Positions 1-46,227 of a stretch of 46,227 bases of DNA are shown here, piece after piece. The position numbers and the translations under genes are program-made. The stretch's first letter is position 1, and each line of letters opens with the position of its first letter. Source of the DNA: Synechococcus sp. BO 8801 (GTDB lineage: Bacteria; Cyanobacteriota; Cyanobacteriia; PCC-6307; Cyanobiaceae); the NCBI RefSeq assembly GCF_002252675.1, contig NZ_NQKY01000008.1, positions 1 through 46,227 of the forward strand, read 5' to 3'. The notes below the pieces were generated by a model. It did no database searches, was not told the DNA's origin, and was given only the letters and a program-made list of their open reading frames with translations.

Positions 1-780
1 ACCGCCAGGGGCGGTGAGGGCCCGGGCCATGGCCACCGCCACGGCGCCGTTGTGGCGCTGCAGGTCCCCCGCCAGGCCCAGGCGGGGCCCGCCGTCGGCC
101 ACGGCGGGCAGGGGTTCGAGCCACTGCAGGCTGGAGCCGCAACGCAGCGCTTCAGCCTCCAGTACCCGGCGGGCCTCGGGCTCCTGGGCGCAGCTGAAGG
201 CCCGGCAGCCCGCGCCCATCACGGCGGCCTTCTCGGCGGCGATGGCGGCCAGGGTGTCGCCCAGGTGCTCGCGGTGGTCGAGGCCGATGGCCCCGAAGCC
301 GATCACCGGCCGGCGCGGGTGGACGGTGGTGGCATCCAGCCGTCCCCCCAGGCCCACCTCCAGCACCGCCAGATCCACCCGCTCGCGGGCGAAGTGCTCG
401 AAGGCCGCGGCCGTGATCAGCTCGAAGGGGGTGAGCCGGTGCTGGCGGGCCAGGGGCTGCCAGCGGGCCAGGTCGTCCCGCAGGGTGGTGGGCGTGATCC
501 AGGCGTCATCCACCTGGATGCGCTCGCACCAGCTCACCAGGTGGGGGGAGCGGTAGGTGCCGACGTGCACGCCGGCGGCCCGCAGGATCGCGTGCAGGAA
601 GGTGCAGATCGAGCCCTTGCCGTTGGTGCCGGCCACCTGGGCGGCGGCGAAGCGCCGCTCCGGGTGGCCCCCGCCGGCCAGGGCGCCGGCCAGCCGCTCC
701 AGGCCCAGGTCGACGCCGCGGCGGGCGAAGGGTTCAAGCAGGTCGCCCAGGTCGACCGGGGGGGGCAGCGGGGACGGCAC
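1..780 (-). CDS. folC: FolC, folylpolyglutamate synthase / dihydrofolate synthase (partial)
   Basis: The enzyme adds glutamate to dihydropteroate or folates using ATP, in the cytoplasm. Only the N-terminal 260 residues are in the window; the C-terminal part lies beyond base 1. Read on the minus strand, the Mur-ligase-like P-loop GTNGKGS follows an N-terminal stretch with DLGDLLEPF, and further on come TPFELITAAAFEHFA and EVGLGGRLDATT, both typical of FolC. No ATG is available near the N-terminus; the chosen start is GTG at 780, 13 bases after the argD stop, which gives a short leader before DLGDLLEPF. No convincing ribosome binding site is seen. The tight spacing suggests transcription with argD. 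Family assignment is firm; the exact start is uncertain. Confidence 0.88.
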   Translation of the reverse strand, partial: MPSPLPPPVDLGDLLEPFARRGVDLGLERLAGALAGGGHPERRFAAAQVAGTNGKGSICTFLHAILRAAGVHVGTYRSPHLVSWCERIQVDDAWITPTTLRDDLARWQPLARQHRLTPFELITAAAFEHFARERVDLAVLEVGLGGRLDATTVHPRRPVIGFGAIGLDHREHLGDTLAAIAAEKAAVMGAGCRAFSCAQEPEARRVLEAEALRCGSSLQWLEPLPAVADGGPRLGLAGDLQRHNGAVAVAMARALTAPGG

Positions 781-793
781 GGACAGGAACGGA

Positions 794-1972
794 TCAGGGC
801 AGGCTGTGGAGAGCCTTCTCCAGGCGCTTCACCGCCTTGCGCAGCTGGCGGGGCTTGACCACCAGCGGCGGCACGAACCGGACCACCCCGGGCCCGGCCG
901 GCACCAGCAGCAGGCCTTCGGCCATGGCTGCCTTGACGATCTCCGCAGCCGTGGGCCCGCCCTCGCGCAGCACCAGGCCCCGCAGCAGACCCCAGCCGCG
1001 CTCGCCGGCCAGCCGCTCGGGGTGGCGGGTCACCAGCTCCTGGAGCAGGGACTGGAGCAGGGCTCCGTTGGCGCTCACCTTCTCCAGCAGTCCCCGGCGT
1101 TCGATCTCCTCGATCACCGTGAGGCCGGCGCGGCAGGCGAAGGGGTTGCCGCCGAAGGTGCTGGCGTGGTCGCCGGGGCGGAAGTGGTCGGCCGCGGCCT
1201 TCACCGCCAGGGCGCCAATGGGGATGCCGCCACCGAGGCCCTTGGCCATGGTCAGGGCATCGGGCTCGACCCCGAGCTGTTCGTAGCCCCACCAGCGGCC
1301 GCTGCGGCCGACACCGATCTGCACCTCGTCGAAGATGAGCAGGATGCGGTGGGCATCGCAGAGCTCCCGCACCCGCCGGAAGAAGGCCGGATCGCCGGGG
1401 TTGACGCCGCCCTCGCCCTGGATCGGTTCGAGCAGCACGGCCGCCACCCGGGGCCCCTCGGCTTCACAGGAGGCGAGCAGCGCTTCGAAGGCGGCCGTGT
1501 CGTTGTAGGGGAAGTAGCGGAAGCCCGACACCATGGGCTCGAAGCCCTGGTGGTACTTGGGCTGGCCCGTTGCGGTCACCGCCGCCAGGGTGCGGCCGTG
1601 GAAGCTGGCCTCGGCGGTAAGGATCAGCGGATCGGCGATGCCGCGCACCTGGTGGCCGTGCTTGCGGGCCAGCTTGATGGCAGCCTCGTTGGCCTCGGCG
1701 CCGGAATTGCAGAAGAAGACCCGGTCGGTGCAGCTGCGGGCGGTGATGGCCGCGGCCAGGGCCTCCTGCTCCGGAATCCGGTAGAGGTTGGAGATGTGCT
1801 GGAGACGGCCCAGCTGCCGGCAGAGCCGCCGCTGCAGCACCGGATCGCTGTGGCCCAGGGTGCAGACGGCGATGCCGGCCACCATGTCGAGATAGCGCCG
1901 TCCCTGGTCATCCCAGAGCCAGACGCCACGGCCCCGCGTCAGAGACAGGGGATAGCGCCCGTAGGTGTCCAT
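794..1972 (-). CDS. argD: ArgD, acetylornithine aminotransferase
   Basis: This PLP enzyme moves an amino group between glutamate and N-acetylglutamate semialdehyde in arginine synthesis. The 392-residue product is a class III aminotransferase: FCNSGAEANEAAIKLAR binds the cofactor phosphate, LIFDEVQIGVGRSG carries the conserved Asp, and AKGLGGGIPIGA carries the Schiff-base lysine. The open frame continues upstream through the tRNA-Leu gene, so that extension cannot be coding; the first usable ATG (protein start MDTYGRYPL) is only 11 bases from the tRNA 3' end. There is no Shine-Dalgarno sequence in those 11 bases, so a tRNA-mRNA precursor processed at the tRNA end is likely (inference). folC follows after 13 bases. 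Confidence 0.95.
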   Translation of the reverse strand: MDTYGRYPLSLTRGRGVWLWDDQGRRYLDMVAGIAVCTLGHSDPVLQRRLCRQLGRLQHISNLYRIPEQEALAAAITARSCTDRVFFCNSGAEANEAAIKLARKHGHQVRGIADPLILTAEASFHGRTLAAVTATGQPKYHQGFEPMVSGFRYFPYNDTAAFEALLASCEAEGPRVAAVLLEPIQGEGGVNPGDPAFFRRVRELCDAHRILLIFDEVQIGVGRSGRWWGYEQLGVEPDALTMAKGLGGGIPIGALAVKAAADHFRPGDHASTFGGNPFACRAGLTVIEEIERRGLLEKVSANGALLQSLLQELVTRHPERLAGERGWGLLRGLVLREGGPTAAEIVKAAMAEGLLLVPAGPGVVRFVPPLVVKPRQLRKAVKRLEKALHSLP

Positions 1973-1983
1973 CACCGGCTGGA

Positions 1984-2065
1984 TGGGAGCGGTGGGACTC
2001 GAACCCACATGCCCGAAGGCGCTCGATTTTGAGTCGAGTCCGTCTACCAATTCCGGCACGCTCCC
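1984..2065 (-). tRNA. tRNA-Leu (anticodon CAA)
   Basis: Read on the minus strand, the 7-bp acceptor stem GGGAGCG / CGCTCCC closes the molecule. The anticodon stem CTCGA / TCGAG encloses the loop CTCAAAA, giving anticodon CAA (codon UUG). A long 13-base variable arm makes this a class II tRNA, the T arm is GTGGG-TTCGAGT-CCCAC, and the discriminator base is A, as expected for leucine. CCA is not encoded. It lies 12 bases downstream of murA and 11 bases upstream of argD, all on the same strand. Confidence 0.96.
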
Positions 2066-2077
2066 GAAGGGAGGACT

Positions 2078-3385
2078 CTAGGCGGCGGGGGTGGGCAGCC
2101 TGCGGATCGAGGCGCCGGCGGCGTTGAGCTTGCCCTCCAGATCGGCGTAGCCCCGGTCGAGGTATTCCAGGCCCCGCACGGTGGTGATGCCATCGGCGGC
2201 AAGGCCGGCGAGCACCATGGCGGCGGAGGCGCGCAGGTCGGTGCCGTGGACGGGGGCGCCACTGAGGCGGGCCACCCCCTCGACGCAGGCGGTGTTGCCC
2301 TGCATGCGGATCGAGGCGCCCATGCGCTGCAGCTCGGCCACGTGCTGGAGACGGTTCTCGAAGATGTTCTCGACCACCATGCTGGTGCCTTCGGCGGTGG
2401 CCAGCAGGGCCATGAACGGGGCCTGCAGGTCGGTGGGGAAGCCGGGGAAGGGCTGGGTGCGCAGATCCACGGCCCGCACCTTGCTGGCCGTGAGGATCAG
2501 GCCCTGGCCGTCGGCCTCGATGCGGCAGCCCGCCTCCTCGAGCTTGGTGATCACGGCACCGAGGTGCTCGGGCAGGGCGGGGAACACCCGCAGCCGGGAG
2601 CGGGTGATGGCGCCCGCCAGCAGGAAGGTGCCCGCCTCGATGCGGTCGGGGATGACGGCGTAGTCGGCCCCGTGCAGACGGTCCACCCCGACGATGGTGA
2701 TGGTGGGGGTGCCGGCGCCGCGCACCTTGGCCCCCATGGCCAGCAGCAGCCGGGCCAGGTCGATCACCTCCGGCTCCTGGGCGGCGTTGTCGATGACCGT
2801 TTCGCCGTCGGCGAGGGCCGCCGCCATCATCAGGGTCTCGGTGGCGCCGACGCTGGGGCAGTCGAGGTGGATATGGCCGCCGGTGAGGCGGCGCTGGCGG
2901 CCCGGCACCACGGCGGTGACCACACCGTGCTCGATGGTGACCTGGGCGCCGAGGGCCTTGAGCCCCTTGACGTGCTCCACCACGGGCCGGGTGCCGATCT
3001 GGCAGCCGCCGGGCAGGGGCACCTGGGCCATCCCCATGCGGGCCAGGAGGGGGCCGATGCAGAAGAAGCTGGCCCGCAGGCTGTTGACCAGCTCATAGGG
3101 CGGGGCGGCGGTGGTGATGTGGTCGCCGTGGAGGACGATCGCGTCGCCACCGCGCTGCACCCGCACCCCGAGGGCGGAGAGGATCTCCCCCATGGCCGTG
3201 ATGTCGGTCAGGGGAGGCACGTTGCTGAGCCGCAGCGCGTCCTCGGTGAGCAGGCAGGCGGCCATCAGCACCAGGGCTGAATTCTTGGCGCCGCTGACCC
3301 TGATTTCCCCTTCCAGACGCCGTCCACCACTGATCTCCAGCCTGGTGCCGGCGATGGCCTTGACAGGCATGGGGGATACGGTCAT
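2078..3385 (-). CDS. murA: MurA, UDP-N-acetylglucosamine 1-carboxyvinyltransferase
   Basis: MurA transfers enolpyruvate from PEP to UDP-GlcNAc, the first committed step of peptidoglycan synthesis in the cytoplasm. The 435-residue product has the N-terminal [15 protein letters not shown] segment and the active-site loop [12 protein letters not shown], with the catalytic, fosfomycin-sensitive Cys at residue 128. The start at 3385 (protein [13 protein letters not shown]) was preferred to an ATG 33 bases upstream because an AGGA lies about 13 bases before it; an ATG at 3370 is also possible. The gene is followed after 12 bases by tRNA-Leu(CAA) on the same strand. The 178-base gap between its start and the plus-strand tRNA-Leu(CAG) must hold divergent promoters; a TATGCT at 3520 is a weak -10 candidate for the tRNA. 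Confidence 0.95.
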
Positions 3386-3563
3386 GGACAGGAGTCCTGG
3401 TATCAATTTCGGGGGCATCTTGACAACGAATGATCCCGTCGTCTAGGGGGTCGCCGCTCAAACTGTCTTGCCACCCGCTTGCCGCCAGGGTCCGGAGGGG
3501 TGGGTCGCCGGTGATGATTTATGCTCCGTTCAGCGCCGCGGCTTCCGTGGCGGCTAAACGCCC

Positions 3564-3647
3564 GCGGATGTGGCGGAATTGGTAGACGCGCTAGTTTCAG
3601 GTACTAGTGGCAGCAATGTCGTGGGAGTTCAAGTCTCCCCATCCGCA
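3564..3647 (+). tRNA. tRNA-Leu (anticodon CAG)
   Basis: Acceptor stem GCGGATG / CATCCGC pairs over seven bases. The anticodon stem CTAGT / ACTAG encloses loop TTCAGGT, giving anticodon CAG (codon CUG). The variable arm is long (class II), the T arm is GGGAG-TTCAAGT-CTCCC, and the discriminator is A. CCA is not encoded. CUG is by far the most used leucine codon by eye in this GC-rich window, so this should be a major isoacceptor. The next start codon, for an 82-residue protein, is only 10 bases downstream. Confidence 0.96.
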
Positions 3648-3657
3648 TCATTATTTT

Positions 3658-3906
3658 ATGATTGTCCTCAAGATCACCAACGCCTCCGACGTCGTCGCCG
3701 CGAACATCGGCCGGTTTCTGGAGCGTCTGACTCCGGACGAGTACGACCAGAACAAGGTGGAGGACATCGTGATCGATCGCCTCGTGGCGAACCTCAAGGC
3801 GGAGGGCATCCGTGGTGAGGTGGCGGCCTTCAAGGGGCTCGATCTCAGCGACGACGACCTGGTCATCCACGATCACCTCAAGCTCCGGCGCCGCAAGACG
3901 ATCTGA
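3658..3906 (+). CDS. Small conserved-looking protein of unknown function (82 aa)
   Basis: I do not recognise this family. The ATG at 3658 is the first one outside the tRNA-Leu gene (an in-frame ATG further upstream lies inside the tRNA) and comes 10 bases after the tRNA discriminator base. The product is charged and soluble-looking, with a strand-like start (MIVLKITNASDVVA) and a basic C-terminus (LKLRRRKTI); no membrane segment or metal motif is visible. There is no Shine-Dalgarno sequence in the AT-rich 10-base leader TCATTATTTT, which suggests a nearly leaderless message cut from a tRNA precursor. Coding is supported by clean third-position GC bias and by the close start of the RNA methyltransferase downstream. 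Confidence 0.75.
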   Translation: MIVLKITNASDVVAANIGRFLERLTPDEYDQNKVEDIVIDRLVANLKAEGIRGEVAAFKGLDLSDDDLVIHDHLKLRRRKTI

Positions 3907-3938
3907 CATCCCCGGGTTCCTCCCCTGATCAGCGCGGG

Positions 3939-4763
3939 CTGCCGCCGGGCAGCGAGCCGATCCGCAGCGTCCGCAATCCCCTCGTCCAGGCCCTGCGGCG
4001 CCTGCACCGGCCCAGCGGCCGCAAGGAGCAGGGGCTGATCCTGCTGGAGGGGACCCATCTTCTGCAGGAGGCCCTGGGGCTGGGTCTGCGGCCTCGGCAG
4101 CTGCTGGCCACGACCGACTGGCTGGAGCGCCATGGTGCTCTGCTGGAGCGGTTGCCGGATCCGGGCCGGCTGCGGATCGCCAGCCCCGAGGTTCTGGCCG
4201 CCGCCGCCACCACCGGCCACCCCGACGGGGTGCTGCTGACCCTGGCGGCCGACGACCTGCCCGCCCCGGCGGCAACGCCGCCCGATTTCGTCCTGGTCCT
4301 CGACAGGCTCCAGGATCCGGGCAACCTGGGCACCCTGCTGCGCACGGCGCTGGCGGCGGGGGTCGAGCAGGTATGGCTGGCGGAGGGGGCCGACCCGATG
4401 CAGCCCAAGGTGCTGCGCGCCTCCAGCGGCGCGGCCCTGGCCCTGCCGATCGAGCGGATGGCGGCCACCGATCTTCCTGGCCGCCTGGCCGCGGCCCGGG
4501 AGCGGGGCATGCAGCTGGTGGCGGCGGTGGTGCCCGAGGCGGCTGTCGCCGCCCAGCCCTACTGGGAGCTGGACTGGGGCCGCCCCACGGCCCTGCTGCT
4601 GGGCAACGAGGGGGCGGGGCTGGCCCCGGAACTGGCCGAGCTGGCCGACCGGCGGGTGACGATCCCCCACAGCCCGGCGGTGGAGTCGCTGAATGTGGCG
4701 GCCGCGGCCGCTTTGCTGCTGCTGGAGCGCCCCCGCCAGGCCCACGGCCGGCCCGGGGCCTGA
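3939..4763 (+). CDS. SpoU/TrmH-family rRNA or tRNA 2'-O-methyltransferase
   Basis: SPOUT-fold enzymes of this family methylate ribose 2'-OH groups in rRNA or tRNA using AdoMet. An N-terminal substrate-binding part (RNPLVQALRRLH, then LILLEGTHLLQEAL) is followed by the three SpoU motifs: DRLQDPGNLGTLLRTA, LLLGNEGAGL and IPHSPAVESLNVAAAAALLL, the last forming the AdoMet knot. The frame is open from before 3903 but has no ATG, GTG or TTG until a TTG at 4152, which would delete the substrate-binding domain. The listed start is a CTG at 3939; another CTG at 3903 overlaps the preceding stop as CTGA. Either a rare start codon is used or the 5' end carries a sequence error. The precise target base is not predictable. 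Confidence 0.83.
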   Translation: MPPGSEPIRSVRNPLVQALRRLHRPSGRKEQGLILLEGTHLLQEALGLGLRPRQLLATTDWLERHGALLERLPDPGRLRIASPEVLAAAATTGHPDGVLLTLAADDLPAPAATPPDFVLVLDRLQDPGNLGTLLRTALAAGVEQVWLAEGADPMQPKVLRASSGAALALPIERMAATDLPGRLAAARERGMQLVAAVVPEAAVAAQPYWELDWGRPTALLLGNEGAGLAPELAELADRRVTIPHSPAVESLNVAAAAALLLLERPRQAHGRPGA

Positions 4764-4784
4764 CAGGGGAGAATGCCGCTACCC

Positions 4785-6272
4785 ATGCAGCCCCGTCCGG
4801 TGACCGCAGCACCCGCCTCCCCTCCCTCCGGGTTCGATTTCGACGTGATCGTGATCGGTGCCGGTTATGGCGGTTTCGATGCGGCCAAGCACGGCGCCGA
4901 CCACGGCCTGAAGGTGGCGATCGTGGAATCCCGTGACATGGGCGGCACCTGCGTCAACCGGGGCTGCGTTCCCTCCAAGGCCCTGCTGGCGGCCAGCGGC
5001 CGGGTGCGGGAGCTCGGCGACGCCGAGCACCTCAAGGGGTTCGGCATCCATGCGGCGCCGGTGCGCTTCGAGCGCCAGAAGATCGCCGACCACGCCGCCC
5101 AGCTGGTGGCCACGATCCGCACCAACCTCACCAAGACCCTGGAGCGGGCCGGCGCCACGATCCTGCGGGGCAAGGGGCGCCTCGACGGGCCCCAGCGGGT
5201 GGCGGTGCGCGAGGCCAGCGGCGTGGAGCGGGTGTATGCGGCCCGGGAGGTGATCATCGCCACCGGCTCCGATCCCTTCGTGCCGCCCGGCATCGAGACC
5301 GACGGCCGCACCGTGTTCACCAGCGATGAGGCCATCAACCTGGAGTGGCTGCCCCGCTGGATCACGATCATCGGCAGCGGCTACATCGGCCTGGAATTCG
5401 CCGACGTCTATACGGCCCTGGGCTGTGAGGTCACGATGATCGAGGCCCTCGACCGGGTGATGCCCACCTTTGATCCGGACATCGCCAAGATCGCCGCCCG
5501 CCATCTGATCGACGGCCGCGACATCGACGCCCGCTCCGGCGTGCTGGCCAGCAAGATCACCCCCGGCTGCCCCGTGAAGATCGAACTGGTGGACATGGCC
5601 ACCCGCGAACCGGTGGAGACCCTGGAGGTGGATGCGGTGCTGGTGGCCACCGGCCGGGTGCCGGTGAGCAAGGACCTCAACCTGGCCAGCATGGGGGTGG
5701 AGACCAACCGGGGCTTCATCCCCGTCGACGATGGCCTGCGGGTGCTGGCGAGTGGCGCGCCGGTGCCCCACCTGTGGGCCGTCGGTGATGTGACCGGAAA
5801 AATGATGCTGGCCCACACGGCCGCCGCCCAGGGCACGGTGGCGATCGAGAACATCCTCGGCCACGCCCGCCGCATCGATTACCGCTCGATCCCCGCCGCC
5901 ACCTTCACCCACCCGGAGATCAGTTCGGTGGGGCTCTCGGAAGCCGACGCCAAGGAGCTGGCCGCCGCCGAGGGCTTCGAGCTGGGAGCTGTGCGCAGCT
6001 ATTTCAAGGCCAACTCCAAGGCCCTGGCCGAACTGGAGAGCGACGGCCTGCTGAAGCTGCTGTTCCGCAAGGACACCGGCGAGGTGCTGGGGGCCCACAT
6101 CTACGGCCTCCATGCCGCCGACCTGATCCAGGAGATCGCCAACGCGGTGGCCCGGCGCCAGGGGGTGCGGCAGCTGGCCAGCGAGGTACACACCCACCCC
6201 ACGCTGAGCGAGGTGGTGGAAGTGGCCTACAAGCAGGCCGCCGCCAGCCTGGCCACGGCGGTGGGTGCCTGA
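4785..6272 (+). CDS. lpdA: Dihydrolipoamide dehydrogenase (E3)
   Basis: E3 reoxidises dihydrolipoyl groups of the pyruvate dehydrogenase complex and glycine cleavage system, passing electrons through FAD to NAD+. The 495-residue product starts with the FAD dinucleotide fold [14 protein letters not shown], has the redox disulfide [13 protein letters not shown], a second Rossmann motif [13 protein letters not shown] for NAD, the FAD-contacting GDVTG, and the C-terminal [11 protein letters not shown] with the catalytic His-Glu pair supplied across the dimer. An ATG 12 bases upstream (4773) abuts the AGGGGAGA purine run directly, so the downstream ATG with wider spacing is preferred. trpC begins two bases after the stop. 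The lipoyl-bearing E2 gene lies at the right end of the window. Confidence 0.95.
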
Positions 6273-6273
6273 G

Positions 6274-7158
6274 ATGGAGATCCGTCGCCGGCCCCCCAAC
6301 CCCTCGGTGCGGGTGGCCCACCTGGAATTCGGCACCCCCCATCCCGAGGAGAGCCCCCGCCACATCCTCGAGGAGATCGTCTGGGAAAAGGACAGGGAAG
6401 TGACGGCCGCCCGGGAACGGGTGAGCCTGGAGTCCCTCAAGCAGCAGGTGGCCGACCTGCCCCCCACCCGGGATTTTCTGGCGGCCCTGCGGGCCAGCTG
6501 CCGCAAACCGGCGGTGATTGCCGAGATCAAGAAGGCCAGCCCCAGCAAGGGGGTGATCCGGGAGGACTTCGACCCCGTCGCCATCGCCCGGGGCTACCGG
6601 GACGGCGGGGCCAGCTGCCTCTCAGTGCTCACCGACAAGCGCTTCTTCCAGGGGGGCTTCGAGGTGCTGGTGGCGGTGCGGGAGGCGGTGGAACTGCCCC
6701 TGATCTGCAAGGACTTCATCCTCACGCCCTACCAGCTGTTCCAGGCCCGGGCCGCCGGGGCCGATGCGGCCCTGCTGATCGCGGCGATCCTCACCGACCA
6801 GGATCTGGCCTATCTGCTCAAGGTGGCCCGGGGCCTGGGGCTGGCGGTGCTGGTGGAGGTGCACGACGCGGCCGAGATGGAGCGGGTGCTGCAACTGGAG
6901 GGTGTGAACCTGATCGGCATCAACAACCGCGATCTGGCCAGCTTCACGGTGGATCTGGCCACTACCGAACAACTGATGGAACGCTTCGGCGAGCAGGTGC
7001 GTGCCCGCGGTGCCCTGCTGGTGAGCGAATCGGGCCTGTTCAACCGGGAGGATCTGGATCGGGCCGTCGGCGCCGGCGCCGACGCGGTGCTGGTGGGGGA
7101 GGCGCTGATGCGCCAGGACGACGTGACGGCGGCCCTGGAGACCCTGATCGGGGGCTGA
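6274..7158 (+). CDS. trpC: TrpC, indole-3-glycerol-phosphate synthase
   Basis: TrpC closes the indole ring from carboxyphenylamino-deoxyribulose phosphate in tryptophan synthesis. The 294-residue TIM barrel shows the diagnostic [14 protein letters not shown] with the catalytic lysines, [47 protein letters not shown], and the phosphate-binding SESGLF and VGEALM. An N-terminal extension of about 60 residues precedes the barrel, as is usual in cyanobacteria. ATG at 6274 directly follows the lpdA stop (TGAG ATG); an in-frame GTG at 6265 overlaps lpdA and is less likely. The gene converges on ppk2, leaving 31 bases with no evident terminator. Confidence 0.95.
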
Positions 7159-7189
7159 GGTCCTCAGGGCCGCGGGTGGCGGGGGGCGC

Positions 7190-8092
7190 TCAGCCCTTCT
7201 CCAGGATGGCCCGGGCCGCATCCAGCTGGGCGCGGGCTTCCGGGCTCACCTCGGGATAACGCAGGTGCAGGGAATCGAGGGTTTCGATGATCGCGGCCGC
7301 CACGGCGATGCGGGTGAACCACTTGTTGTCGGCGGGCACCACATACCAGGGGGCGTGACGGCTGGCGGTATGCCGGATGGTTTCGTTGTAGGCGTCCATG
7401 TAGTCATCCCAGAAGGCCCGTTCCTTGATGTCGTTGGCGGAGAACTTCCAGTTCTTCTCGGGGCGGTCGAGGCGCTTGAGGAAGCGCTTGCGCTGCTCCT
7501 TCCTGGAGACGTTCAAGAAGAACTTCCGGACGATGATGCCATTGTTGCTGAGGTAGGTTTCGTAGTTCCTGATGTCCTGAAAACGCTCGTCCCAGATGCT
7601 CTTGGTGATGCGCTCCGCCGGAAGCGTCTGTCGGGCCAGCATCTCCGGATGCACCCGGACCACCAGCGTTTCTTCGTAATAGCTGCGGTTGAAGATGCCG
7701 ATCCGGCCCCGTTCAGGCAGGGCATTGTTGGATCGCCACAGGAAATCATGATCCAGATCCACCGATGAAGGCGCCTTGAAGGAGGTCACCTGGCATCCCT
7801 GGGGATTGACCCCGCTCATCACATGCTTGATGGTGCCGTCTTTGCCCGCCGCATCCATCGCCTGGAAGATCAGCAGCAGGGCGTAGCGATCCTGGGCATA
7901 GAGAAGATCCTGGAAGTGTGCCAGCATCTGTACGCCCATGGAGAGTGCCTCCTGGGCGCGGGGTTTGTCTTCCTGATCCAGATGCAACGTATCGCCGGGA
8001 TCAAAGTTCTTGAGATGGAAATCCTTCCCATCCTCAATCCGGAAGGGCCTGGCGAATGTTCTGGCGCGCTCGAGGAAGTCCTGTTTCTCCAT
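7190..8092 (-). CDS. ppk2: Polyphosphate kinase 2, class III-like (polyP:nucleotide phosphotransferase)
   Basis: PPK2 enzymes transfer phosphate between inorganic polyphosphate and nucleotides in the cytoplasm. The 300-residue product has Walker A QAMDAAGKDGTI (residues 78-89), Walker B-like IFNRSYYEETLVVRVHP (133-149) and lid-region RLDRPEKNWKF and HAPWYVVPADNKWF. The SYYE...LVVRVH form resembles class III enzymes, which phosphorylate both AMP and ADP, rather than the SWYNRAGVE form of class I; that sub-class call is from remembered family patterns. A good ribosome binding site (AGGAGAGA) precedes ATG 8092. It is transcribed divergently from the V-type ATPase operon across a 282-base spacer, and converges with trpC. 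Possible role: making ATP or ADP from stored polyP. Confidence 0.93.
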   Translation of the reverse strand: MEKQDFLERARTFARPFRIEDGKDFHLKNFDPGDTLHLDQEDKPRAQEALSMGVQMLAHFQDLLYAQDRYALLLIFQAMDAAGKDGTIKHVMSGVNPQGCQVTSFKAPSSVDLDHDFLWRSNNALPERGRIGIFNRSYYEETLVVRVHPEMLARQTLPAERITKSIWDERFQDIRNYETYLSNNGIIVRKFFLNVSRKEQRKRFLKRLDRPEKNWKFSANDIKERAFWDDYMDAYNETIRHTASRHAPWYVVPADNKWFTRIAVAAAIIETLDSLHLRYPEVSPEARAQLDAARAILEKG

Positions 8093-8159
8093 TCCCTTCT
8101 CTCCTTGCCTCGTTTCCAGTGTTAAGTCGTCTGCATGCGGTCCCAGATCCGGTCGCCAT

Positions 8160-8203
8160 CATTCGTAAACCATTCGCGGACCGTTCACATCCCATCCGCA
8201 AAC
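8160..8203 (+). promoter_or_regulatory. Four tandem 11-bp direct repeats between ppk2 and the V-ATPase operon
   Basis: Four consecutive 11-base units are CATTCGTAAAC, CATTCGCGGAC, CGTTCACATCC and CATCCGCAAAC. Positions 1 (C), 3 (T), 5 (C) and 11 (C) are invariant, and the layout is a 7-base core plus 4-base spacer. Direct repeats at 11-bp spacing are the binding pattern of PhoB-type response regulators (Pho box: two 7-mers, 4-bp spacers). The array lies 67 bases from the ppk2 start and 171 bases from the ATPase start, inside the 282-base spacer 8093-8374, which is less GC-rich than its surroundings. Nothing else firm is seen in that spacer; TAACAC (minus strand, near 8130) and TACACT (8308) are weak -10 candidates. 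The repeats are seen; their function is inferred. Confidence 0.5.
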
Positions 8204-8374
8204 AGACAGCGATCTGCCAGGTCCGATCCTTCACCCTAGCCACGGTGTGTGGGGTCGTCAGCCGTGAAGAACAAACCTTATCCCGATGGTTTTTCAGGGT
8301 CGCTGATTACACTGAAGGCGGAGAACAGACCGGCGTTCTGACGGCCCTTTCCCTGATTCTTCGGTCGATCGCCA

Positions 8375-9739
8375 ATGCCCGCCTCCCTGGTCAGTTATTC
8401 GAAGATTCTGGAGATCGTCGGCGATATTCTCCGGGTCGAGGTGCCGGCCGACGCCACCCACCGCGAAGGGGCGCCCCGGTTCAACGATCTGGCCGTGGTG
8501 CAGAACCGCAATGGCACTTCCTCCCTGGCCCAGGTGATCGCCCTGAAGCAGGATTCCGTGTCGCTGCAGGTGTTCCGCGGCACCAAGGGGGTGGCCACCG
8601 ACTCGGCGGTGCATTTCCTCGGCCATCCGATGCAGGCCACCTACTCCGGCAACATCCTCGGGCGGGTGTTTCGGGGCACCGGTGAGCCGATCGATGGGGG
8701 GCCTGGCCTTGAGGAGGATCCCAAGGTCCCGATCGGAGGTCCATCCGTCAACCCGATGTGCCGGATTCTGGCCTCCAAGATGATCCGCACCAACGTGCCG
8801 ATGATCGACGTATTCAACTGTCTGGTGGAGAGCCAGAAGATTCCGATCTTTTCGGTGTCGGGGGAGCCTTTCAACGCCTTTCTGGCCCGCATCGGGATCC
8901 AGGCCGACGCCGATGTGGTCGTGTTCGGCGGCCTGGGGCTGATCTTCGACGATTACTACGCCTTCCGGAAAACCTTCGAGGATGCCGGCGTCTTCGCCCG
9001 TACGGTGATGTTCGTCAACCTGGCCTCCGATCCGATCGTTGAGCGTCTGCTGATTCCGGACATGGCCCTGGCGGTGGCCGAACGGTTCGCCGTGGAAGAG
9101 GGCAAGCGGGTCCTGGTGCTGCTCACCGACATGACCTCCTTCGCCGATGCCCTCAAGGAGATCAGCATCGCCATGGATCAGGTCCCGGCCAACCGGGGCT
9201 ATCCGGGTGATCTCTATTCCCAACTGGCCCGCCGTTACGAGAAAGCGGCCGACTATGCCAAGGGCGGATCGGTGACCCTGCTCACGGTCACCACCATGCC
9301 CGGGGATGACATCACCCACCCCGTGCCCGACAACACGGGTTACATCACCGAAGGGCAGTTCTATCTGCATGACGGCGTCCTCGATCCTTTCGGCTCCCTG
9401 TCCCGGCTCAAGCAGAACGTGATCGGCAAGGTCACCCGCGAGGACCACAACCAGATCATGAACACCTGCATCCGCCTCTACTCGGGGGCACGGGATGCGG
9501 AGCAGAAGCAGGCCATGGCGTTCGAGCTGTCCGAGTACGACCAGCGGCTGATCCGATTCGGAGGGCTGTTCAAGGCCAGGTTCATGGACATCAACGTGGA
9601 TATCCCCCTGGAGGAGGCCCTGGACCTGGCCTGGACCACCCTGGCCGAGTGCTTCCAGGCCAGTGAACTTTTGATGAAGCAGGACCTGCTGGACAAGTAC
9701 TTCCCAGGCAACAGGCCGACGCCCCCTCCCACCGCGTAA
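8375..9739 (+). CDS. ntpB: V/A-type ATPase subunit B (non-catalytic)
   Basis: Subunit B alternates with A in the A3B3 head of V/A-type rotary ATPases. The 454-residue product is typical in length and sequence: RVFRGTGEPIDGGP, the degenerate P-loop region VSGEPFNAFLARIG without a GKT motif (so non-catalytic), VLLTDMTSFADALKEIS and MPGDDITHPVPDNTGYITEGQ. ATG 8375 is the natural N-terminus (MPASLVSYSKI) although no Shine-Dalgarno sequence is visible. It is the first gene of a seven-gene operon; ntpD starts five bases after its stop. In the related operons I know, B follows A; here A is at the far end. F-type beta is excluded because there is no catalytic P-loop and the B-subunit motifs match. 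Confidence 0.96.
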   Translation: MPASLVSYSKILEIVGDILRVEVPADATHREGAPRFNDLAVVQNRNGTSSLAQVIALKQDSVSLQVFRGTKGVATDSAVHFLGHPMQATYSGNILGRVFRGTGEPIDGGPGLEEDPKVPIGGPSVNPMCRILASKMIRTNVPMIDVFNCLVESQKIPIFSVSGEPFNAFLARIGIQADADVVVFGGLGLIFDDYYAFRKTFEDAGVFARTVMFVNLASDPIVERLLIPDMALAVAERFAVEEGKRVLVLLTDMTSFADALKEISIAMDQVPANRGYPGDLYSQLARRYEKAADYAKGGSVTLLTVTTMPGDDITHPVPDNTGYITEGQFYLHDGVLDPFGSLSRLKQNVIGKVTREDHNQIMNTCIRLYSGARDAEQKQAMAFELSEYDQRLIRFGGLFKARFMDINVDIPLEEALDLAWTTLAECFQASELLMKQDLLDKYFPGNRPTPPPTA

Positions 9740-9744
9740 GTCCC

Positions 9745-10347
9745 ATGGCCAGGCTCTCGCTCACCAAGGCTTCGCTGACCAAGGAGAAGTCCCTGCTGCG
9801 GACCTTTCAGGACGTCCTGCCGTCCCTGGACATGAAGCGCCGCCAGATCGGCGCGGAACGGGAGAAGGCCCGCCGCCTGCTGGCCGAGGCCCTGGCGAAG
9901 GCGGCGGCGCTCGAGCCGGACGTGGCAGCCCGGCTGCCGATGGTCGCCAACACGGCGATCGATCTCTCCAATCTGGTGACCATCGCCGCGCTGGAGATCG
10001 GCGAAGAGAACCTGATGGGTACCCGGCTGCCGGTCCTCCAGAGCCTTTCGTTCAAGGTCAGCCCCTATGGCCTGCTCACCAAGCCGTTCTGGGTCGACGC
10101 GCTGGTGGTTGTTCTCCAGCAGGCCATGGAGCAGACGATTCGCATCCAGGTGGCCCATCGCCGCGTCGAACGTCTTGAGCGGGCCGAGCGGATCGTGACA
10201 CAGCGCTATAACTTGTTTGACAAGGTGCTGATTCCAAGGGCCAAAAAGACGATTCGCAACATCTCAATTTATCTGGCGGATGCGGAACGGGCGGGTGTGG
10301 TCAATTCCAAGATTGCCAAACGCAAGAAGGAGCGCCAGACACCATGA
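9745..10347 (+). CDS. ntpD: V/A-type ATPase subunit D (central stalk)
   Basis: Subunit D is the coiled-coil rotor shaft that turns inside the A3B3 head. The 200-residue product begins with the typical LSLTKASLTKEKSLLRTFQDVLPSLDMKR-like helix, continues as long amphipathic helices, and ends with the second helix RVERLERAERIVTQRYNLFDKVLIP and ISIYLADAERAGVVNSKIAKRKKE, which is diagnostic of D. It follows ntpB by five bases and overlaps ntpI by four (ATGA), indicating coupled translation. Local composition is less GC-rich than the housekeeping genes: bases 10201-10260 contain 28 G or C of 60. That may indicate an acquired origin, though one short stretch does not prove it. Confidence 0.94.
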   Translation: MARLSLTKASLTKEKSLLRTFQDVLPSLDMKRRQIGAEREKARRLLAEALAKAAALEPDVAARLPMVANTAIDLSNLVTIAALEIGEENLMGTRLPVLQSLSFKVSPYGLLTKPFWVDALVVVLQQAMEQTIRIQVAHRRVERLERAERIVTQRYNLFDKVLIPRAKKTIRNISIYLADAERAGVVNSKIAKRKKERQTP

Positions 10348-12152
10348 CGATCGTTGCCCTGGCCAAGGTTTCTGTCTTCGGTCTTGCGGCCCAGAAGCAG
10401 GTGGTGCTGGAAGGATTGCAGGCCCTTGGATGTCTGCATCTGATTGATCTGGGACCAACGGCGGCCCCGGCTGATTTCACCTCGTCCCAACCGGCCGTTG
10501 AGGCCCGCGAAGCCCTGCGCTACCTGATGGATGTGCGCCAGCGCCGCTACCCGTTGAAGGTGGATTCCACGTTCCGGCTCGATGCCGTGGTGGCGAAGGC
10601 ACTGGAGAACCGCTCCCGCAAGCGGGCTGCCGAGGACAGAATTCTTGTCCTGCGCCACCATCTCGCCGAACTGGCCCCGTGGGGGAACTTCCGGCTGCCC
10701 GAACTGGCGGACCTCGGCGGCCAGCGGCTGTGGTTCTATCGGGTCCCCCATGGCAAGCTCGCGGCCTTCCAGCAGGCGCTCGATGGGCTGGCACTGCCGT
10801 GGCAGCGGGTCCACGCCAGCCCCCGGCACGGTTATGTCGTGCTCATCGCCGAACAGGAGCCCGACCAGAACCTCCTGCCGGTGAGGCGGGCCCATGTGGG
10901 TTCCGAGTCTCCCGAGGCGTTGAGGGCCGAACTGGACCAGGCCCATGTCGCTCTCGATGACATTGAAGCGGAGCATGTGGCCCTCAGCCGCTGGATCTTC
11001 CTGCTCTCCAGGCACCTGGTCCGGGCCGATGAACAGGTGGCCCTGGGTCAGGCCGGCCAGAAGACCGCTGATCTGGGCCATGTCTTTCAGGTGCAGGGCT
11101 GGATACCGCGCCAGGACCTTCCCCGGCTCACCTGCTTCGCCGAGGGGATGGGGCTGGCCACCTGGGCGGAAAGTCCGACCTCAGACGACTCCCCTCCCAC
11201 CTTGATGACGAATCCGGATGTGCTGGCGGGCGGCGAAGATCTCGTCACGTTCTACGAAACACCGGGGTATCGCGACTGGGATCCGTCGGTGGTGGTGTTC
11301 TTCTCCTTCGCCATCTTCTTCGCCATGATTCTGGCGGATGCGGGCTATGCCCTGGTGCTGGGTGTGCTGCTTGCCGTTTTCTGGAAAGGCATGGGGTCCA
11401 GGCCATCCTCGCGTCGCTTCCGTGTCCTGGCGGCGGTCGGGCTGCTGTTCTCGTTGCTCTACGGAATGCTGGCCGGGAGTTATTTCGGAGCGGCTCCCCC
11501 GCCCGACTCTCTTCTGGCCCACCTCCATGTGCTGAACCTGGACGACTTCGACACGATGATGAAGGTCTCGCTCGTGGTGGGCGCTTTGCATCTGATCCTG
11601 GCCAATGGAATCGTGGCGGTCCGTGGTGGTTCCATCGCTGAGCGGGCCAAGCCCATCGGCTGGATCGCGATCATTCTTGCGGGCCTCAGTCTCTACCTGG
11701 GGGCGGGCACGCCTGTGGGCCGGGATCTGGGCCTGGGCCTCGGCAGCGGCGGGCTGCTCACCATTCTGTTGCTGAGCAGCGAGCGGCCCCTGGATTCCTT
11801 CGGTTCTGTGCTGCTGCGATTGTTTGATGGGCTGTCCTCACTGGCGGAACTCTCCAAACTTTTCGGCGACGTGATGAGTTACCTGCGGTTGTTTGCCCTA
11901 GGCTTGGCCAGTGCCTCTCTGGCCCTGACGTTCAATCAGCTGGCGGCTGAAGTTTATCGCTCTGATGTGCCCCTTGGGGTCGTCATTGCGCTGCTGATCC
12001 TGCTTCTGGGTCATGGCATCAATCTGTTGCTTGCCATCATCAGCGGCTTCGTCCACGGTCTGCGGCTCAACTTCATCGAGTTCTTCAACTGGAGCCTTGA
12101 CGAGGAAGGCTACCCCTTCGCACCCTTCAGTAAAAAGGAGACGGCCTTATGA
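10344..12152 (+). CDS. ntpI: V/A-type ATPase subunit I (a-subunit, ion half-channels)
   Basis: Subunit I anchors the stator and provides the two ion half-channels beside the K ring. The 602-residue protein has a soluble N-terminal half (about residues 1-305) and a C-terminal half with about seven or eight membrane helices starting near FFSFAIFFAMILADAGYAL. The conserved channel arginine is visible in SYLRLFALGLASA (Arg515), and the closing HGLRLNFIEFFNW matches the end of the family. It overlaps ntpD and ntpK by four bases each. At about 600 residues it is close to the chlamydia/Bacteroidetes-type I subunits and shorter than eukaryotic a subunits. ATP hydrolysis-driven pumping is likelier than synthesis in a phototroph that also has F-type synthase (inference). 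Confidence 0.95.
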   Translation: MTIVALAKVSVFGLAAQKQVVLEGLQALGCLHLIDLGPTAAPADFTSSQPAVEAREALRYLMDVRQRRYPLKVDSTFRLDAVVAKALENRSRKRAAEDRILVLRHHLAELAPWGNFRLPELADLGGQRLWFYRVPHGKLAAFQQALDGLALPWQRVHASPRHGYVVLIAEQEPDQNLLPVRRAHVGSESPEALRAELDQAHVALDDIEAEHVALSRWIFLLSRHLVRADEQVALGQAGQKTADLGHVFQVQGWIPRQDLPRLTCFAEGMGLATWAESPTSDDSPPTLMTNPDVLAGGEDLVTFYETPGYRDWDPSVVVFFSFAIFFAMILADAGYALVLGVLLAVFWKGMGSRPSSRRFRVLAAVGLLFSLLYGMLAGSYFGAAPPPDSLLAHLHVLNLDDFDTMMKVSLVVGALHLILANGIVAVRGGSIAERAKPIGWIAIILAGLSLYLGAGTPVGRDLGLGLGSGGLLTILLLSSERPLDSFGSVLLRLFDGLSSLAELSKLFGDVMSYLRLFALGLASASLALTFNQLAAEVYRSDVPLGVVIALLILLLGHGINLLLAIISGFVHGLRLNFIEFFNWSLDEEGYPFAPFSKKETAL

Positions 12153-12601
12153 ACAACGACACATCCATTCTGGTCCTTGGCTGGATCGGTATCTATGCGC
12201 CGGTTGCGTTGGCGGCGATCGGTGCCTCCATCGGTTGCACCACGGCAGGGCAGGCGGCGATCGGCGCCATGATGGAGGTCAGCAGCGGCTACGGACGTTT
12301 CGTCGGTCTGTCGGCGCTGCCTTCATCGATGTCGATCTACGGCATCGTCGTGATGTTCATCCTCAACCGACCGGTGACTCCGGCCAATTCCGGTGGCCTT
12401 TTCGGCATCGGCCTGCTGTCGGGTCTGGCGTTCCTGATGGCGGCGATCTACCAGGGACTGTGCTGCGCTTCCGCCATTTCCGGGTCCAAGGCCAAGCCCG
12501 AGATCTTCGGCCTGTCCCTGGCGCCGGCCGCCATCGTGGAGGGCTTCGCCGTCTTTGCCTTCGTCTTCGCCCTGGTGGCGGCCGGGGGCATTCCCAAATA
12601 G
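12149..12601 (+). CDS. ntpK: V/A-type ATPase subunit K (membrane rotor ring, proteolipid)
   Basis: K subunits form the rotating ring that carries the transported ion. The 150-residue protein has four membrane helices, i.e. two fused hairpins. Only the second hairpin keeps the essential carboxylate: Glu131 in AAIVEGFAVFAFVF. The first hairpin has LPSSMSIYG at 57-65, where the sodium-type Enterococcus NtpK has LPGTQGLYG. Of the known NtpK sodium ligands, Glu139 and Gln110 correspond here to Glu131 and Gln102 (YQG), Thr64 to Ser60, and Gln65 to Met61. Loss of that Gln ligand makes proton transport plausible, but the ion is not settled by sequence. It overlaps ntpI by four bases (ATGA); a 99-base gap follows. 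Confidence 0.95.
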   Translation: MNNDTSILVLGWIGIYAPVALAAIGASIGCTTAGQAAIGAMMEVSSGYGRFVGLSALPSSMSIYGIVVMFILNRPVTPANSGGLFGIGLLSGLAFLMAAIYQGLCCASAISGSKAKPEIFGLSLAPAAIVEGFAVFAFVFALVAAGGIPK

Positions 12602-12700
12602 GGCCTCTGCGGCGCCTCTCTGGCGCTGGCGCCTGGGTTCCTTTCCTTTCTCCGCTCTCCTTTCCCTTCTCCGTTCTTCCTCCCCAGCCGGGCAGTTCCC
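12602..12700 (+). other. Intra-operon gap with GC hairpin and polypyrimidine tract
   Basis: This is the only real gap within the ATPase operon. A GGCGCC at 12611-12616 can pair with GGCGCC at 12628-12633, leaving an 11-base loop. It is followed at 12638-12685 by 48 bases of nearly pure C/T with only two G and no A. No Shine-Dalgarno sequence precedes the ntpE ATG at 12701. The stretch could attenuate transcription, separate two processed messages (B-D-I-K and E-DUF2764-A), or mark the join left when the operon was rearranged. No coding potential is seen. Confidence 0.55.
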
Positions 12701-13402
12701 ATGGCCAACCCGAAGAAGCTCCGGCATGACACGCCCCTGGCGGTGGCCTCCGGCGTGGAAGACCTGATCACGCGCCTGCGGGACCAGGGCGTCGAGCAGG
12801 GCCGCACGGAGGCCGACGCCCTGTTGAAGGAGGCCCAGGCCAAGGCCGCAGCCCTGCTGGCCCAGGCGGAGGAGCAGGCCCGGCAGATCGTCGATCGGGC
12901 CAGGACCGAGGCCGCCTCCCTCCAGACCGCGGGGCAGCAGGCCCTGGAACTGGCTTTCCGCGACGCCAACCTGGCCCTCAAGGCCCAGCTCAGTGACCGC
13001 TTCACCGGTGAGGTGCGCCAGCTCGTCGGGGAGGAGCAGGAGAAGCAGGAGATCCTGGAGCGGATGATCCTGGAGATCGTCGGCACGCTCCGCCCGGAAG
13101 CCGACCAATCCCAGCAGGTGGAGGTGCTGCTGCCTCGGCGGATCGCCGGCCTGGCCGAACTCAGCCAGCATCCCGAGGAGCTGGAGCAGGGCATCCTCAG
13201 CCGCTTCGTGCGCCTCACCGCCCGGGGCCTGCTGCGGGAGGGGGTCAGCTTCGGCGTTTCGAAGGGCCCCCAGGCCGGACTGAAGCTGAAGCTGGTCGAC
13301 CGGGATGTGGTGCTGGATCTGACCGATGCGGCGATCGCCCAGACCCTGCTGGCCCACCTGCAGCCCCGGTTCCGGGCCCTGCTGGAGGGGGTGGTGAAGT
13401 GA
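12701..13402 (+). CDS. ntpE: V/A-type ATPase subunit E (peripheral stalk)
   Basis: Subunit E is the peripheral stalk helix that ties the A3B3 head to subunit I. The 233-residue product has an Ala/Glu/Gln-rich N-terminal coiled coil of about 80 residues (GRTEADALLKEAQAKAAALL onward) and a globular C-terminal domain ending LAHLQPRFRALLEGVVK, as in E subunits. In this ATPase type no separate G subunit gene is known to be needed. ATG 12701 begins MANPKKLRHD; there is no visible ribosome binding site, only a pyrimidine-rich leader. The next gene starts seven bases after the stop. The identification rests on domain pattern and operon context rather than on strong motifs. Confidence 0.88.
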   Translation: MANPKKLRHDTPLAVASGVEDLITRLRDQGVEQGRTEADALLKEAQAKAAALLAQAEEQARQIVDRARTEAASLQTAGQQALELAFRDANLALKAQLSDRFTGEVRQLVGEEQEKQEILERMILEIVGTLRPEADQSQQVEVLLPRRIAGLAELSQHPEELEQGILSRFVRLTARGLLREGVSFGVSKGPQAGLKLKLVDRDVVLDLTDAAIAQTLLAHLQPRFRALLEGVVK

Positions 13403-13409
13403 GCGCCCG

Positions 13410-14093
13410 ATGAAGTACGTCGTCCTGATGGCCAGCCTGCCGCCCCTGGGGTCGCTGTTTGAAGCCGCGACGCCACCGATTTCCAGGCTCAAGCTGGAAC
13501 ACCGCCTGGGACTGCTGGAGTCCCCTGATCGCCACACCCTCGAGCAGATCGCCAATCTGATCGCCTGGTCGTCCCAGCCCCTGGAGCGCAGTGATGCGGC
13601 GTTCATCCAGGAGGCCCATGGCTTCCTGACCTCCAACCGCAACCCCACCCTGCGGAGCCTGGTGACGCAGCGCCTGGACATGCGCACGATCGTGGCGGCC
13701 CTGCGCCGCCGTCGCCACGGCGAAGCCCAGCCGCCCAGCGGTGAGATCTGGGGGTTCGGTGAATGGGTGGGAATGATCGAGCGCAACTGGAGTGCCCCGG
13801 CATTCCAAATGGAGGCGATCTTTCCCTGGCTCAGGCAGGCTCACGACCTGTTGGAGAAGGACGACCTGATCGGCTTTGAGAAGTTGCAGTTCTCCGTCGT
13901 CTGGGCGATGTTGAATCGCCTTGCCGCGGGCCATGAGTTTGATTTTGAAGCCTTGATCATCTATCTGGCGCGCTGGAGTCTGGTCAGCCGTTGGTCATGC
14001 TACAAAGGAGAAGCGGCCGTCGCCCGTTTTCGTGAGCTGGTGGATGCGGGGCTCGGAAATCACAAAGAACTCTTTTCAGGTGCATCTCAATGA
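13410..14093 (+). CDS. DUF2764 protein, presumed C-like subunit of the V/A-type ATPase
   Basis: In chlamydial, spirochaetal and Bacteroidetes V/A-ATPase operons a DUF2764 protein sits between E and A and is thought to stand in for subunit C, the coupling between rotor shaft and K ring. This 227-residue product occupies exactly that position and starts with MKYVVLMASLPPLG, close to the family's usual start; it is predicted helical, with a Trp-rich middle (GEIWGFGEWVGMIERNW). No membrane segment or nucleotide motif is seen. It lies seven bases after ntpE and overlaps ntpA by four bases (ATGA). The family call is from memory and context; a profile search would settle it. Confidence 0.78.
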   Translation: MKYVVLMASLPPLGSLFEAATPPISRLKLEHRLGLLESPDRHTLEQIANLIAWSSQPLERSDAAFIQEAHGFLTSNRNPTLRSLVTQRLDMRTIVAALRRRRHGEAQPPSGEIWGFGEWVGMIERNWSAPAFQMEAIFPWLRQAHDLLEKDDLIGFEKLQFSVVWAMLNRLAAGHEFDFEALIIYLARWSLVSRWSCYKGEAAVARFRELVDAGLGNHKELFSGASQ

Positions 14094-15967
14094 ACAGCAG
14101 CATTGAGTCTCTCCCTGACTACAACCCTGCCAGCGTTGTGGCCGTTCAGGATGATCTCGTCACGATCCAGATGGCCGAGGCCAAGCCACGGCCCCTGCTC
14201 AAGAATGAGGTGATCTATATCTGCCTGCAGAACCGTGGTGGCGAACGCCAGGAAAAGCTGAAGGCTGAGGTGCTGCGGGTGCGGGGCCGCCTGGCCGATG
14301 CCCAGGTGTTCGAGAGCACCAAGGGGGTCGGCATCGGCGATCCGGTCGAGCAGACGGGCGAGCAGCTCTCCGTCACCCTTGGCCCCGGTCTGCTGGGCCA
14401 AGTCTATGACGGGCTGCAGAATCCGCTGGCCCAGCTCGCCGCCGGCTACGGCACGTTTCTGCCCCGGGGGGCTGAAGTCTCGCCGCTGGACACCGAGAGG
14501 AAGTGGTCGTTCCAGCCGGCGGCCCGGATCGGGGACACCCTCCATGCCGGGGATGGGATCGGCACCGTCCAGGAAGGCCGGTTCACCCACAAGATCATGG
14601 TTCCCTTCGACCAGCAGGGGACCGTCACCCTGGACTGGATCCAACAGGGAAGTTTCACGATCGACACCGCCGTGGCCCGGATCACCGAGGCCTCCGGGGC
14701 GACGCGGTCGCTGACGCTGACGCAGCCGTGGCCGGTGCGCCGCCCCCTGCCCCAGGCGCTGCTGGAGGCCCACCGCTGCGAGCGGCTCTACCCCCAGGAG
14801 CCGATGATCACCACCCAGCGGATCATCGACACGTTTCTGCCCATCGCCCGGGGCGGCACCGGCTGCATTCCGGGGCCCTTCGGCGCCGGCAAGACCGTGC
14901 TCCAGAACCTGATTTCGCGCCACTCCGATGTGGACATCGTGCTGGTGGTGGCCTGCGGGGAGCGTGCTGGAGAAGTGGTGGAAACGATCACCGAATTCCC
15001 CAAACTTTCCGATCCAAAAACCGGCGGTTCGCTGATGGACCGCACCATCATCATCTGCAACACCTCCTCGATGCCGGTGGCGGCCAGGGAGGCCTCCATC
15101 TACACCGGACTCACCCTGGGTGAGTACTACCGCCAGATGGGCTACAACGTGCTGCTGATCGCCGATTCCACCTCCCGCTGGGCCCAGGCGATGCGGGAAA
15201 CCTCCGGACGTCTGGAGGAGATTCCTGGTGAGGAGGCGTTTCCCGCCTATCTCGATTCCTCGATCAAGAGTGTCTACGAGCGGGCCGGCATCATCCGCAC
15301 CAACGACGGCTCCGTCGGCAGCCTCACCATGATCGGAACGGTGTCGCCGGCGGGGGGCAACTTCGAGGAGCCGGTCACCCAGTGCACCCTGGGAACGGTG
15401 AAGGCCTTCCTGGGGCTGAGTGCGGAGCGGGCCTACAAGCGTTTCTATCCGGCCGTCGACATCCTGCTCTCCTGGTCGCGCTATTTCCAGCAGCTCGAGG
15501 GCTGGTTCTCCCAGCATCTCTCCCCGGACTGGGTGGGGCGCGTCGCCGCGATGAACGCCCTGCTCAAGGAGGGCGACCGGGTCAGCCAGATGATCCAGGT
15601 GACGGGGGAAGAGGGGGTGAGTCTGGAGGATTTCGTCGTCTTCCAGAAGGCCCAGTTCCTCGACATGGTGTACCTCCAGCAGGATGCCTTCGATGCCGTC
15701 GACTCCACCACGCCCCTGGAGCGCCAGAAGACCTCCTTCGACCTGGTCTTCGACCTGCTGCACCGTGACCGCGCCTTCCCCGACAAGACAGCCGCCCGGG
15801 ACCACTACACCCGGCTCACGGGTCTGTACCGCAACCTGAACTACGCCGCCACCGGCTCCCCCACCTACGCCGGCTATCTGCAGCAGATCCAGGCCCTCGC
15901 CGCTCTGCCCGCAGTGGCGGCCGCTCAGCCCGGGGAGGCTGCCGTCCCGGCTGGTCCATCAGCCTGA
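14090..15967 (+). CDS. ntpA: V/A-type ATPase subunit A (catalytic)
   Basis: Subunit A holds the catalytic sites of the A3B3 head. The 625-residue product carries the Walker A GPFGAGKT at residues 262-269, the A-specific non-homologous insertion before it (about 115-215), CGERAGEVVE, and the LLIADSTSRWAQAMRE and GRLEEIPGEEAFPAYL motifs characteristic of A subunits. It is somewhat longer than the usual 580-600 residues because of an Ala/Pro-rich tail (after about residue 605) that overlaps the convergent methyltransferase gene by 43 bases. It is the last gene of the operon, coupled by ATGA to the DUF2764 gene. A complete, intact catalytic site argues that the enzyme is functional. Confidence 0.97.
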   Translation: MNSSIESLPDYNPASVVAVQDDLVTIQMAEAKPRPLLKNEVIYICLQNRGGERQEKLKAEVLRVRGRLADAQVFESTKGVGIGDPVEQTGEQLSVTLGPGLLGQVYDGLQNPLAQLAAGYGTFLPRGAEVSPLDTERKWSFQPAARIGDTLHAGDGIGTVQEGRFTHKIMVPFDQQGTVTLDWIQQGSFTIDTAVARITEASGATRSLTLTQPWPVRRPLPQALLEAHRCERLYPQEPMITTQRIIDTFLPIARGGTGCIPGPFGAGKTVLQNLISRHSDVDIVLVVACGERAGEVVETITEFPKLSDPKTGGSLMDRTIIICNTSSMPVAAREASIYTGLTLGEYYRQMGYNVLLIADSTSRWAQAMRETSGRLEEIPGEEAFPAYLDSSIKSVYERAGIIRTNDGSVGSLTMIGTVSPAGGNFEEPVTQCTLGTVKAFLGLSAERAYKRFYPAVDILLSWSRYFQQLEGWFSQHLSPDWVGRVAAMNALLKEGDRVSQMIQVTGEEGVSLEDFVVFQKAQFLDMVYLQQDAFDAVDSTTPLERQKTSFDLVFDLLHRDRAFPDKTAARDHYTRLTGLYRNLNYAATGSPTYAGYLQQIQALAALPAVAAAQPGEAAVPAGPSA

Positions 15968-16725
15968 GCCGGGCCCCGGCGTGAAGCCTTGAGGGTCAGG
16001 GGCCAGTGGATGCGCCGCCCCAGCGCCGTCTCCCCCCAGGCGGCCGCCAGGGCCGGACGTAACCGCTCCAGGGGATCGTGGCCCAGGGCGGCCCGATAGC
16101 GGGCGCTGGCCGACCAGCTGGAGCAGTAGCCGAGCAACTGCTCCAGGGTCCAGGTGGCTTCCATGGCGAAGGGCGGGGTCTCCAGGCTCTCGAAGGGCAG
16201 CACCAGGTCGCGGTAGCCGCTCTCCACCAGCGCCTTCTCGGGGGGCCAGTAGGGACCGACGATGTCGGCGTAGAAGTGCTGCAGGAGCGCATCGGGCCCT
16301 TCCCCCTCCAGCTCGGGGATGCCGTAGCTCCAGACGGCCAGCACGCCGCCGGGGCGCAGCACCCGCTCCACCTCACTGAAGAACCGGGGCCGATCGAACC
16401 AGTGCGCCGCCTGGGCCACGGTGACCAGATCGAGGCTGTCCGCCTCCAGGCCGGAGTTCTCCGCCTCCGCCAGCCGGTAGTGCACACCGGGATGGGGACG
16501 GGCGGCGGCCAGCTGGGAGGCGCTGGCATCGGTGGCCACCACCTCGGTGAAGTGGGCGGCCAGGCCGATGGCGGCCTGGCCCGTTCCGGTGGCGCAGTCC
16601 CAGGCCCGCTGGCGGGCGGGGGTCATCCCGGCCAGCCAGGCGAACAGGGGCGCCGGATAGGTGGGCCGGTAGTGGGCGTAGGCCCCGGCCACCGAGCCGA
16701 AGTGATCGGTGAAGCCCCCGCTCAT
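15925..16725 (-). CDS. Class I SAM-dependent methyltransferase
   Basis: A methyltransferase with an unknown small-molecule substrate. The 266-residue product has AdoMet motif I WDCATGTGQAAIGLA, the acidic ribose-binding VVATDAS, motif II-like LVTVAQAAHWFD and LRPGGVLAVW, in the order expected for the UbiE/trans-aconitate methyltransferase-like group. The start ATG 16725 overlaps the stop of the upstream MFS gene (ATGA), so both are probably one transcript. Its last 14 codons overlap, tail to tail, the end of ntpA. Composition matches the GC-rich housekeeping genes, unlike parts of the ATPase operon. The pairing with an exporter-like MFS protein could mean modification and export of a compound, but nothing identifies it. 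Confidence 0.86.
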   Translation of the reverse strand: MSGGFTDHFGSVAGAYAHYRPTYPAPLFAWLAGMTPARQRAWDCATGTGQAAIGLAAHFTEVVATDASASQLAAARPHPGVHYRLAEAENSGLEADSLDLVTVAQAAHWFDRPRFFSEVERVLRPGGVLAVWSYGIPELEGEGPDALLQHFYADIVGPYWPPEKALVESGYRDLVLPFESLETPPFAMEATWTLEQLLGYCSSWSASARYRAALGHDPLERLRPALAAAWGETALGRRIHWPLTLKASRRGPAQADGPAGTAASPG

Positions 16726-17978
16726 GCCACCCCCCGGCGATGCCGCCTCGCCAGCAGCAGGCAGCCCACCAGGGCGGTGACGGTGCTGGCCGCCAGCAGG
16801 ACCAGCACCCGTCCGGATCCGACCGGCCCGGCCGCGCCGAATCCCAGCCGCACGAGGCTGCCGGCGAGTCCGGTTCCCCCCAGCGCCAGCCCTGCCCCCA
16901 GCCCGCTCCGTCCCATCGGCAGGACCGTCAGGGAGGTGGCCGTCAGGCTGGTGACCACGAGGCTGTGGAGCACCCCGAGCAGGGCGAGCTGCGGCAGGCC
17001 GGGCCCCCGGGGCAGCAGGAGGCCCACCACCAGGACCCCGGCCAGCAGCAGGATCCCCCCCGCCAGGGAGGGCAGCCGCCCCCATCGGCCCACGGCCCGG
17101 GCGGTGAGCGGCGCGCCGATTGCCGAGCACAGCAGCAGCACCGATCCCGGGCCCCAGGTTTCCGGTCCGGGCGCAGCCGATCGGGCCAGGCGGGGGAGCA
17201 GGTCGAGCAGGATCTGGCCCAGGCCACCCACCGCCAGGGCGAGGCCCAGCAGCAGGGCGGCCTGGACCAGGTCGGCGGGGCCGAGGGGGGTGGCGAGCCG
17301 TTGGCGGCCGCCGGGGCCCTGGCCGTTGCGGAAGCTCAGGGAGGCAGATGACCGGCCCGACCGCAGCACCGTCAGGCCCAGGGCCAGCACCAGAGCGCCC
17401 AACAGGAAGGTGGCAGCGGGGCCCAGCCGCAGGGCCAGGCGGGCCAGGTCGCCGGAGAAGGCACCGATCAGCCCCTGGCTCACGGTCAGAACCGCCACGG
17501 CCAGCGGCAGGGAGCGCAGCGGAACCGCTTCGTTCAGCTGGGCCAGATTGGGACTGGAGGCCCACTGCACGGCCACCACCCAGAGCACCATCAGCCACGG
17601 CAGGCCTGGGCTGAACCAGGGGGATCCCTGCTGGAGCAGGCCCGCCGTGGTGAGGAAGATCAGGCCGGCCAAGGTCACCGCCACGGTGATCGGCAGCAGC
17701 CGGCCGCGGGCCTGGTCGCCGTGGCGATCGGAGAGGGCCCCGCTGAGCGGTTCGACCACCAGGCCGAGGAAGCCGCCCAGCAGGGCGAAGACCGCCAGCA
17801 GGTCGGTGAAGCCGAAGCGCTGCAGCAGCACGGGCTGGTAGGTGCTGTAGACGATCCACCCCAGCTGCAGGCAGGCCTGCAGGGCCACCACACCCCCGAC
17901 GAGGCCCCAGGGGATCGGGGGAGCCTCAGGCCGGGCCGAAGCCCCGGGCTTGAATGGCTGCACAGGTGTCAACAGCAA
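16722..17978 (-). CDS. Major facilitator superfamily transporter
   Basis: An inner-membrane transporter with unknown substrate. The 418-residue product has about twelve hydrophobic segments; the loop after the second helix, SGALSDRHGDQARGRLLP, is the MFS motif A equivalent, and the first helix region ends TYQPVLLQRFGF. The frame has no ATG near the N-terminus: TTG at 17978 is listed, with TTG 17972 and GTG 17963 (giving MQPFKPGAS) as alternatives. No ribosome binding site decides between them. The gene overlaps the methyltransferase by four bases. The family resembles cyanobacterial MFS proteins near the GPH/sugar-transporter branch, but I would not assign a substrate. Confidence 0.83.
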   Translation of the reverse strand: MLLTPVQPFKPGASARPEAPPIPWGLVGGVVALQACLQLGWIVYSTYQPVLLQRFGFTDLLAVFALLGGFLGLVVEPLSGALSDRHGDQARGRLLPITVAVTLAGLIFLTTAGLLQQGSPWFSPGLPWLMVLWVVAVQWASSPNLAQLNEAVPLRSLPLAVAVLTVSQGLIGAFSGDLARLALRLGPAATFLLGALVLALGLTVLRSGRSSASLSFRNGQGPGGRQRLATPLGPADLVQAALLLGLALAVGGLGQILLDLLPRLARSAAPGPETWGPGSVLLLCSAIGAPLTARAVGRWGRLPSLAGGILLLAGVLVVGLLLPRGPGLPQLALLGVLHSLVVTSLTATSLTVLPMGRSGLGAGLALGGTGLAGSLVRLGFGAAGPVGSGRVLVLLAASTVTALVGCLLLARRHRRGVA

Positions 17979-18028
17979 GGCCGTCTGCGCCCATACCTAG
18001 CGGCAGTGGAGGCGGACGGCCGCGGGCG

Positions 18029-18940
18029 TCAACGCCTGCCTGATGCGACGCCCTGCTTGAGGCGACGGGCGACGGACTTCAGATCCTGCATCAGGCAGGA
18101 GATCCTGGTCTTCGTTGTCAAGGCGATGGGGTCGTCATAGCCCAGGGCCTCGCGCAATCTGTGCAGCGACTGTGACTGCGTGGCTTCCCGAAAGATCGCT
18201 GTGGTGAAGGGGTGGCGCTTCATGAGCCGTGGGCGTTCGGCTTTGCGGCCACTGGCCCCGGAGCCCATCTCAGCGCGTGAAATCTGGATCGGATGTTCCG
18301 CCGCTTCCAGGCGGGATGCGGCGGCGTCGCCAAGTACAGAGGAACGGATCCGATCCCTTTCGCGCTGCTCATGCAGGGCGAGGGTCTCGATGTGCAGGTT
18401 GATGAGGGGGTGGCTGTGGTTGCTCCACGCCAGCCAGCTGTTGAAGTAAAAGTCTGCGTAGTCATCGAGGCGCTCAAAGGCGTTCGCCATCGAAGAGAAG
18501 GAGCGGCGCATGGCGAGCCATGTGTCGAAAGGGTCGCGATGGGTGAAAAAGCAGGTATGGGGAATCTGGCGGTCGTCAAGCATCTCCACCAGGCTTGGTG
18601 CGGCTGAGCCATCAGGGAAATGCCGGAATCTCCAGCCCTCGCCAAAGGTGTGGTCGCGGATCATCAGGACGGAAGCCTCCTGATGGGCGAGGAAGCTGTC
18701 GACGAGCAGATCAAGCCGTCGTTTGTACTCCTGGAGGGCCTCTTCCCTGGTGAACAGCTCCAGGGCTCGAACCCGATGCAAGGGATCTTCTGGGAAATAG
18801 GTTGTCGGTGAGTTGTAGGAGTAAGGGTTGGTTTCGCCGGTGAGCCAGGCGTTCCCATCCAGGACTTTGGCGATGTAGTGAAAGAGGTAGGTGCCTGCGG
18901 AACAGGGAAGATTGGCGACCAGGACAATTCGTTTGTCCAT
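18029..18940 (-). CDS. Sulfotransferase-like P-loop protein
   Basis: Sulfotransferases move a sulfuryl group from PAPS to an acceptor. The 303-residue product starts RIVLVANLPCSAGTYLFHY, which has the position and character of the 5'-phosphosulfate loop, and has THRDPFDTWLAMRRSF, resembling the 3'-phosphate binding region with conserved Arg and Ser. The C-terminal half is not typical, so substrate and even activity are uncertain. ATG 18940 is preferred to one 36 bases upstream because AAAGAGAG lies just before it. Composition is lower than neighbours (35 G or C in bases 18841-18900), suggesting possible acquisition. It stands alone between the rpsD terminator and the MFS gene. Confidence 0.62.
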   Translation of the reverse strand: MDKRIVLVANLPCSAGTYLFHYIAKVLDGNAWLTGETNPYSYNSPTTYFPEDPLHRVRALELFTREEALQEYKRRLDLLVDSFLAHQEASVLMIRDHTFGEGWRFRHFPDGSAAPSLVEMLDDRQIPHTCFFTHRDPFDTWLAMRRSFSSMANAFERLDDYADFYFNSWLAWSNHSHPLINLHIETLALHEQRERDRIRSSVLGDAAASRLEAAEHPIQISRAEMGSGASGRKAERPRLMKRHPFTTAIFREATQSQSLHRLREALGYDDPIALTTKTRISCLMQDLKSVARRLKQGVASGRR

Positions 18941-18974
18941 GCTCTCTTTCTGATGGCTCGCGATCATAGGCCGC

Positions 18975-19002
18975 AAAAAGCCCCCGCTGGTGGGCGGGGG
19001 CT
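18975..19002 (-). terminator. Intrinsic terminator of rpsD
   Basis: Read on the minus strand, AGCCCCCGC (19002-18994) pairs perfectly with GCGGGGGCT (18987-18979) around the six-base loop CCACCA, followed by five T residues (18979-18975, the first shared with the stem). It begins 26 bases beyond the rpsD stop codon. This is the cleanest terminator in the window, and it separates rpsD from the sulfotransferase-like gene on the same strand. Confidence 0.88.
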
Positions 19003-19028
19003 GGGAAGGGTTCGGATGGGGAAGCGGC

Positions 19029-19637
19029 TCAGACCTTGCGGCTGTAGAACTCCACCACCAGCAGTTCGTTGATTTCGAGGGCGACCCATTCGCGCTCGAT
19101 GCGGCCGCCCACCTTGGCGGTCATCTTGGCCTTGTCGAACTCGAGGTGGGGCGGGATGTTGGCCAGGCCGGGGAAGGCCAGATTGGCTTCGGCCAGGGCC
19201 TTGCTGCACTTGCGCTCGCGGATGGCGACCACGTCGCCGGCCCTGCACTGGTAGCTGGGGATGTCCACCACACGGCCGTTCACGGTGACGTGGCCATGGT
19301 TCACCAGCTGGCGGGCACCGGGAACGGTGGGGCCGAGGCCGAGGCGGAAACAGATGTTGTCGAGTCGGTTCTCGAGCAGCTTGAGCAGGTTGGTTCCGGT
19401 GGAACCCTCCTGGGCACGGGCTTTCTTCACGTAGCGCACCAGCTGACGTTCGGAAATGCCGTAGTTGAAACGCAGTTTCTGCTTTTCTTCGAGACGGATC
19501 GCGTATTCGGAGCGCTTGCGACGGGCTTGGCCGTGCTGACCGGGGGGATAAGACCGTTTGGCGGCCTTACGGGTGAGACCGGGAAGGTCCCCCAAGCGCC
19601 GCGTGATCCTCAGGCGAGGGCCGCGGTAGCGAGACAT
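19029..19637 (-). CDS. rpsD: 30S ribosomal protein S4
   Basis: S4 binds the 5' domain of 16S rRNA early in small-subunit assembly. The 202-residue product has the N-terminal [21 protein letters not shown], the middle [16 protein letters not shown] and the S4 RNA-binding domain [34 protein letters not shown]. The frame is open 36 codons upstream, but MSRYRGPRL at 19637 is the canonical start. It is followed by a strong terminator, so it appears to be monocistronic, and it is divergent from yidD. Confidence 0.97.
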
Positions 19638-19702
19638 AAGGGAAGGTGACGGAGGTGGATGGTGCGGCCCTGGGGCCGGACGGCGTGGTTCACGCTTGCG
19701 GC

Positions 19703-20035
19703 ATGCTGGGGAAACCCGGATGCCCGCGCGTGCTGCGCCAACCACCCACCCTAGGCGGCGACGGTCCCGGCCTCCTCCAGGGCGCCCTACCGGCCCCTCC
19801 GGCCGCCCCCCTCTCCGCCGCCGTGGCCGCCGTGCTGCTGGCCCTGATCGGCGCCTACCGGCGCTGGATCTCGCCCCTGCTCGGCCCCCGCTGCCGCTTC
19901 ATCCCCAGCTGCAGCGCCTACGGGCTGGAGGCGATCGGCCGCCACGGGCCCTGGCGCGGCGGCTGGCTGACCGTGAAGCGCGTCTGCCGCTGCCATCCCT
20001 TCACCCCCTGCGGCTGCGACCCGGTTCCGGACTGA
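19703..20035 (+). CDS. yidD: YidD, membrane protein insertion efficiency factor
   Basis: YidD is a small amphipathic membrane-associated protein that helps YidC-dependent insertion. The C-terminal 65 residues are diagnostic: [45 protein letters not shown] and CGCDPVP. The N-terminus is unclear. The frame opens at GTG 19646, close to the divergent rpsD start; ATG 19703 is listed, giving 110 residues with a low-complexity Pro/Ala-rich leader of about 35 residues, and an internal GTG near the conserved region is also possible. In many bacteria yidD sits beside rnpA and yidC; here it is about 7 kb from that cluster. It overlaps the glutaredoxin-like gene (TGATG). Confidence 0.88.
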
Positions 20036-20301
20036 TGCAGGAGCTGCTGCTGTTCACGCGCCAGGGTTGCTGCCTGTGCGAAGGCCTCGAGGAGAAGCTG
20101 GGGGCCCTGGACCCCCCCCAGCCCCTGCAGCTGATCGACGTGGACACCGATCCGGCCCTGCAGGGGCGCTATGGGCTGGCGGTGCCCGTGCTGGCGGTGG
20201 CGGCCGGTGCCGACGGCCCCCTGCGGGAGCTTCCCCGGGTATCCCCCCGGCTGGCGGGAGCCCAGCTGCAGGCCTGGCTGATCAAGCAGGGGGTCCGCTG
20301 A
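20035..20301 (+). CDS. Glutaredoxin-like thiol protein (DUF836 type)
   Basis: An 88-residue thioredoxin-fold protein. It begins [22 protein letters not shown], so a strand leads to a CCLC redox motif (Cys12 to Cys15) and a helix, and later contains [10 protein letters not shown] with the cis-proline typical of the fold. It is short and lacks the glutathione-binding features of classical glutaredoxins, matching the DUF836/glutaredoxin-like group. The ATG overlaps the yidD stop (TGATG) and murE follows after ten bases, so these three may be co-transcribed. The physiological partner is unknown. Confidence 0.85.
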
Positions 20302-20311
20302 GGGCCACGCT

Positions 20312-21886
20312 ATGACAGGCGCCAGCTCCGTCCCGCCGGACGCCGCCGGCGCCGCCATGTCCCCGCTGCTTCAGCCGCTCCTGCATCAGGTGGGCCTGCC
20401 GCCGCTGCCCGACCCCACCGGCGCCCTGGCCCAGGCGGTGGTCAGCGGCGTCAGCTGCGATTCCCGCCGCGTCGGCCCCGGCACCCTGTTCGTGGGCCTG
20501 CCCGGCACGGCGGTGGATGGCGGCAGCTTCTGGCCCGAGGTGCTGGCCGCCGGTGCGGTGGCGGCGGTGATCGGGCCGGCGGCGGCCGCTGTCCAGCCCC
20601 CGGCCCCCGGCGATCCGGTGCTGGTGGTGGAGCCGCCTCTGGCCCTCTGGGCCGGTCGGCTGGCGGCGGAATTCTGGGGCCAGCCCAGCCGGCGTCTGGC
20701 CCTGATCGGTGTCACCGGCACGAACGGCAAGACCACCACCACCTACCTGATCGAGCATCTGGCGGCGGCGGCGGGCCACCCGTCCGCCCTGTTCGGCACC
20801 CTGCAGAACCGCTGGCCGGGCTACAGCGCCACAGCCACCCACACCACCGCCTTCGCCGATCTGCTGCAGGCCGATCTGGCCCAGGCCGTGGCGGCCGGCA
20901 GCAGCATCGCCGCCATGGAGGTGAGCTCCCACGCCCTCGATCAGCGGCGGGTGGCCGGCTGCCGCTTCGCCGGGGCGGTGTTCACCAACCTCACCCAGGA
21001 CCACCTCGACTATCATCCGTCGATGGAGGCCTACTTCGAGGCCAAGGCGCAGCTGTTCGCCTCGGATCTGCTCGACGGGGGCGCCGTGGTCAACGTCGAT
21101 GACCCCTGGGGGGCCCGCCTGGCCGAGCGGCTCGGGACGGCCGACCGGGGATCCGGCGCCGGCCCCTGCTGGCGCAGTTCCCTGGAGGATCCGGCGGTGG
21201 AACTGCACATCAGTGATCTGGTGATGGGCGCCGACGGGGTGAGCGGCCGCCTGCACAGCCCGCTGGGGGAGGGGACCTTCCGCTCGCCCCTGGTGGGACG
21301 CTTCAACCTGATGAACCTGCTGGAGGCGGTGGGGGCCCTGCTGCAGCAGGGTCTGGCCCTGCCGCCGCTGCTCGACGGCCTGGCCAGCTTCCGGGGTGTG
21401 CCGGGACGCATGGAGCGGGTCGGCGGGCCGGCGGGGGTGCCCCTGCCGTCGGTGCTGGTGGATTACGCCCACACCCCCGACGGCCTCGCCAATGCCCTGG
21501 CGGCCTGCCGGCCCTTCAGCCAGGGGCGACTGATCTGCGTGTTCGGCTGCGGCGGTGACCGGGACCGCACCAAGCGGCCCCTGATGGCGGCGATCGCCGC
21601 CCGCCTGGCCGACGCGGTGGTGGTGACCTCGGACAACCCCCGCACCGAGGACCCCCAGCGGATTCTCGATGACGTGGTGGCGGGGATCCCAGCCGGCACC
21701 GACCTGGTGGTGGAAGGGGACCGGGCCGCGGCGATCGCCGCCGCCATCGCCGCGGCGGCGCCGGAGGACCTGGTGCTGATCGCCGGCAAGGGCCATGAGG
21801 ACTACCAGATCCTCGGCACCACCAAGGTGCATTTCGATGATCGGGAGGAGGCCGCCAGGGCCCTGATGGCCCGCGCCGGCGGCTGA
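20312..21886 (+). CDS. murE: MurE, UDP-MurNAc-tripeptide synthetase
   Basis: MurE adds the third residue of the peptidoglycan stem peptide in the cytoplasm. The 524-residue product has the ATP-binding P-loop [48 protein letters not shown] with the carbamylated-lysine region, DYAHTPDGL, and [12 protein letters not shown]. The DNPR motif indicates meso-diaminopimelate rather than lysine as substrate. ATG 20312 is listed; ATG 20357 ([15 protein letters not shown]) is an equally reasonable start. It follows the glutaredoxin-like gene by ten bases. Confidence 0.96.
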
Positions 21887-21897
21887 GCCGGGGGGAC

Positions 21898-21936
21898 GGC
21901 GGGGGATAGTGAGGCGTCCTCAGGCCATTCCCCGCC
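21898..21936 (+). promoter_or_regulatory. Nested hairpin leader directly before aqpZ
   Basis: GGCGGGG (21898-21904) pairs with CCCCGCC (21930-21936), and inside it TGAGG (21910-21914) pairs with CCTCA (21918-21922) around a three-base loop. The outer stem ends at the base before the aqpZ ATG, so in RNA the start codon would abut a strong 7-bp GC stem. The same arms could act as a DNA operator. Stability and function are not tested. Confidence 0.4.
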
Positions 21937-22677
21937 ATGTCTGCTCCCGTTCCGATGCCGAAGCGGTTCCTGGCGGAACTGCTCGGCACCTTCTGGCTCG
22001 TGTTCGGCGGCTGCGGCAGTGCGGTCCTGGCGGCCGTGTTCCCCTACGGCCAGGGGGACACCAATCCGCTGGGTCTGGGATTCGTCGGGGTGGCGCTGGC
22101 CTTCGGCCTGACCCTGCTGACGATGGCCTACGCCATCGGCCATGTCTCTGGGTGCCATATCAATCCGGCGGTGAGCTTCGGCCTCTGGGCCAGCGGCCGC
22201 TTCCCCAGCTCGGCCCTGTTGCCCTATGTCGTCGCCCAGGTGCTCGGCGGTGTCCTGGCCGGCGGGCTCCTCTACGGCATCGCCAGCGGCCGCAAGGGGT
22301 TTGAGCTGATCGGCAGCAACCCCCTCGCCACCAACGGCTTCGGTGCCCATTCCCCGGGGGGCTACGGCTTCTGGGCGGCCCTGATCATCGAGGTGCTGCT
22401 GACCTTCTTCTTCCTGCTGGTGATCCTGGGCGCCACCCACCGGGACGCGATCAAGGACTTCGCCGGGGTCCCGATCGGCCTGTCACTGGTGCTCATCCAC
22501 CTGATCAGCATTCCCGTCACCAACACGTCGGTGAATCCGGCCCGCAGCACCGGCGTGGCCCTCTGGGTGGGGGGTGAGGCCATCGGTCAGCTGTGGCTGT
22601 TCTGGGTCGCCCCGATCGTGGGCGCGCTCCTGGCGGGCTGGGTGCAGCGCCATCTGCTGGAGGCGGGGGAGCACTGA
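21937..22677 (+). CDS. aqpZ: Aquaporin Z
   Basis: AqpZ is a plasma-membrane water channel that speeds osmotic adjustment. The 246-residue protein has six membrane helices and both NPA boxes: GCHINPAVS and [12 protein letters not shown]. The segment [20 protein letters not shown] is nearly the same as in E. coli AqpZ; its His and the Arg after the second NPA make the narrow water-selective filter, as opposed to the glycerol facilitator type. It starts right after a nested hairpin and has no clear Shine-Dalgarno sequence. An MscS-type channel gene follows 179 bases downstream on the same strand, giving a water channel plus an osmotic release valve. Confidence 0.96.
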
Positions 22678-22856
22678 TCGGCATCCGCTTCCCGGCGCCC
22701 TCGCCTCGGCGTCCTCCCCCCGGCCGTCGGCATGGACCCTGTCAGGAAAAGGGGATCGATGGTGTGGGGGGATGTCGGAAGATTTCCGGAGGAATCACTG
22801 CCGCTCTGCAACGGCGTTGATACCTTGATCCGGAATTGAGCGCCGTCTCTGGTCTG

Positions 22857-23663
22857 ATGCCGACAAACCTGGCTCTGGTGGCGAGTGTCGTCATCCCCTT
22901 TCTGTTCAAGTTCGCCGGTGCCGTTGCCCTCTGGATTGCCGGTGGCTGGTGCATCAGGTTTGCCCTTCGCATCCTCAAGAGAGGGCTGTCCGCCGGCACC
23001 CTTGACCCCACGGTCATCGGCTATCTGATCAACATTCTGGGAGCGGTCCTCCGGGTCATCCTGGTGGTCGCGATCCTGGGCTTCTTCGGCATCCAGACCG
23101 CCAGTTTCGCCGCCCTTCTGGCCGGTGCCGGTGTGGCCATCGGCGCCGCCTGGAGCGGCATGCTGAGCAACTTCGCGGCAGGGGTGTTCCTGCAGGTCTT
23201 CCGTCCGTTCAGTGTCGGCGACTTCATCACCGCCGGCGGCGTGACAGGAACTGTGGAGGAGATCGGCATGTTCGTCACCACCATCCAGGCGTTGGATTGC
23301 GTACGCAACATTGTCCCCAACGGCAAGCTGTTCTCCGACACCATCCAGAACTTCTCCTCCCACCCCTACCGGAGGGTCGATCTGGTCGCCCAGCTCGACA
23401 ACAGCGCCGACGTGGGCAAGGCCATCGCCTTGCTGAAGGAAGGGATCAAGGCCGTTCCCAACCAGGATCCCAACACCCCGGCCGACATCGAAGTGCTCGA
23501 GTTCAGCGAGCGGGGCCCCCGGCTGGCAGTGCGTCCCTACACCCACACCGACCACTACTGGCAGGTTTACTTCGATACCAACCGCATGATCGTGGAGGTC
23601 CTTGGCAAACATGGATTCCCGGTGCCGCGGATCCCTGTCGGCATGGCCCAGGGCGGGAACTGA
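22857..23663 (+). CDS. MscS-family mechanosensitive ion channel
   Basis: MscS channels open under membrane tension and release ions and small solutes on hypo-osmotic shock. The 268-residue product has three membrane helices, the pore-lining AGAGVAIGAAWSGMLSNFAAGV with the Gly/Ala packing pattern, then the beta domain FRPFSVGDFITAGGVTGTVEEIG and IVPNGKLFSDTIQNFS, and a cytoplasmic alpha/beta domain. ATG 22857 is preferred over TTG 22836 because it puts the first helix near the N-terminus. The 179 bases before it hold a small inverted repeat (CGGAA-GAT-TTCCG, 22776-22788) and no evident gene. Length and layout match the short E. coli MscS type. Confidence 0.93.
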   Translation: MPTNLALVASVVIPFLFKFAGAVALWIAGGWCIRFALRILKRGLSAGTLDPTVIGYLINILGAVLRVILVVAILGFFGIQTASFAALLAGAGVAIGAAWSGMLSNFAAGVFLQVFRPFSVGDFITAGGVTGTVEEIGMFVTTIQALDCVRNIVPNGKLFSDTIQNFSSHPYRRVDLVAQLDNSADVGKAIALLKEGIKAVPNQDPNTPADIEVLEFSERGPRLAVRPYTHTDHYWQVYFDTNRMIVEVLGKHGFPVPRIPVGMAQGGN

Positions 23664-23712
23664 GTTCCCACGCCCGGGACTCTCCAGAGCTGAACTTCCG
23701 TAGGGCCGCCTT

Positions 23713-24894
23713 TCAGCCCACCGAAAGCTGAGTCAGCTGGGCCAGCAGCCGCTCCACCTCGTCAGCGGTGCTGACCAGGTGGGTGCAGGCCCGCACGCAG
23801 CGGGGGGATTCCAGGGTTCGCAGCCAGGTACCCCGATCCCCCAGCCGCTTCACGACGGCGGCCGGATCCAGGGGTTCTCCCCCGGGTTCGGCCATCGTGA
23901 AGCTCACCAGCCCCGCCGGCGGGGGCACCGCCAGCAGGGTGCGGACCCCGCCAATCCGCTGCAGGCCTTCCCACAGCTGGCGGCTGCGCTCCCGGATTGC
24001 ACCCAGTCGCACGTCGGCATCGCCTTCGGCCTCCAGCAGCTTCAACGAGCTGTCCAGCCCGGCGAACAGGGGGGTGCAGGAGGTGGCCACCTCGAAGCGG
24101 CGGGCGTCCCGGTGGTAGCCGCCGGCGCCGGGGCCGTCGTGCTCCAGGGTGCGCCAGCCGATGAGGGTGGGGCTGCTCGCCTCCAGCAGCCGCTCGGAGA
24201 CCGCCACCGCCCCGAGCCCTTCCGGGCCGCAGCACCACTTGTGGCCGGTGCAGGCATAGATGTCGGCGGCGGCGGCCGCCTCAGCCACCGGAAGGCTCCC
24301 CAGGGACTGGGCCGCATCCACCAGCAGCCAGGGGTGGCGGGGATGGCCGGCCAGCTGGGCCGCCACCGCCGCGATCGGCATCGTCTGGCCGGTGTTCCAG
24401 AGCAGGTGGGAGAGCACCACCAGCCGCGTGCGGGGGGTGAGGGCCGCCTCCAGCCGCTCGCCCACCGCCGCGGCTGTGGCGGCGGCGTCACCGGTGAGAT
24501 CGGCCACCGCCAGGGAGGTGATCCGCAGCCGGTGGCGCCGGGCCAGCTCCTCGAGGGCAGCCACCACCCCGTAGTGCTCGGCATCGCCGACCAGCAGCTC
24601 ATCCCCCGGCTCCCAGGGCAGGCCCCAGAGGGGCAGCACGCACCCCGAGGTGACGTTCTCGGTGAAGGCCACCCGCTCCGGCACCACGCCGAACCAGGCC
24701 GCCAGCCGCTGCCGCAGCCCCGCCACCGTGCGGTTCACGTAGGGCCAGACGCTGTCGCTGAAGGGGCCCAGCTCCTGGATGGTGGCGAAGGCCTCGCTGA
24801 TCGCCGCCAGCGATGGGGAGGGCAGGGGGCCCTGGCCGCCGTAGTTGAAGTAGGTCTTGTTGGCCAGTGCGGGCATCAGGGCCCGCAGGGGCAT
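23713..24894 (-). CDS. Class V aminotransferase (cysteine desulfurase / isopenicillin-N-epimerase-like)
   Basis: A PLP enzyme of fold type I. The 393-residue product has YFNYGGQGPLPS near the N-terminus, FTENVTSGCVLPLWG for cofactor stacking, LLVDAAQSLGSLPV with the PLP-binding Asp, and the Schiff-base lysine in CTGHKWCCGPEGLG. Cysteine desulfurases carry a catalytic Cys in a mobile loop near the C-terminus; the Cys residues here (SPRCVRACTHL) are plausible but not decisive, so the substrate is open. ATG 24894 is chosen over TTG 24912. It converges on the mscS gene, with 49 bases between them. Similar genes occur in many cyanobacteria as a group distinct from SufS/IscS. Confidence 0.85.
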   Translation of the reverse strand: MPLRALMPALANKTYFNYGGQGPLPSPSLAAISEAFATIQELGPFSDSVWPYVNRTVAGLRQRLAAWFGVVPERVAFTENVTSGCVLPLWGLPWEPGDELLVGDAEHYGVVAALEELARRHRLRITSLAVADLTGDAAATAAAVGERLEAALTPRTRLVVLSHLLWNTGQTMPIAAVAAQLAGHPRHPWLLVDAAQSLGSLPVAEAAAAADIYACTGHKWCCGPEGLGAVAVSERLLEASSPTLIGWRTLEHDGPGAGGYHRDARRFEVATSCTPLFAGLDSSLKLLEAEGDADVRLGAIRERSRQLWEGLQRIGGVRTLLAVPPPAGLVSFTMAEPGGEPLDPAAVVKRLGDRGTWLRTLESPRCVRACTHLVSTADEVERLLAQLTQLSVG

Positions 24895-25036
24895 GGCGGT
24901 CTCGGCGGGCAAGGGCAGGGGTGGAGGCGCCGGTGAAGCATGGCAGTGGACGCTTCACGCTGGAAGCTCCAGCGAACCCATCGGAGGCTCACCCTTGGGC
25001 TGCTTGTCGGCCTTCCAACGCCCGGCGATCGACTTC

Positions 25037-25096
25037 TCAACGTTGAAAAATTCAACGCTGAATTGATTTACGCAGAAAGGTTCAACGCTGACAGCT
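25037..25096 (+). repeat. Four-unit 15-bp tandem array
   Basis: Units start at 25037, 25052, 25067 and 25082, exactly 15 bases apart, with heads TCAACGTTGA, TCAACGCTGA, TTTACGCAGA and TCAACGCTGA. The first head is a perfect 10-bp palindrome; the third matches the consensus at seven of ten positions. The array lies in a relatively AT-rich part of the 257-base gap between the PLP enzyme gene and a small membrane protein. One plus-strand frame reads FNAEL-IYAER-FNADS, the A(D/N)Lxx-like pattern of pentapeptide-repeat proteins, so it may be a remnant of such a gene, or a set of iteron-like binding sites. No intact gene is supported in the gap. Confidence 0.6.
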
Positions 25097-25151
25097 CCAG
25101 AGGAAACAATCAGCGGAACGATTCAGCCCGGAGAGACTTCCGTTCTTCGTC

Positions 25152-25340
25152 TCAGTTGCTGGAGATCACCTGGCCCACCACCACGGCTGCCACGGCCGAG
25201 AACAGGGTGATGCCGAGGGCCGTCAGGGGGCTCTGGCCCTGGGCCACCGCCAGGGTGGTGATCACGCCGGCACCGAGGCTGGCCACGGCGAGCTGGGAGG
25301 TGAGTTCGCTGCCGGAGCGGGGGCTGGGGCTCGGGGTCAC
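25152..25340 (-). CDS. Small membrane protein of unknown function (62 aa)
   Basis: I do not recognise the family. The product has a Ser/Pro-rich N-terminus (TPSPSPRSGSE) followed by two hydrophobic stretches, LAVASLGAGVITTLAVA and LTALGITLFSAVAAVVVGQVI, which would make a membrane hairpin. GTG 25340 is the only start candidate before an in-frame TAG 30 bases upstream. The gene is isolated, with an inverted repeat (25379-25393) 39 bases before its start. Support is moderate: the hydrophobic pattern is coherent and the composition fits coding sequence, but it is short. Confidence 0.6.
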   Translation of the reverse strand: MTPSPSPRSGSELTSQLAVASLGAGVITTLAVAQGQSPLTALGITLFSAVAAVVVGQVISSN

Positions 25341-25378
25341 GGCGGCTTCGTCACGATTGATGGCCTGACGCTACGGGC

Positions 25379-25393
25379 GATGAATCGTTCATC
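25379..25393. promoter_or_regulatory. Inverted repeat upstream of the small membrane protein gene
   Basis: GATGAA-TCG-TTCATC is a perfect 6-bp inverted repeat with a three-base centre, in the 160-base gap 25341-25500. It could be an operator for the minus-strand small gene that starts at 25340. Elsewhere in the same gap, minus-strand GAAAGT (25487-25482) can pair with ACTTTC (25476-25471) 14 bases past the ycf46 stop; it lacks a T-run, so it is at best a weak terminator or 3'-end stabiliser. GTTACCA (25414) and GTTACAT (25445) recall half-sites of the RpaB box but lack its spacing. Confidence 0.3.
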
Positions 25394-25500
25394 ACCGCCA
25401 GCACGGCGAAGCTGTTACCAGGCGTGGTTGTTCTTCATGAAGCCGTTACATCGGGCCCCATCGATGCATTGAAAGTCTTCCACTTTCGTGGTGATTCGCC

Positions 25501-26991
25501 TCAGGAAGCCCGCCCGGCCCCTGAGGCCGGCCGTGCCCGGCCGCTGCTGGCCCAGCTGCGCAGGGCCTCCAGCTGCTCCCGGGCCGTGCGCGAGAGGGGC
25601 ACCACCTGGCTGGCCGCCGCGATCAGGTCGGCTTCCCCGAGCTCGCGGCCCTCGCCGAAGGCCAGGTGCATGGCCTCGATCACGGTCTGCTCCAGTTCGG
25701 CGCCGGAGAAGTCGGCGGTGCGGTCCACCAGCACCTCCAGGGGGATGGCATGGCGGGGCCGCCGCCGCCGCAGCTGAAGATCCAGGATCGCCCGGCGCTC
25801 CTCCGCATCGGGCAGCTCCAGCAGGAAGATCTCGTCGAAGCGGCCCTTGCGCAGCAGTTCCGCCGGCAGCCGCTCCACGGCGTTGGCGGTGGCCACCACG
25901 AACACGGCGCTGCTCTTCTCCGCCATCCAGGTGAGCAGGCTGGCCAGCACGCGCTGGCTGGTGCCGCCGTCGCTGCGGCCGTCGCCACCGCCGAAGCCCT
26001 TGTCGATCTCGTCGATCCAGAGCACACAGGGGGCCATGGCCTCGGCCCGCTGGATCATCTCCCGGGTGCGGGCCTCGCTGGCCCCCACCAGGCCGGCGAA
26101 CAGGCGGCCCACGTCGAGCCGCAGCAGGGGCATGGCCCAGCTGTGGGCGATCGCCTTGGCGGTGAGCGACTTGCCGGTGCCCTGGGGGCCGATCAGCAGC
26201 ACTCCCCGGGGCAGGGGCAGGCCGTAGCGCTGGGCCTCCTCGCTGAAGGCTCGGTGGCGCTGCTCCAGCCAGTGCTTCAGGGTTTCCAGTCCGCCGATGT
26301 CGGCCGGGGTGGCTTCGGTGGGGCAGTACTCCAGCAGTTCGCTGCGGGCGATGGCCTGGCGCTTCTCCTCCAGCACCTCCGCCAGGTCCTCGATGCCCAG
26401 CTGCCCCCGCCGGGCCAGGGCCCGGGCCGCCAGCTGGCGCACCCGCTGCTCGCTCAGCCCGTGGCAGGCGGCGGTGAGCTGCTCGAGCACCCCAGGCTCC
26501 AGCGGCTGGCCGCTGGCCTCGGCGATGGCCCGCAGCAGGCGGCCGATCTCCCCGGCCTCGGGCAGGGGCAGCTCCAGCAGGGTGACGCTGTCCTCCAGCT
26601 CCCGCGGCAGCTGCCATTCCGGGGCGCTGATCACCAGGGTGTGGGGCACCTGGCGCAGGCCCGCGGCCAGGTTGCGCAGGCGCCGGCAGACGCCGGGATC
26701 GTCGGCGTAGCGGTGGAAGTCCTTGAGCAGCAGGATCGCCCCCTGCTCGGCCGGCAGCCCGTCGAGGGCGCCGAGGGCCGCCATCGGCTGCCGCACCGCC
26801 TGCCCCTCCAGGCCCGGGGAACCGCTCAGCCCGCCGATGAAGTCCCAGCGCAGCAGGGTGCGGCCCCCCAGGCGCTGGGCGGCCCGCTCCAGCAGACCCT
26901 CCACCCGCTCCTCTTCGAGGCTGCGGATCCAGAGGATCGGCGTGCGGGAGCGGATCAGAAGATCCAGCTGATCGCCCAGGTCGTGGACCAT
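25501..26991 (-). CDS. ycf46: Ycf46-type AAA ATPase
   Basis: Ycf46 proteins are AAA ATPases conserved in cyanobacteria and some plastids; their targets are not well defined, with a link to CO2 use reported for cyanobacterial homologues. The 496-residue product has an N-terminal domain (about 1-220) unlike a second ATPase, then the AAA module: GVLLIGPQGTGKSLTAKAI with Walker A at 268-275, CVLWIDEIDKGFGG as Walker B, VVATANAVERLPAELLRKGRFDEIF with sensor 1 and arginine finger, and DFSGAELEQTVIEAM as sensor 2 region. ATG 26991 lies three bases beyond the DUF177 stop, making it the last gene of the rpmH-to-ycf46 block. The C-terminus is Ser/Arg/Ala-rich and probably disordered. Confidence 0.92.
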   Translation of the reverse strand: MVHDLGDQLDLLIRSRTPILWIRSLEEERVEGLLERAAQRLGGRTLLRWDFIGGLSGSPGLEGQAVRQPMAALGALDGLPAEQGAILLLKDFHRYADDPGVCRRLRNLAAGLRQVPHTLVISAPEWQLPRELEDSVTLLELPLPEAGEIGRLLRAIAEASGQPLEPGVLEQLTAACHGLSEQRVRQLAARALARRGQLGIEDLAEVLEEKRQAIARSELLEYCPTEATPADIGGLETLKHWLEQRHRAFSEEAQRYGLPLPRGVLLIGPQGTGKSLTAKAIAHSWAMPLLRLDVGRLFAGLVGASEARTREMIQRAEAMAPCVLWIDEIDKGFGGGDGRSDGGTSQRVLASLLTWMAEKSSAVFVVATANAVERLPAELLRKGRFDEIFLLELPDAEERRAILDLQLRRRRPRHAIPLEVLVDRTADFSGAELEQTVIEAMHLAFGEGRELGEADLIAAASQVVPLSRTAREQLEALRSWASSGRARPASGAGRAS

Positions 26992-26994
26992 GGC

Positions 26995-27483
26995 TCAGCG
27001 CAGGGAGCGGAGCGCCGCCCAGCGGGGGTCACCGTCCCCATCGCCGTCGGCGTCGGCGCTGGGCAGCGGCGGGCCGGGGCAGTCGGGGCCGCAGCGGTTC
27101 ACCAGGGGCAGCTGCAGGCTGAGCTGCTCGAACAGCCAGCGCTCCGGATCGAAGCTGCTCCCCGGATCGAGGCACTCCACCGGATCCTCGGCCGCGAACA
27201 CCACCTCCTCCTCTTCGGGGCCGGCCACGGCGATCTCCAGCAGCTCCCGGGCCGTGGCGGCCAGGGCGTGGTTGTAGGTCTGCAGGCAGCGGTCGCAGCA
27301 GAGGGTGACGATCGTCTCGGCCGTGCCCTCCACCTCCAGCACCGTGCCGTGGTGAAGGGCCCGCACCCGGCCGCGCACGGGGGTGAGGCTGGCCAGGCCA
27401 GCGATGGCCTGGTCGACCGGCCAGGTGCGGCCCTCGCCCAGCAGCCGCAACTCCTGCAGGGGCAGCGGCTGCAGCCGGGTCAT
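26995..27483 (-). CDS. DUF177 (YceD) family protein
   Basis: DUF177/YceD proteins are linked to 23S rRNA accumulation in bacteria and plants. The 162-residue product has the typical beta-rich N-terminal part ([19 protein letters not shown]) and two cysteine pairs, [10 protein letters not shown] and NRCGPDCPG, that fit the family's metal-binding or structural cysteines, with the acidic [23 protein letters not shown] between them. An Asp/Gly repeat ([10 protein letters not shown]) near the C-terminus is low complexity. ATG 27483 overlaps the yidC stop by four bases. In other bacteria yceD precedes rpmF; here it is tied to yidC, as in related cyanobacteria. Confidence 0.85.
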
Positions 27484-28619
27484 TTCTTGGTCTTGGGTTC
27501 GAAGGGCAGGCGGCCGCCAGCGCTGCCGCCGCCGGCCGTGGCGGTGGCCGGCTGCTGGGCGAGCTGCTTGTCGAGGATCGCCTGCAGGTTGTCGGGCAGG
27601 GCCTCACGGGTGAGCAGGAAGGTCTGGACGCCCTGGAACACGTTGGCGACCACCATGTAGAGCAGCACCCCCGCGGGCAGCGGGAAGAACAGGAACATGG
27701 CCGTGATCATCACCGGCGTGATCTTGTTGGCCGTCGCCTGCTGGGGGTTGGCGGGCATGCCCATGCCCGAGAGCAGCTGGGAGGCGAACAGGGTGGCGCC
27801 GAAGGCCCCCACCAGGATGGCGATGTCCCAGTTGACGGCGCCATCGGTGTAGAAGCCCACCTGCCCCAGGGCCTTGATGAACAGGAAGCCGCTGCGGGCC
27901 GCCAGGCCGGGGATGCGGGCCTCGACGGTGGCGTCGCCGGGGGCCAGGGCCGTGATCCTGCCCTGGTCATCCACCTTCACCACGCTCTCGCCCTTGGTCA
28001 CCACCCAGCTGGGGGTGAAGCTGTCACCATGTTCCACGGTGCCCAGCAGGGAGGCGAAGCTGGTGCCGTCCTTGCCGTGCAGCTCCACCTGGGTGCTGTC
28101 ACCGACACCGAGCTTGGTGCCGCCCTCGAGGCTGGCGATCACCGGCACGTGCTCGGTTTCGCTGATGAAGATCGAGTGGCTGGCACTGTTGAAGGGCTTG
28201 GCCTCCACCGCGGCGATCTCCTCGGCAGGGAGCACCTTGAGGTTGATCGCGTAGGGGACGTCGGCGAAGGGGGACCCCCGCAGGGTGGCGAACAGGGCGA
28301 AGAGGATCGGCATCTGCACCAGCAGGGGCAGACAGCCCGAGAGGGGACTGCCGAACTCCTTCATCAGACCGCCCAGCTCCTCCTGCTGCTTCTGGGGGTT
28401 GTTGGCGTACTTGGCCTTGATCTCCGCCTGGCGCTGCTGCATCACGGGCTGGGCGATGCGCATGCGCCGGGCGCTGCGGATCGAGCCGGCGCTCAACGGG
28501 AACAGGGCGAGGCGGATGACCACGGTGAGGGCCACGATCGCGAGCCCATAGCTCGGAACCAATCCGTAGAAGAAATCGAGGATCGGGAGCAGCAGGTTGT
28601 CGGAGATGTAGCCGATCAC
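27480..28619 (-). CDS. yidC: YidC/Oxa1 membrane protein insertase with a Big2-like insertion
   Basis: YidC inserts proteins into plasma and thylakoid membranes, alone or with SecYEG. The 379-residue product has the Oxa1 core: helix 1 [20 protein letters not shown] with the groove arginine, the cytoplasmic coiled hairpin (50-90), [22 protein letters not shown], and C-terminal helices [20 protein letters not shown] and [20 protein letters not shown]. Between helices 2 and 3, residues 160-248 resemble a Big2 immunoglobulin-like domain: [41 protein letters not shown]. In YidC topology this loop faces the periplasm or lumen. It is translationally coupled to the DUF177 gene and sits in the rpmH-rnpA cluster. 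Confidence 0.95.
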
Positions 28620-28694
28620 GGCAGGGGTGCGCTGGGGTGGTGGATCTCGGCTGCCAGTGTGCCCGACCGGGGCGACCGGATGGGGGTCCGGTGG

Positions 28695-29159
28695 TCAGGC
28701 GCTTTCACGGGCCGGGGGGGCGAAGCCGGCGGCACCGGTGGCTCCGGAGCTGCGGGAGGCGGCCTTGCCGCGGCTCTCGCGCTGCTCCTCGATGAAGGCC
28801 TCGAGCTCCCGGAAGCGCGGCACCGCCCGCATTTCGAGCTTGGCGCCGTCGTTGAGCACCACCACCATGTCGCCCCAGGCGCCGAAGCCCCGTGGCACCG
28901 AGCGCACCTCGCGGATCTGGCTGTAGACCACCTGGGTGCGGTCACGGCCGAGCCAGCCGCCGCTGACGCTGATGCGCCGGCTGGTGATGCGGAAGCGCAG
29001 CCACAGGGCCCGGACGATGGCTCCCACGGCAAAGGGGATGCCGATCAGGGTGAGGCCGAACAGCAGGTTGATGATCAGGTCGCCCCTGGCGGGACCGCCC
29101 TCGTAGAAGACCGTCTCATTGATCTCGAGTTTGTTCTCCACCCTGTCCTCCGGGGTCAT
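28695..29159 (-). CDS. PH domain-like membrane protein
   Basis: A 154-residue protein with a short N-terminus, an apparent membrane hairpin DLIINLLFGLTLIGIPFAVGAIVRALWL, and a bacterial PH-like domain: RFRITSRRISVSGGWLGRDRTQVVYSQIREV and WGDMVVVLNDGAKLEMRAVP. The YxxQIxxV-type core is typical of the bPH2 family. Function is unknown, but it is regularly placed between rnpA and yidC in cyanobacteria. ATG 29159 overlaps the rnpA end by 44 bases; a GTG at 29141 would reduce that overlap. The C-terminus is Ser/Arg-rich and low complexity. The 75 bases to yidC hold no other feature. Confidence 0.82.
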   Translation of the reverse strand: MTPEDRVENKLEINETVFYEGGPARGDLIINLLFGLTLIGIPFAVGAIVRALWLRFRITSRRISVSGGWLGRDRTQVVYSQIREVRSVPRGFGAWGDMVVVLNDGAKLEMRAVPRFRELEAFIEEQRESRGKAASRSSGATGAAGFAPPARESA

Positions 29160-29556
29160 CGAGCAATCCTGCCTGGCGCAGCAGCTGGGCGCATTCTCCC
29201 AGCAGCTGGTCCTCGCTGCGCTCGAGGCAGCCGGGCTTGAGGGTGATCAGCAGCCACAGGGGCTGGCTCGGGGCCGGCGGGTGACGCCGCAGATGGTCGT
29301 GGAAGAGGCGCCGCAGGCGGTTGCGACGCACCGCCAGCTTGCTCACCTTGCTGCTGACCACGATCCCGCAGCGCCAGGGGCTGGCGGTGGGGGGCGTGCT
29401 GGAGGTCCCGGAGAGGGGCGTACCGGGGGGCAACAGGGACGGCTCCGCCGCCAGGACCCGGAGCAGCAGCCCCGGTCCCTGGTAGCGACGTCCCTGGCGG
29501 TACAGACGATCGAAGACCCGTCGGCCCTTCAGCCGGTGCTGCTGCGGCAGGGCCAC
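29116..29556 (-). CDS. rnpA: RNase P protein component
   Basis: RnpA helps the catalytic RNA of RNase P remove 5' leaders from tRNA precursors. The 146-residue product begins LPQQHRLKGRRVFDRLYRQGRRYQG and has the signature VSSKVSKLAVRRNRLRRLFHDH with the RNR motif. A variable Pro/Ser/Thr-rich insertion (about residues 38-60) and a Gly/Gln-rich C-terminal tail make it slightly longer than the usual 120 residues. It follows rpmH by 18 bases. The tail overlaps the PH protein gene. Confidence 0.94.
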   Translation of the reverse strand: MALPQQHRLKGRRVFDRLYRQGRRYQGPGLLLRVLAAEPSLLPPGTPLSGTSSTPPTASPWRCGIVVSSKVSKLAVRRNRLRRLFHDHLRRHPPAPSQPLWLLITLKPGCLERSEDQLLGECAQLLRQAGLLDDPGGQGGEQTRDQ

Positions 29557-29574
29557 GGACCTTCCCGGCCGGCC

Positions 29575-29712
29575 TCAGACCGCCAGGCGGGCTCGGCCGC
29601 GGCGACGGCGGGTGCGGATCACGCGACGGCCCGTGTGGGTGCGCATCCGCACCCGGAAGCCGGACACGCGCTTGCGCTTGCGGCTCGTTCCTTCAAGGGT
29701 GCGCTTCGTCAT
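29575..29712 (-). CDS. rpmH: 50S ribosomal protein L34
   Basis: L34 is a small basic protein that binds 23S rRNA. The 45-residue product starts [20 protein letters not shown] and continues with [20 protein letters not shown], the typical Arg-rich L34 sequence in its cyanobacterial form. Only 28 bases separate it from the DUF2808 gene upstream on the same strand, so its promoter may lie in the end of that gene. It opens the rpmH-rnpA-PH-yidC-DUF177-ycf46 series. Confidence 0.96.
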
Positions 29713-29740
29713 GCTGCTGCTTGCTCAGTGGGTCACCCTA

Positions 29741-30376
29741 TCAGTTGGTGTTGTTGGGCACGATCTGGATCAGCCAGCTGCCCAGGTAGCCCGAGACCGG
29801 GATGTCGCCGGGGGCCTGGGCCAGGGCGTTGAACTGATACATGCCGGCGTTGAACGGGTTGAACACGTTCATGTAGACACCGATCGTGTCCTTGTCGGAC
29901 ACGGGGGTTTCCGGAAAGATCTCGATGGATCGCCCGTTCTCCGACACCTCGATCGTGGCGGGGATCGTTTCCAGGCAGCGGGTTCTCTTGAGCATCCCGC
30001 CCTCACTCATCCGGCACAGCTTCACCTGCTTCGGATCGATCTTGGTGTCGAAGTGGCTGGGAACACTGATGCTCAGCTTGAGGATGGCCGTCTTGCGATC
30101 CTTCGGCCGCAGCATCAGGTAGTACTCCGCCCGCTGCATGCGGACGGTGTCGGTGGTGAAGAAGTAGAGCTTGCGGTAGTCCTTGTTGTTCTCCCAGCGG
30201 AACTCCATCAGGCCGGGCGTGCCCTGGGCGATGGACGGGGTGGTGGCGACAGGGGAGAGGACGGTGGCGGTGGCGACGGCCAGCGCTCCGAGGCCGGCGG
30301 TGCCCAGATGGCCGATCAGGGCCAGGGGCTGGGACCGCTCGCGCGGGAAGGACGGCATGGCTGGGAGGAACTTCAT
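29741..30376 (-). CDS. DUF2808 secreted protein
   Basis: DUF2808 proteins are exported proteins of unknown function found mainly in cyanobacteria. The 211-residue product has a long N-terminal leader with a hydrophobic stretch (GTAGLGALAVATATVLSPVA) and a likely cleavage site near SIAQG, residues 48-52. The mature part is beta-rich: LMEFRWENNKDYRKLYFF, AEYYLMLRPKDRKTAILKLSI and IEVSENGRSIEIFPETPV, the last close to the family pattern in which a phosphate or metal is not evident. Base composition is lower in GC than the flanking genes. A shorter start at an internal ATG (MPSFPRERS) is possible. It lies 38 bases after aroH. Confidence 0.83.
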   Translation of the reverse strand: MKFLPAMPSFPRERSQPLALIGHLGTAGLGALAVATATVLSPVATTPSIAQGTPGLMEFRWENNKDYRKLYFFTTDTVRMQRAEYYLMLRPKDRKTAILKLSISVPSHFDTKIDPKQVKLCRMSEGGMLKRTRCLETIPATIEVSENGRSIEIFPETPVSDKDTIGVYMNVFNPFNAGMYQFNALAQAPGDIPVSGYLGSWLIQIVPNNTN

Positions 30377-30414
30377 GCTGAAAGTCTCAACACGCCCGTG
30401 CGTCTGCCGCGCCT

Positions 30415-30831
30415 TCAGTGGTCGGCGGGGGAGCTGGCTGGGGCCGAAGGCTGGCCCGCATCAGCCCGGTCGGGCCTCAGCCGCGCCGCCTCCCGCAGAT
30501 AGGGGTGGACCTCCTCCCGGCCGGCATCCAGCCAGGCGTGGGCCAGGAGCCGGATACAGCGGGGCAGGTCTCCGGCCACCGCCATCTGCTGGCAATCCAG
30601 CAGGGCGACCCGGCCCCAGTCGGCCCGGCGCCGGGCGATGGCGGCCGGGAAGCAGGCGTCCAGATCGGCGGTGACGGAGAAGGTCACCGACAGCACCCGG
30701 TCCCCCGCCAGGTCGTTGCGCTGCAGCAACTCCTCGATCAGCTCCGCCACGGCCTCCGCGATCGCTTCGCCGGTGTTGGCGCTGGCGGTGGTGGCTCCCC
30801 GCAGGGCCCTCAGCTCGAGACCAGGCTTCAT
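30415..30831 (-). CDS. aroH: Chorismate mutase, AroH type
   Basis: AroH converts chorismate to prephenate for phenylalanine and tyrosine synthesis. The 138-residue product has the N-terminal LRALRGATTASANTGEAI with the active-site arginine, EELLQRNDLAGDRVLSVTFSVTADLDACFPA, and LLDCQQMAVAGDLPRCIRLL with Cys and Arg residues at the positions used in the trimeric B. subtilis enzyme. A low-complexity tail follows HPYLREAARLRPD. It begins four bases after sppA and is probably translated from the same message. Confidence 0.95.
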   Translation of the reverse strand: MKPGLELRALRGATTASANTGEAIAEAVAELIEELLQRNDLAGDRVLSVTFSVTADLDACFPAAIARRRADWGRVALLDCQQMAVAGDLPRCIRLLAHAWLDAGREEVHPYLREAARLRPDRADAGQPSAPASSPADH

Positions 30832-30835
30832 GACG

Positions 30836-31648
30836 TCAGGGGCGATGGAGCCAGAGGGGCTGGCCGCTCCAGGCCAGCTCCAGGCTCAGGGACTGGGAGA
30901 GCTGCTGCATCAGTGTGCTGCCCGGCAGCAGCCCGAGCAGCTTCCTGGGCGGTTTGCCGAAGCTGACCGTCCGGGCCTTCTCCGGATCCAGCCCCGCCAG
31001 CTCCGCCGCCAGGCGGCGGGCGCTCTCCTCGTCCCCCAGGACATCCACCAGGCCGAGTTCCAGGGCCTGGGCGCCGCTGAACACGCGCCCGTCGGCGAAG
31101 CCGCGCACCACGTCCGGCTCCAGGCCCCGGCCAGCGGCCACCGCGGCCACGAACTGGCCGTAGCTGGCGTCGATCAGCTCCTGCAGCAGCTGTCGTTCCG
31201 CCTCGGAGAGGGCGCGGTCGGGAGAAAGGATGTCCTTGTAGAGGCCGCTCTTGACGGTTTCGAAGCGGATGCCGATCCGCTTCAGCAGCCGCGACAGATC
31301 ATTGCCCCGCAGGATCACGCCGATCGAGCCGGTGATGGTGCCGGGATTGGCGACGATCTTCTCCGCCGCCACACCCACATAGACGCCGCCGGAGGCGGAG
31401 ATGTTGCCGAAGCTGGCCACCACCCGGCAGCCCTTCTCCCGCAGCCGCATCAGGGCCGCATGGATCTCCTGGCTGTCGCCGACGGTGCCGCCGGGAGTGT
31501 CGATGCGCAGCAGCAGGGCGGGGCACTCCCGCTGCTGCACCTGCTCGATGGCCTTCAACACCCGGACACGGGTGCCCCCGGCGATCGGCCCCTCGATGGC
31601 GATGCGCGCCAGGGTTCGTCGGGACTTGCGGCACCAGGGCCAGGGCAT
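30836..31648 (-). CDS. sppA: SppA, signal peptide peptidase (short type)
   Basis: SppA cleaves leftover signal peptides in the membrane; cyanobacterial SppA1 is also linked to thylakoid remodelling in strong light. The 270-residue product has one S49 domain: LLLRIDTPGGTVGDSQEI, then SFGNISASGGVYVG with nucleophile Ser86, VANPGTITGSIGVI, and TVKSGLYKDILSPDR with the general base Lys138. A basic N-terminus and no long leader helix suggest peripheral attachment or very short anchoring. ATG 31648 is the only good start. A terminator-like hairpin lies 28-50 bases upstream on the same strand. aroH is directly downstream. Confidence 0.94.
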   Translation of the reverse strand: MPWPWCRKSRRTLARIAIEGPIAGGTRVRVLKAIEQVQQRECPALLLRIDTPGGTVGDSQEIHAALMRLREKGCRVVASFGNISASGGVYVGVAAEKIVANPGTITGSIGVILRGNDLSRLLKRIGIRFETVKSGLYKDILSPDRALSEAERQLLQELIDASYGQFVAAVAAGRGLEPDVVRGFADGRVFSGAQALELGLVDVLGDEESARRLAAELAGLDPEKARTVSFGKPPRKLLGLLPGSTLMQQLSQSLSLELAWSGQPLWLHRP

Positions 31649-31675
31649 TGTGGAGATGCGCGGTGGCTGGATCTT

Positions 31676-31698
31676 AAAAAGAAGGCCTGGACGGGCCT
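31676..31698 (-). terminator. Terminator-like hairpin in the sppA leader
   Basis: On the minus strand AGGCC (31698-31694) pairs with GGCCT (31687-31683) around a six-base loop, followed by TCTTTTT down to 31676. It lies in the 97-base divergent gap between sppA and the EamA gene, just before sppA in the direction of transcription. It could attenuate sppA or block antisense transcription coming out of the EamA gene. The stem is only five pairs. Confidence 0.35.
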
Positions 31699-31745
31699 GC
31701 TCGCCGCCCTCCGCCCCTCCACCGCCGCCCCAGGACTCACGCCCC

Positions 31746-32708
31746 ATGCCCCGGACCCTGCGCTGGGTGTTGATGCTCCTGCCCTTCGCCCTCTGGGGCA
31801 CCGCGATGGCGGCGATGAAGCCGCTGCTGGGTGGGGCGTCGCCGGCGATGCTGGCCAGTCTGCGGCTGCTGCCGGCCGGGGTGGTGCTGCTGCTGGCGGC
31901 CCGCCTGCTGGGGCGTTCCTGGCGGGTCGATCCCGTGGATTGGCCCTGGCTGCTGCTGTTCGCCGCCGTCGACGGCAGCCTGTTCCAGGGGCTCCTGGCC
32001 CGGGGGCTGGGCGAGACCGGGGCGGGCCTGGGTTCGGTGCTGATCGACTCCCAGCCCCTGCTGGTGGCCCTGCTGGCCCGCACCCTGTTCGGCGAGGCGA
32101 TCAACCCGGTGGGCTGGCTGGGCCTGCTGATCGGCCTGCTGGGGATCCTCTGCCTGGGAGTGCCGGGGGAGGTGCTGCGCCACTGGTGGCTGCAGGGGCC
32201 CCCGGCCCTGCATGGGCAGGCCTGGAGCCACGGCGAGGCCTGGATGCTGGCGGCGGCGGCGGCGATGGCGCTGGGCACCGTGCTCTGCCGCTTTGCCACC
32301 CGCCGCAGCGATCCGGTCGCCGTCACCGGCTGGCACATGCTCCTGGGCGGTGTGCCCCTGCTGCTGGTGGCCGGCGGGGAGGCGCTGCTCCGCCCGGAGA
32401 CGGTGAGCTTCTGGCCCCACTGGAGCCCGCTGGAGTGGGGCCTGATGGCCTACGCGGCCCTGCTCGGCAGTGCCCTGGCCTATGGCCTGTTTTTCTGGTT
32501 CGCCAGCAGCGGCGACCTCACCGGCTTCACCGCCCTCACCTTCCTGACGCCGGTGTTCGCGGTGCTCTGCGGGGTGCTGCTGCTGGACGAGCGGCTGGGG
32601 CCGCTGCAGTGGCTGGGGGCGTCCCTGGCCCTGCTTTCGGTGCTGCTGATCAACCAGCGCGGCCGGCTCTGGCAGCCGGGCGGGCGGACGGAGCCGGTGC
32701 CGCCATGA
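31746..32708 (+). CDS. EamA/DMT-family transporter
   Basis: Drug/metabolite transporters of this group export metabolites across the plasma membrane; the substrate is unknown. The 320-residue protein has ten predicted helices in two EamA repeats. The first starts WVLMLLPFALWGTAMAAMKPLL, the second AWMLAAAAAMALGTVLCRFA; each repeat ends with a conserved segment, the second with LTPVFAVLCGVLLLDERLGPLQWLGASLAL, where the Glu and the Leu-Gly pattern are typical. ATG 31746 gives the natural N-terminus, and the frame before it overlaps sppA antisense. It overlaps the glycosyltransferase gene by four bases (ATGA). Confidence 0.92.
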   Translation: MPRTLRWVLMLLPFALWGTAMAAMKPLLGGASPAMLASLRLLPAGVVLLLAARLLGRSWRVDPVDWPWLLLFAAVDGSLFQGLLARGLGETGAGLGSVLIDSQPLLVALLARTLFGEAINPVGWLGLLIGLLGILCLGVPGEVLRHWWLQGPPALHGQAWSHGEAWMLAAAAAMALGTVLCRFATRRSDPVAVTGWHMLLGGVPLLLVAGGEALLRPETVSFWPHWSPLEWGLMAYAALLGSALAYGLFFWFASSGDLTGFTALTFLTPVFAVLCGVLLLDERLGPLQWLGASLALLSVLLINQRGRLWQPGGRTEPVPP

Positions 32709-33970
32709 CCCGCACGGTTCTCTTCGTTCACCAGAACTTCCCCGGCCAGTACCGGCACCTGGCGCCGGCCCTGCAGGCCCGCGGCGACCGGGTGGTGGCC
32801 ATCGGCGGCCCCAGCAGCCAGCCCCTGCCCGCCATCCCCCTGCACCGCTACGACCCCCTGCCCGCCGGGGGGGTGCCGCCCTGCCATCCCTGGGCGGCCG
32901 ATTTCCAGACCAAGATCCTGCGGGCCGAGGCGGTGGCCCGTTGCCTGGAGGCGCTGCTGAAGGACGGTCTGCGGCCCGATCTGGTGGTGGGCCATCCGGG
33001 CTGGGGGGAGCTGCTGGTGGTGAAGGACCTGCTGCCGGCCGTGCCGGTCCTGCACCAGGTGGAGTTCATCTATCAGCTGGCGGGCGGCGATGTGGGATTC
33101 GACCCGGAGTTCGCCGACGCCGACTGGCGCCCCCGGGCCCGCCTGCGCCTGCGGCGGGCCACCCAGCTCCTGGCCCTCCAGGACCTGGACTGGGGTCTGG
33201 CTCCGACCCCCTGGCAGGCCAGCACCGTGCCGGCCCCGTACCGCCAGCGGCTGAGCGTGATCCATGAGGGCATCGACACCGCCGCGATCGCCCCCCAGGG
33301 CCCCGCCCGCCTGCAGCTGCAGCGCGCCGGCCTGAGCTTCGGGCCCGGCGATGAGGTGGTGAGCTTCGTGGCCCGCAATCTGGAGCCCTACCGGGGCTTC
33401 CACACCTTCATGCGCATGCTGCCCCGGCTCCAGCAACTCAGGCCCGGGGCCCATGTGGTGATCGTGGGCGGCGATGGGGTGAGCTACGGCGCCGCGCCCC
33501 CCGGCGGCGGCAGCTGGAAGGAGGCGATGCTGCGGGAGCTGGGCGATGCCCTCGACCGGCGCCGGGTCCATTTCGTCGGCCGCGTGCCCCACCCGGTGCT
33601 GCACGAGCTGTTCCGGGTCACGGCCTGCCACGTCTATCTCACCGTTCCCTTCGTGCTCAGCTGGAGCCTGCTGGAGGCGATGAGCTGTGGTGCCCTGGTG
33701 ATCGGCTCGGCCACCGCCCCGGTGCAGGACGTGATCGAGGACGGCCGCAACGGTCTGCTGGTGGATTTCTTCGATCACCGGGCCCTGGCCGAGCGGCTGG
33801 CGGCGGTGCTGGCCGACCCCGCCGGCCACGCCGGGCTGCGCAGGGAGGCCCGGCGGACGGTGGTGGAAGGGTTCGATCTGCGCCGGGTCTGTCTGCCCCG
33901 GCAGCTGGAGCTCGTGGATCGGCTGATGGCCGGATCGGCGACACAGGACGGAACGGCTGGGGAGCGATAG
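32705..33970 (+). CDS. Glycosyltransferase family 4 protein
   Basis: A retaining GT-B glycosyltransferase, probably for envelope polysaccharide. The 421-residue product begins TVLFVHQNFPGQYRHLAPAL, a hallmark of one GT4 subgroup, and has VSFVARNLEPYRGFHTFMRM at the domain junction, HVVIVGGDGVSYG, VHFVGRVPHPVLHELFRV and the nucleotide-sugar binding LSWSLLEAMSCGALVIGS followed by DGRNGLLVDFFD. Donor and acceptor cannot be read from sequence. It is coupled to the EamA gene upstream; the ArnT-like gene follows after 25 bases, suggesting a small envelope-glycan group. Confidence 0.92.
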   Translation: MTRTVLFVHQNFPGQYRHLAPALQARGDRVVAIGGPSSQPLPAIPLHRYDPLPAGGVPPCHPWAADFQTKILRAEAVARCLEALLKDGLRPDLVVGHPGWGELLVVKDLLPAVPVLHQVEFIYQLAGGDVGFDPEFADADWRPRARLRLRRATQLLALQDLDWGLAPTPWQASTVPAPYRQRLSVIHEGIDTAAIAPQGPARLQLQRAGLSFGPGDEVVSFVARNLEPYRGFHTFMRMLPRLQQLRPGAHVVIVGGDGVSYGAAPPGGGSWKEAMLRELGDALDRRRVHFVGRVPHPVLHELFRVTACHVYLTVPFVLSWSLLEAMSCGALVIGSATAPVQDVIEDGRNGLLVDFFDHRALAERLAAVLADPAGHAGLRREARRTVVEGFDLRRVCLPRQLELVDRLMAGSATQDGTAGER

Positions 33971-33995
33971 GTTCCCTCCGATTCGCCCAGCCGGT

Positions 33996-35888
33996 TTGCC
34001 CGCCCTGCCCCGTCGCCAGCGCCGCCGGTTGCTGCTGATCACCCTGGTCCTTGGCCTGGCGCTGTTCGCCTGGCAGCTGGGGACGACGGGGCTGGTGGAT
34101 GAGACGCCGCCCCTGTTCGCGGCCTCGGCGCGGGCGATGGCGGAGACGGGCGACTGGCTGATTCCCCGGGTCAACGGCCTGCCCCGCTACGACAAGCCGC
34201 CGCTGGTGTACTGGCTGATGGGGCTCGTCTATGCCCTGCCCGGCCAGGAGCAGTGGAACCCCCTCGGGACCTGGGCCGCCCGTTTCCCCTCCGCCCTGGC
34301 CGCCATCGGCGTGATGCTGGCCCTGGCGGACACCCTGCTGCGCTGGTCCCAGCCACCGTTCCAGGCCGCCTCCACTGCCGCCCCGGCCGCCGCCCCCGCC
34401 GACGCCTCCCCTCCGGCGACGGAGCGTCCGGGCCTGACGGCCCTCACCGCCGCCCTGGCCTTCGGCCTCTCGCCCCTGGCGCTCGCCTGGGGGCGCACGG
34501 CGGTGAGCGATTCCCTGTTCAGCGGCCTGGTGGCCCTGGCCCTGCTGCTCTGCTGGCAGGCCTACGCCGACCCCGGACGGCCCTGGTGGCTGCCGTGGCC
34601 CGTGCTCGGGCTGGCCGTGCTGGCCAAGGGGCCGGTGGCGGTGGTGCTCCTGGGCCTCACCCTGCTGCTGTTCGGCTGGCTTCAGGCCGATATCGCCGGG
34701 CTGTGGCGGCGGCTGCGGCCGCTGCGGGGCCTGGCGCTCACGGCCTTGGTGGCGGCCCCCTGGTACCTGCTGGCGCTGTACAGCGAAGGGCAGCCCTTCT
34801 GGGACAGCTTCTTCGGTTACCACAACCTGCAGCGCTTCACCGAGGTGGTGAACCGCCACCTGCAGCCCTGGTGGTTCTTCGTGCCGGTGATGCTGGTGGC
34901 CAGCCTGCCCGTCTCGCCGCTGCTGCTCGTCGGCCTGGCCCGGGCCATCGGACCGCTGCGCCGCTCCTGGTGCCCCACCTGGCCCCAGCCCCCGGCGGCC
35001 TCCCTGGCCCGCTTCGCCGCCTGCTGGCTTCTGGCGGTGCTGCTGTTCTTCACCGCCGCCGCCACCAAGCTGCCCAGCTACTGGCTGCCGGCGACGCCCG
35101 CCGCTGCCCTGCTGATCGCCCTGGCGGCCCAGACGGGCTGGTCCGTCGATGGCGGAGAGGCTGGCGGCCGGCCCTGGGAGCGCTGGGCCTGGGGCCTCAG
35201 CCTGCTGCTGGTGAGCGGCTTGGGGCTGGCGTTCCTGGCGGCTCCCCTGTGGTTGCCGCTGATCCAGGATCCGGAGATGCCGACGCTGGCGACGGAGCTC
35301 CGGGGCAGTCCCCTGGTGCCCGTGGTGGCCGCCTGCTGGCTGCTGGCCGCCCTGCTGGGCTGGACCACCCGCCGCCGCCGCCCACCCCTGCGCCTGCTGG
35401 CCCTGCAGCTGCCCCTGGTGCTGTTCGTGCCCGCGGCCCTGCTGCCGCTGTGGAGCGTGGGCGATCGCCTGCGGGGTGAGCCCGTGCGCCGCATGGCGGC
35501 GGCCCTGCAGCGCGAGGGCCGTCCGGGGGAACCCGTGGCGATGGTGGGCGTGCTCAAGCCCTCCCTGCATTACTACAGCCGGCGGGTGGTGATCTACGAG
35601 GGCATCGGCGTGGAGGGTCCCCTCAACCTGGCGGACCGGCTGCGCCGCGAGCGCCGGGTGGGCCAGCGGCCCAGCACGCCGGAGGACCAGCCCACCGTGC
35701 TGGTGGTGATCGATCAGACCACCGCCCGTGCCCCCTTCTGGCGCCATCTCGGCGCCAGCGAACTCGACAGCGCCGGCGTCTACCGGCTGTGGCGTCTCGA
35801 TCGACGCCGCCTGGAGGACTCCGTCGCCATGCTGCGCCTGAAGGGGTTCGCCCCCGACTGGCAGGACCCCCGGCCGGAGCGTTACTGA
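33996..35888 (+). CDS. ArnT/PMT-like polyprenol-dependent membrane glycosyltransferase
   Basis: GT-C enzymes such as ArnT move a sugar from a polyprenyl phosphate to lipid or protein on the outer face of the membrane. The 630-residue product has about twelve membrane helices and the family signature in its first loop: VDETPPLFAASARAMAETGDWLIP, then NGLPRYDKPPLVYWL, with the catalytic Asp-Glu pair and the KPPL motif. The soluble C-terminal part (about 490-630) is periplasmic. No ATG is available; TTG 33996 is used, 25 bases after the GT4 stop. The end overlaps the convergent histidine kinase gene by seven bases. Substrate is unknown; lipid A arabinosylation is not implied. Confidence 0.9.
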   Translation: MPALPRRQRRRLLLITLVLGLALFAWQLGTTGLVDETPPLFAASARAMAETGDWLIPRVNGLPRYDKPPLVYWLMGLVYALPGQEQWNPLGTWAARFPSALAAIGVMLALADTLLRWSQPPFQAASTAAPAAAPADASPPATERPGLTALTAALAFGLSPLALAWGRTAVSDSLFSGLVALALLLCWQAYADPGRPWWLPWPVLGLAVLAKGPVAVVLLGLTLLLFGWLQADIAGLWRRLRPLRGLALTALVAAPWYLLALYSEGQPFWDSFFGYHNLQRFTEVVNRHLQPWWFFVPVMLVASLPVSPLLLVGLARAIGPLRRSWCPTWPQPPAASLARFAACWLLAVLLFFTAAATKLPSYWLPATPAAALLIALAAQTGWSVDGGEAGGRPWERWAWGLSLLLVSGLGLAFLAAPLWLPLIQDPEMPTLATELRGSPLVPVVAACWLLAALLGWTTRRRRPPLRLLALQLPLVLFVPAALLPLWSVGDRLRGEPVRRMAAALQREGRPGEPVAMVGVLKPSLHYYSRRVVIYEGIGVEGPLNLADRLRRERRVGQRPSTPEDQPTVLVVIDQTTARAPFWRHLGASELDSAGVYRLWRLDRRRLEDSVAMLRLKGFAPDWQDPRPERY

Positions 35889-37387
35889 GCCGCCGGCAGG
35901 TGGATGTGGAAACGGCTCCCCACCGCGATCTCGCTGTCGACAGCGATGGAGCCCCCCATCGCCTCCACCAGCAGCTTCACCACCGACAGCCCAAGGCCCG
36001 AGCCCCGTTCATGCTCGATGGCGTTGCGGCCGCGGTGGAAGCGATCGAACACCTTGGGGATGTCCTCCGGGGGGATGCCGATGCCCTGGTCCCGGACGCT
36101 GATGCACAGTTCCGCGTCGTTCCTCGTGAGCTCCAGGCAGATCGGTCGACCCGGCGGGGAGTACTTGTCGGCGTTCTCGATCAGGTTGAGCAGCACCTGC
36201 TGGAGGCGATCGGTCTCGGCCACCGCCCGGATCGGCCCCTCGGCGGCCTCCTCGGGAAGGGTGAGCAGCAGCGGGCGTGACAGCTGGCTGCGGGCGAGGT
36301 CGCAGGCGGTGGTGAGCACCTCATCCACCGCCACCGGGGTCAGCACCATCTGCAGCTGGCCGGACTCGCTGCGGGAGAGATCCAGCAGGTCGTTGAGCAT
36401 GCGGGTGATGCGATGGGTCTCGGCCTCGGTGGTGGCGAGGGCGCGCATCTGCTCCGGATCCAGGTTCTGGCCGCGGCGCTGCAGGCGGCGCAGGTAGCCG
36501 CCGATGATCATCAGGGGGTTGCGCAGCTCATGGGAGACGAGTCCCACGAAGTGCCGCTGCTGGCTCCAGGCCAGGGCCAGCCGGTCGAGGAGCCCATTGA
36601 AGGACTGGGCCAGCTCCTCCACCTCCAGGGGAGCCTTCTCGAGCTTGAGATGGCTGCTGGCCAGGCTTTCGGTGGTGACACCGGCCGCCATGCGGTTGAG
36701 ATCCCGCAGCGGCTGGAGCAGCCGGCGGGTGAGCACGGAGATCGCCACCAGGGTCAGCACCAGGCACAGGATCCACACCACGGCCAGCCCCAGCAGCATG
36801 TTGCGCAGGCTGGACACGTTGTCGCTGATGTCCTCGGCGACCCAGAGCTGGCTGCCGCCGGGGGACTGGTGCAGGGTGTAGGTGAGAAAACTGTTGCCCT
36901 CCGGATCCTTCACCAGGCGGCGATCCGTGCCGACCAGCAGGGGCGTGAACGATCGGACCGACCAGGTGCCGCCCTGCGCCGCCATCGCCTGCCCGACCAG
37001 GCCGGGCAGGGCCACCAGTTCACCGGCGAGCGGCCTGGGCAGCAGCAGGGAGCCATCCCCGTGCCGCACCCAGAAGAAACGCTCCGGCGAACTGCGGCGC
37101 TCCAGCTCCCCGCCCAGGAGGGCGGAGTGGCTGGCGGACGGATCGGCGACGAGCCGGTCGAGCGCGTCGGCCAGGGAACCCGCCTCCTGCCGTTGGTCAT
37201 GGTGCTGGTGATGCAGCAGACAGTCCCGGTTGATCAGGAGGGTGAAGGCGGAGGCGGCGCTGAAGCCCAGGAAGACGGACGTGAAGGCCGCCAGCCGGAG
37301 CTGGCCCAGCAGGCTTCCGAACATCCGGTGACGCCAGCCACGGGGAGGGGCCCCGGTCGGGGGGGCCATCGGTGGGTTGCTCGTCAC
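35882..37387 (-). CDS. Membrane sensor histidine kinase
   Basis: The 501-residue product senses an external signal and phosphorylates a response regulator. Order: cytoplasmic leader; helix 1 (about 32-52); periplasmic domain (53-195) with no family I can name; helix 2 (about 198-220); HAMP linker (220-275); HisKA with phospho-acceptor His286 in FVGLVSHELRNPLM; and HATPase with N box NLIENADKYSPPG (Asn405), G1 DQGIGIP and G2 GSGLGLS. Start ATG 37387 overlaps the stop of the receiver gene, so the pair is translationally coupled. The neighbouring glycosyltransferases suggest an envelope-related signal, but that is only proximity. Confidence 0.94.
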   Translation of the reverse strand: MTSNPPMAPPTGAPPRGWRHRMFGSLLGQLRLAAFTSVFLGFSAASAFTLLINRDCLLHHQHHDQRQEAGSLADALDRLVADPSASHSALLGGELERRSSPERFFWVRHGDGSLLLPRPLAGELVALPGLVGQAMAAQGGTWSVRSFTPLLVGTDRRLVKDPEGNSFLTYTLHQSPGGSQLWVAEDISDNVSSLRNMLLGLAVVWILCLVLTLVAISVLTRRLLQPLRDLNRMAAGVTTESLASSHLKLEKAPLEVEELAQSFNGLLDRLALAWSQQRHFVGLVSHELRNPLMIIGGYLRRLQRRGQNLDPEQMRALATTEAETHRITRMLNDLLDLSRSESGQLQMVLTPVAVDEVLTTACDLARSQLSRPLLLTLPEEAAEGPIRAVAETDRLQQVLLNLIENADKYSPPGRPICLELTRNDAELCISVRDQGIGIPPEDIPKVFDRFHRGRNAIEHERGSGLGLSVVKLLVEAMGGSIAVDSEIAVGSRFHIHLPAAQ

Positions 37388-37863
37388 AGGTGGCGGTTCT
37401 CGCTCCTCCTGGGCAGGAGCCGTTCCAGCAGGGCGGGCAGCCTGTCGAGAAGTTCGTGCTTGAGCACGTAGTCGTCGGCTCCGGCCTCCTGGGCCTGGCG
37501 GCGCCGTTCCGGGTCATTCAGGGAGGTGAAGATCACCACCGGTACGGTGCAGCCACGGCTGCGCAGGTCCCCCAGGCATTCGATGCCGTCGCAGTCGTGC
37601 ATCTGCACGTCGAGGAAGACGAGATCGATCCCCCCCTCGGTCAGCCTTTTCTCCAGGTCATGGCCGTTGGTCAGTGCCACCACCTCGCAGCCGGAGTCCG
37701 CCAGCTCCTCGGCCACCATGGCCCGGATGTTTGGGTCATCGTCGACGATCGAGACGGTGGGCCGAGCGGCGACTGCCCCGTCGGAGGCTGTCCCGACCTG
37801 GGTGGCGATCGGGACGATCGCCTGCTGTACCGAACGTCCCTGGAGGGGGAGGGGGGAGTTCAT
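37384..37863 (-). CDS. Single-domain response regulator (receiver only)
   Basis: The 159-residue product is one REC domain after a 35-residue low-complexity leader. VSIVDDDPNIR gives the acidic pocket, VFLDVQMHDCDGIE the phospho-acceptor Asp85, VVIFTSLND the switch Thr/Ser, and DDYVLKHELLDRL the conserved Lys. There is no DNA-binding or enzymatic output domain, so it must act through protein contacts or a phosphorelay. It precedes the histidine kinase with a 4-base overlap (ATGA). The long-leader start is not certain; an internal start is not supported by any ATG before VSIVDDD. Confidence 0.92.
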   Translation of the reverse strand: MNSPLPLQGRSVQQAIVPIATQVGTASDGAVAARPTVSIVDDDPNIRAMVAEELADSGCEVVALTNGHDLEKRLTEGGIDLVFLDVQMHDCDGIECLGDLRSRGCTVPVVIFTSLNDPERRRQAQEAGADDYVLKHELLDRLPALLERLLPRRSENRHL

Positions 37864-37938
37864 CGCACCTGGAACCTCGCCTCATCTTGCCGCGATCCGG
37901 GCCGATCGGCAGCGCCGGGACCGGGCCGGAGCCTGCGG

Positions 37939-39123
37939 TCAGACCGCCACCGGCTGGGGACAGAGTTCGCCGTAGAGCCGCTCCAGTGCGTCGATGTTGC
38001 CGGTGAGGGTGTAGCGCTCCAGGGCCCTCTGGCGGGCCCGGCGCCCCAGCTCCGCCGTGAGCACGGGTTGGTCGCGCAGCACCGGCAGCAGGGTGCGCAG
38101 CTGGGTGGTGACGCCCTGGGTGCTGATCACGATGCCGGCCCCCCCCTCCAGCACCTCTCCGTCGGCTCCGGCATCGGTGGCCACGCAGGCGGTGCCGCAG
38201 GCCATGGCCTCCAGCAGGGCCAGGGAGAGCCCCTCCACCAGGGAGGGCAGCAGGAACACCTCGGCGAGCTGCAGGAGCGCCACCCGGCGGGCCCGGCTGG
38301 CCTCGTAGCCCCACCAGATCACATCAGGCTCCGTGCCGCTCTGCAGCGAGGAGCGCAGCGGCCCGTCCCCCACGATCACCAGCACGCATCCCTGGGGGCG
38401 CACCAGCCGCCAGGCCTTCAGCAGCGCCTCGACGTTCTTCTCGGTGGCCACCCGCCCCATGTAGAGGAAGACGCGGCGGCCGCCCACCCTGAGCCGCAGC
38501 TGGGCCAGGTCGGATTCGCCGCCTGGGGCGGCCGGCGCCCAGGTGTCGGTGTCGACCCCGTTGGGGATCACCGCCAGCCGCTCGCGCCGCACCCCCAGGC
38601 GCACCAGCACCTCGGCCTGCAGCTCGGAGAACACGATCACCCGGTCGAACTTCGCCAGGGAGGGGGCGTAGAGCTGGTAGGTGAGCTGCTGGGTGCCGGC
38701 GGTGAGGTTGCGCAGGCCGGCGTCGAAGGGGGGATGGAAGGTGGCGACCAGGGGCAGACCCAGCTGCTGGCAGAGGTCGGGCAGGCGGAAGTCGAGGGGG
38801 GAGAGGGTGAGGCTGGCGTGCACCAGATCGGGTCGCAGCCGCTCCAGGGACTCCCGCAACTCCCGCTGGGCCCCCGGGGAGGGGATCGTGTACATCTGCG
38901 ACTTCACCAGGTAGGGCAGGGCCACCTCGGGGTTGGCCTCCGGCCCGTCCGGGGGATCGAGCTCGCCTGCCCCCGCTTCCGGCCGTCCCAGGGAGGGGGT
39001 GGGGGTGTCGAAGTGAATGAAGCTCACCGCGTGGCCCCGCTGCCGCAGGGCTTCGGTGGTGCTGAGGCCGTAGGTGACGTTGCCGCAGAACGGAGACTTC
39101 TTGCCCAGCCAGGCAATGTGCAT
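37939..39123 (-). CDS. Glycosyltransferase family 4 protein
   Basis: A GT-B glycosyltransferase of 394 residues. It begins MHIAWLGKKSPFCGNVTYGL, the usual Gly-rich first loop, and has LVATFHPPFDAGLRN, VIPNGVDTDTWAP, VFLYMGRVATEKNVEALLKAW, CVLVIVGDGPLRSSL and the donor-binding LPSLVEGLSLALLEAMACGTACVATDAGADGEVL. The EGLSLALLEAM motif with the double Glu is typical of GT4. It probably contributes to glycolipid or envelope glycan synthesis; the sugar is not predictable. ATG 39123 is preferred over one seven codons upstream because it gives the family N-terminus. It stands alone, 75 bases from the receiver gene. Confidence 0.92.
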   Translation of the reverse strand: MHIAWLGKKSPFCGNVTYGLSTTEALRQRGHAVSFIHFDTPTPSLGRPEAGAGELDPPDGPEANPEVALPYLVKSQMYTIPSPGAQRELRESLERLRPDLVHASLTLSPLDFRLPDLCQQLGLPLVATFHPPFDAGLRNLTAGTQQLTYQLYAPSLAKFDRVIVFSELQAEVLVRLGVRRERLAVIPNGVDTDTWAPAAPGGESDLAQLRLRVGGRRVFLYMGRVATEKNVEALLKAWRLVRPQGCVLVIVGDGPLRSSLQSGTEPDVIWWGYEASRARRVALLQLAEVFLLPSLVEGLSLALLEAMACGTACVATDAGADGEVLEGGAGIVISTQGVTTQLRTLLPVLRDQPVLTAELGRRARQRALERYTLTGNIDALERLYGELCPQPVAV

Positions 39124-39173
39124 CACCTGTATGGCCCCACGCAACAGCGGAATTTAGCAGCGCTGCGAAGGCC

Positions 39174-39225
39174 CTCAGCTGCTGCGACAGGGGCGGGCGC
39201 TCAGCTGCTGCGCCAGGGGCGTTCG
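39174..39225. repeat. 26-bp imperfect tandem duplication at the end of an MFS gene
   Basis: Two adjacent 26-base units, 39174-39199 and 39200-39225, both begin CTCAGCTGCTGCG and differ at three positions (A/C and GG/TT). The second unit covers the last codons and stop of the MFS gene; the first lies just beyond its stop. It looks like a local slippage duplication of the gene's 3' end. The rest of the gap 39124-39200 shows nothing else. Confidence 0.7.
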
Positions 39226-40541
39226 CTCAGGGCGGCGACGGCGGCGATGGCCGCCAGCCCCCAGAGCACAGGCAGCAGCCCGTAGCGGCTGACCACGGTG
39301 CCCGCCAGCACCAGGGGCAGGCTGAGGGCGATGTTGATCAGGTTGTTCTGCAGGCCGAACACCCGGCCGCGCTGGTTTTCCGGGGTGTCCTCCTGGATCG
39401 TGGTCTGGGCGGGGATCGCCAGCAGGGCCGCACCCACCCCCAGCAGGCCGCAGAGCAGCAGGGTGAAGACGAGGTTGCCCCGCAGCTGGCCCAGCAGCAC
39501 CAGGCACCAGGCGATGGTCCCGAGCCCCGCACTGGCCAGCCCCCGGCGGCTGAAGCGTTCGCCCAGCTGGGCCATGGCCAGGGCCCCCAGGGCCAGTCCC
39601 ACCCCGCTCATCGCCAGCAGCACGCCGAAGCGGGTGGGACCCAGCCCGCCGATCGCCGCCGCCAGGCTGATCGCCAGCACATAGAGGGCCGCCAGCAGGC
39701 TGTAGAGCAGCACCAGCTGGATCATGGCGCTGCGCACCTTGGGCCGCTCCCGCAGCACCTGCACCCCTTCGCCGATCTCCTCCCAGACGGAGATGGAGCG
39801 AGGCTCCCGCGGCGGTTCCTGGATCTCGATCCCGGCGATGGCCAAGGCCGCGGCGCCGTAGCAGAGCGGCAGCAAGACGAATTCTCCGCCCGGGATGCCC
39901 ACCTGGGCCAGCAGGGTGCGCAGCAGCCGCAGGATCGGGTCGCCGAGGGCGAAACCGACGATGGTGGCGGCCATGCTGGTGGCCTGGTACACCGAATTCG
40001 CGGCGAGCAGCTGGGGATAGCTCACCAGCAGGGGAATGGCCGCCTGCTCGGCCGGCGCGAAGAACTGGGTGAGCACCGACTCGAAGAAGGTCATGGCCAC
40101 CAGGGCCCAGTAGCCCCAGCTCAGCCCCAGCCACATCGGCCCCGGCAGCAGGCACAGGGGGGCCAGCATCACCAGGCCGGCCCGCAGGCCGTTGGAGGCC
40201 ACCATCACGGTGCGCTTCGGCCAGCGGTCGGCCCAGACGCCCGCCACCGTCCCCAGCAGCATCGCCGGCACGGTGTTGGCCACGTAGATGCCGGTGGCCA
40301 GCAGGGTGATCATCTGGGCCCGGGTCTCGAAGCTCATCCGGAAGGCGGCGGCCGCCTCGGCGAGGGCCGCGTTGTTCTGCGGCGTGTCCGTCACCCAGTA
40401 CTGGGCGATCAGGAACACCATCAGCACGATGTAGAACTTGTCCGCCAGCTGGGAGAACACCTGGCCGATCCAGAGGCGCCGGAATCCCGGCAGGGCCAGG
40501 ACGGCGGCCAGTCCCCTCTCGGTCTTGCCGCTCGGGCTCAT
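39201..40541 (-). CDS. Major facilitator superfamily transporter
   Basis: A 446-residue twelve-helix permease of the DHA3/macrolide-exporter-like type. GFRRLWIGQVFSQLADKFYIVLMVF opens the first helix with the usual Asp, and GTVAGVWADRWPKRTVMVASN is MFS motif A. EDTPENQRGRVFGLQNNLINIA late in the protein is typical of this exporter group. The loop after helix 1 is unusually long (about 40 residues, VTDTPQNNAALAEAAAAFRM). ATG 40541 overlaps the recO stop (ATGA); the open frame upstream is recO antisense in a different phase. The substrate is unknown. Confidence 0.9.
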   Translation of the reverse strand: MSPSGKTERGLAAVLALPGFRRLWIGQVFSQLADKFYIVLMVFLIAQYWVTDTPQNNAALAEAAAAFRMSFETRAQMITLLATGIYVANTVPAMLLGTVAGVWADRWPKRTVMVASNGLRAGLVMLAPLCLLPGPMWLGLSWGYWALVAMTFFESVLTQFFAPAEQAAIPLLVSYPQLLAANSVYQATSMAATIVGFALGDPILRLLRTLLAQVGIPGGEFVLLPLCYGAAALAIAGIEIQEPPREPRSISVWEEIGEGVQVLRERPKVRSAMIQLVLLYSLLAALYVLAISLAAAIGGLGPTRFGVLLAMSGVGLALGALAMAQLGERFSRRGLASAGLGTIAWCLVLLGQLRGNLVFTLLLCGLLGVGAALLAIPAQTTIQEDTPENQRGRVFGLQNNLINIALSLPLVLAGTVVSRYGLLPVLWGLAAIAAVAALSERPWRSS

Positions 40542-41344
40542 GCTGGCTCGGACGGATGGGAGGGCATGGGGTCGCAGGCGGTCCGCAGCAGTCTGAAGGC
40601 TCGCGGTCGCTGACCGAGATGCTCGCCGCACCAGGCCTCCACCAGATCCAGCAGGTGCAGCCACACCGCTTCCGGTCCCATCAGCTGGCCGTCACGGCGG
40701 CGCGGTGGGGCGGGGCGTGTCAGCCGCTGCAGCAGGGCCAGTTCGGAAGGGTTGAGCATCACCCTGGCCCCCGGGATCGCTCCGATCGCCAGCCCCTCGC
40801 TGGGCAGCAGGCTGCAGCGCCAGGACCAGTCCCCGATCGGCGGCACCAGCGCGGCGCCGCTGCGGACGCAGTGCTGCAGGGGCAGGGCGAAGCCCCCCAG
40901 GGCCAGCAGGTGGATGCTGCCCTGCACGGCCACCGCCAGGGCCTCCACCCGCTCGGACCGTTCCGTCACCACCGCCTCCAGGCGCCCCAGCTGGAGCAGC
41001 AGGTCGGCGAGCACCCCCGGGGCGGGCGTCTCGGCGGGCACGAGCTTGAGGCAGAGCTCGGCCAGGGCCTGGGCCGTGGCCAGGGTCTCCAGGCGCTGGG
41101 CCAGGCCGCTGTAGTTGCGAAGCACCCGCAGCTGCCGGACCCGCCGCAGGCCGCCGCGGCCCCCCACCTGCAGGACCAGATGGGCCAGGGGCACCGCCGC
41201 CGCCAGGCTGCTCTTCGGCCGTCGCGCCCCCGGCACCGCCAGCCGGGTGAGCCCTTCGGCCTCGCTCAGCAGGGTGAGCAGCCGGTCGTGCTCCCCCAGG
41301 GGACGGCAGGTGAGGGCGAGGCCCTCCAGGTGCTGTTCAGGCAC
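40538..41344 (-). CDS. recO: RecO, DNA repair mediator
   Basis: RecO helps load RecA onto SSB-coated single-stranded DNA in the RecFOR pathway. The 268-residue product has the N-terminal OB-fold EGLALTCRPLGEHDRLLTLLSEAEGLTRLAVPGARRPKSSLAAAV, typical of RecO, followed by a helical domain with AELCLKLVPAE and a C-terminal region lacking the four-Cys zinc site of some homologues. The start is GTG 41344, eight bases inside the deoC end. deoC, recO and the MFS gene form a coupled series. Confidence 0.92.
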   Translation of the reverse strand: MPEQHLEGLALTCRPLGEHDRLLTLLSEAEGLTRLAVPGARRPKSSLAAAVPLAHLVLQVGGRGGLRRVRQLRVLRNYSGLAQRLETLATAQALAELCLKLVPAETPAPGVLADLLLQLGRLEAVVTERSERVEALAVAVQGSIHLLALGGFALPLQHCVRSGAALVPPIGDWSWRCSLLPSEGLAIGAIPGARVMLNPSELALLQRLTRPAPPRRRDGQLMGPEAVWLHLLDLVEAWCGEHLGQRPRAFRLLRTACDPMPSHPSEPA

Positions 41345-42041
41345 CGGCGCGCAGGGCCTGCATCAGGGCCACGCCCCGGCTCGTGCCCAGCCGGCCGGCA
41401 CCGGCCGCCACCAGGGCGAGGGCCTGGTCGAGATCGGCGATGCCACCGGCGGCCTTCACCGCCGCCCGGCCCCTGGCCAGGGCCACCAGCCGGGCCACCT
41501 GCTCCGGGGTCACCGCTGGGCCGAAGCCGCTGCCGGTCTTGAGATGGCGCACCCCGGCATCGATGCTGATCTCCACCAGCAGCTCCAGGGCCTCGGGGTC
41601 GAGGCGGCCCATCTCCAGGATCACCTTGACCGGCAGGCCCAGGTCGGTGATGGCCGCCAGGTCGTCGAGCACGGCGGTGCCATCGCCATCGGCAAGGGCC
41701 CCGAAATCGGGCACCACGTCCAGCTCGTCGGCACCGGCGGCGGCGGCCCACTCCGCCTCGGCCCGCTTGATCGCCGCCGGGATGGCCCCGAAGGGGAAAC
41801 CCACCACGGCGACCAGCTTCACCGCCCCGTCGACCGGCAGCCGCTCACGGGCCACCGGCAGCCAGCGGGAGGCCAGGCACACCCCGGCGAAGCCGAAGTG
41901 GCGGGCCTCATCGCAGCAGCGGAGGATGGCCTCCCGGCCCCGGTGGGGGTCCAGGAGGGCGTGGTCGATCAGGGGGGCGAGGTCGGGCCGTTCGGGCTCC
42001 CGCTCAGGTGTCACGGGCCTGGATGACGCCGAATCCGCCAT
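41337..42041 (-). CDS. deoC: Deoxyribose-phosphate aldolase
   Basis: DeoC splits 2-deoxyribose 5-phosphate to glyceraldehyde 3-phosphate and acetaldehyde. The 234-residue TIM barrel has LIDHALLDP near the N-terminus, VAVVGFPFG, ADELDVVPDFG with catalytic Asp, VKVILEMGRL, and VRHLKTGSGFGP with the Schiff-base lysine, then VKAAGGIADLDQAL. ATG 42041 would overlap hpf by 38 bases; GTG 42014 gives a shorter N-terminus of family length and an 11-base overlap, so the start is open. It is one of few catabolic genes in the window and may salvage deoxynucleosides. Confidence 0.93.
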   Translation of the reverse strand: MADSASSRPVTPEREPERPDLAPLIDHALLDPHRGREAILRCCDEARHFGFAGVCLASRWLPVARERLPVDGAVKLVAVVGFPFGAIPAAIKRAEAEWAAAAGADELDVVPDFGALADGDGTAVLDDLAAITDLGLPVKVILEMGRLDPEALELLVEISIDAGVRHLKTGSGFGPAVTPEQVARLVALARGRAAVKAAGGIADLDQALALVAAGAGRLGTSRGVALMQALRAGA

Positions 42042-42591
42042 GGTTGCGGCGGTAGACCACCTGGATCTGGCCCGTGGCCGCGTCCCGGAACACGTAGAAA
42101 TCGTGATCGATCACATCCAGCTGATGCAGGGCCTCCTCCAGGTCCATCGCCGGCATGGCGAAGTACTTGCGGCGTACGCCGCGGTGGGGCACGGCGGGCT
42201 CGAGGCCATCGGTGAGGGAGCCCCCGGGGTCGGGCAGCGTGGCAGCCCCGGCTTCCTCGGCCGCGGCGGAGCGGTGCACCGGACCCTGGGTGCGCTCCTG
42301 GAGACGGTCCTTGTAGCGGGTCAGCTGGCGGCTCAGCTTGGTGGCCACCAGATCGATGCTGGCGTAGAGGTTCTCGCTGCGTTCCTGGGCCCGGATCACC
42401 ACCCCGTTGGCGAAGACCGTGACTTCCGCCGTCTGCTGCGGCACACGGGGATTGCGGGCCACCGACAGATGCACGTCGGCTTCCTTGACGATGCCATCGA
42501 AGTGGCTGATGGCGCGATTGAGCTTGGCTTCGGTGTACTCCCTGATCGCCGGTGTGACGTCGAGATTGCGGCCGTGGATCAGCAGTTTCAT
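42004..42591 (-). CDS. hpf: Ribosome hibernation promoting factor, long form (LrtA)
   Basis: Long HPF binds the 30S decoding site and dimerises ribosomes into inactive 100S particles in dark or starved cells; the cyanobacterial gene is known as lrtA, a light-repressed transcript. The 195-residue product has the HPF/RaiA domain (1-100): KLLIHGRNLDVTPAIREYTE, HLSVARNPRVPQQTAEVTVF, ENLYASIDLVATKLSRQL; then a linker and the C-terminal dimerisation domain RRKYFAMPAMDLEEALHQLD, HDFYVFRDAATGQIQVVYRR. A GGAGG ribosome binding site (42607-42603) precedes ATG 42591 by 11 bases, and lies partly in a hairpin. Confidence 0.96.
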   Translation of the reverse strand: MKLLIHGRNLDVTPAIREYTEAKLNRAISHFDGIVKEADVHLSVARNPRVPQQTAEVTVFANGVVIRAQERSENLYASIDLVATKLSRQLTRYKDRLQERTQGPVHRSAAAEEAGAATLPDPGGSLTDGLEPAVPHRGVRRKYFAMPAMDLEEALHQLDVIDHDFYVFRDAATGQIQVVYRRNHGGFGVIQARDT

Positions 42592-42602
42592 TCGGGTGCC
42601 TG

Positions 42603-42626
42603 CCTCCAGAGGAATTCTGGCTCTGG
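42603..42626 (-). promoter_or_regulatory. Hairpin overlapping the hpf ribosome binding site
   Basis: On the minus strand CCAGAG (42626-42621) pairs with CTCTGG (42611-42606) around a nine-base loop, and the GGAGG ribosome binding site (42607-42603) begins in the last two bases of the stem. The whole leader to lipB is only 63 bases and divergent. lrtA messages in other cyanobacteria are controlled through their leader, so this could tune translation or stability. It may also serve as an operator for either gene. Confidence 0.4.
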
Positions 42627-42654
42627 GACAACCTCAAGCTAGGAACGCTGTTGC

Positions 42655-43371
42655 ATGGCCCCCAACACTCCCGCAATTCTTTTTGAAGCCCCGGCTCCGG
42701 TGCCCTTCCCGCTGGCCTGGGAGTGGCAGCGCCAACTGCAGCGGCGCCGGCTCGACGATCCCGCCGTGCCCGACGCCCTTCTGCTGCTGCAGCACACCCC
42801 CTGCTACACCCTGGGCCGGGGGGCCAGCCTGGAGCACCTCGGCTTCGATCCGGCCGATCCGCCCCTGCCGCTGCACCGCATCGACCGCGGCGGCGAGGTG
42901 ACCCACCACCTGCCCGGCCAGCTGGTGCTCTACCCGGTGCTCGATCTCCAGCGCCACGGCGGCGACCTGCACCTCTATCTGCGGGCCCTCGAGGACGTGG
43001 TGCTGGCGGTGCTGCAGGAGCTGGGGCTGGAGGGGGAGCGCATCGAGGGCCTCACCGGGGTCTGGCTGGAGGGCCGCAAGCTGGCGGCGATCGGGGTCGG
43101 CGCCCGCCGCTGGATCAGCCAGCACGGCCTGGCGCTGAATGTCGACTGCTCCCTGGAGGGCTTCGGCGCGATCGTCCCCTGCGGGCTCAGCGACCGGCCG
43201 GTGGGACGGCTGGTGGACTGGCGGCCCTGCCTCACCCCCGAGCAGGTGGCGCCGCTGCTGCTGGCGGCCTTCGCCCGCCGTTTCGGACTGACCCTGCGGC
43301 CGCCGGGGCCACAGGAGGGACTGGCTGGCCTGGGGGAGGGGGGAGACCGGTCGGGACTGGGAGAATCCTGA
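42655..43371 (+). CDS. lipB: Octanoyl-[ACP]:protein octanoyltransferase
   Basis: LipB moves octanoyl groups from ACP to lipoyl domains, the first step of lipoylation; targets include the pyruvate dehydrogenase E2 encoded at the right end of this window. The 238-residue product has [12 protein letters not shown], the signature [36 protein letters not shown] with catalytic Lys142, and VPCGLSD with the acyl-accepting Cys176. The C-terminal 25 residues are Gly-rich and atypical. ATG 42655 is in good context for length. The next gene starts 27 bases later. Confidence 0.95.
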
Positions 43372-43398
43372 TTTCCCGTTGCTCCACACCGGCCGCCC

Positions 43399-45348
43399 AT
43401 GAACGCCAGAGCCGAGATCCACTGGGGCGGCAGCCCACGGGACCGCCGTGCCCTTGAAGGTCGCGCTGACTGGAGCTGGCTCGAGGGGCTCGAGGGCCTC
43501 TGGCCGGAACTGGAGCGGCTGCATGGCCCCCGGGTGGCCCTGGAAGCCCCCCACGGCCGCCATCCGGAGATGCTCCGCTACGACGAGCTGCGCCAGGCGA
43601 TCGACCGGGCGGCGGCGGCCTTTGCCGATCTGGGGGTGGGGCCCGGCGATGTGGTGGCCCTGTTCGCGGAGAACGGTCCCCGCTGGCTGGTGGCCGACCA
43701 GGGGCTGATGCGGGCCGGGGCGGCCGATGCCGTGCGCGGCAGCGCGGCGCCGGCCGAGGAGCTGCGCTACATCCTCGAGGACGCCGGCGCGGTGGGGGCG
43801 GTGCTGGAGTCGGCCGCCCTGCTCGAGCGGCTGGCCCTCGACGGGCCGGCCCTGCAGCGGCTGAGCTTCATCGTGCTGCTGGAGGGGGAGGCCCCGGCCG
43901 TTCCCCTGTCGCTGCCCTGCCTCACCTGGGAGGCCCTGCTGGAGCGCGGCGCCGCCAGCCCCCTGCCGCCCGTCCCCACGGGAGGGCCCGGGCGGCTGGC
44001 CACGCTTCTGTACACCTCCGGCACCACCGGCCAGCCCAAGGGCGTGCCCCTCAGCCACGCCAACTTCCTGCACCAGCTGGGCACCCTGGGGGTGGCGGTG
44101 TCGCCGAGCCCCGGCGATCACGTGCTGTCCGTGCTGCCGATCTGGCATGCCTACGAGCGCACCGCCGAGTACTTCCTGCTCAGCTGCGGCTGCCGCCAGA
44201 CCTACACCACCCTCAAGCAGCTGCGTTCCGACCTGCAGAAGGTCCGGCCCCAGTACCTGATCAGCGTGCCGCGGCTGTGGGAGGCCCTGCTCTCGGGCTT
44301 CGAGGACGCCCTGGCCGCCATGCCCGCCTCCCGCCAGCGCCTGCTGCGCCGGGCCCTCGCCGTCAGCCGGGCCTTCCACCGGCGGCGGCGGGTGGCCCTC
44401 GATCTCACCCTGAAGCAGGAAACAGCGGCCGACCGGCTTCTGGCCGCCGGCGGCGCCCTGCTGCTCTGGCCGCTGCATGGGGCGGCCGGCGCCCTGCTGT
44501 GGCCGAAGGTGCGCGGCCAGCTGGTGGGCGGTCGGCTGCGCACCGCCATCAGCGGCGGCGGGGCCCTGGCCATCCACGTGGACGGCTTCTTTGAGGCCGT
44601 CGGCATCGAGCTGCTGGTGGGCTACGGCCTCACCGAGACCAGCCCGGTTCTCGCCTGCCGCCGGCCCTGGAGCAACCGCCGTGGCAGCGCCGGCCAGCCC
44701 CTGCCGGACACCGCCCTGAAGGTGGTGGATCCCGTCACCAGGGCCTCGCTCCCGGTGGGCGAGCGGGGGCTGGTGCTGGCCAGGGGGCCCCAGGTGATGG
44801 GGGGCTACCACAACAAGCCCGAGGCCACGGCGAAGGTGCTGGATGGCGAGGGTTGGTTCGACACCGGCGACCTGGGCCTGCTGCTGGCCGATGGAACCCT
44901 GGTGCTGACCGGCCGCGCCAAGGACACGATCGTGCTCAGCAGTGGCGAGAACATCGAGCCCGGCCCCCTGGAGGAGGCCCTGGTGGCCTCGCCGCTGGTG
45001 GAGCAGGTGATGCTGGTGGGCCAGGACCGCAAGCAGCTCGGGGGCCTGGTGGTGCCGAAGGCGGAGGTGCTGCAGGCGTTCGCCGCCGAGGCCAATCTCC
45101 CCTGCCCTGAGCCCGGGGAGCCTGGTGCCGGCGCCGATCCGGCCCTGCTGCGGGCCCTCTGCCGCGAGTGCAACCGCCTGCTGGCGGCCCGGCCGGGCTC
45201 CCGGGCCGACGAGCGCCTCGGCGGCGTGTCCCTGGTGGAGCCCTTCAGCATCGACAACGGCCTGCTCACCCAGACCCTCAAGCAACGCCGCGATCGGATC
45301 GCCGAGCGGGACCGCGGCGCCATCGCCGCGCTCTACGGCGAGAGCTGA
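43399..45348 (+). CDS. aas: AMP-forming long-chain acyl-ACP/CoA synthetase
   Basis: Cyanobacterial Aas activates free fatty acids from membrane turnover and links them to ACP. The 649-residue product is an AMP-binding enzyme: P-loop-like TLLYTSGTTGQPKGVPLSHANF, LPIWHAYERTAEYFLLSCG, the VGYGLTETSPVLACRRP core motif, WFDTGDLGLLLADGTLVLTGRAKDTIVLSSGENIEP with the ATP-binding Asp and hinge, and the C-terminal SIDNGLLTQTLKQRRDRI carrying the catalytic Lys region. Length and motifs fit the long-chain FadD15/Aas group, and acyl-ACP specificity is inferred from the host lineage. It is downstream of lipB and upstream of YlqD on one strand. Confidence 0.93.
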   Translation: MNARAEIHWGGSPRDRRALEGRADWSWLEGLEGLWPELERLHGPRVALEAPHGRHPEMLRYDELRQAIDRAAAAFADLGVGPGDVVALFAENGPRWLVADQGLMRAGAADAVRGSAAPAEELRYILEDAGAVGAVLESAALLERLALDGPALQRLSFIVLLEGEAPAVPLSLPCLTWEALLERGAASPLPPVPTGGPGRLATLLYTSGTTGQPKGVPLSHANFLHQLGTLGVAVSPSPGDHVLSVLPIWHAYERTAEYFLLSCGCRQTYTTLKQLRSDLQKVRPQYLISVPRLWEALLSGFEDALAAMPASRQRLLRRALAVSRAFHRRRRVALDLTLKQETAADRLLAAGGALLLWPLHGAAGALLWPKVRGQLVGGRLRTAISGGGALAIHVDGFFEAVGIELLVGYGLTETSPVLACRRPWSNRRGSAGQPLPDTALKVVDPVTRASLPVGERGLVLARGPQVMGGYHNKPEATAKVLDGEGWFDTGDLGLLLADGTLVLTGRAKDTIVLSSGENIEPGPLEEALVASPLVEQVMLVGQDRKQLGGLVVPKAEVLQAFAAEANLPCPEPGEPGAGADPALLRALCRECNRLLAARPGSRADERLGGVSLVEPFSIDNGLLTQTLKQRRDRIAERDRGAIAALYGES

Positions 45349-45407
45349 CCCCATGGTTGACCGGATCCCCCGTCGCCTGACAGCCTGAGCCCTGCACCTG
45401 AAGTCCC

Positions 45408-45851
45408 ATGGCCGACGGCAACAGCCTCAACATCAAGCGATCGATCACGGTGCGCGCCGTGGTGACGCCGCGCTGGAAGGAGGATGCCGAGCGGGAGCTC
45501 AGCAATGCGCTCACCAATTTCGACCAGCAGCTGGCCCAGCTGGAGCAGGAGGGGCAGCGGCTGGTCGATGAGATCCGTCGTCAGAGCGCCAATCCCCTCG
45601 ATCCCCGCGTGCAGGAACAGGTGGGTTCGGTGCAGCAGCAGGTGGCGGCCAAGCGCGCCGAGTTCGAGGAACAGAAGCGCCAGGTGCTCGACCAGCAGCG
45701 CCAGGTGCGGGAGCTGGAGATGGAGCAGGTGGTGGAGCAGGGCCAGATCGAGAGCTTCTGCGACGTCCAGGTGGGCGACAACCTGGTGCAGAAGCTGCAG
45801 GTGGCGGTGCTGGTGCGGGATGGGGTGATTGAGGCGATCGAGGGGGGCTGA
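45408..45851 (+). CDS. YlqD family protein
   Basis: YlqD proteins are small, of unknown function, found in Firmicutes and cyanobacteria. The 147-residue product starts with a beta-strand region (SLNIKRSITVRAVVTPRWKEDA), has a long central coiled coil rich in Gln and Glu (residues 30-110, with LEQEGQRLVDEIRRQ and QQQVAAKRAEFEEQKRQVL), and ends with a beta part VQVGDNLVQKLQVAVLVRDGVIEAI. That arrangement matches the family. No membrane or enzymatic motif is seen. It lies 59 bases after aas and 46 bases before the E2 gene. Confidence 0.87.
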   Translation: MADGNSLNIKRSITVRAVVTPRWKEDAERELSNALTNFDQQLAQLEQEGQRLVDEIRRQSANPLDPRVQEQVGSVQQQVAAKRAEFEEQKRQVLDQQRQVRELEMEQVVEQGQIESFCDVQVGDNLVQKLQVAVLVRDGVIEAIEGG

Positions 45852-45897
45852 TCCTTCCGCCACCTAAAATCCCCCCCATCACAGAGGCAGTCCCCCG

Positions 45898-46227
45898 TTG
45901 GCCACCCACGAAATCTTCATGCCGGCCCTCAGCTCCACCATGACGGAGGGCAAGATCGTGGAGTGGCTCAAGAAACCCGGTGAGCGGGTCGAGCGGGGCG
46001 AGTCGGTGCTCGTGGTCGAGTCCGACAAGGCGGACATGGATGTGGAGGCCTTCCAGGAGGGGTTCCTGGCGGCCGTGCTGATGGAGGCGGGCAGCACCGC
46101 GCCGGTGGGCGAAACGATCGGCCTGATCGTGGAAACCGAAGCGGAGATCGCGGCGGCCAGGGCCGCGGCCCCGGCCCCTGCCGCGGCGGCCCCCGCAGCG
46201 GTGGCGCCCGCAGCCGCCCCACCGGCC
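45898..46227 (+). CDS. pdhC: Dihydrolipoamide acetyltransferase, pyruvate dehydrogenase E2 (partial)
   Basis: E2 carries the swinging lipoyl arm and makes acetyl-CoA in the pyruvate dehydrogenase core. Only the first 110 codons are present; the gene runs off the window. The lipoyl domain is complete: ATHEIFMPALSSTMTEGKI, then VLVVESDKADMDVEAF with lipoylated Lys44, and GETIGLIVETEAEI, followed by an Ala/Pro-rich flexible linker. The start is TTG 45898, with GAGG about eight bases before it; no ATG is available before the conserved N-terminus. Its E3 partner (lpdA) and the lipoylation gene lipB are both in this window. Confidence 0.93.
   Translation, partial: MATHEIFMPALSSTMTEGKIVEWLKKPGERVERGESVLVVESDKADMDVEAFQEGFLAAVLMEAGSTAPVGETIGLIVETEAEIAAARAAAPAPAAAAPAAVAPAAAPPA

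Follow-up and report, generated by a model that had tools for sequence, protein, structure and literature searches.

Why should a picocyanobacterium whose genome already encodes an F-type ATP synthase (alpha, beta, gamma, delta, epsilon and a, all six of the subunits looked for) carry a V/A-type rotary ATPase, and what would that enzyme do? The question is raised by an operon in a 46,227-nucleotide stretch of contig NZ_NQKY01000008.1 of Synechococcus sp. BO 8801, referred to here as the window. V-type ATPases are not new to this group. The accessible text of an earlier report records them in WH5701, BO8801, PCC7336, PCC7001 and Black Sea strains, calls the genes in a few Synechococcus and Cyanobium strains, and their role in coastal Synechococcus, "enigmatic," and finds some of the closest carriers in Methylococcaceae and Rhodospirillaceae (PMC7434838). 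Added here are a reading of the DUF2764 protein as subunit C/d, a methionine in the ring that predicts H+, and ATP-forming kinases as recurrent neighbours. The locus contains the following features:

6265-7158, + strand: trpC, left border of the chromosomal site (NF001372, cut-off passed)
7190-8092, - strand: PPK2 polyphosphate kinase, divergent from the operon (PF03976, E 1e-63)
8093-8374: intergenic gap between the divergent PPK2 and B genes
8375-9739, + strand: subunit B of V1 (NF002555, 720.8 bits)
9745-10347, + strand: subunit D, central shaft (PF01813, E 2.5e-30)
10344-12152, + strand: subunit I/a, stator and ion channel with Arg515 (PF01496, E 2.3e-15; motif)
12149-12601, + strand: subunit K/c, ring, two hairpins with Glu131 (PF00137; alignment to 2BL2 and A3)
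12701-13402, + strand: subunit E, peripheral stalk (NF002424, E 3.7e-19, below cut-off)
13410-14093, + strand: DUF2764 protein (PF10962, 26.3 bits against a cut-off of 24.1)
14090-15967, + strand: subunit A, catalytic (NF003220, 759.7 bits; Walker A)
19029-19640, - strand: rpsD, right border of the chromosomal site (homology only; name from the earlier note)

The earlier note had described an intact V/A-type ATPase at 8375-15967, and this description holds. All seven reading frames were found where it had placed them, in the order B-D-I-K-E-DUF2764-A, and each protein was matched by a Pfam or NCBIfam model at E<=1e-5. The NCBIfam scores of D (186 against 189 bits), E (69 against 241) and I (199 against 851) lie under the curated cut-offs, and subunit E had no Pfam match. 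A and B are of the V/A type, with the catalytic Walker A (GPFGAGKT) at A262 and SLSRL at B341. Subunit I has the motif SYLRLFALGLA including the channel arginine Arg515, and K is a duplicated subunit with a single carboxylate, Glu131, whose profile aligns to 2BL2 across both hairpins; the three key features named from the letters are thus all in place. Because dN/dS of the seven genes, measured against three relatives, is 0.015-0.43, they are maintained by purifying selection. There is thus strong support for catalytic subunits, shaft, channel and ring that are intact and under selection.

The operon is a member of the known compact bacterial class of seven-gene DUF2764 V/A-ATPases, with A, B, D, E, I, K and DUF2764 in a single operon that has no C, F or G genes. 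The same set is found in Parabacteroides and Bacteroides records; Parabacteroides B is 46% identical to window B. The accessible text on the Bacteroides enzyme (ptos_002482-88) states that its function is not known and annotates one gene only as DUF2764 (PMC10790697). Its order is E-DUF2764-A-B-D-I-K, as against B-D-I-K-E-DUF2764-A here. The operon had also been called complete, which is true for the seven-gene class but not in comparison with classical V/A enzymes, since no subunit F was found. PF01990 for F was unmatched genome-wide at E<=0.1 (6 of 14 control genomes match), as was PF01992 for classical C at E<=1 (8 of 14). An F gene is also absent from the Bacteroides and Parabacteroides operons; a Pusillibacter plasmid operon has F and a "V-type ATPase subunit" gene. 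The V/A-ATPases of Enterococcus hirae and Thermus share the core subunits (A, B, D, I and K) and the fold of C with the operon of the window, and in them C, F and G are separate classical subunits.

The C fold enters this comparison through the DUF2764 protein. Its structural model (pLDDT 89.6) has as its top five structural matches V-ATPase C/d subunits, with Z of 9.6-10.6 over 192-203 residues; the next match, an unrelated one, has 5.2. These matches emerged only after Foldseek's best 1000 chains had been realigned, Foldseek alone giving no match at E<=0.001 and no C/d, and a sequence search of the PDB with the DUF2764 profile gave nothing credible (best E 0.6). The fold of the model strongly supports the DUF2764 protein as a shortened subunit C/d, and because of this fold it is most likely the socket between shaft and ring. 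Of the central stalk, D is thus recognized by PF01813 and C/d from the fold of the model alone. The model of subunit E (pLDDT 63.4) was too poor for a structure search, and E is taken as the peripheral-stalk protein from its NCBIfam match under the cut-off.

The operon is rare in cyanobacteria, as had been supposed: of the 385 other species in the sample 2 carry it, as do 8 of 42 genomes of the genus, and it is not common across the phylum. Contamination or misassembly was considered and is excluded, since five other genomes have the operon at this site, flanked by trpC and rpsD, and another, G003, retains a deletion scar of the operon. This is a true picocyanobacterial locus. In eight relatives the distance from trpC to rpsD without the operon is 0.8-5.8 kb. 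Of the flanking genes, trpC passes its model cut-off and lpd scores slightly below (405.5 against 408.8 bits). Synechococcus WH5701 and Black Sea BSA11S (PMC7434838) carry these seven genes in an identical order, with B 84% identical and an adjoining PPK2 74-76% identical to those of the window. Their PPK2 follows A and is on the opposite strand, whereas that of the window lies upstream of B, and the WH5701 operon is located about 6 kb beyond rpsD instead of between it and trpC.

The operon had been proposed to be acquired, partly on the basis of its lower GC. Gene GC is indeed 0.62-0.71 against 0.70-0.76 across much of the window. As proof of transfer this is weak, because GC3 of the seven genes (0.77-0.92) overlaps that of 25 other window frames (0.89 +/- 0.06), and rpsD has 0.82. 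Horizontal spread is supported instead by the patchy distribution, by plasmid-borne relatives of the operon, and by trees in which the cyanobacterial sequences form one clade neighbouring gammaproteobacteria. The closest non-cyanobacterial relatives, among the best 80 of 432, are gamma- and alphaproteobacterial, with B 73-79% identical to window B; Roseibium, Ruegeria, Marichromatium, Methylotuvimicrobium and Venteria share the gene order of the window. In a tree with Bacteroidota and clostridial sequences the cyanobacteria fall among Pseudomonadota. With Bacteroidota alone the root landed inside picocyanobacteria, so this outgroup is regarded as too distant; midpoint rooting and nearer outgroups again nest the cyanobacteria. 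Constraining the non-cyanobacterial ingroup to a clade is not rejected in AU tests, with either 36 sequences (p 0.527; the constrained tree 0.14 log units better) or 24 (p 0.327), so the trees do not fix the direction of transfer. The locus is probably an accessory island that has spread horizontally and has been lost again in places.

The divergent PPK2 gene had gone unmentioned in the earlier note. The protein scores 387 bits with TIGR03709 (cut-off 247) and 406.6 bits with NF042973, under the 450-bit cut-off of that model. Among solved structures its closest matches bear the names class III or polyP:AMP phosphotransferase, with 6an9/6au0, "PPK3 Class III," at 321 bits, and it is accordingly a putative class III-type PPK2 (polyP:AMP/ADP phosphotransferase). 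PPK2 adjoins the operon in all eight V-ATPase-bearing genomes of the genus. It also has a life of its own, since 10 of the 34 genomes without V-ATPase keep an intact PPK2 of this type (the copy in G017 is broken) and all 42 have some PPK2. In G001 there is a PPK2 fragment at trpC, which joins the window PPK2 (92/96) in a tree in which only 2 of 12 inner branches are starred. A shared regulatory motif in the gap between PPK2 and B was considered and dropped, conservation among six relatives being limited to short blocks.

Linkage to PPK2, of other types, also occurs in other lineages, and it belongs to a wider pattern. ATP-forming kinases lie <=2 kb from the operon in 26 of 89 loci, at a density 14-fold that farther out, in kinase classes picked after the neighbours had been inspected and with kinship ignored. 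A minority of loci show the pattern, in which three PPK2 types, carbamate kinase and acetate kinase are found repeatedly next to the operon or within it; on a Tateyamaria plasmid the carbamate kinase gene overlaps B by 11 bases. Some alpha- and gammaproteobacterial operons adjoin arginine deiminase genes or acetate kinase rather than PPK2, and many adjoin neither. The linkage is rare in samples drawn evenly by class or phylum, with 0 of 9 gammaproteobacterial loci, 1 of 4 alphaproteobacterial loci besides the centre and 0 of 2 cyanobacterial loci besides the window. Linkage of a V-ATPase with PPK2 or carbamate kinase is not described in the titles and abstract openings covered by a literature search.

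The ring bears on which ion is moved. The full set of Na+ ligands is Leu61, Thr64, Gln65, Gln110 and Glu139 in E. hirae numbering, and in enzymes predicted to use Na+ the Gln65 position is occupied by Ser, Thr, Gln or Arg, according to the accessible text of PMC2359735. In alignments of window K to 2BL2 and A3, Met61 occupies the Gln65 position and Ser60 that of Thr64, and Gln102 and Glu131 are retained. The ligand set is thus not of the full E. hirae type, which lowers the likelihood of a Na+ pump, and the replacement of a sodium ligand by Met predicts H+. Among 89 typed loci Gln is kept in 53 and Met occurs in 21, all cyanobacterial; two cyanobacterial loci differ, L033 with Gln and L030 with Asn, and an alpha/gammaproteobacterial group has Phe. 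Kinases are linked to 23 of 36 typed loci with rings lacking Gln as against 2 of 53 with Gln, kinship being ignored, a correlation that rests on about two clades and in which independent pairs have no power.

Taken together, the compact enzyme probably works as an ATP-driven H+ pump, likely backed by polyphosphate through PPK2. Hydrolysis rather than synthesis is suggested by one carboxylate per four helices, by Met in place of Gln and by the F-type synthase in the same genome. More weakly, the class III-type PPK2 may supply the pump with ATP from polyphosphate; such a coupling would allow polyphosphate to be used when light and respiration fail, so that proton motive force or internal pH is kept. 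It is quite unlikely that the enzyme instead pumps Na+ under salt or alkaline stress, as suggested for the Bacteroides relative, and that PPK2 is a chance neighbour. The accessible text on Bacteroides fragilis states that its V-type enzyme has all conserved Na+ residues, unlike the window ring with its Met61, and is critical in deoxycholate (PMC10790697). The Gln kept in most typed relatives and the origin of some carriers from seawater or saline soil are in favour of this, as are Ser60, Gln102 and Glu131, which are kept in the window, but the Met in place of Gln65 and the linkage of PPK2 in all eight genomes of the genus, seen with other types in other lineages, argue against it.

An enzyme serving an acidic, phosphate-storing, acidocalcisome-like compartment, with PPK2 and the phosphate transporter of some strains forming a phosphate module, is improbable. 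PPK2 adjoins the operon, and a PiT-type gene with a small partner lies 0.1-6.2 kb from it in four cyanobacterial loci; the window showed no PiT match, however, and picocyanobacteria are not known to have an acidic membrane-bound compartment. In the accessible text of PMC4853749 a V-ATPase is cited as acidifying the nitrate vacuole of a marine Beggiatoa, and polyphosphate granules of a Beggiatoa are noted as not acidic. Very unlikely is a second ATP synthase for special ion gradients. V-type enzymes can run both ways, and that of E. hirae can synthesise ATP according to the accessible text of PMC12018189. The genome already has its F-type synthase, however, and an ATP-forming kinase next door would be more useful to a consumer of ATP. 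One carboxylate per double hairpin also implies a low ion/ATP ratio.

Beyond the proton pump proposed for the window, it is possible, though doubtful, that in this V-ATPase family a proton pump on substrate-level ATP arose, the ring losing Gln in two lineages (to Met in cyanobacteria, to Phe in the alpha/gammaproteobacterial group) and the same lineages recruiting local kinases that form ATP from stored phosphate or from intermediates of fermentation (class I, class III or two-domain PPK2, carbamate kinase, acetate kinase). Such a module would keep up the proton motive force once photosynthesis or respiration has stopped and the F-type synthase must not reverse. A DUF2764 protein that is the C/d socket would explain how so few subunits make a whole enzyme, and this would concern all bacteria with the seven-gene class. 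The recurrent kinase neighbours suggest a testable purpose, a pump spending ATP made outside the membrane chain; if true for oxygenic phototrophs, it would matter for their survival of long darkness.

The seven ATPase genes lie in the chromosome of a nearly complete genome (3.27 Mb, 99.7% complete, 0.3% contamination), of which the window forms bases 1-46227 of contig 3. The features of the site are as follows.

6265-7158, plus strand: trpC, the left border of the site
7190-8092, minus strand: PPK2, a polyphosphate kinase gene divergent from B and 282 bases upstream of it; among solved structures, class III enzymes come closest
8375-15967, plus strand: seven frames in the order B, D, I, K, E, DUF2764, A (V/A-type ATPase operon)
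19029-19640, minus strand: rpsD, the right border of the site

All motifs of the operon are intact, and its genes gave pairwise dN/dS values of 0.015-0.43 against three related loci (L017, L026, and L036). The earlier note's claim of an intact seven-gene enzyme thus holds, and the locus almost certainly encodes a compact V/A-ATPase under selection. An F-type synthase is also present, with all six subunits looked for (alpha, beta, gamma, delta, epsilon, and a). The compact V-ATPase class (PMC10790697) and V-ATPases in picocyanobacteria (PMC7434838) have already been reported.

DUF2764 has been given no function in the available text of PMC10790697. Subunit F and a classical subunit C were not detected in the genome. 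A profile of DUF2764 matched nothing credible among PDB sequences (best E 0.6), and Foldseek found no match at E<=0.001 for an AlphaFold2 model built from 48 sequences (pLDDT 89.6, pTM 0.82). When Foldseek's top 1000 chains were structurally realigned to the model, the first five ranks were all V-ATPase C/d or Vo entries, 8eas_d, 7uzf_d, 1r5z_A, 6wlw_Q (subunit d in our reading), and 1v9m. These aligned over 192-203 residues with rmsd 4.4-4.8 and Z 9.6-10.6 against 5.2 for the next, unrelated entry, comparable Z being possible among helical proteins from shared arrangement alone. The protein is about two-thirds the length of these C/d chains. Because the five top ranks all come from one family, the one expected from the operon, the model makes it very probable that DUF2764 plays the role of C/d, the rotor-stalk socket. 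No description of this identity was found in the literature searched, mostly at the title and abstract level.

The operon is patchily distributed. B was found in 8 of 42 genomes of the genus (7 of 33 at >=90% completeness and <=5% contamination) and in 3 of 386 sampled cyanobacterial species including the window's own, in line with the rarity that had been claimed. Counting the search centre in each case, 11 of 369 Gammaproteobacteria had a B at >=58% identity (24 with any match at E<=1e-80), and 5 of 385 Alphaproteobacteria were carriers. Among the best 80 of 432 relatives in a scan of named genomes, cyanobacteria (80-96% identical) were followed mainly by Pseudomonadota (73-79%); Verrucomicrobiota contributed one and Gemmatimonadota two. 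The gene order was the same wherever all seven genes were visible. In four tubeworm-symbiont loci (L049, L050, L055, and L059) A did not follow within the stretch read, lying about 6.6 kb past DUF2764 in L055, and in Gemmatimonadota L094 it lay elsewhere in the genome. Two relatives of 55-59% identity (L138 and L139) have the order A-B-D, as do Bacteroidota records, so the window's order is a cyclic permutation of it. In L115 (7173-9856, genome G184) a 2.7-kb insertion between DUF2764 and A carries a 404-aa frame that appears to be transposon-borne. A second, distant V-type class (41-45%) occurs in G423, G425, and 13 other gammaproteobacterial genomes; in the two named it coexists with the compact one.

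All A+B trees placed the cyanobacterial rows on one side of a branch (SH-aLRT 98-99%), and in nested trees their neighbours were the gammaproteobacteria L046 and Candidatus Venteria ishoeyi (L052). A Bacteroidota-only outgroup misrooted the tree. Related operons are borne on plasmids in Qingshengfaniella and Tateyamaria and, truncated, in Halomonas. Of the transfer into cyanobacteria that had been proposed, horizontal spread is supported by patchiness, plasmids, and locus history; nearer outgroups placed the cyanobacteria inside Pseudomonadota, but the AU test did not reject the alternative.

Locus history is recorded between trpC and rpsD. The arrangement lpd-trpC-PPK2-operon-rpsD is whole in five genomes (G004, G009, G013, G015, and G016) and partial in G012, and 8 of 9 stretches from other genomes or sites (L105-L109 and L111-L113) have a trpC-rpsD gap of 0.8-5.8 kb without the operon; the ninth, L110, shows trpC only. 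Beside trpC in G003 (L105 1706-2122), the 3' end of PPK2 (window 7100-7428) is fused to the 3' end of A, retained as two pieces (window 15635-15714 and 15847-15888). This junction is a deletion scar marking loss of the whole operon. G001 has a 450-base PPK2 piece at trpC (L110 2021-2470) and, on a different contig, the V-ATPase operon of another picocyanobacterial clade with its own PPK2, as if one copy had been lost and another gained. Synonymous divergence from L017 was 0.36-0.66 for operon and PPK2 versus 0.13-0.31 for lpd, trpC, and rpsD, a difference consistent with strains having exchanged the island. Against L026, A and PPK2 of window 7190-15967 are 95-99% identical and D, I, and DUF2764 only 81-83%, a mosaic such as a swap of the central operon genes would leave. 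The 315-aa protein encoded at 18029-18976, which no Pfam model matches, has counterparts at this site in L017, L018, L019, and L021, whereas no match was seen in L020; cargo between A and rpsD is therefore variable.

Window-type PPK2 adjoins the operon in all eight B-bearing genomes of the genus, is intact in 10 of 34 without B (62-72% identity), and persists as broken pieces in G003, G017, and G032; PPK2 of one type or another is matched in all 42 genomes. Neighbour clustering of 85 loci, after clusters resembling shadow frames of the operon were set aside, ranked PPK2 as the most widespread family (15 loci). The window type lies upstream in the window's group and downstream in L028, L036, and L038. 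A class I-like PPK2, so assigned on L034, sits between B and D in L034, L035, and L039, a broken copy lies upstream in L037, and Exilibacterium (L054) has a two-domain PPK2 immediately upstream of B. Carbamate kinase occurs <=2 kb upstream of B in eight loci (L047, L057, L060, L069, L070, L071, L101, and L122), accompanied by other arginine deiminase cluster genes except on the Tateyamaria plasmid (L122 8037-9011), where the lone gene shares 11 bases with the start of B. In L122, the DUF2764 match is split over two frames, and the gene is possibly broken. Acetate kinase lies downstream of A in L081, L090, and L093. A phosphate transporter of the PiT type (PF01384 in L036) stands within about 6 kb of the operon in four cyanobacterial loci (L032, L035, L036, and L040), accompanied by a small gene that has no Pfam match and may be DUF47-like.

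Overall, an ATP-forming kinase lay <=2 kb from the operon in 26 of 89 loci (one counted twice, L032 = L114) and in 22 of 62 with >=2 kb on both sides. Kinases were 14 times denser within this distance than beyond it (26 in 300 kb versus 4 in 647 kb, 88 loci; binomial p 7e-10, uncorrected for kinship and with kinases inside the operon scored as near), and the label changes at least 10 times over 48 tree rows. Evenly drawn samples count against a general linkage: 0 of 9 gammaproteobacterial loci (L131-L139), 1 of 4 alphaproteobacterial loci besides the centre (L148, seemingly the same as L060; L150 is short-flanked), and 0 of 2 cyanobacterial loci besides the window (L114 and L115) were linked. 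Such linkage was not found described in the literature searched, mostly titles and abstracts.

Linkage also correlates with ring chemistry. K could be aligned to the E. hirae ring (2BL2), whose Na+ ligands were taken from PMC2359735, with Glu131, Gln102, Ser60, and Met61 at Glu139, Gln110, Thr64, and Gln65. The available text of that paper lists Ser, Thr, Gln, and Arg as the residues found at the Gln65 site of predicted Na+ enzymes; Met61 falls outside this set, and on these residues the window's ring probably translocates H+. Among 89 typed of 97 loci, 53 have Gln there, 21 Met, 13 Phe, and 2 Asn. Of the 36 typed loci without Gln, 23 had a linked kinase, against 2 of the 53 with it (Fisher 4e-10), short-flanked loci being scored as unlinked; the correlation rests on about two clades, where an independent-pairs test is powerless.

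From ring chemistry, the V/A-ATPase would pump H+ powered by ATP; from the linkage, this ATP would come from a phosphate-store or fermentation kinase, in the window's lineage from polyphosphate via PPK2. Supply of the pump by the kinase is a tentative proposal. In the dark, cyanobacteria keep their F-type enzyme from hydrolysing ATP, a condition under which a second, ATP-driven pump would be useful.
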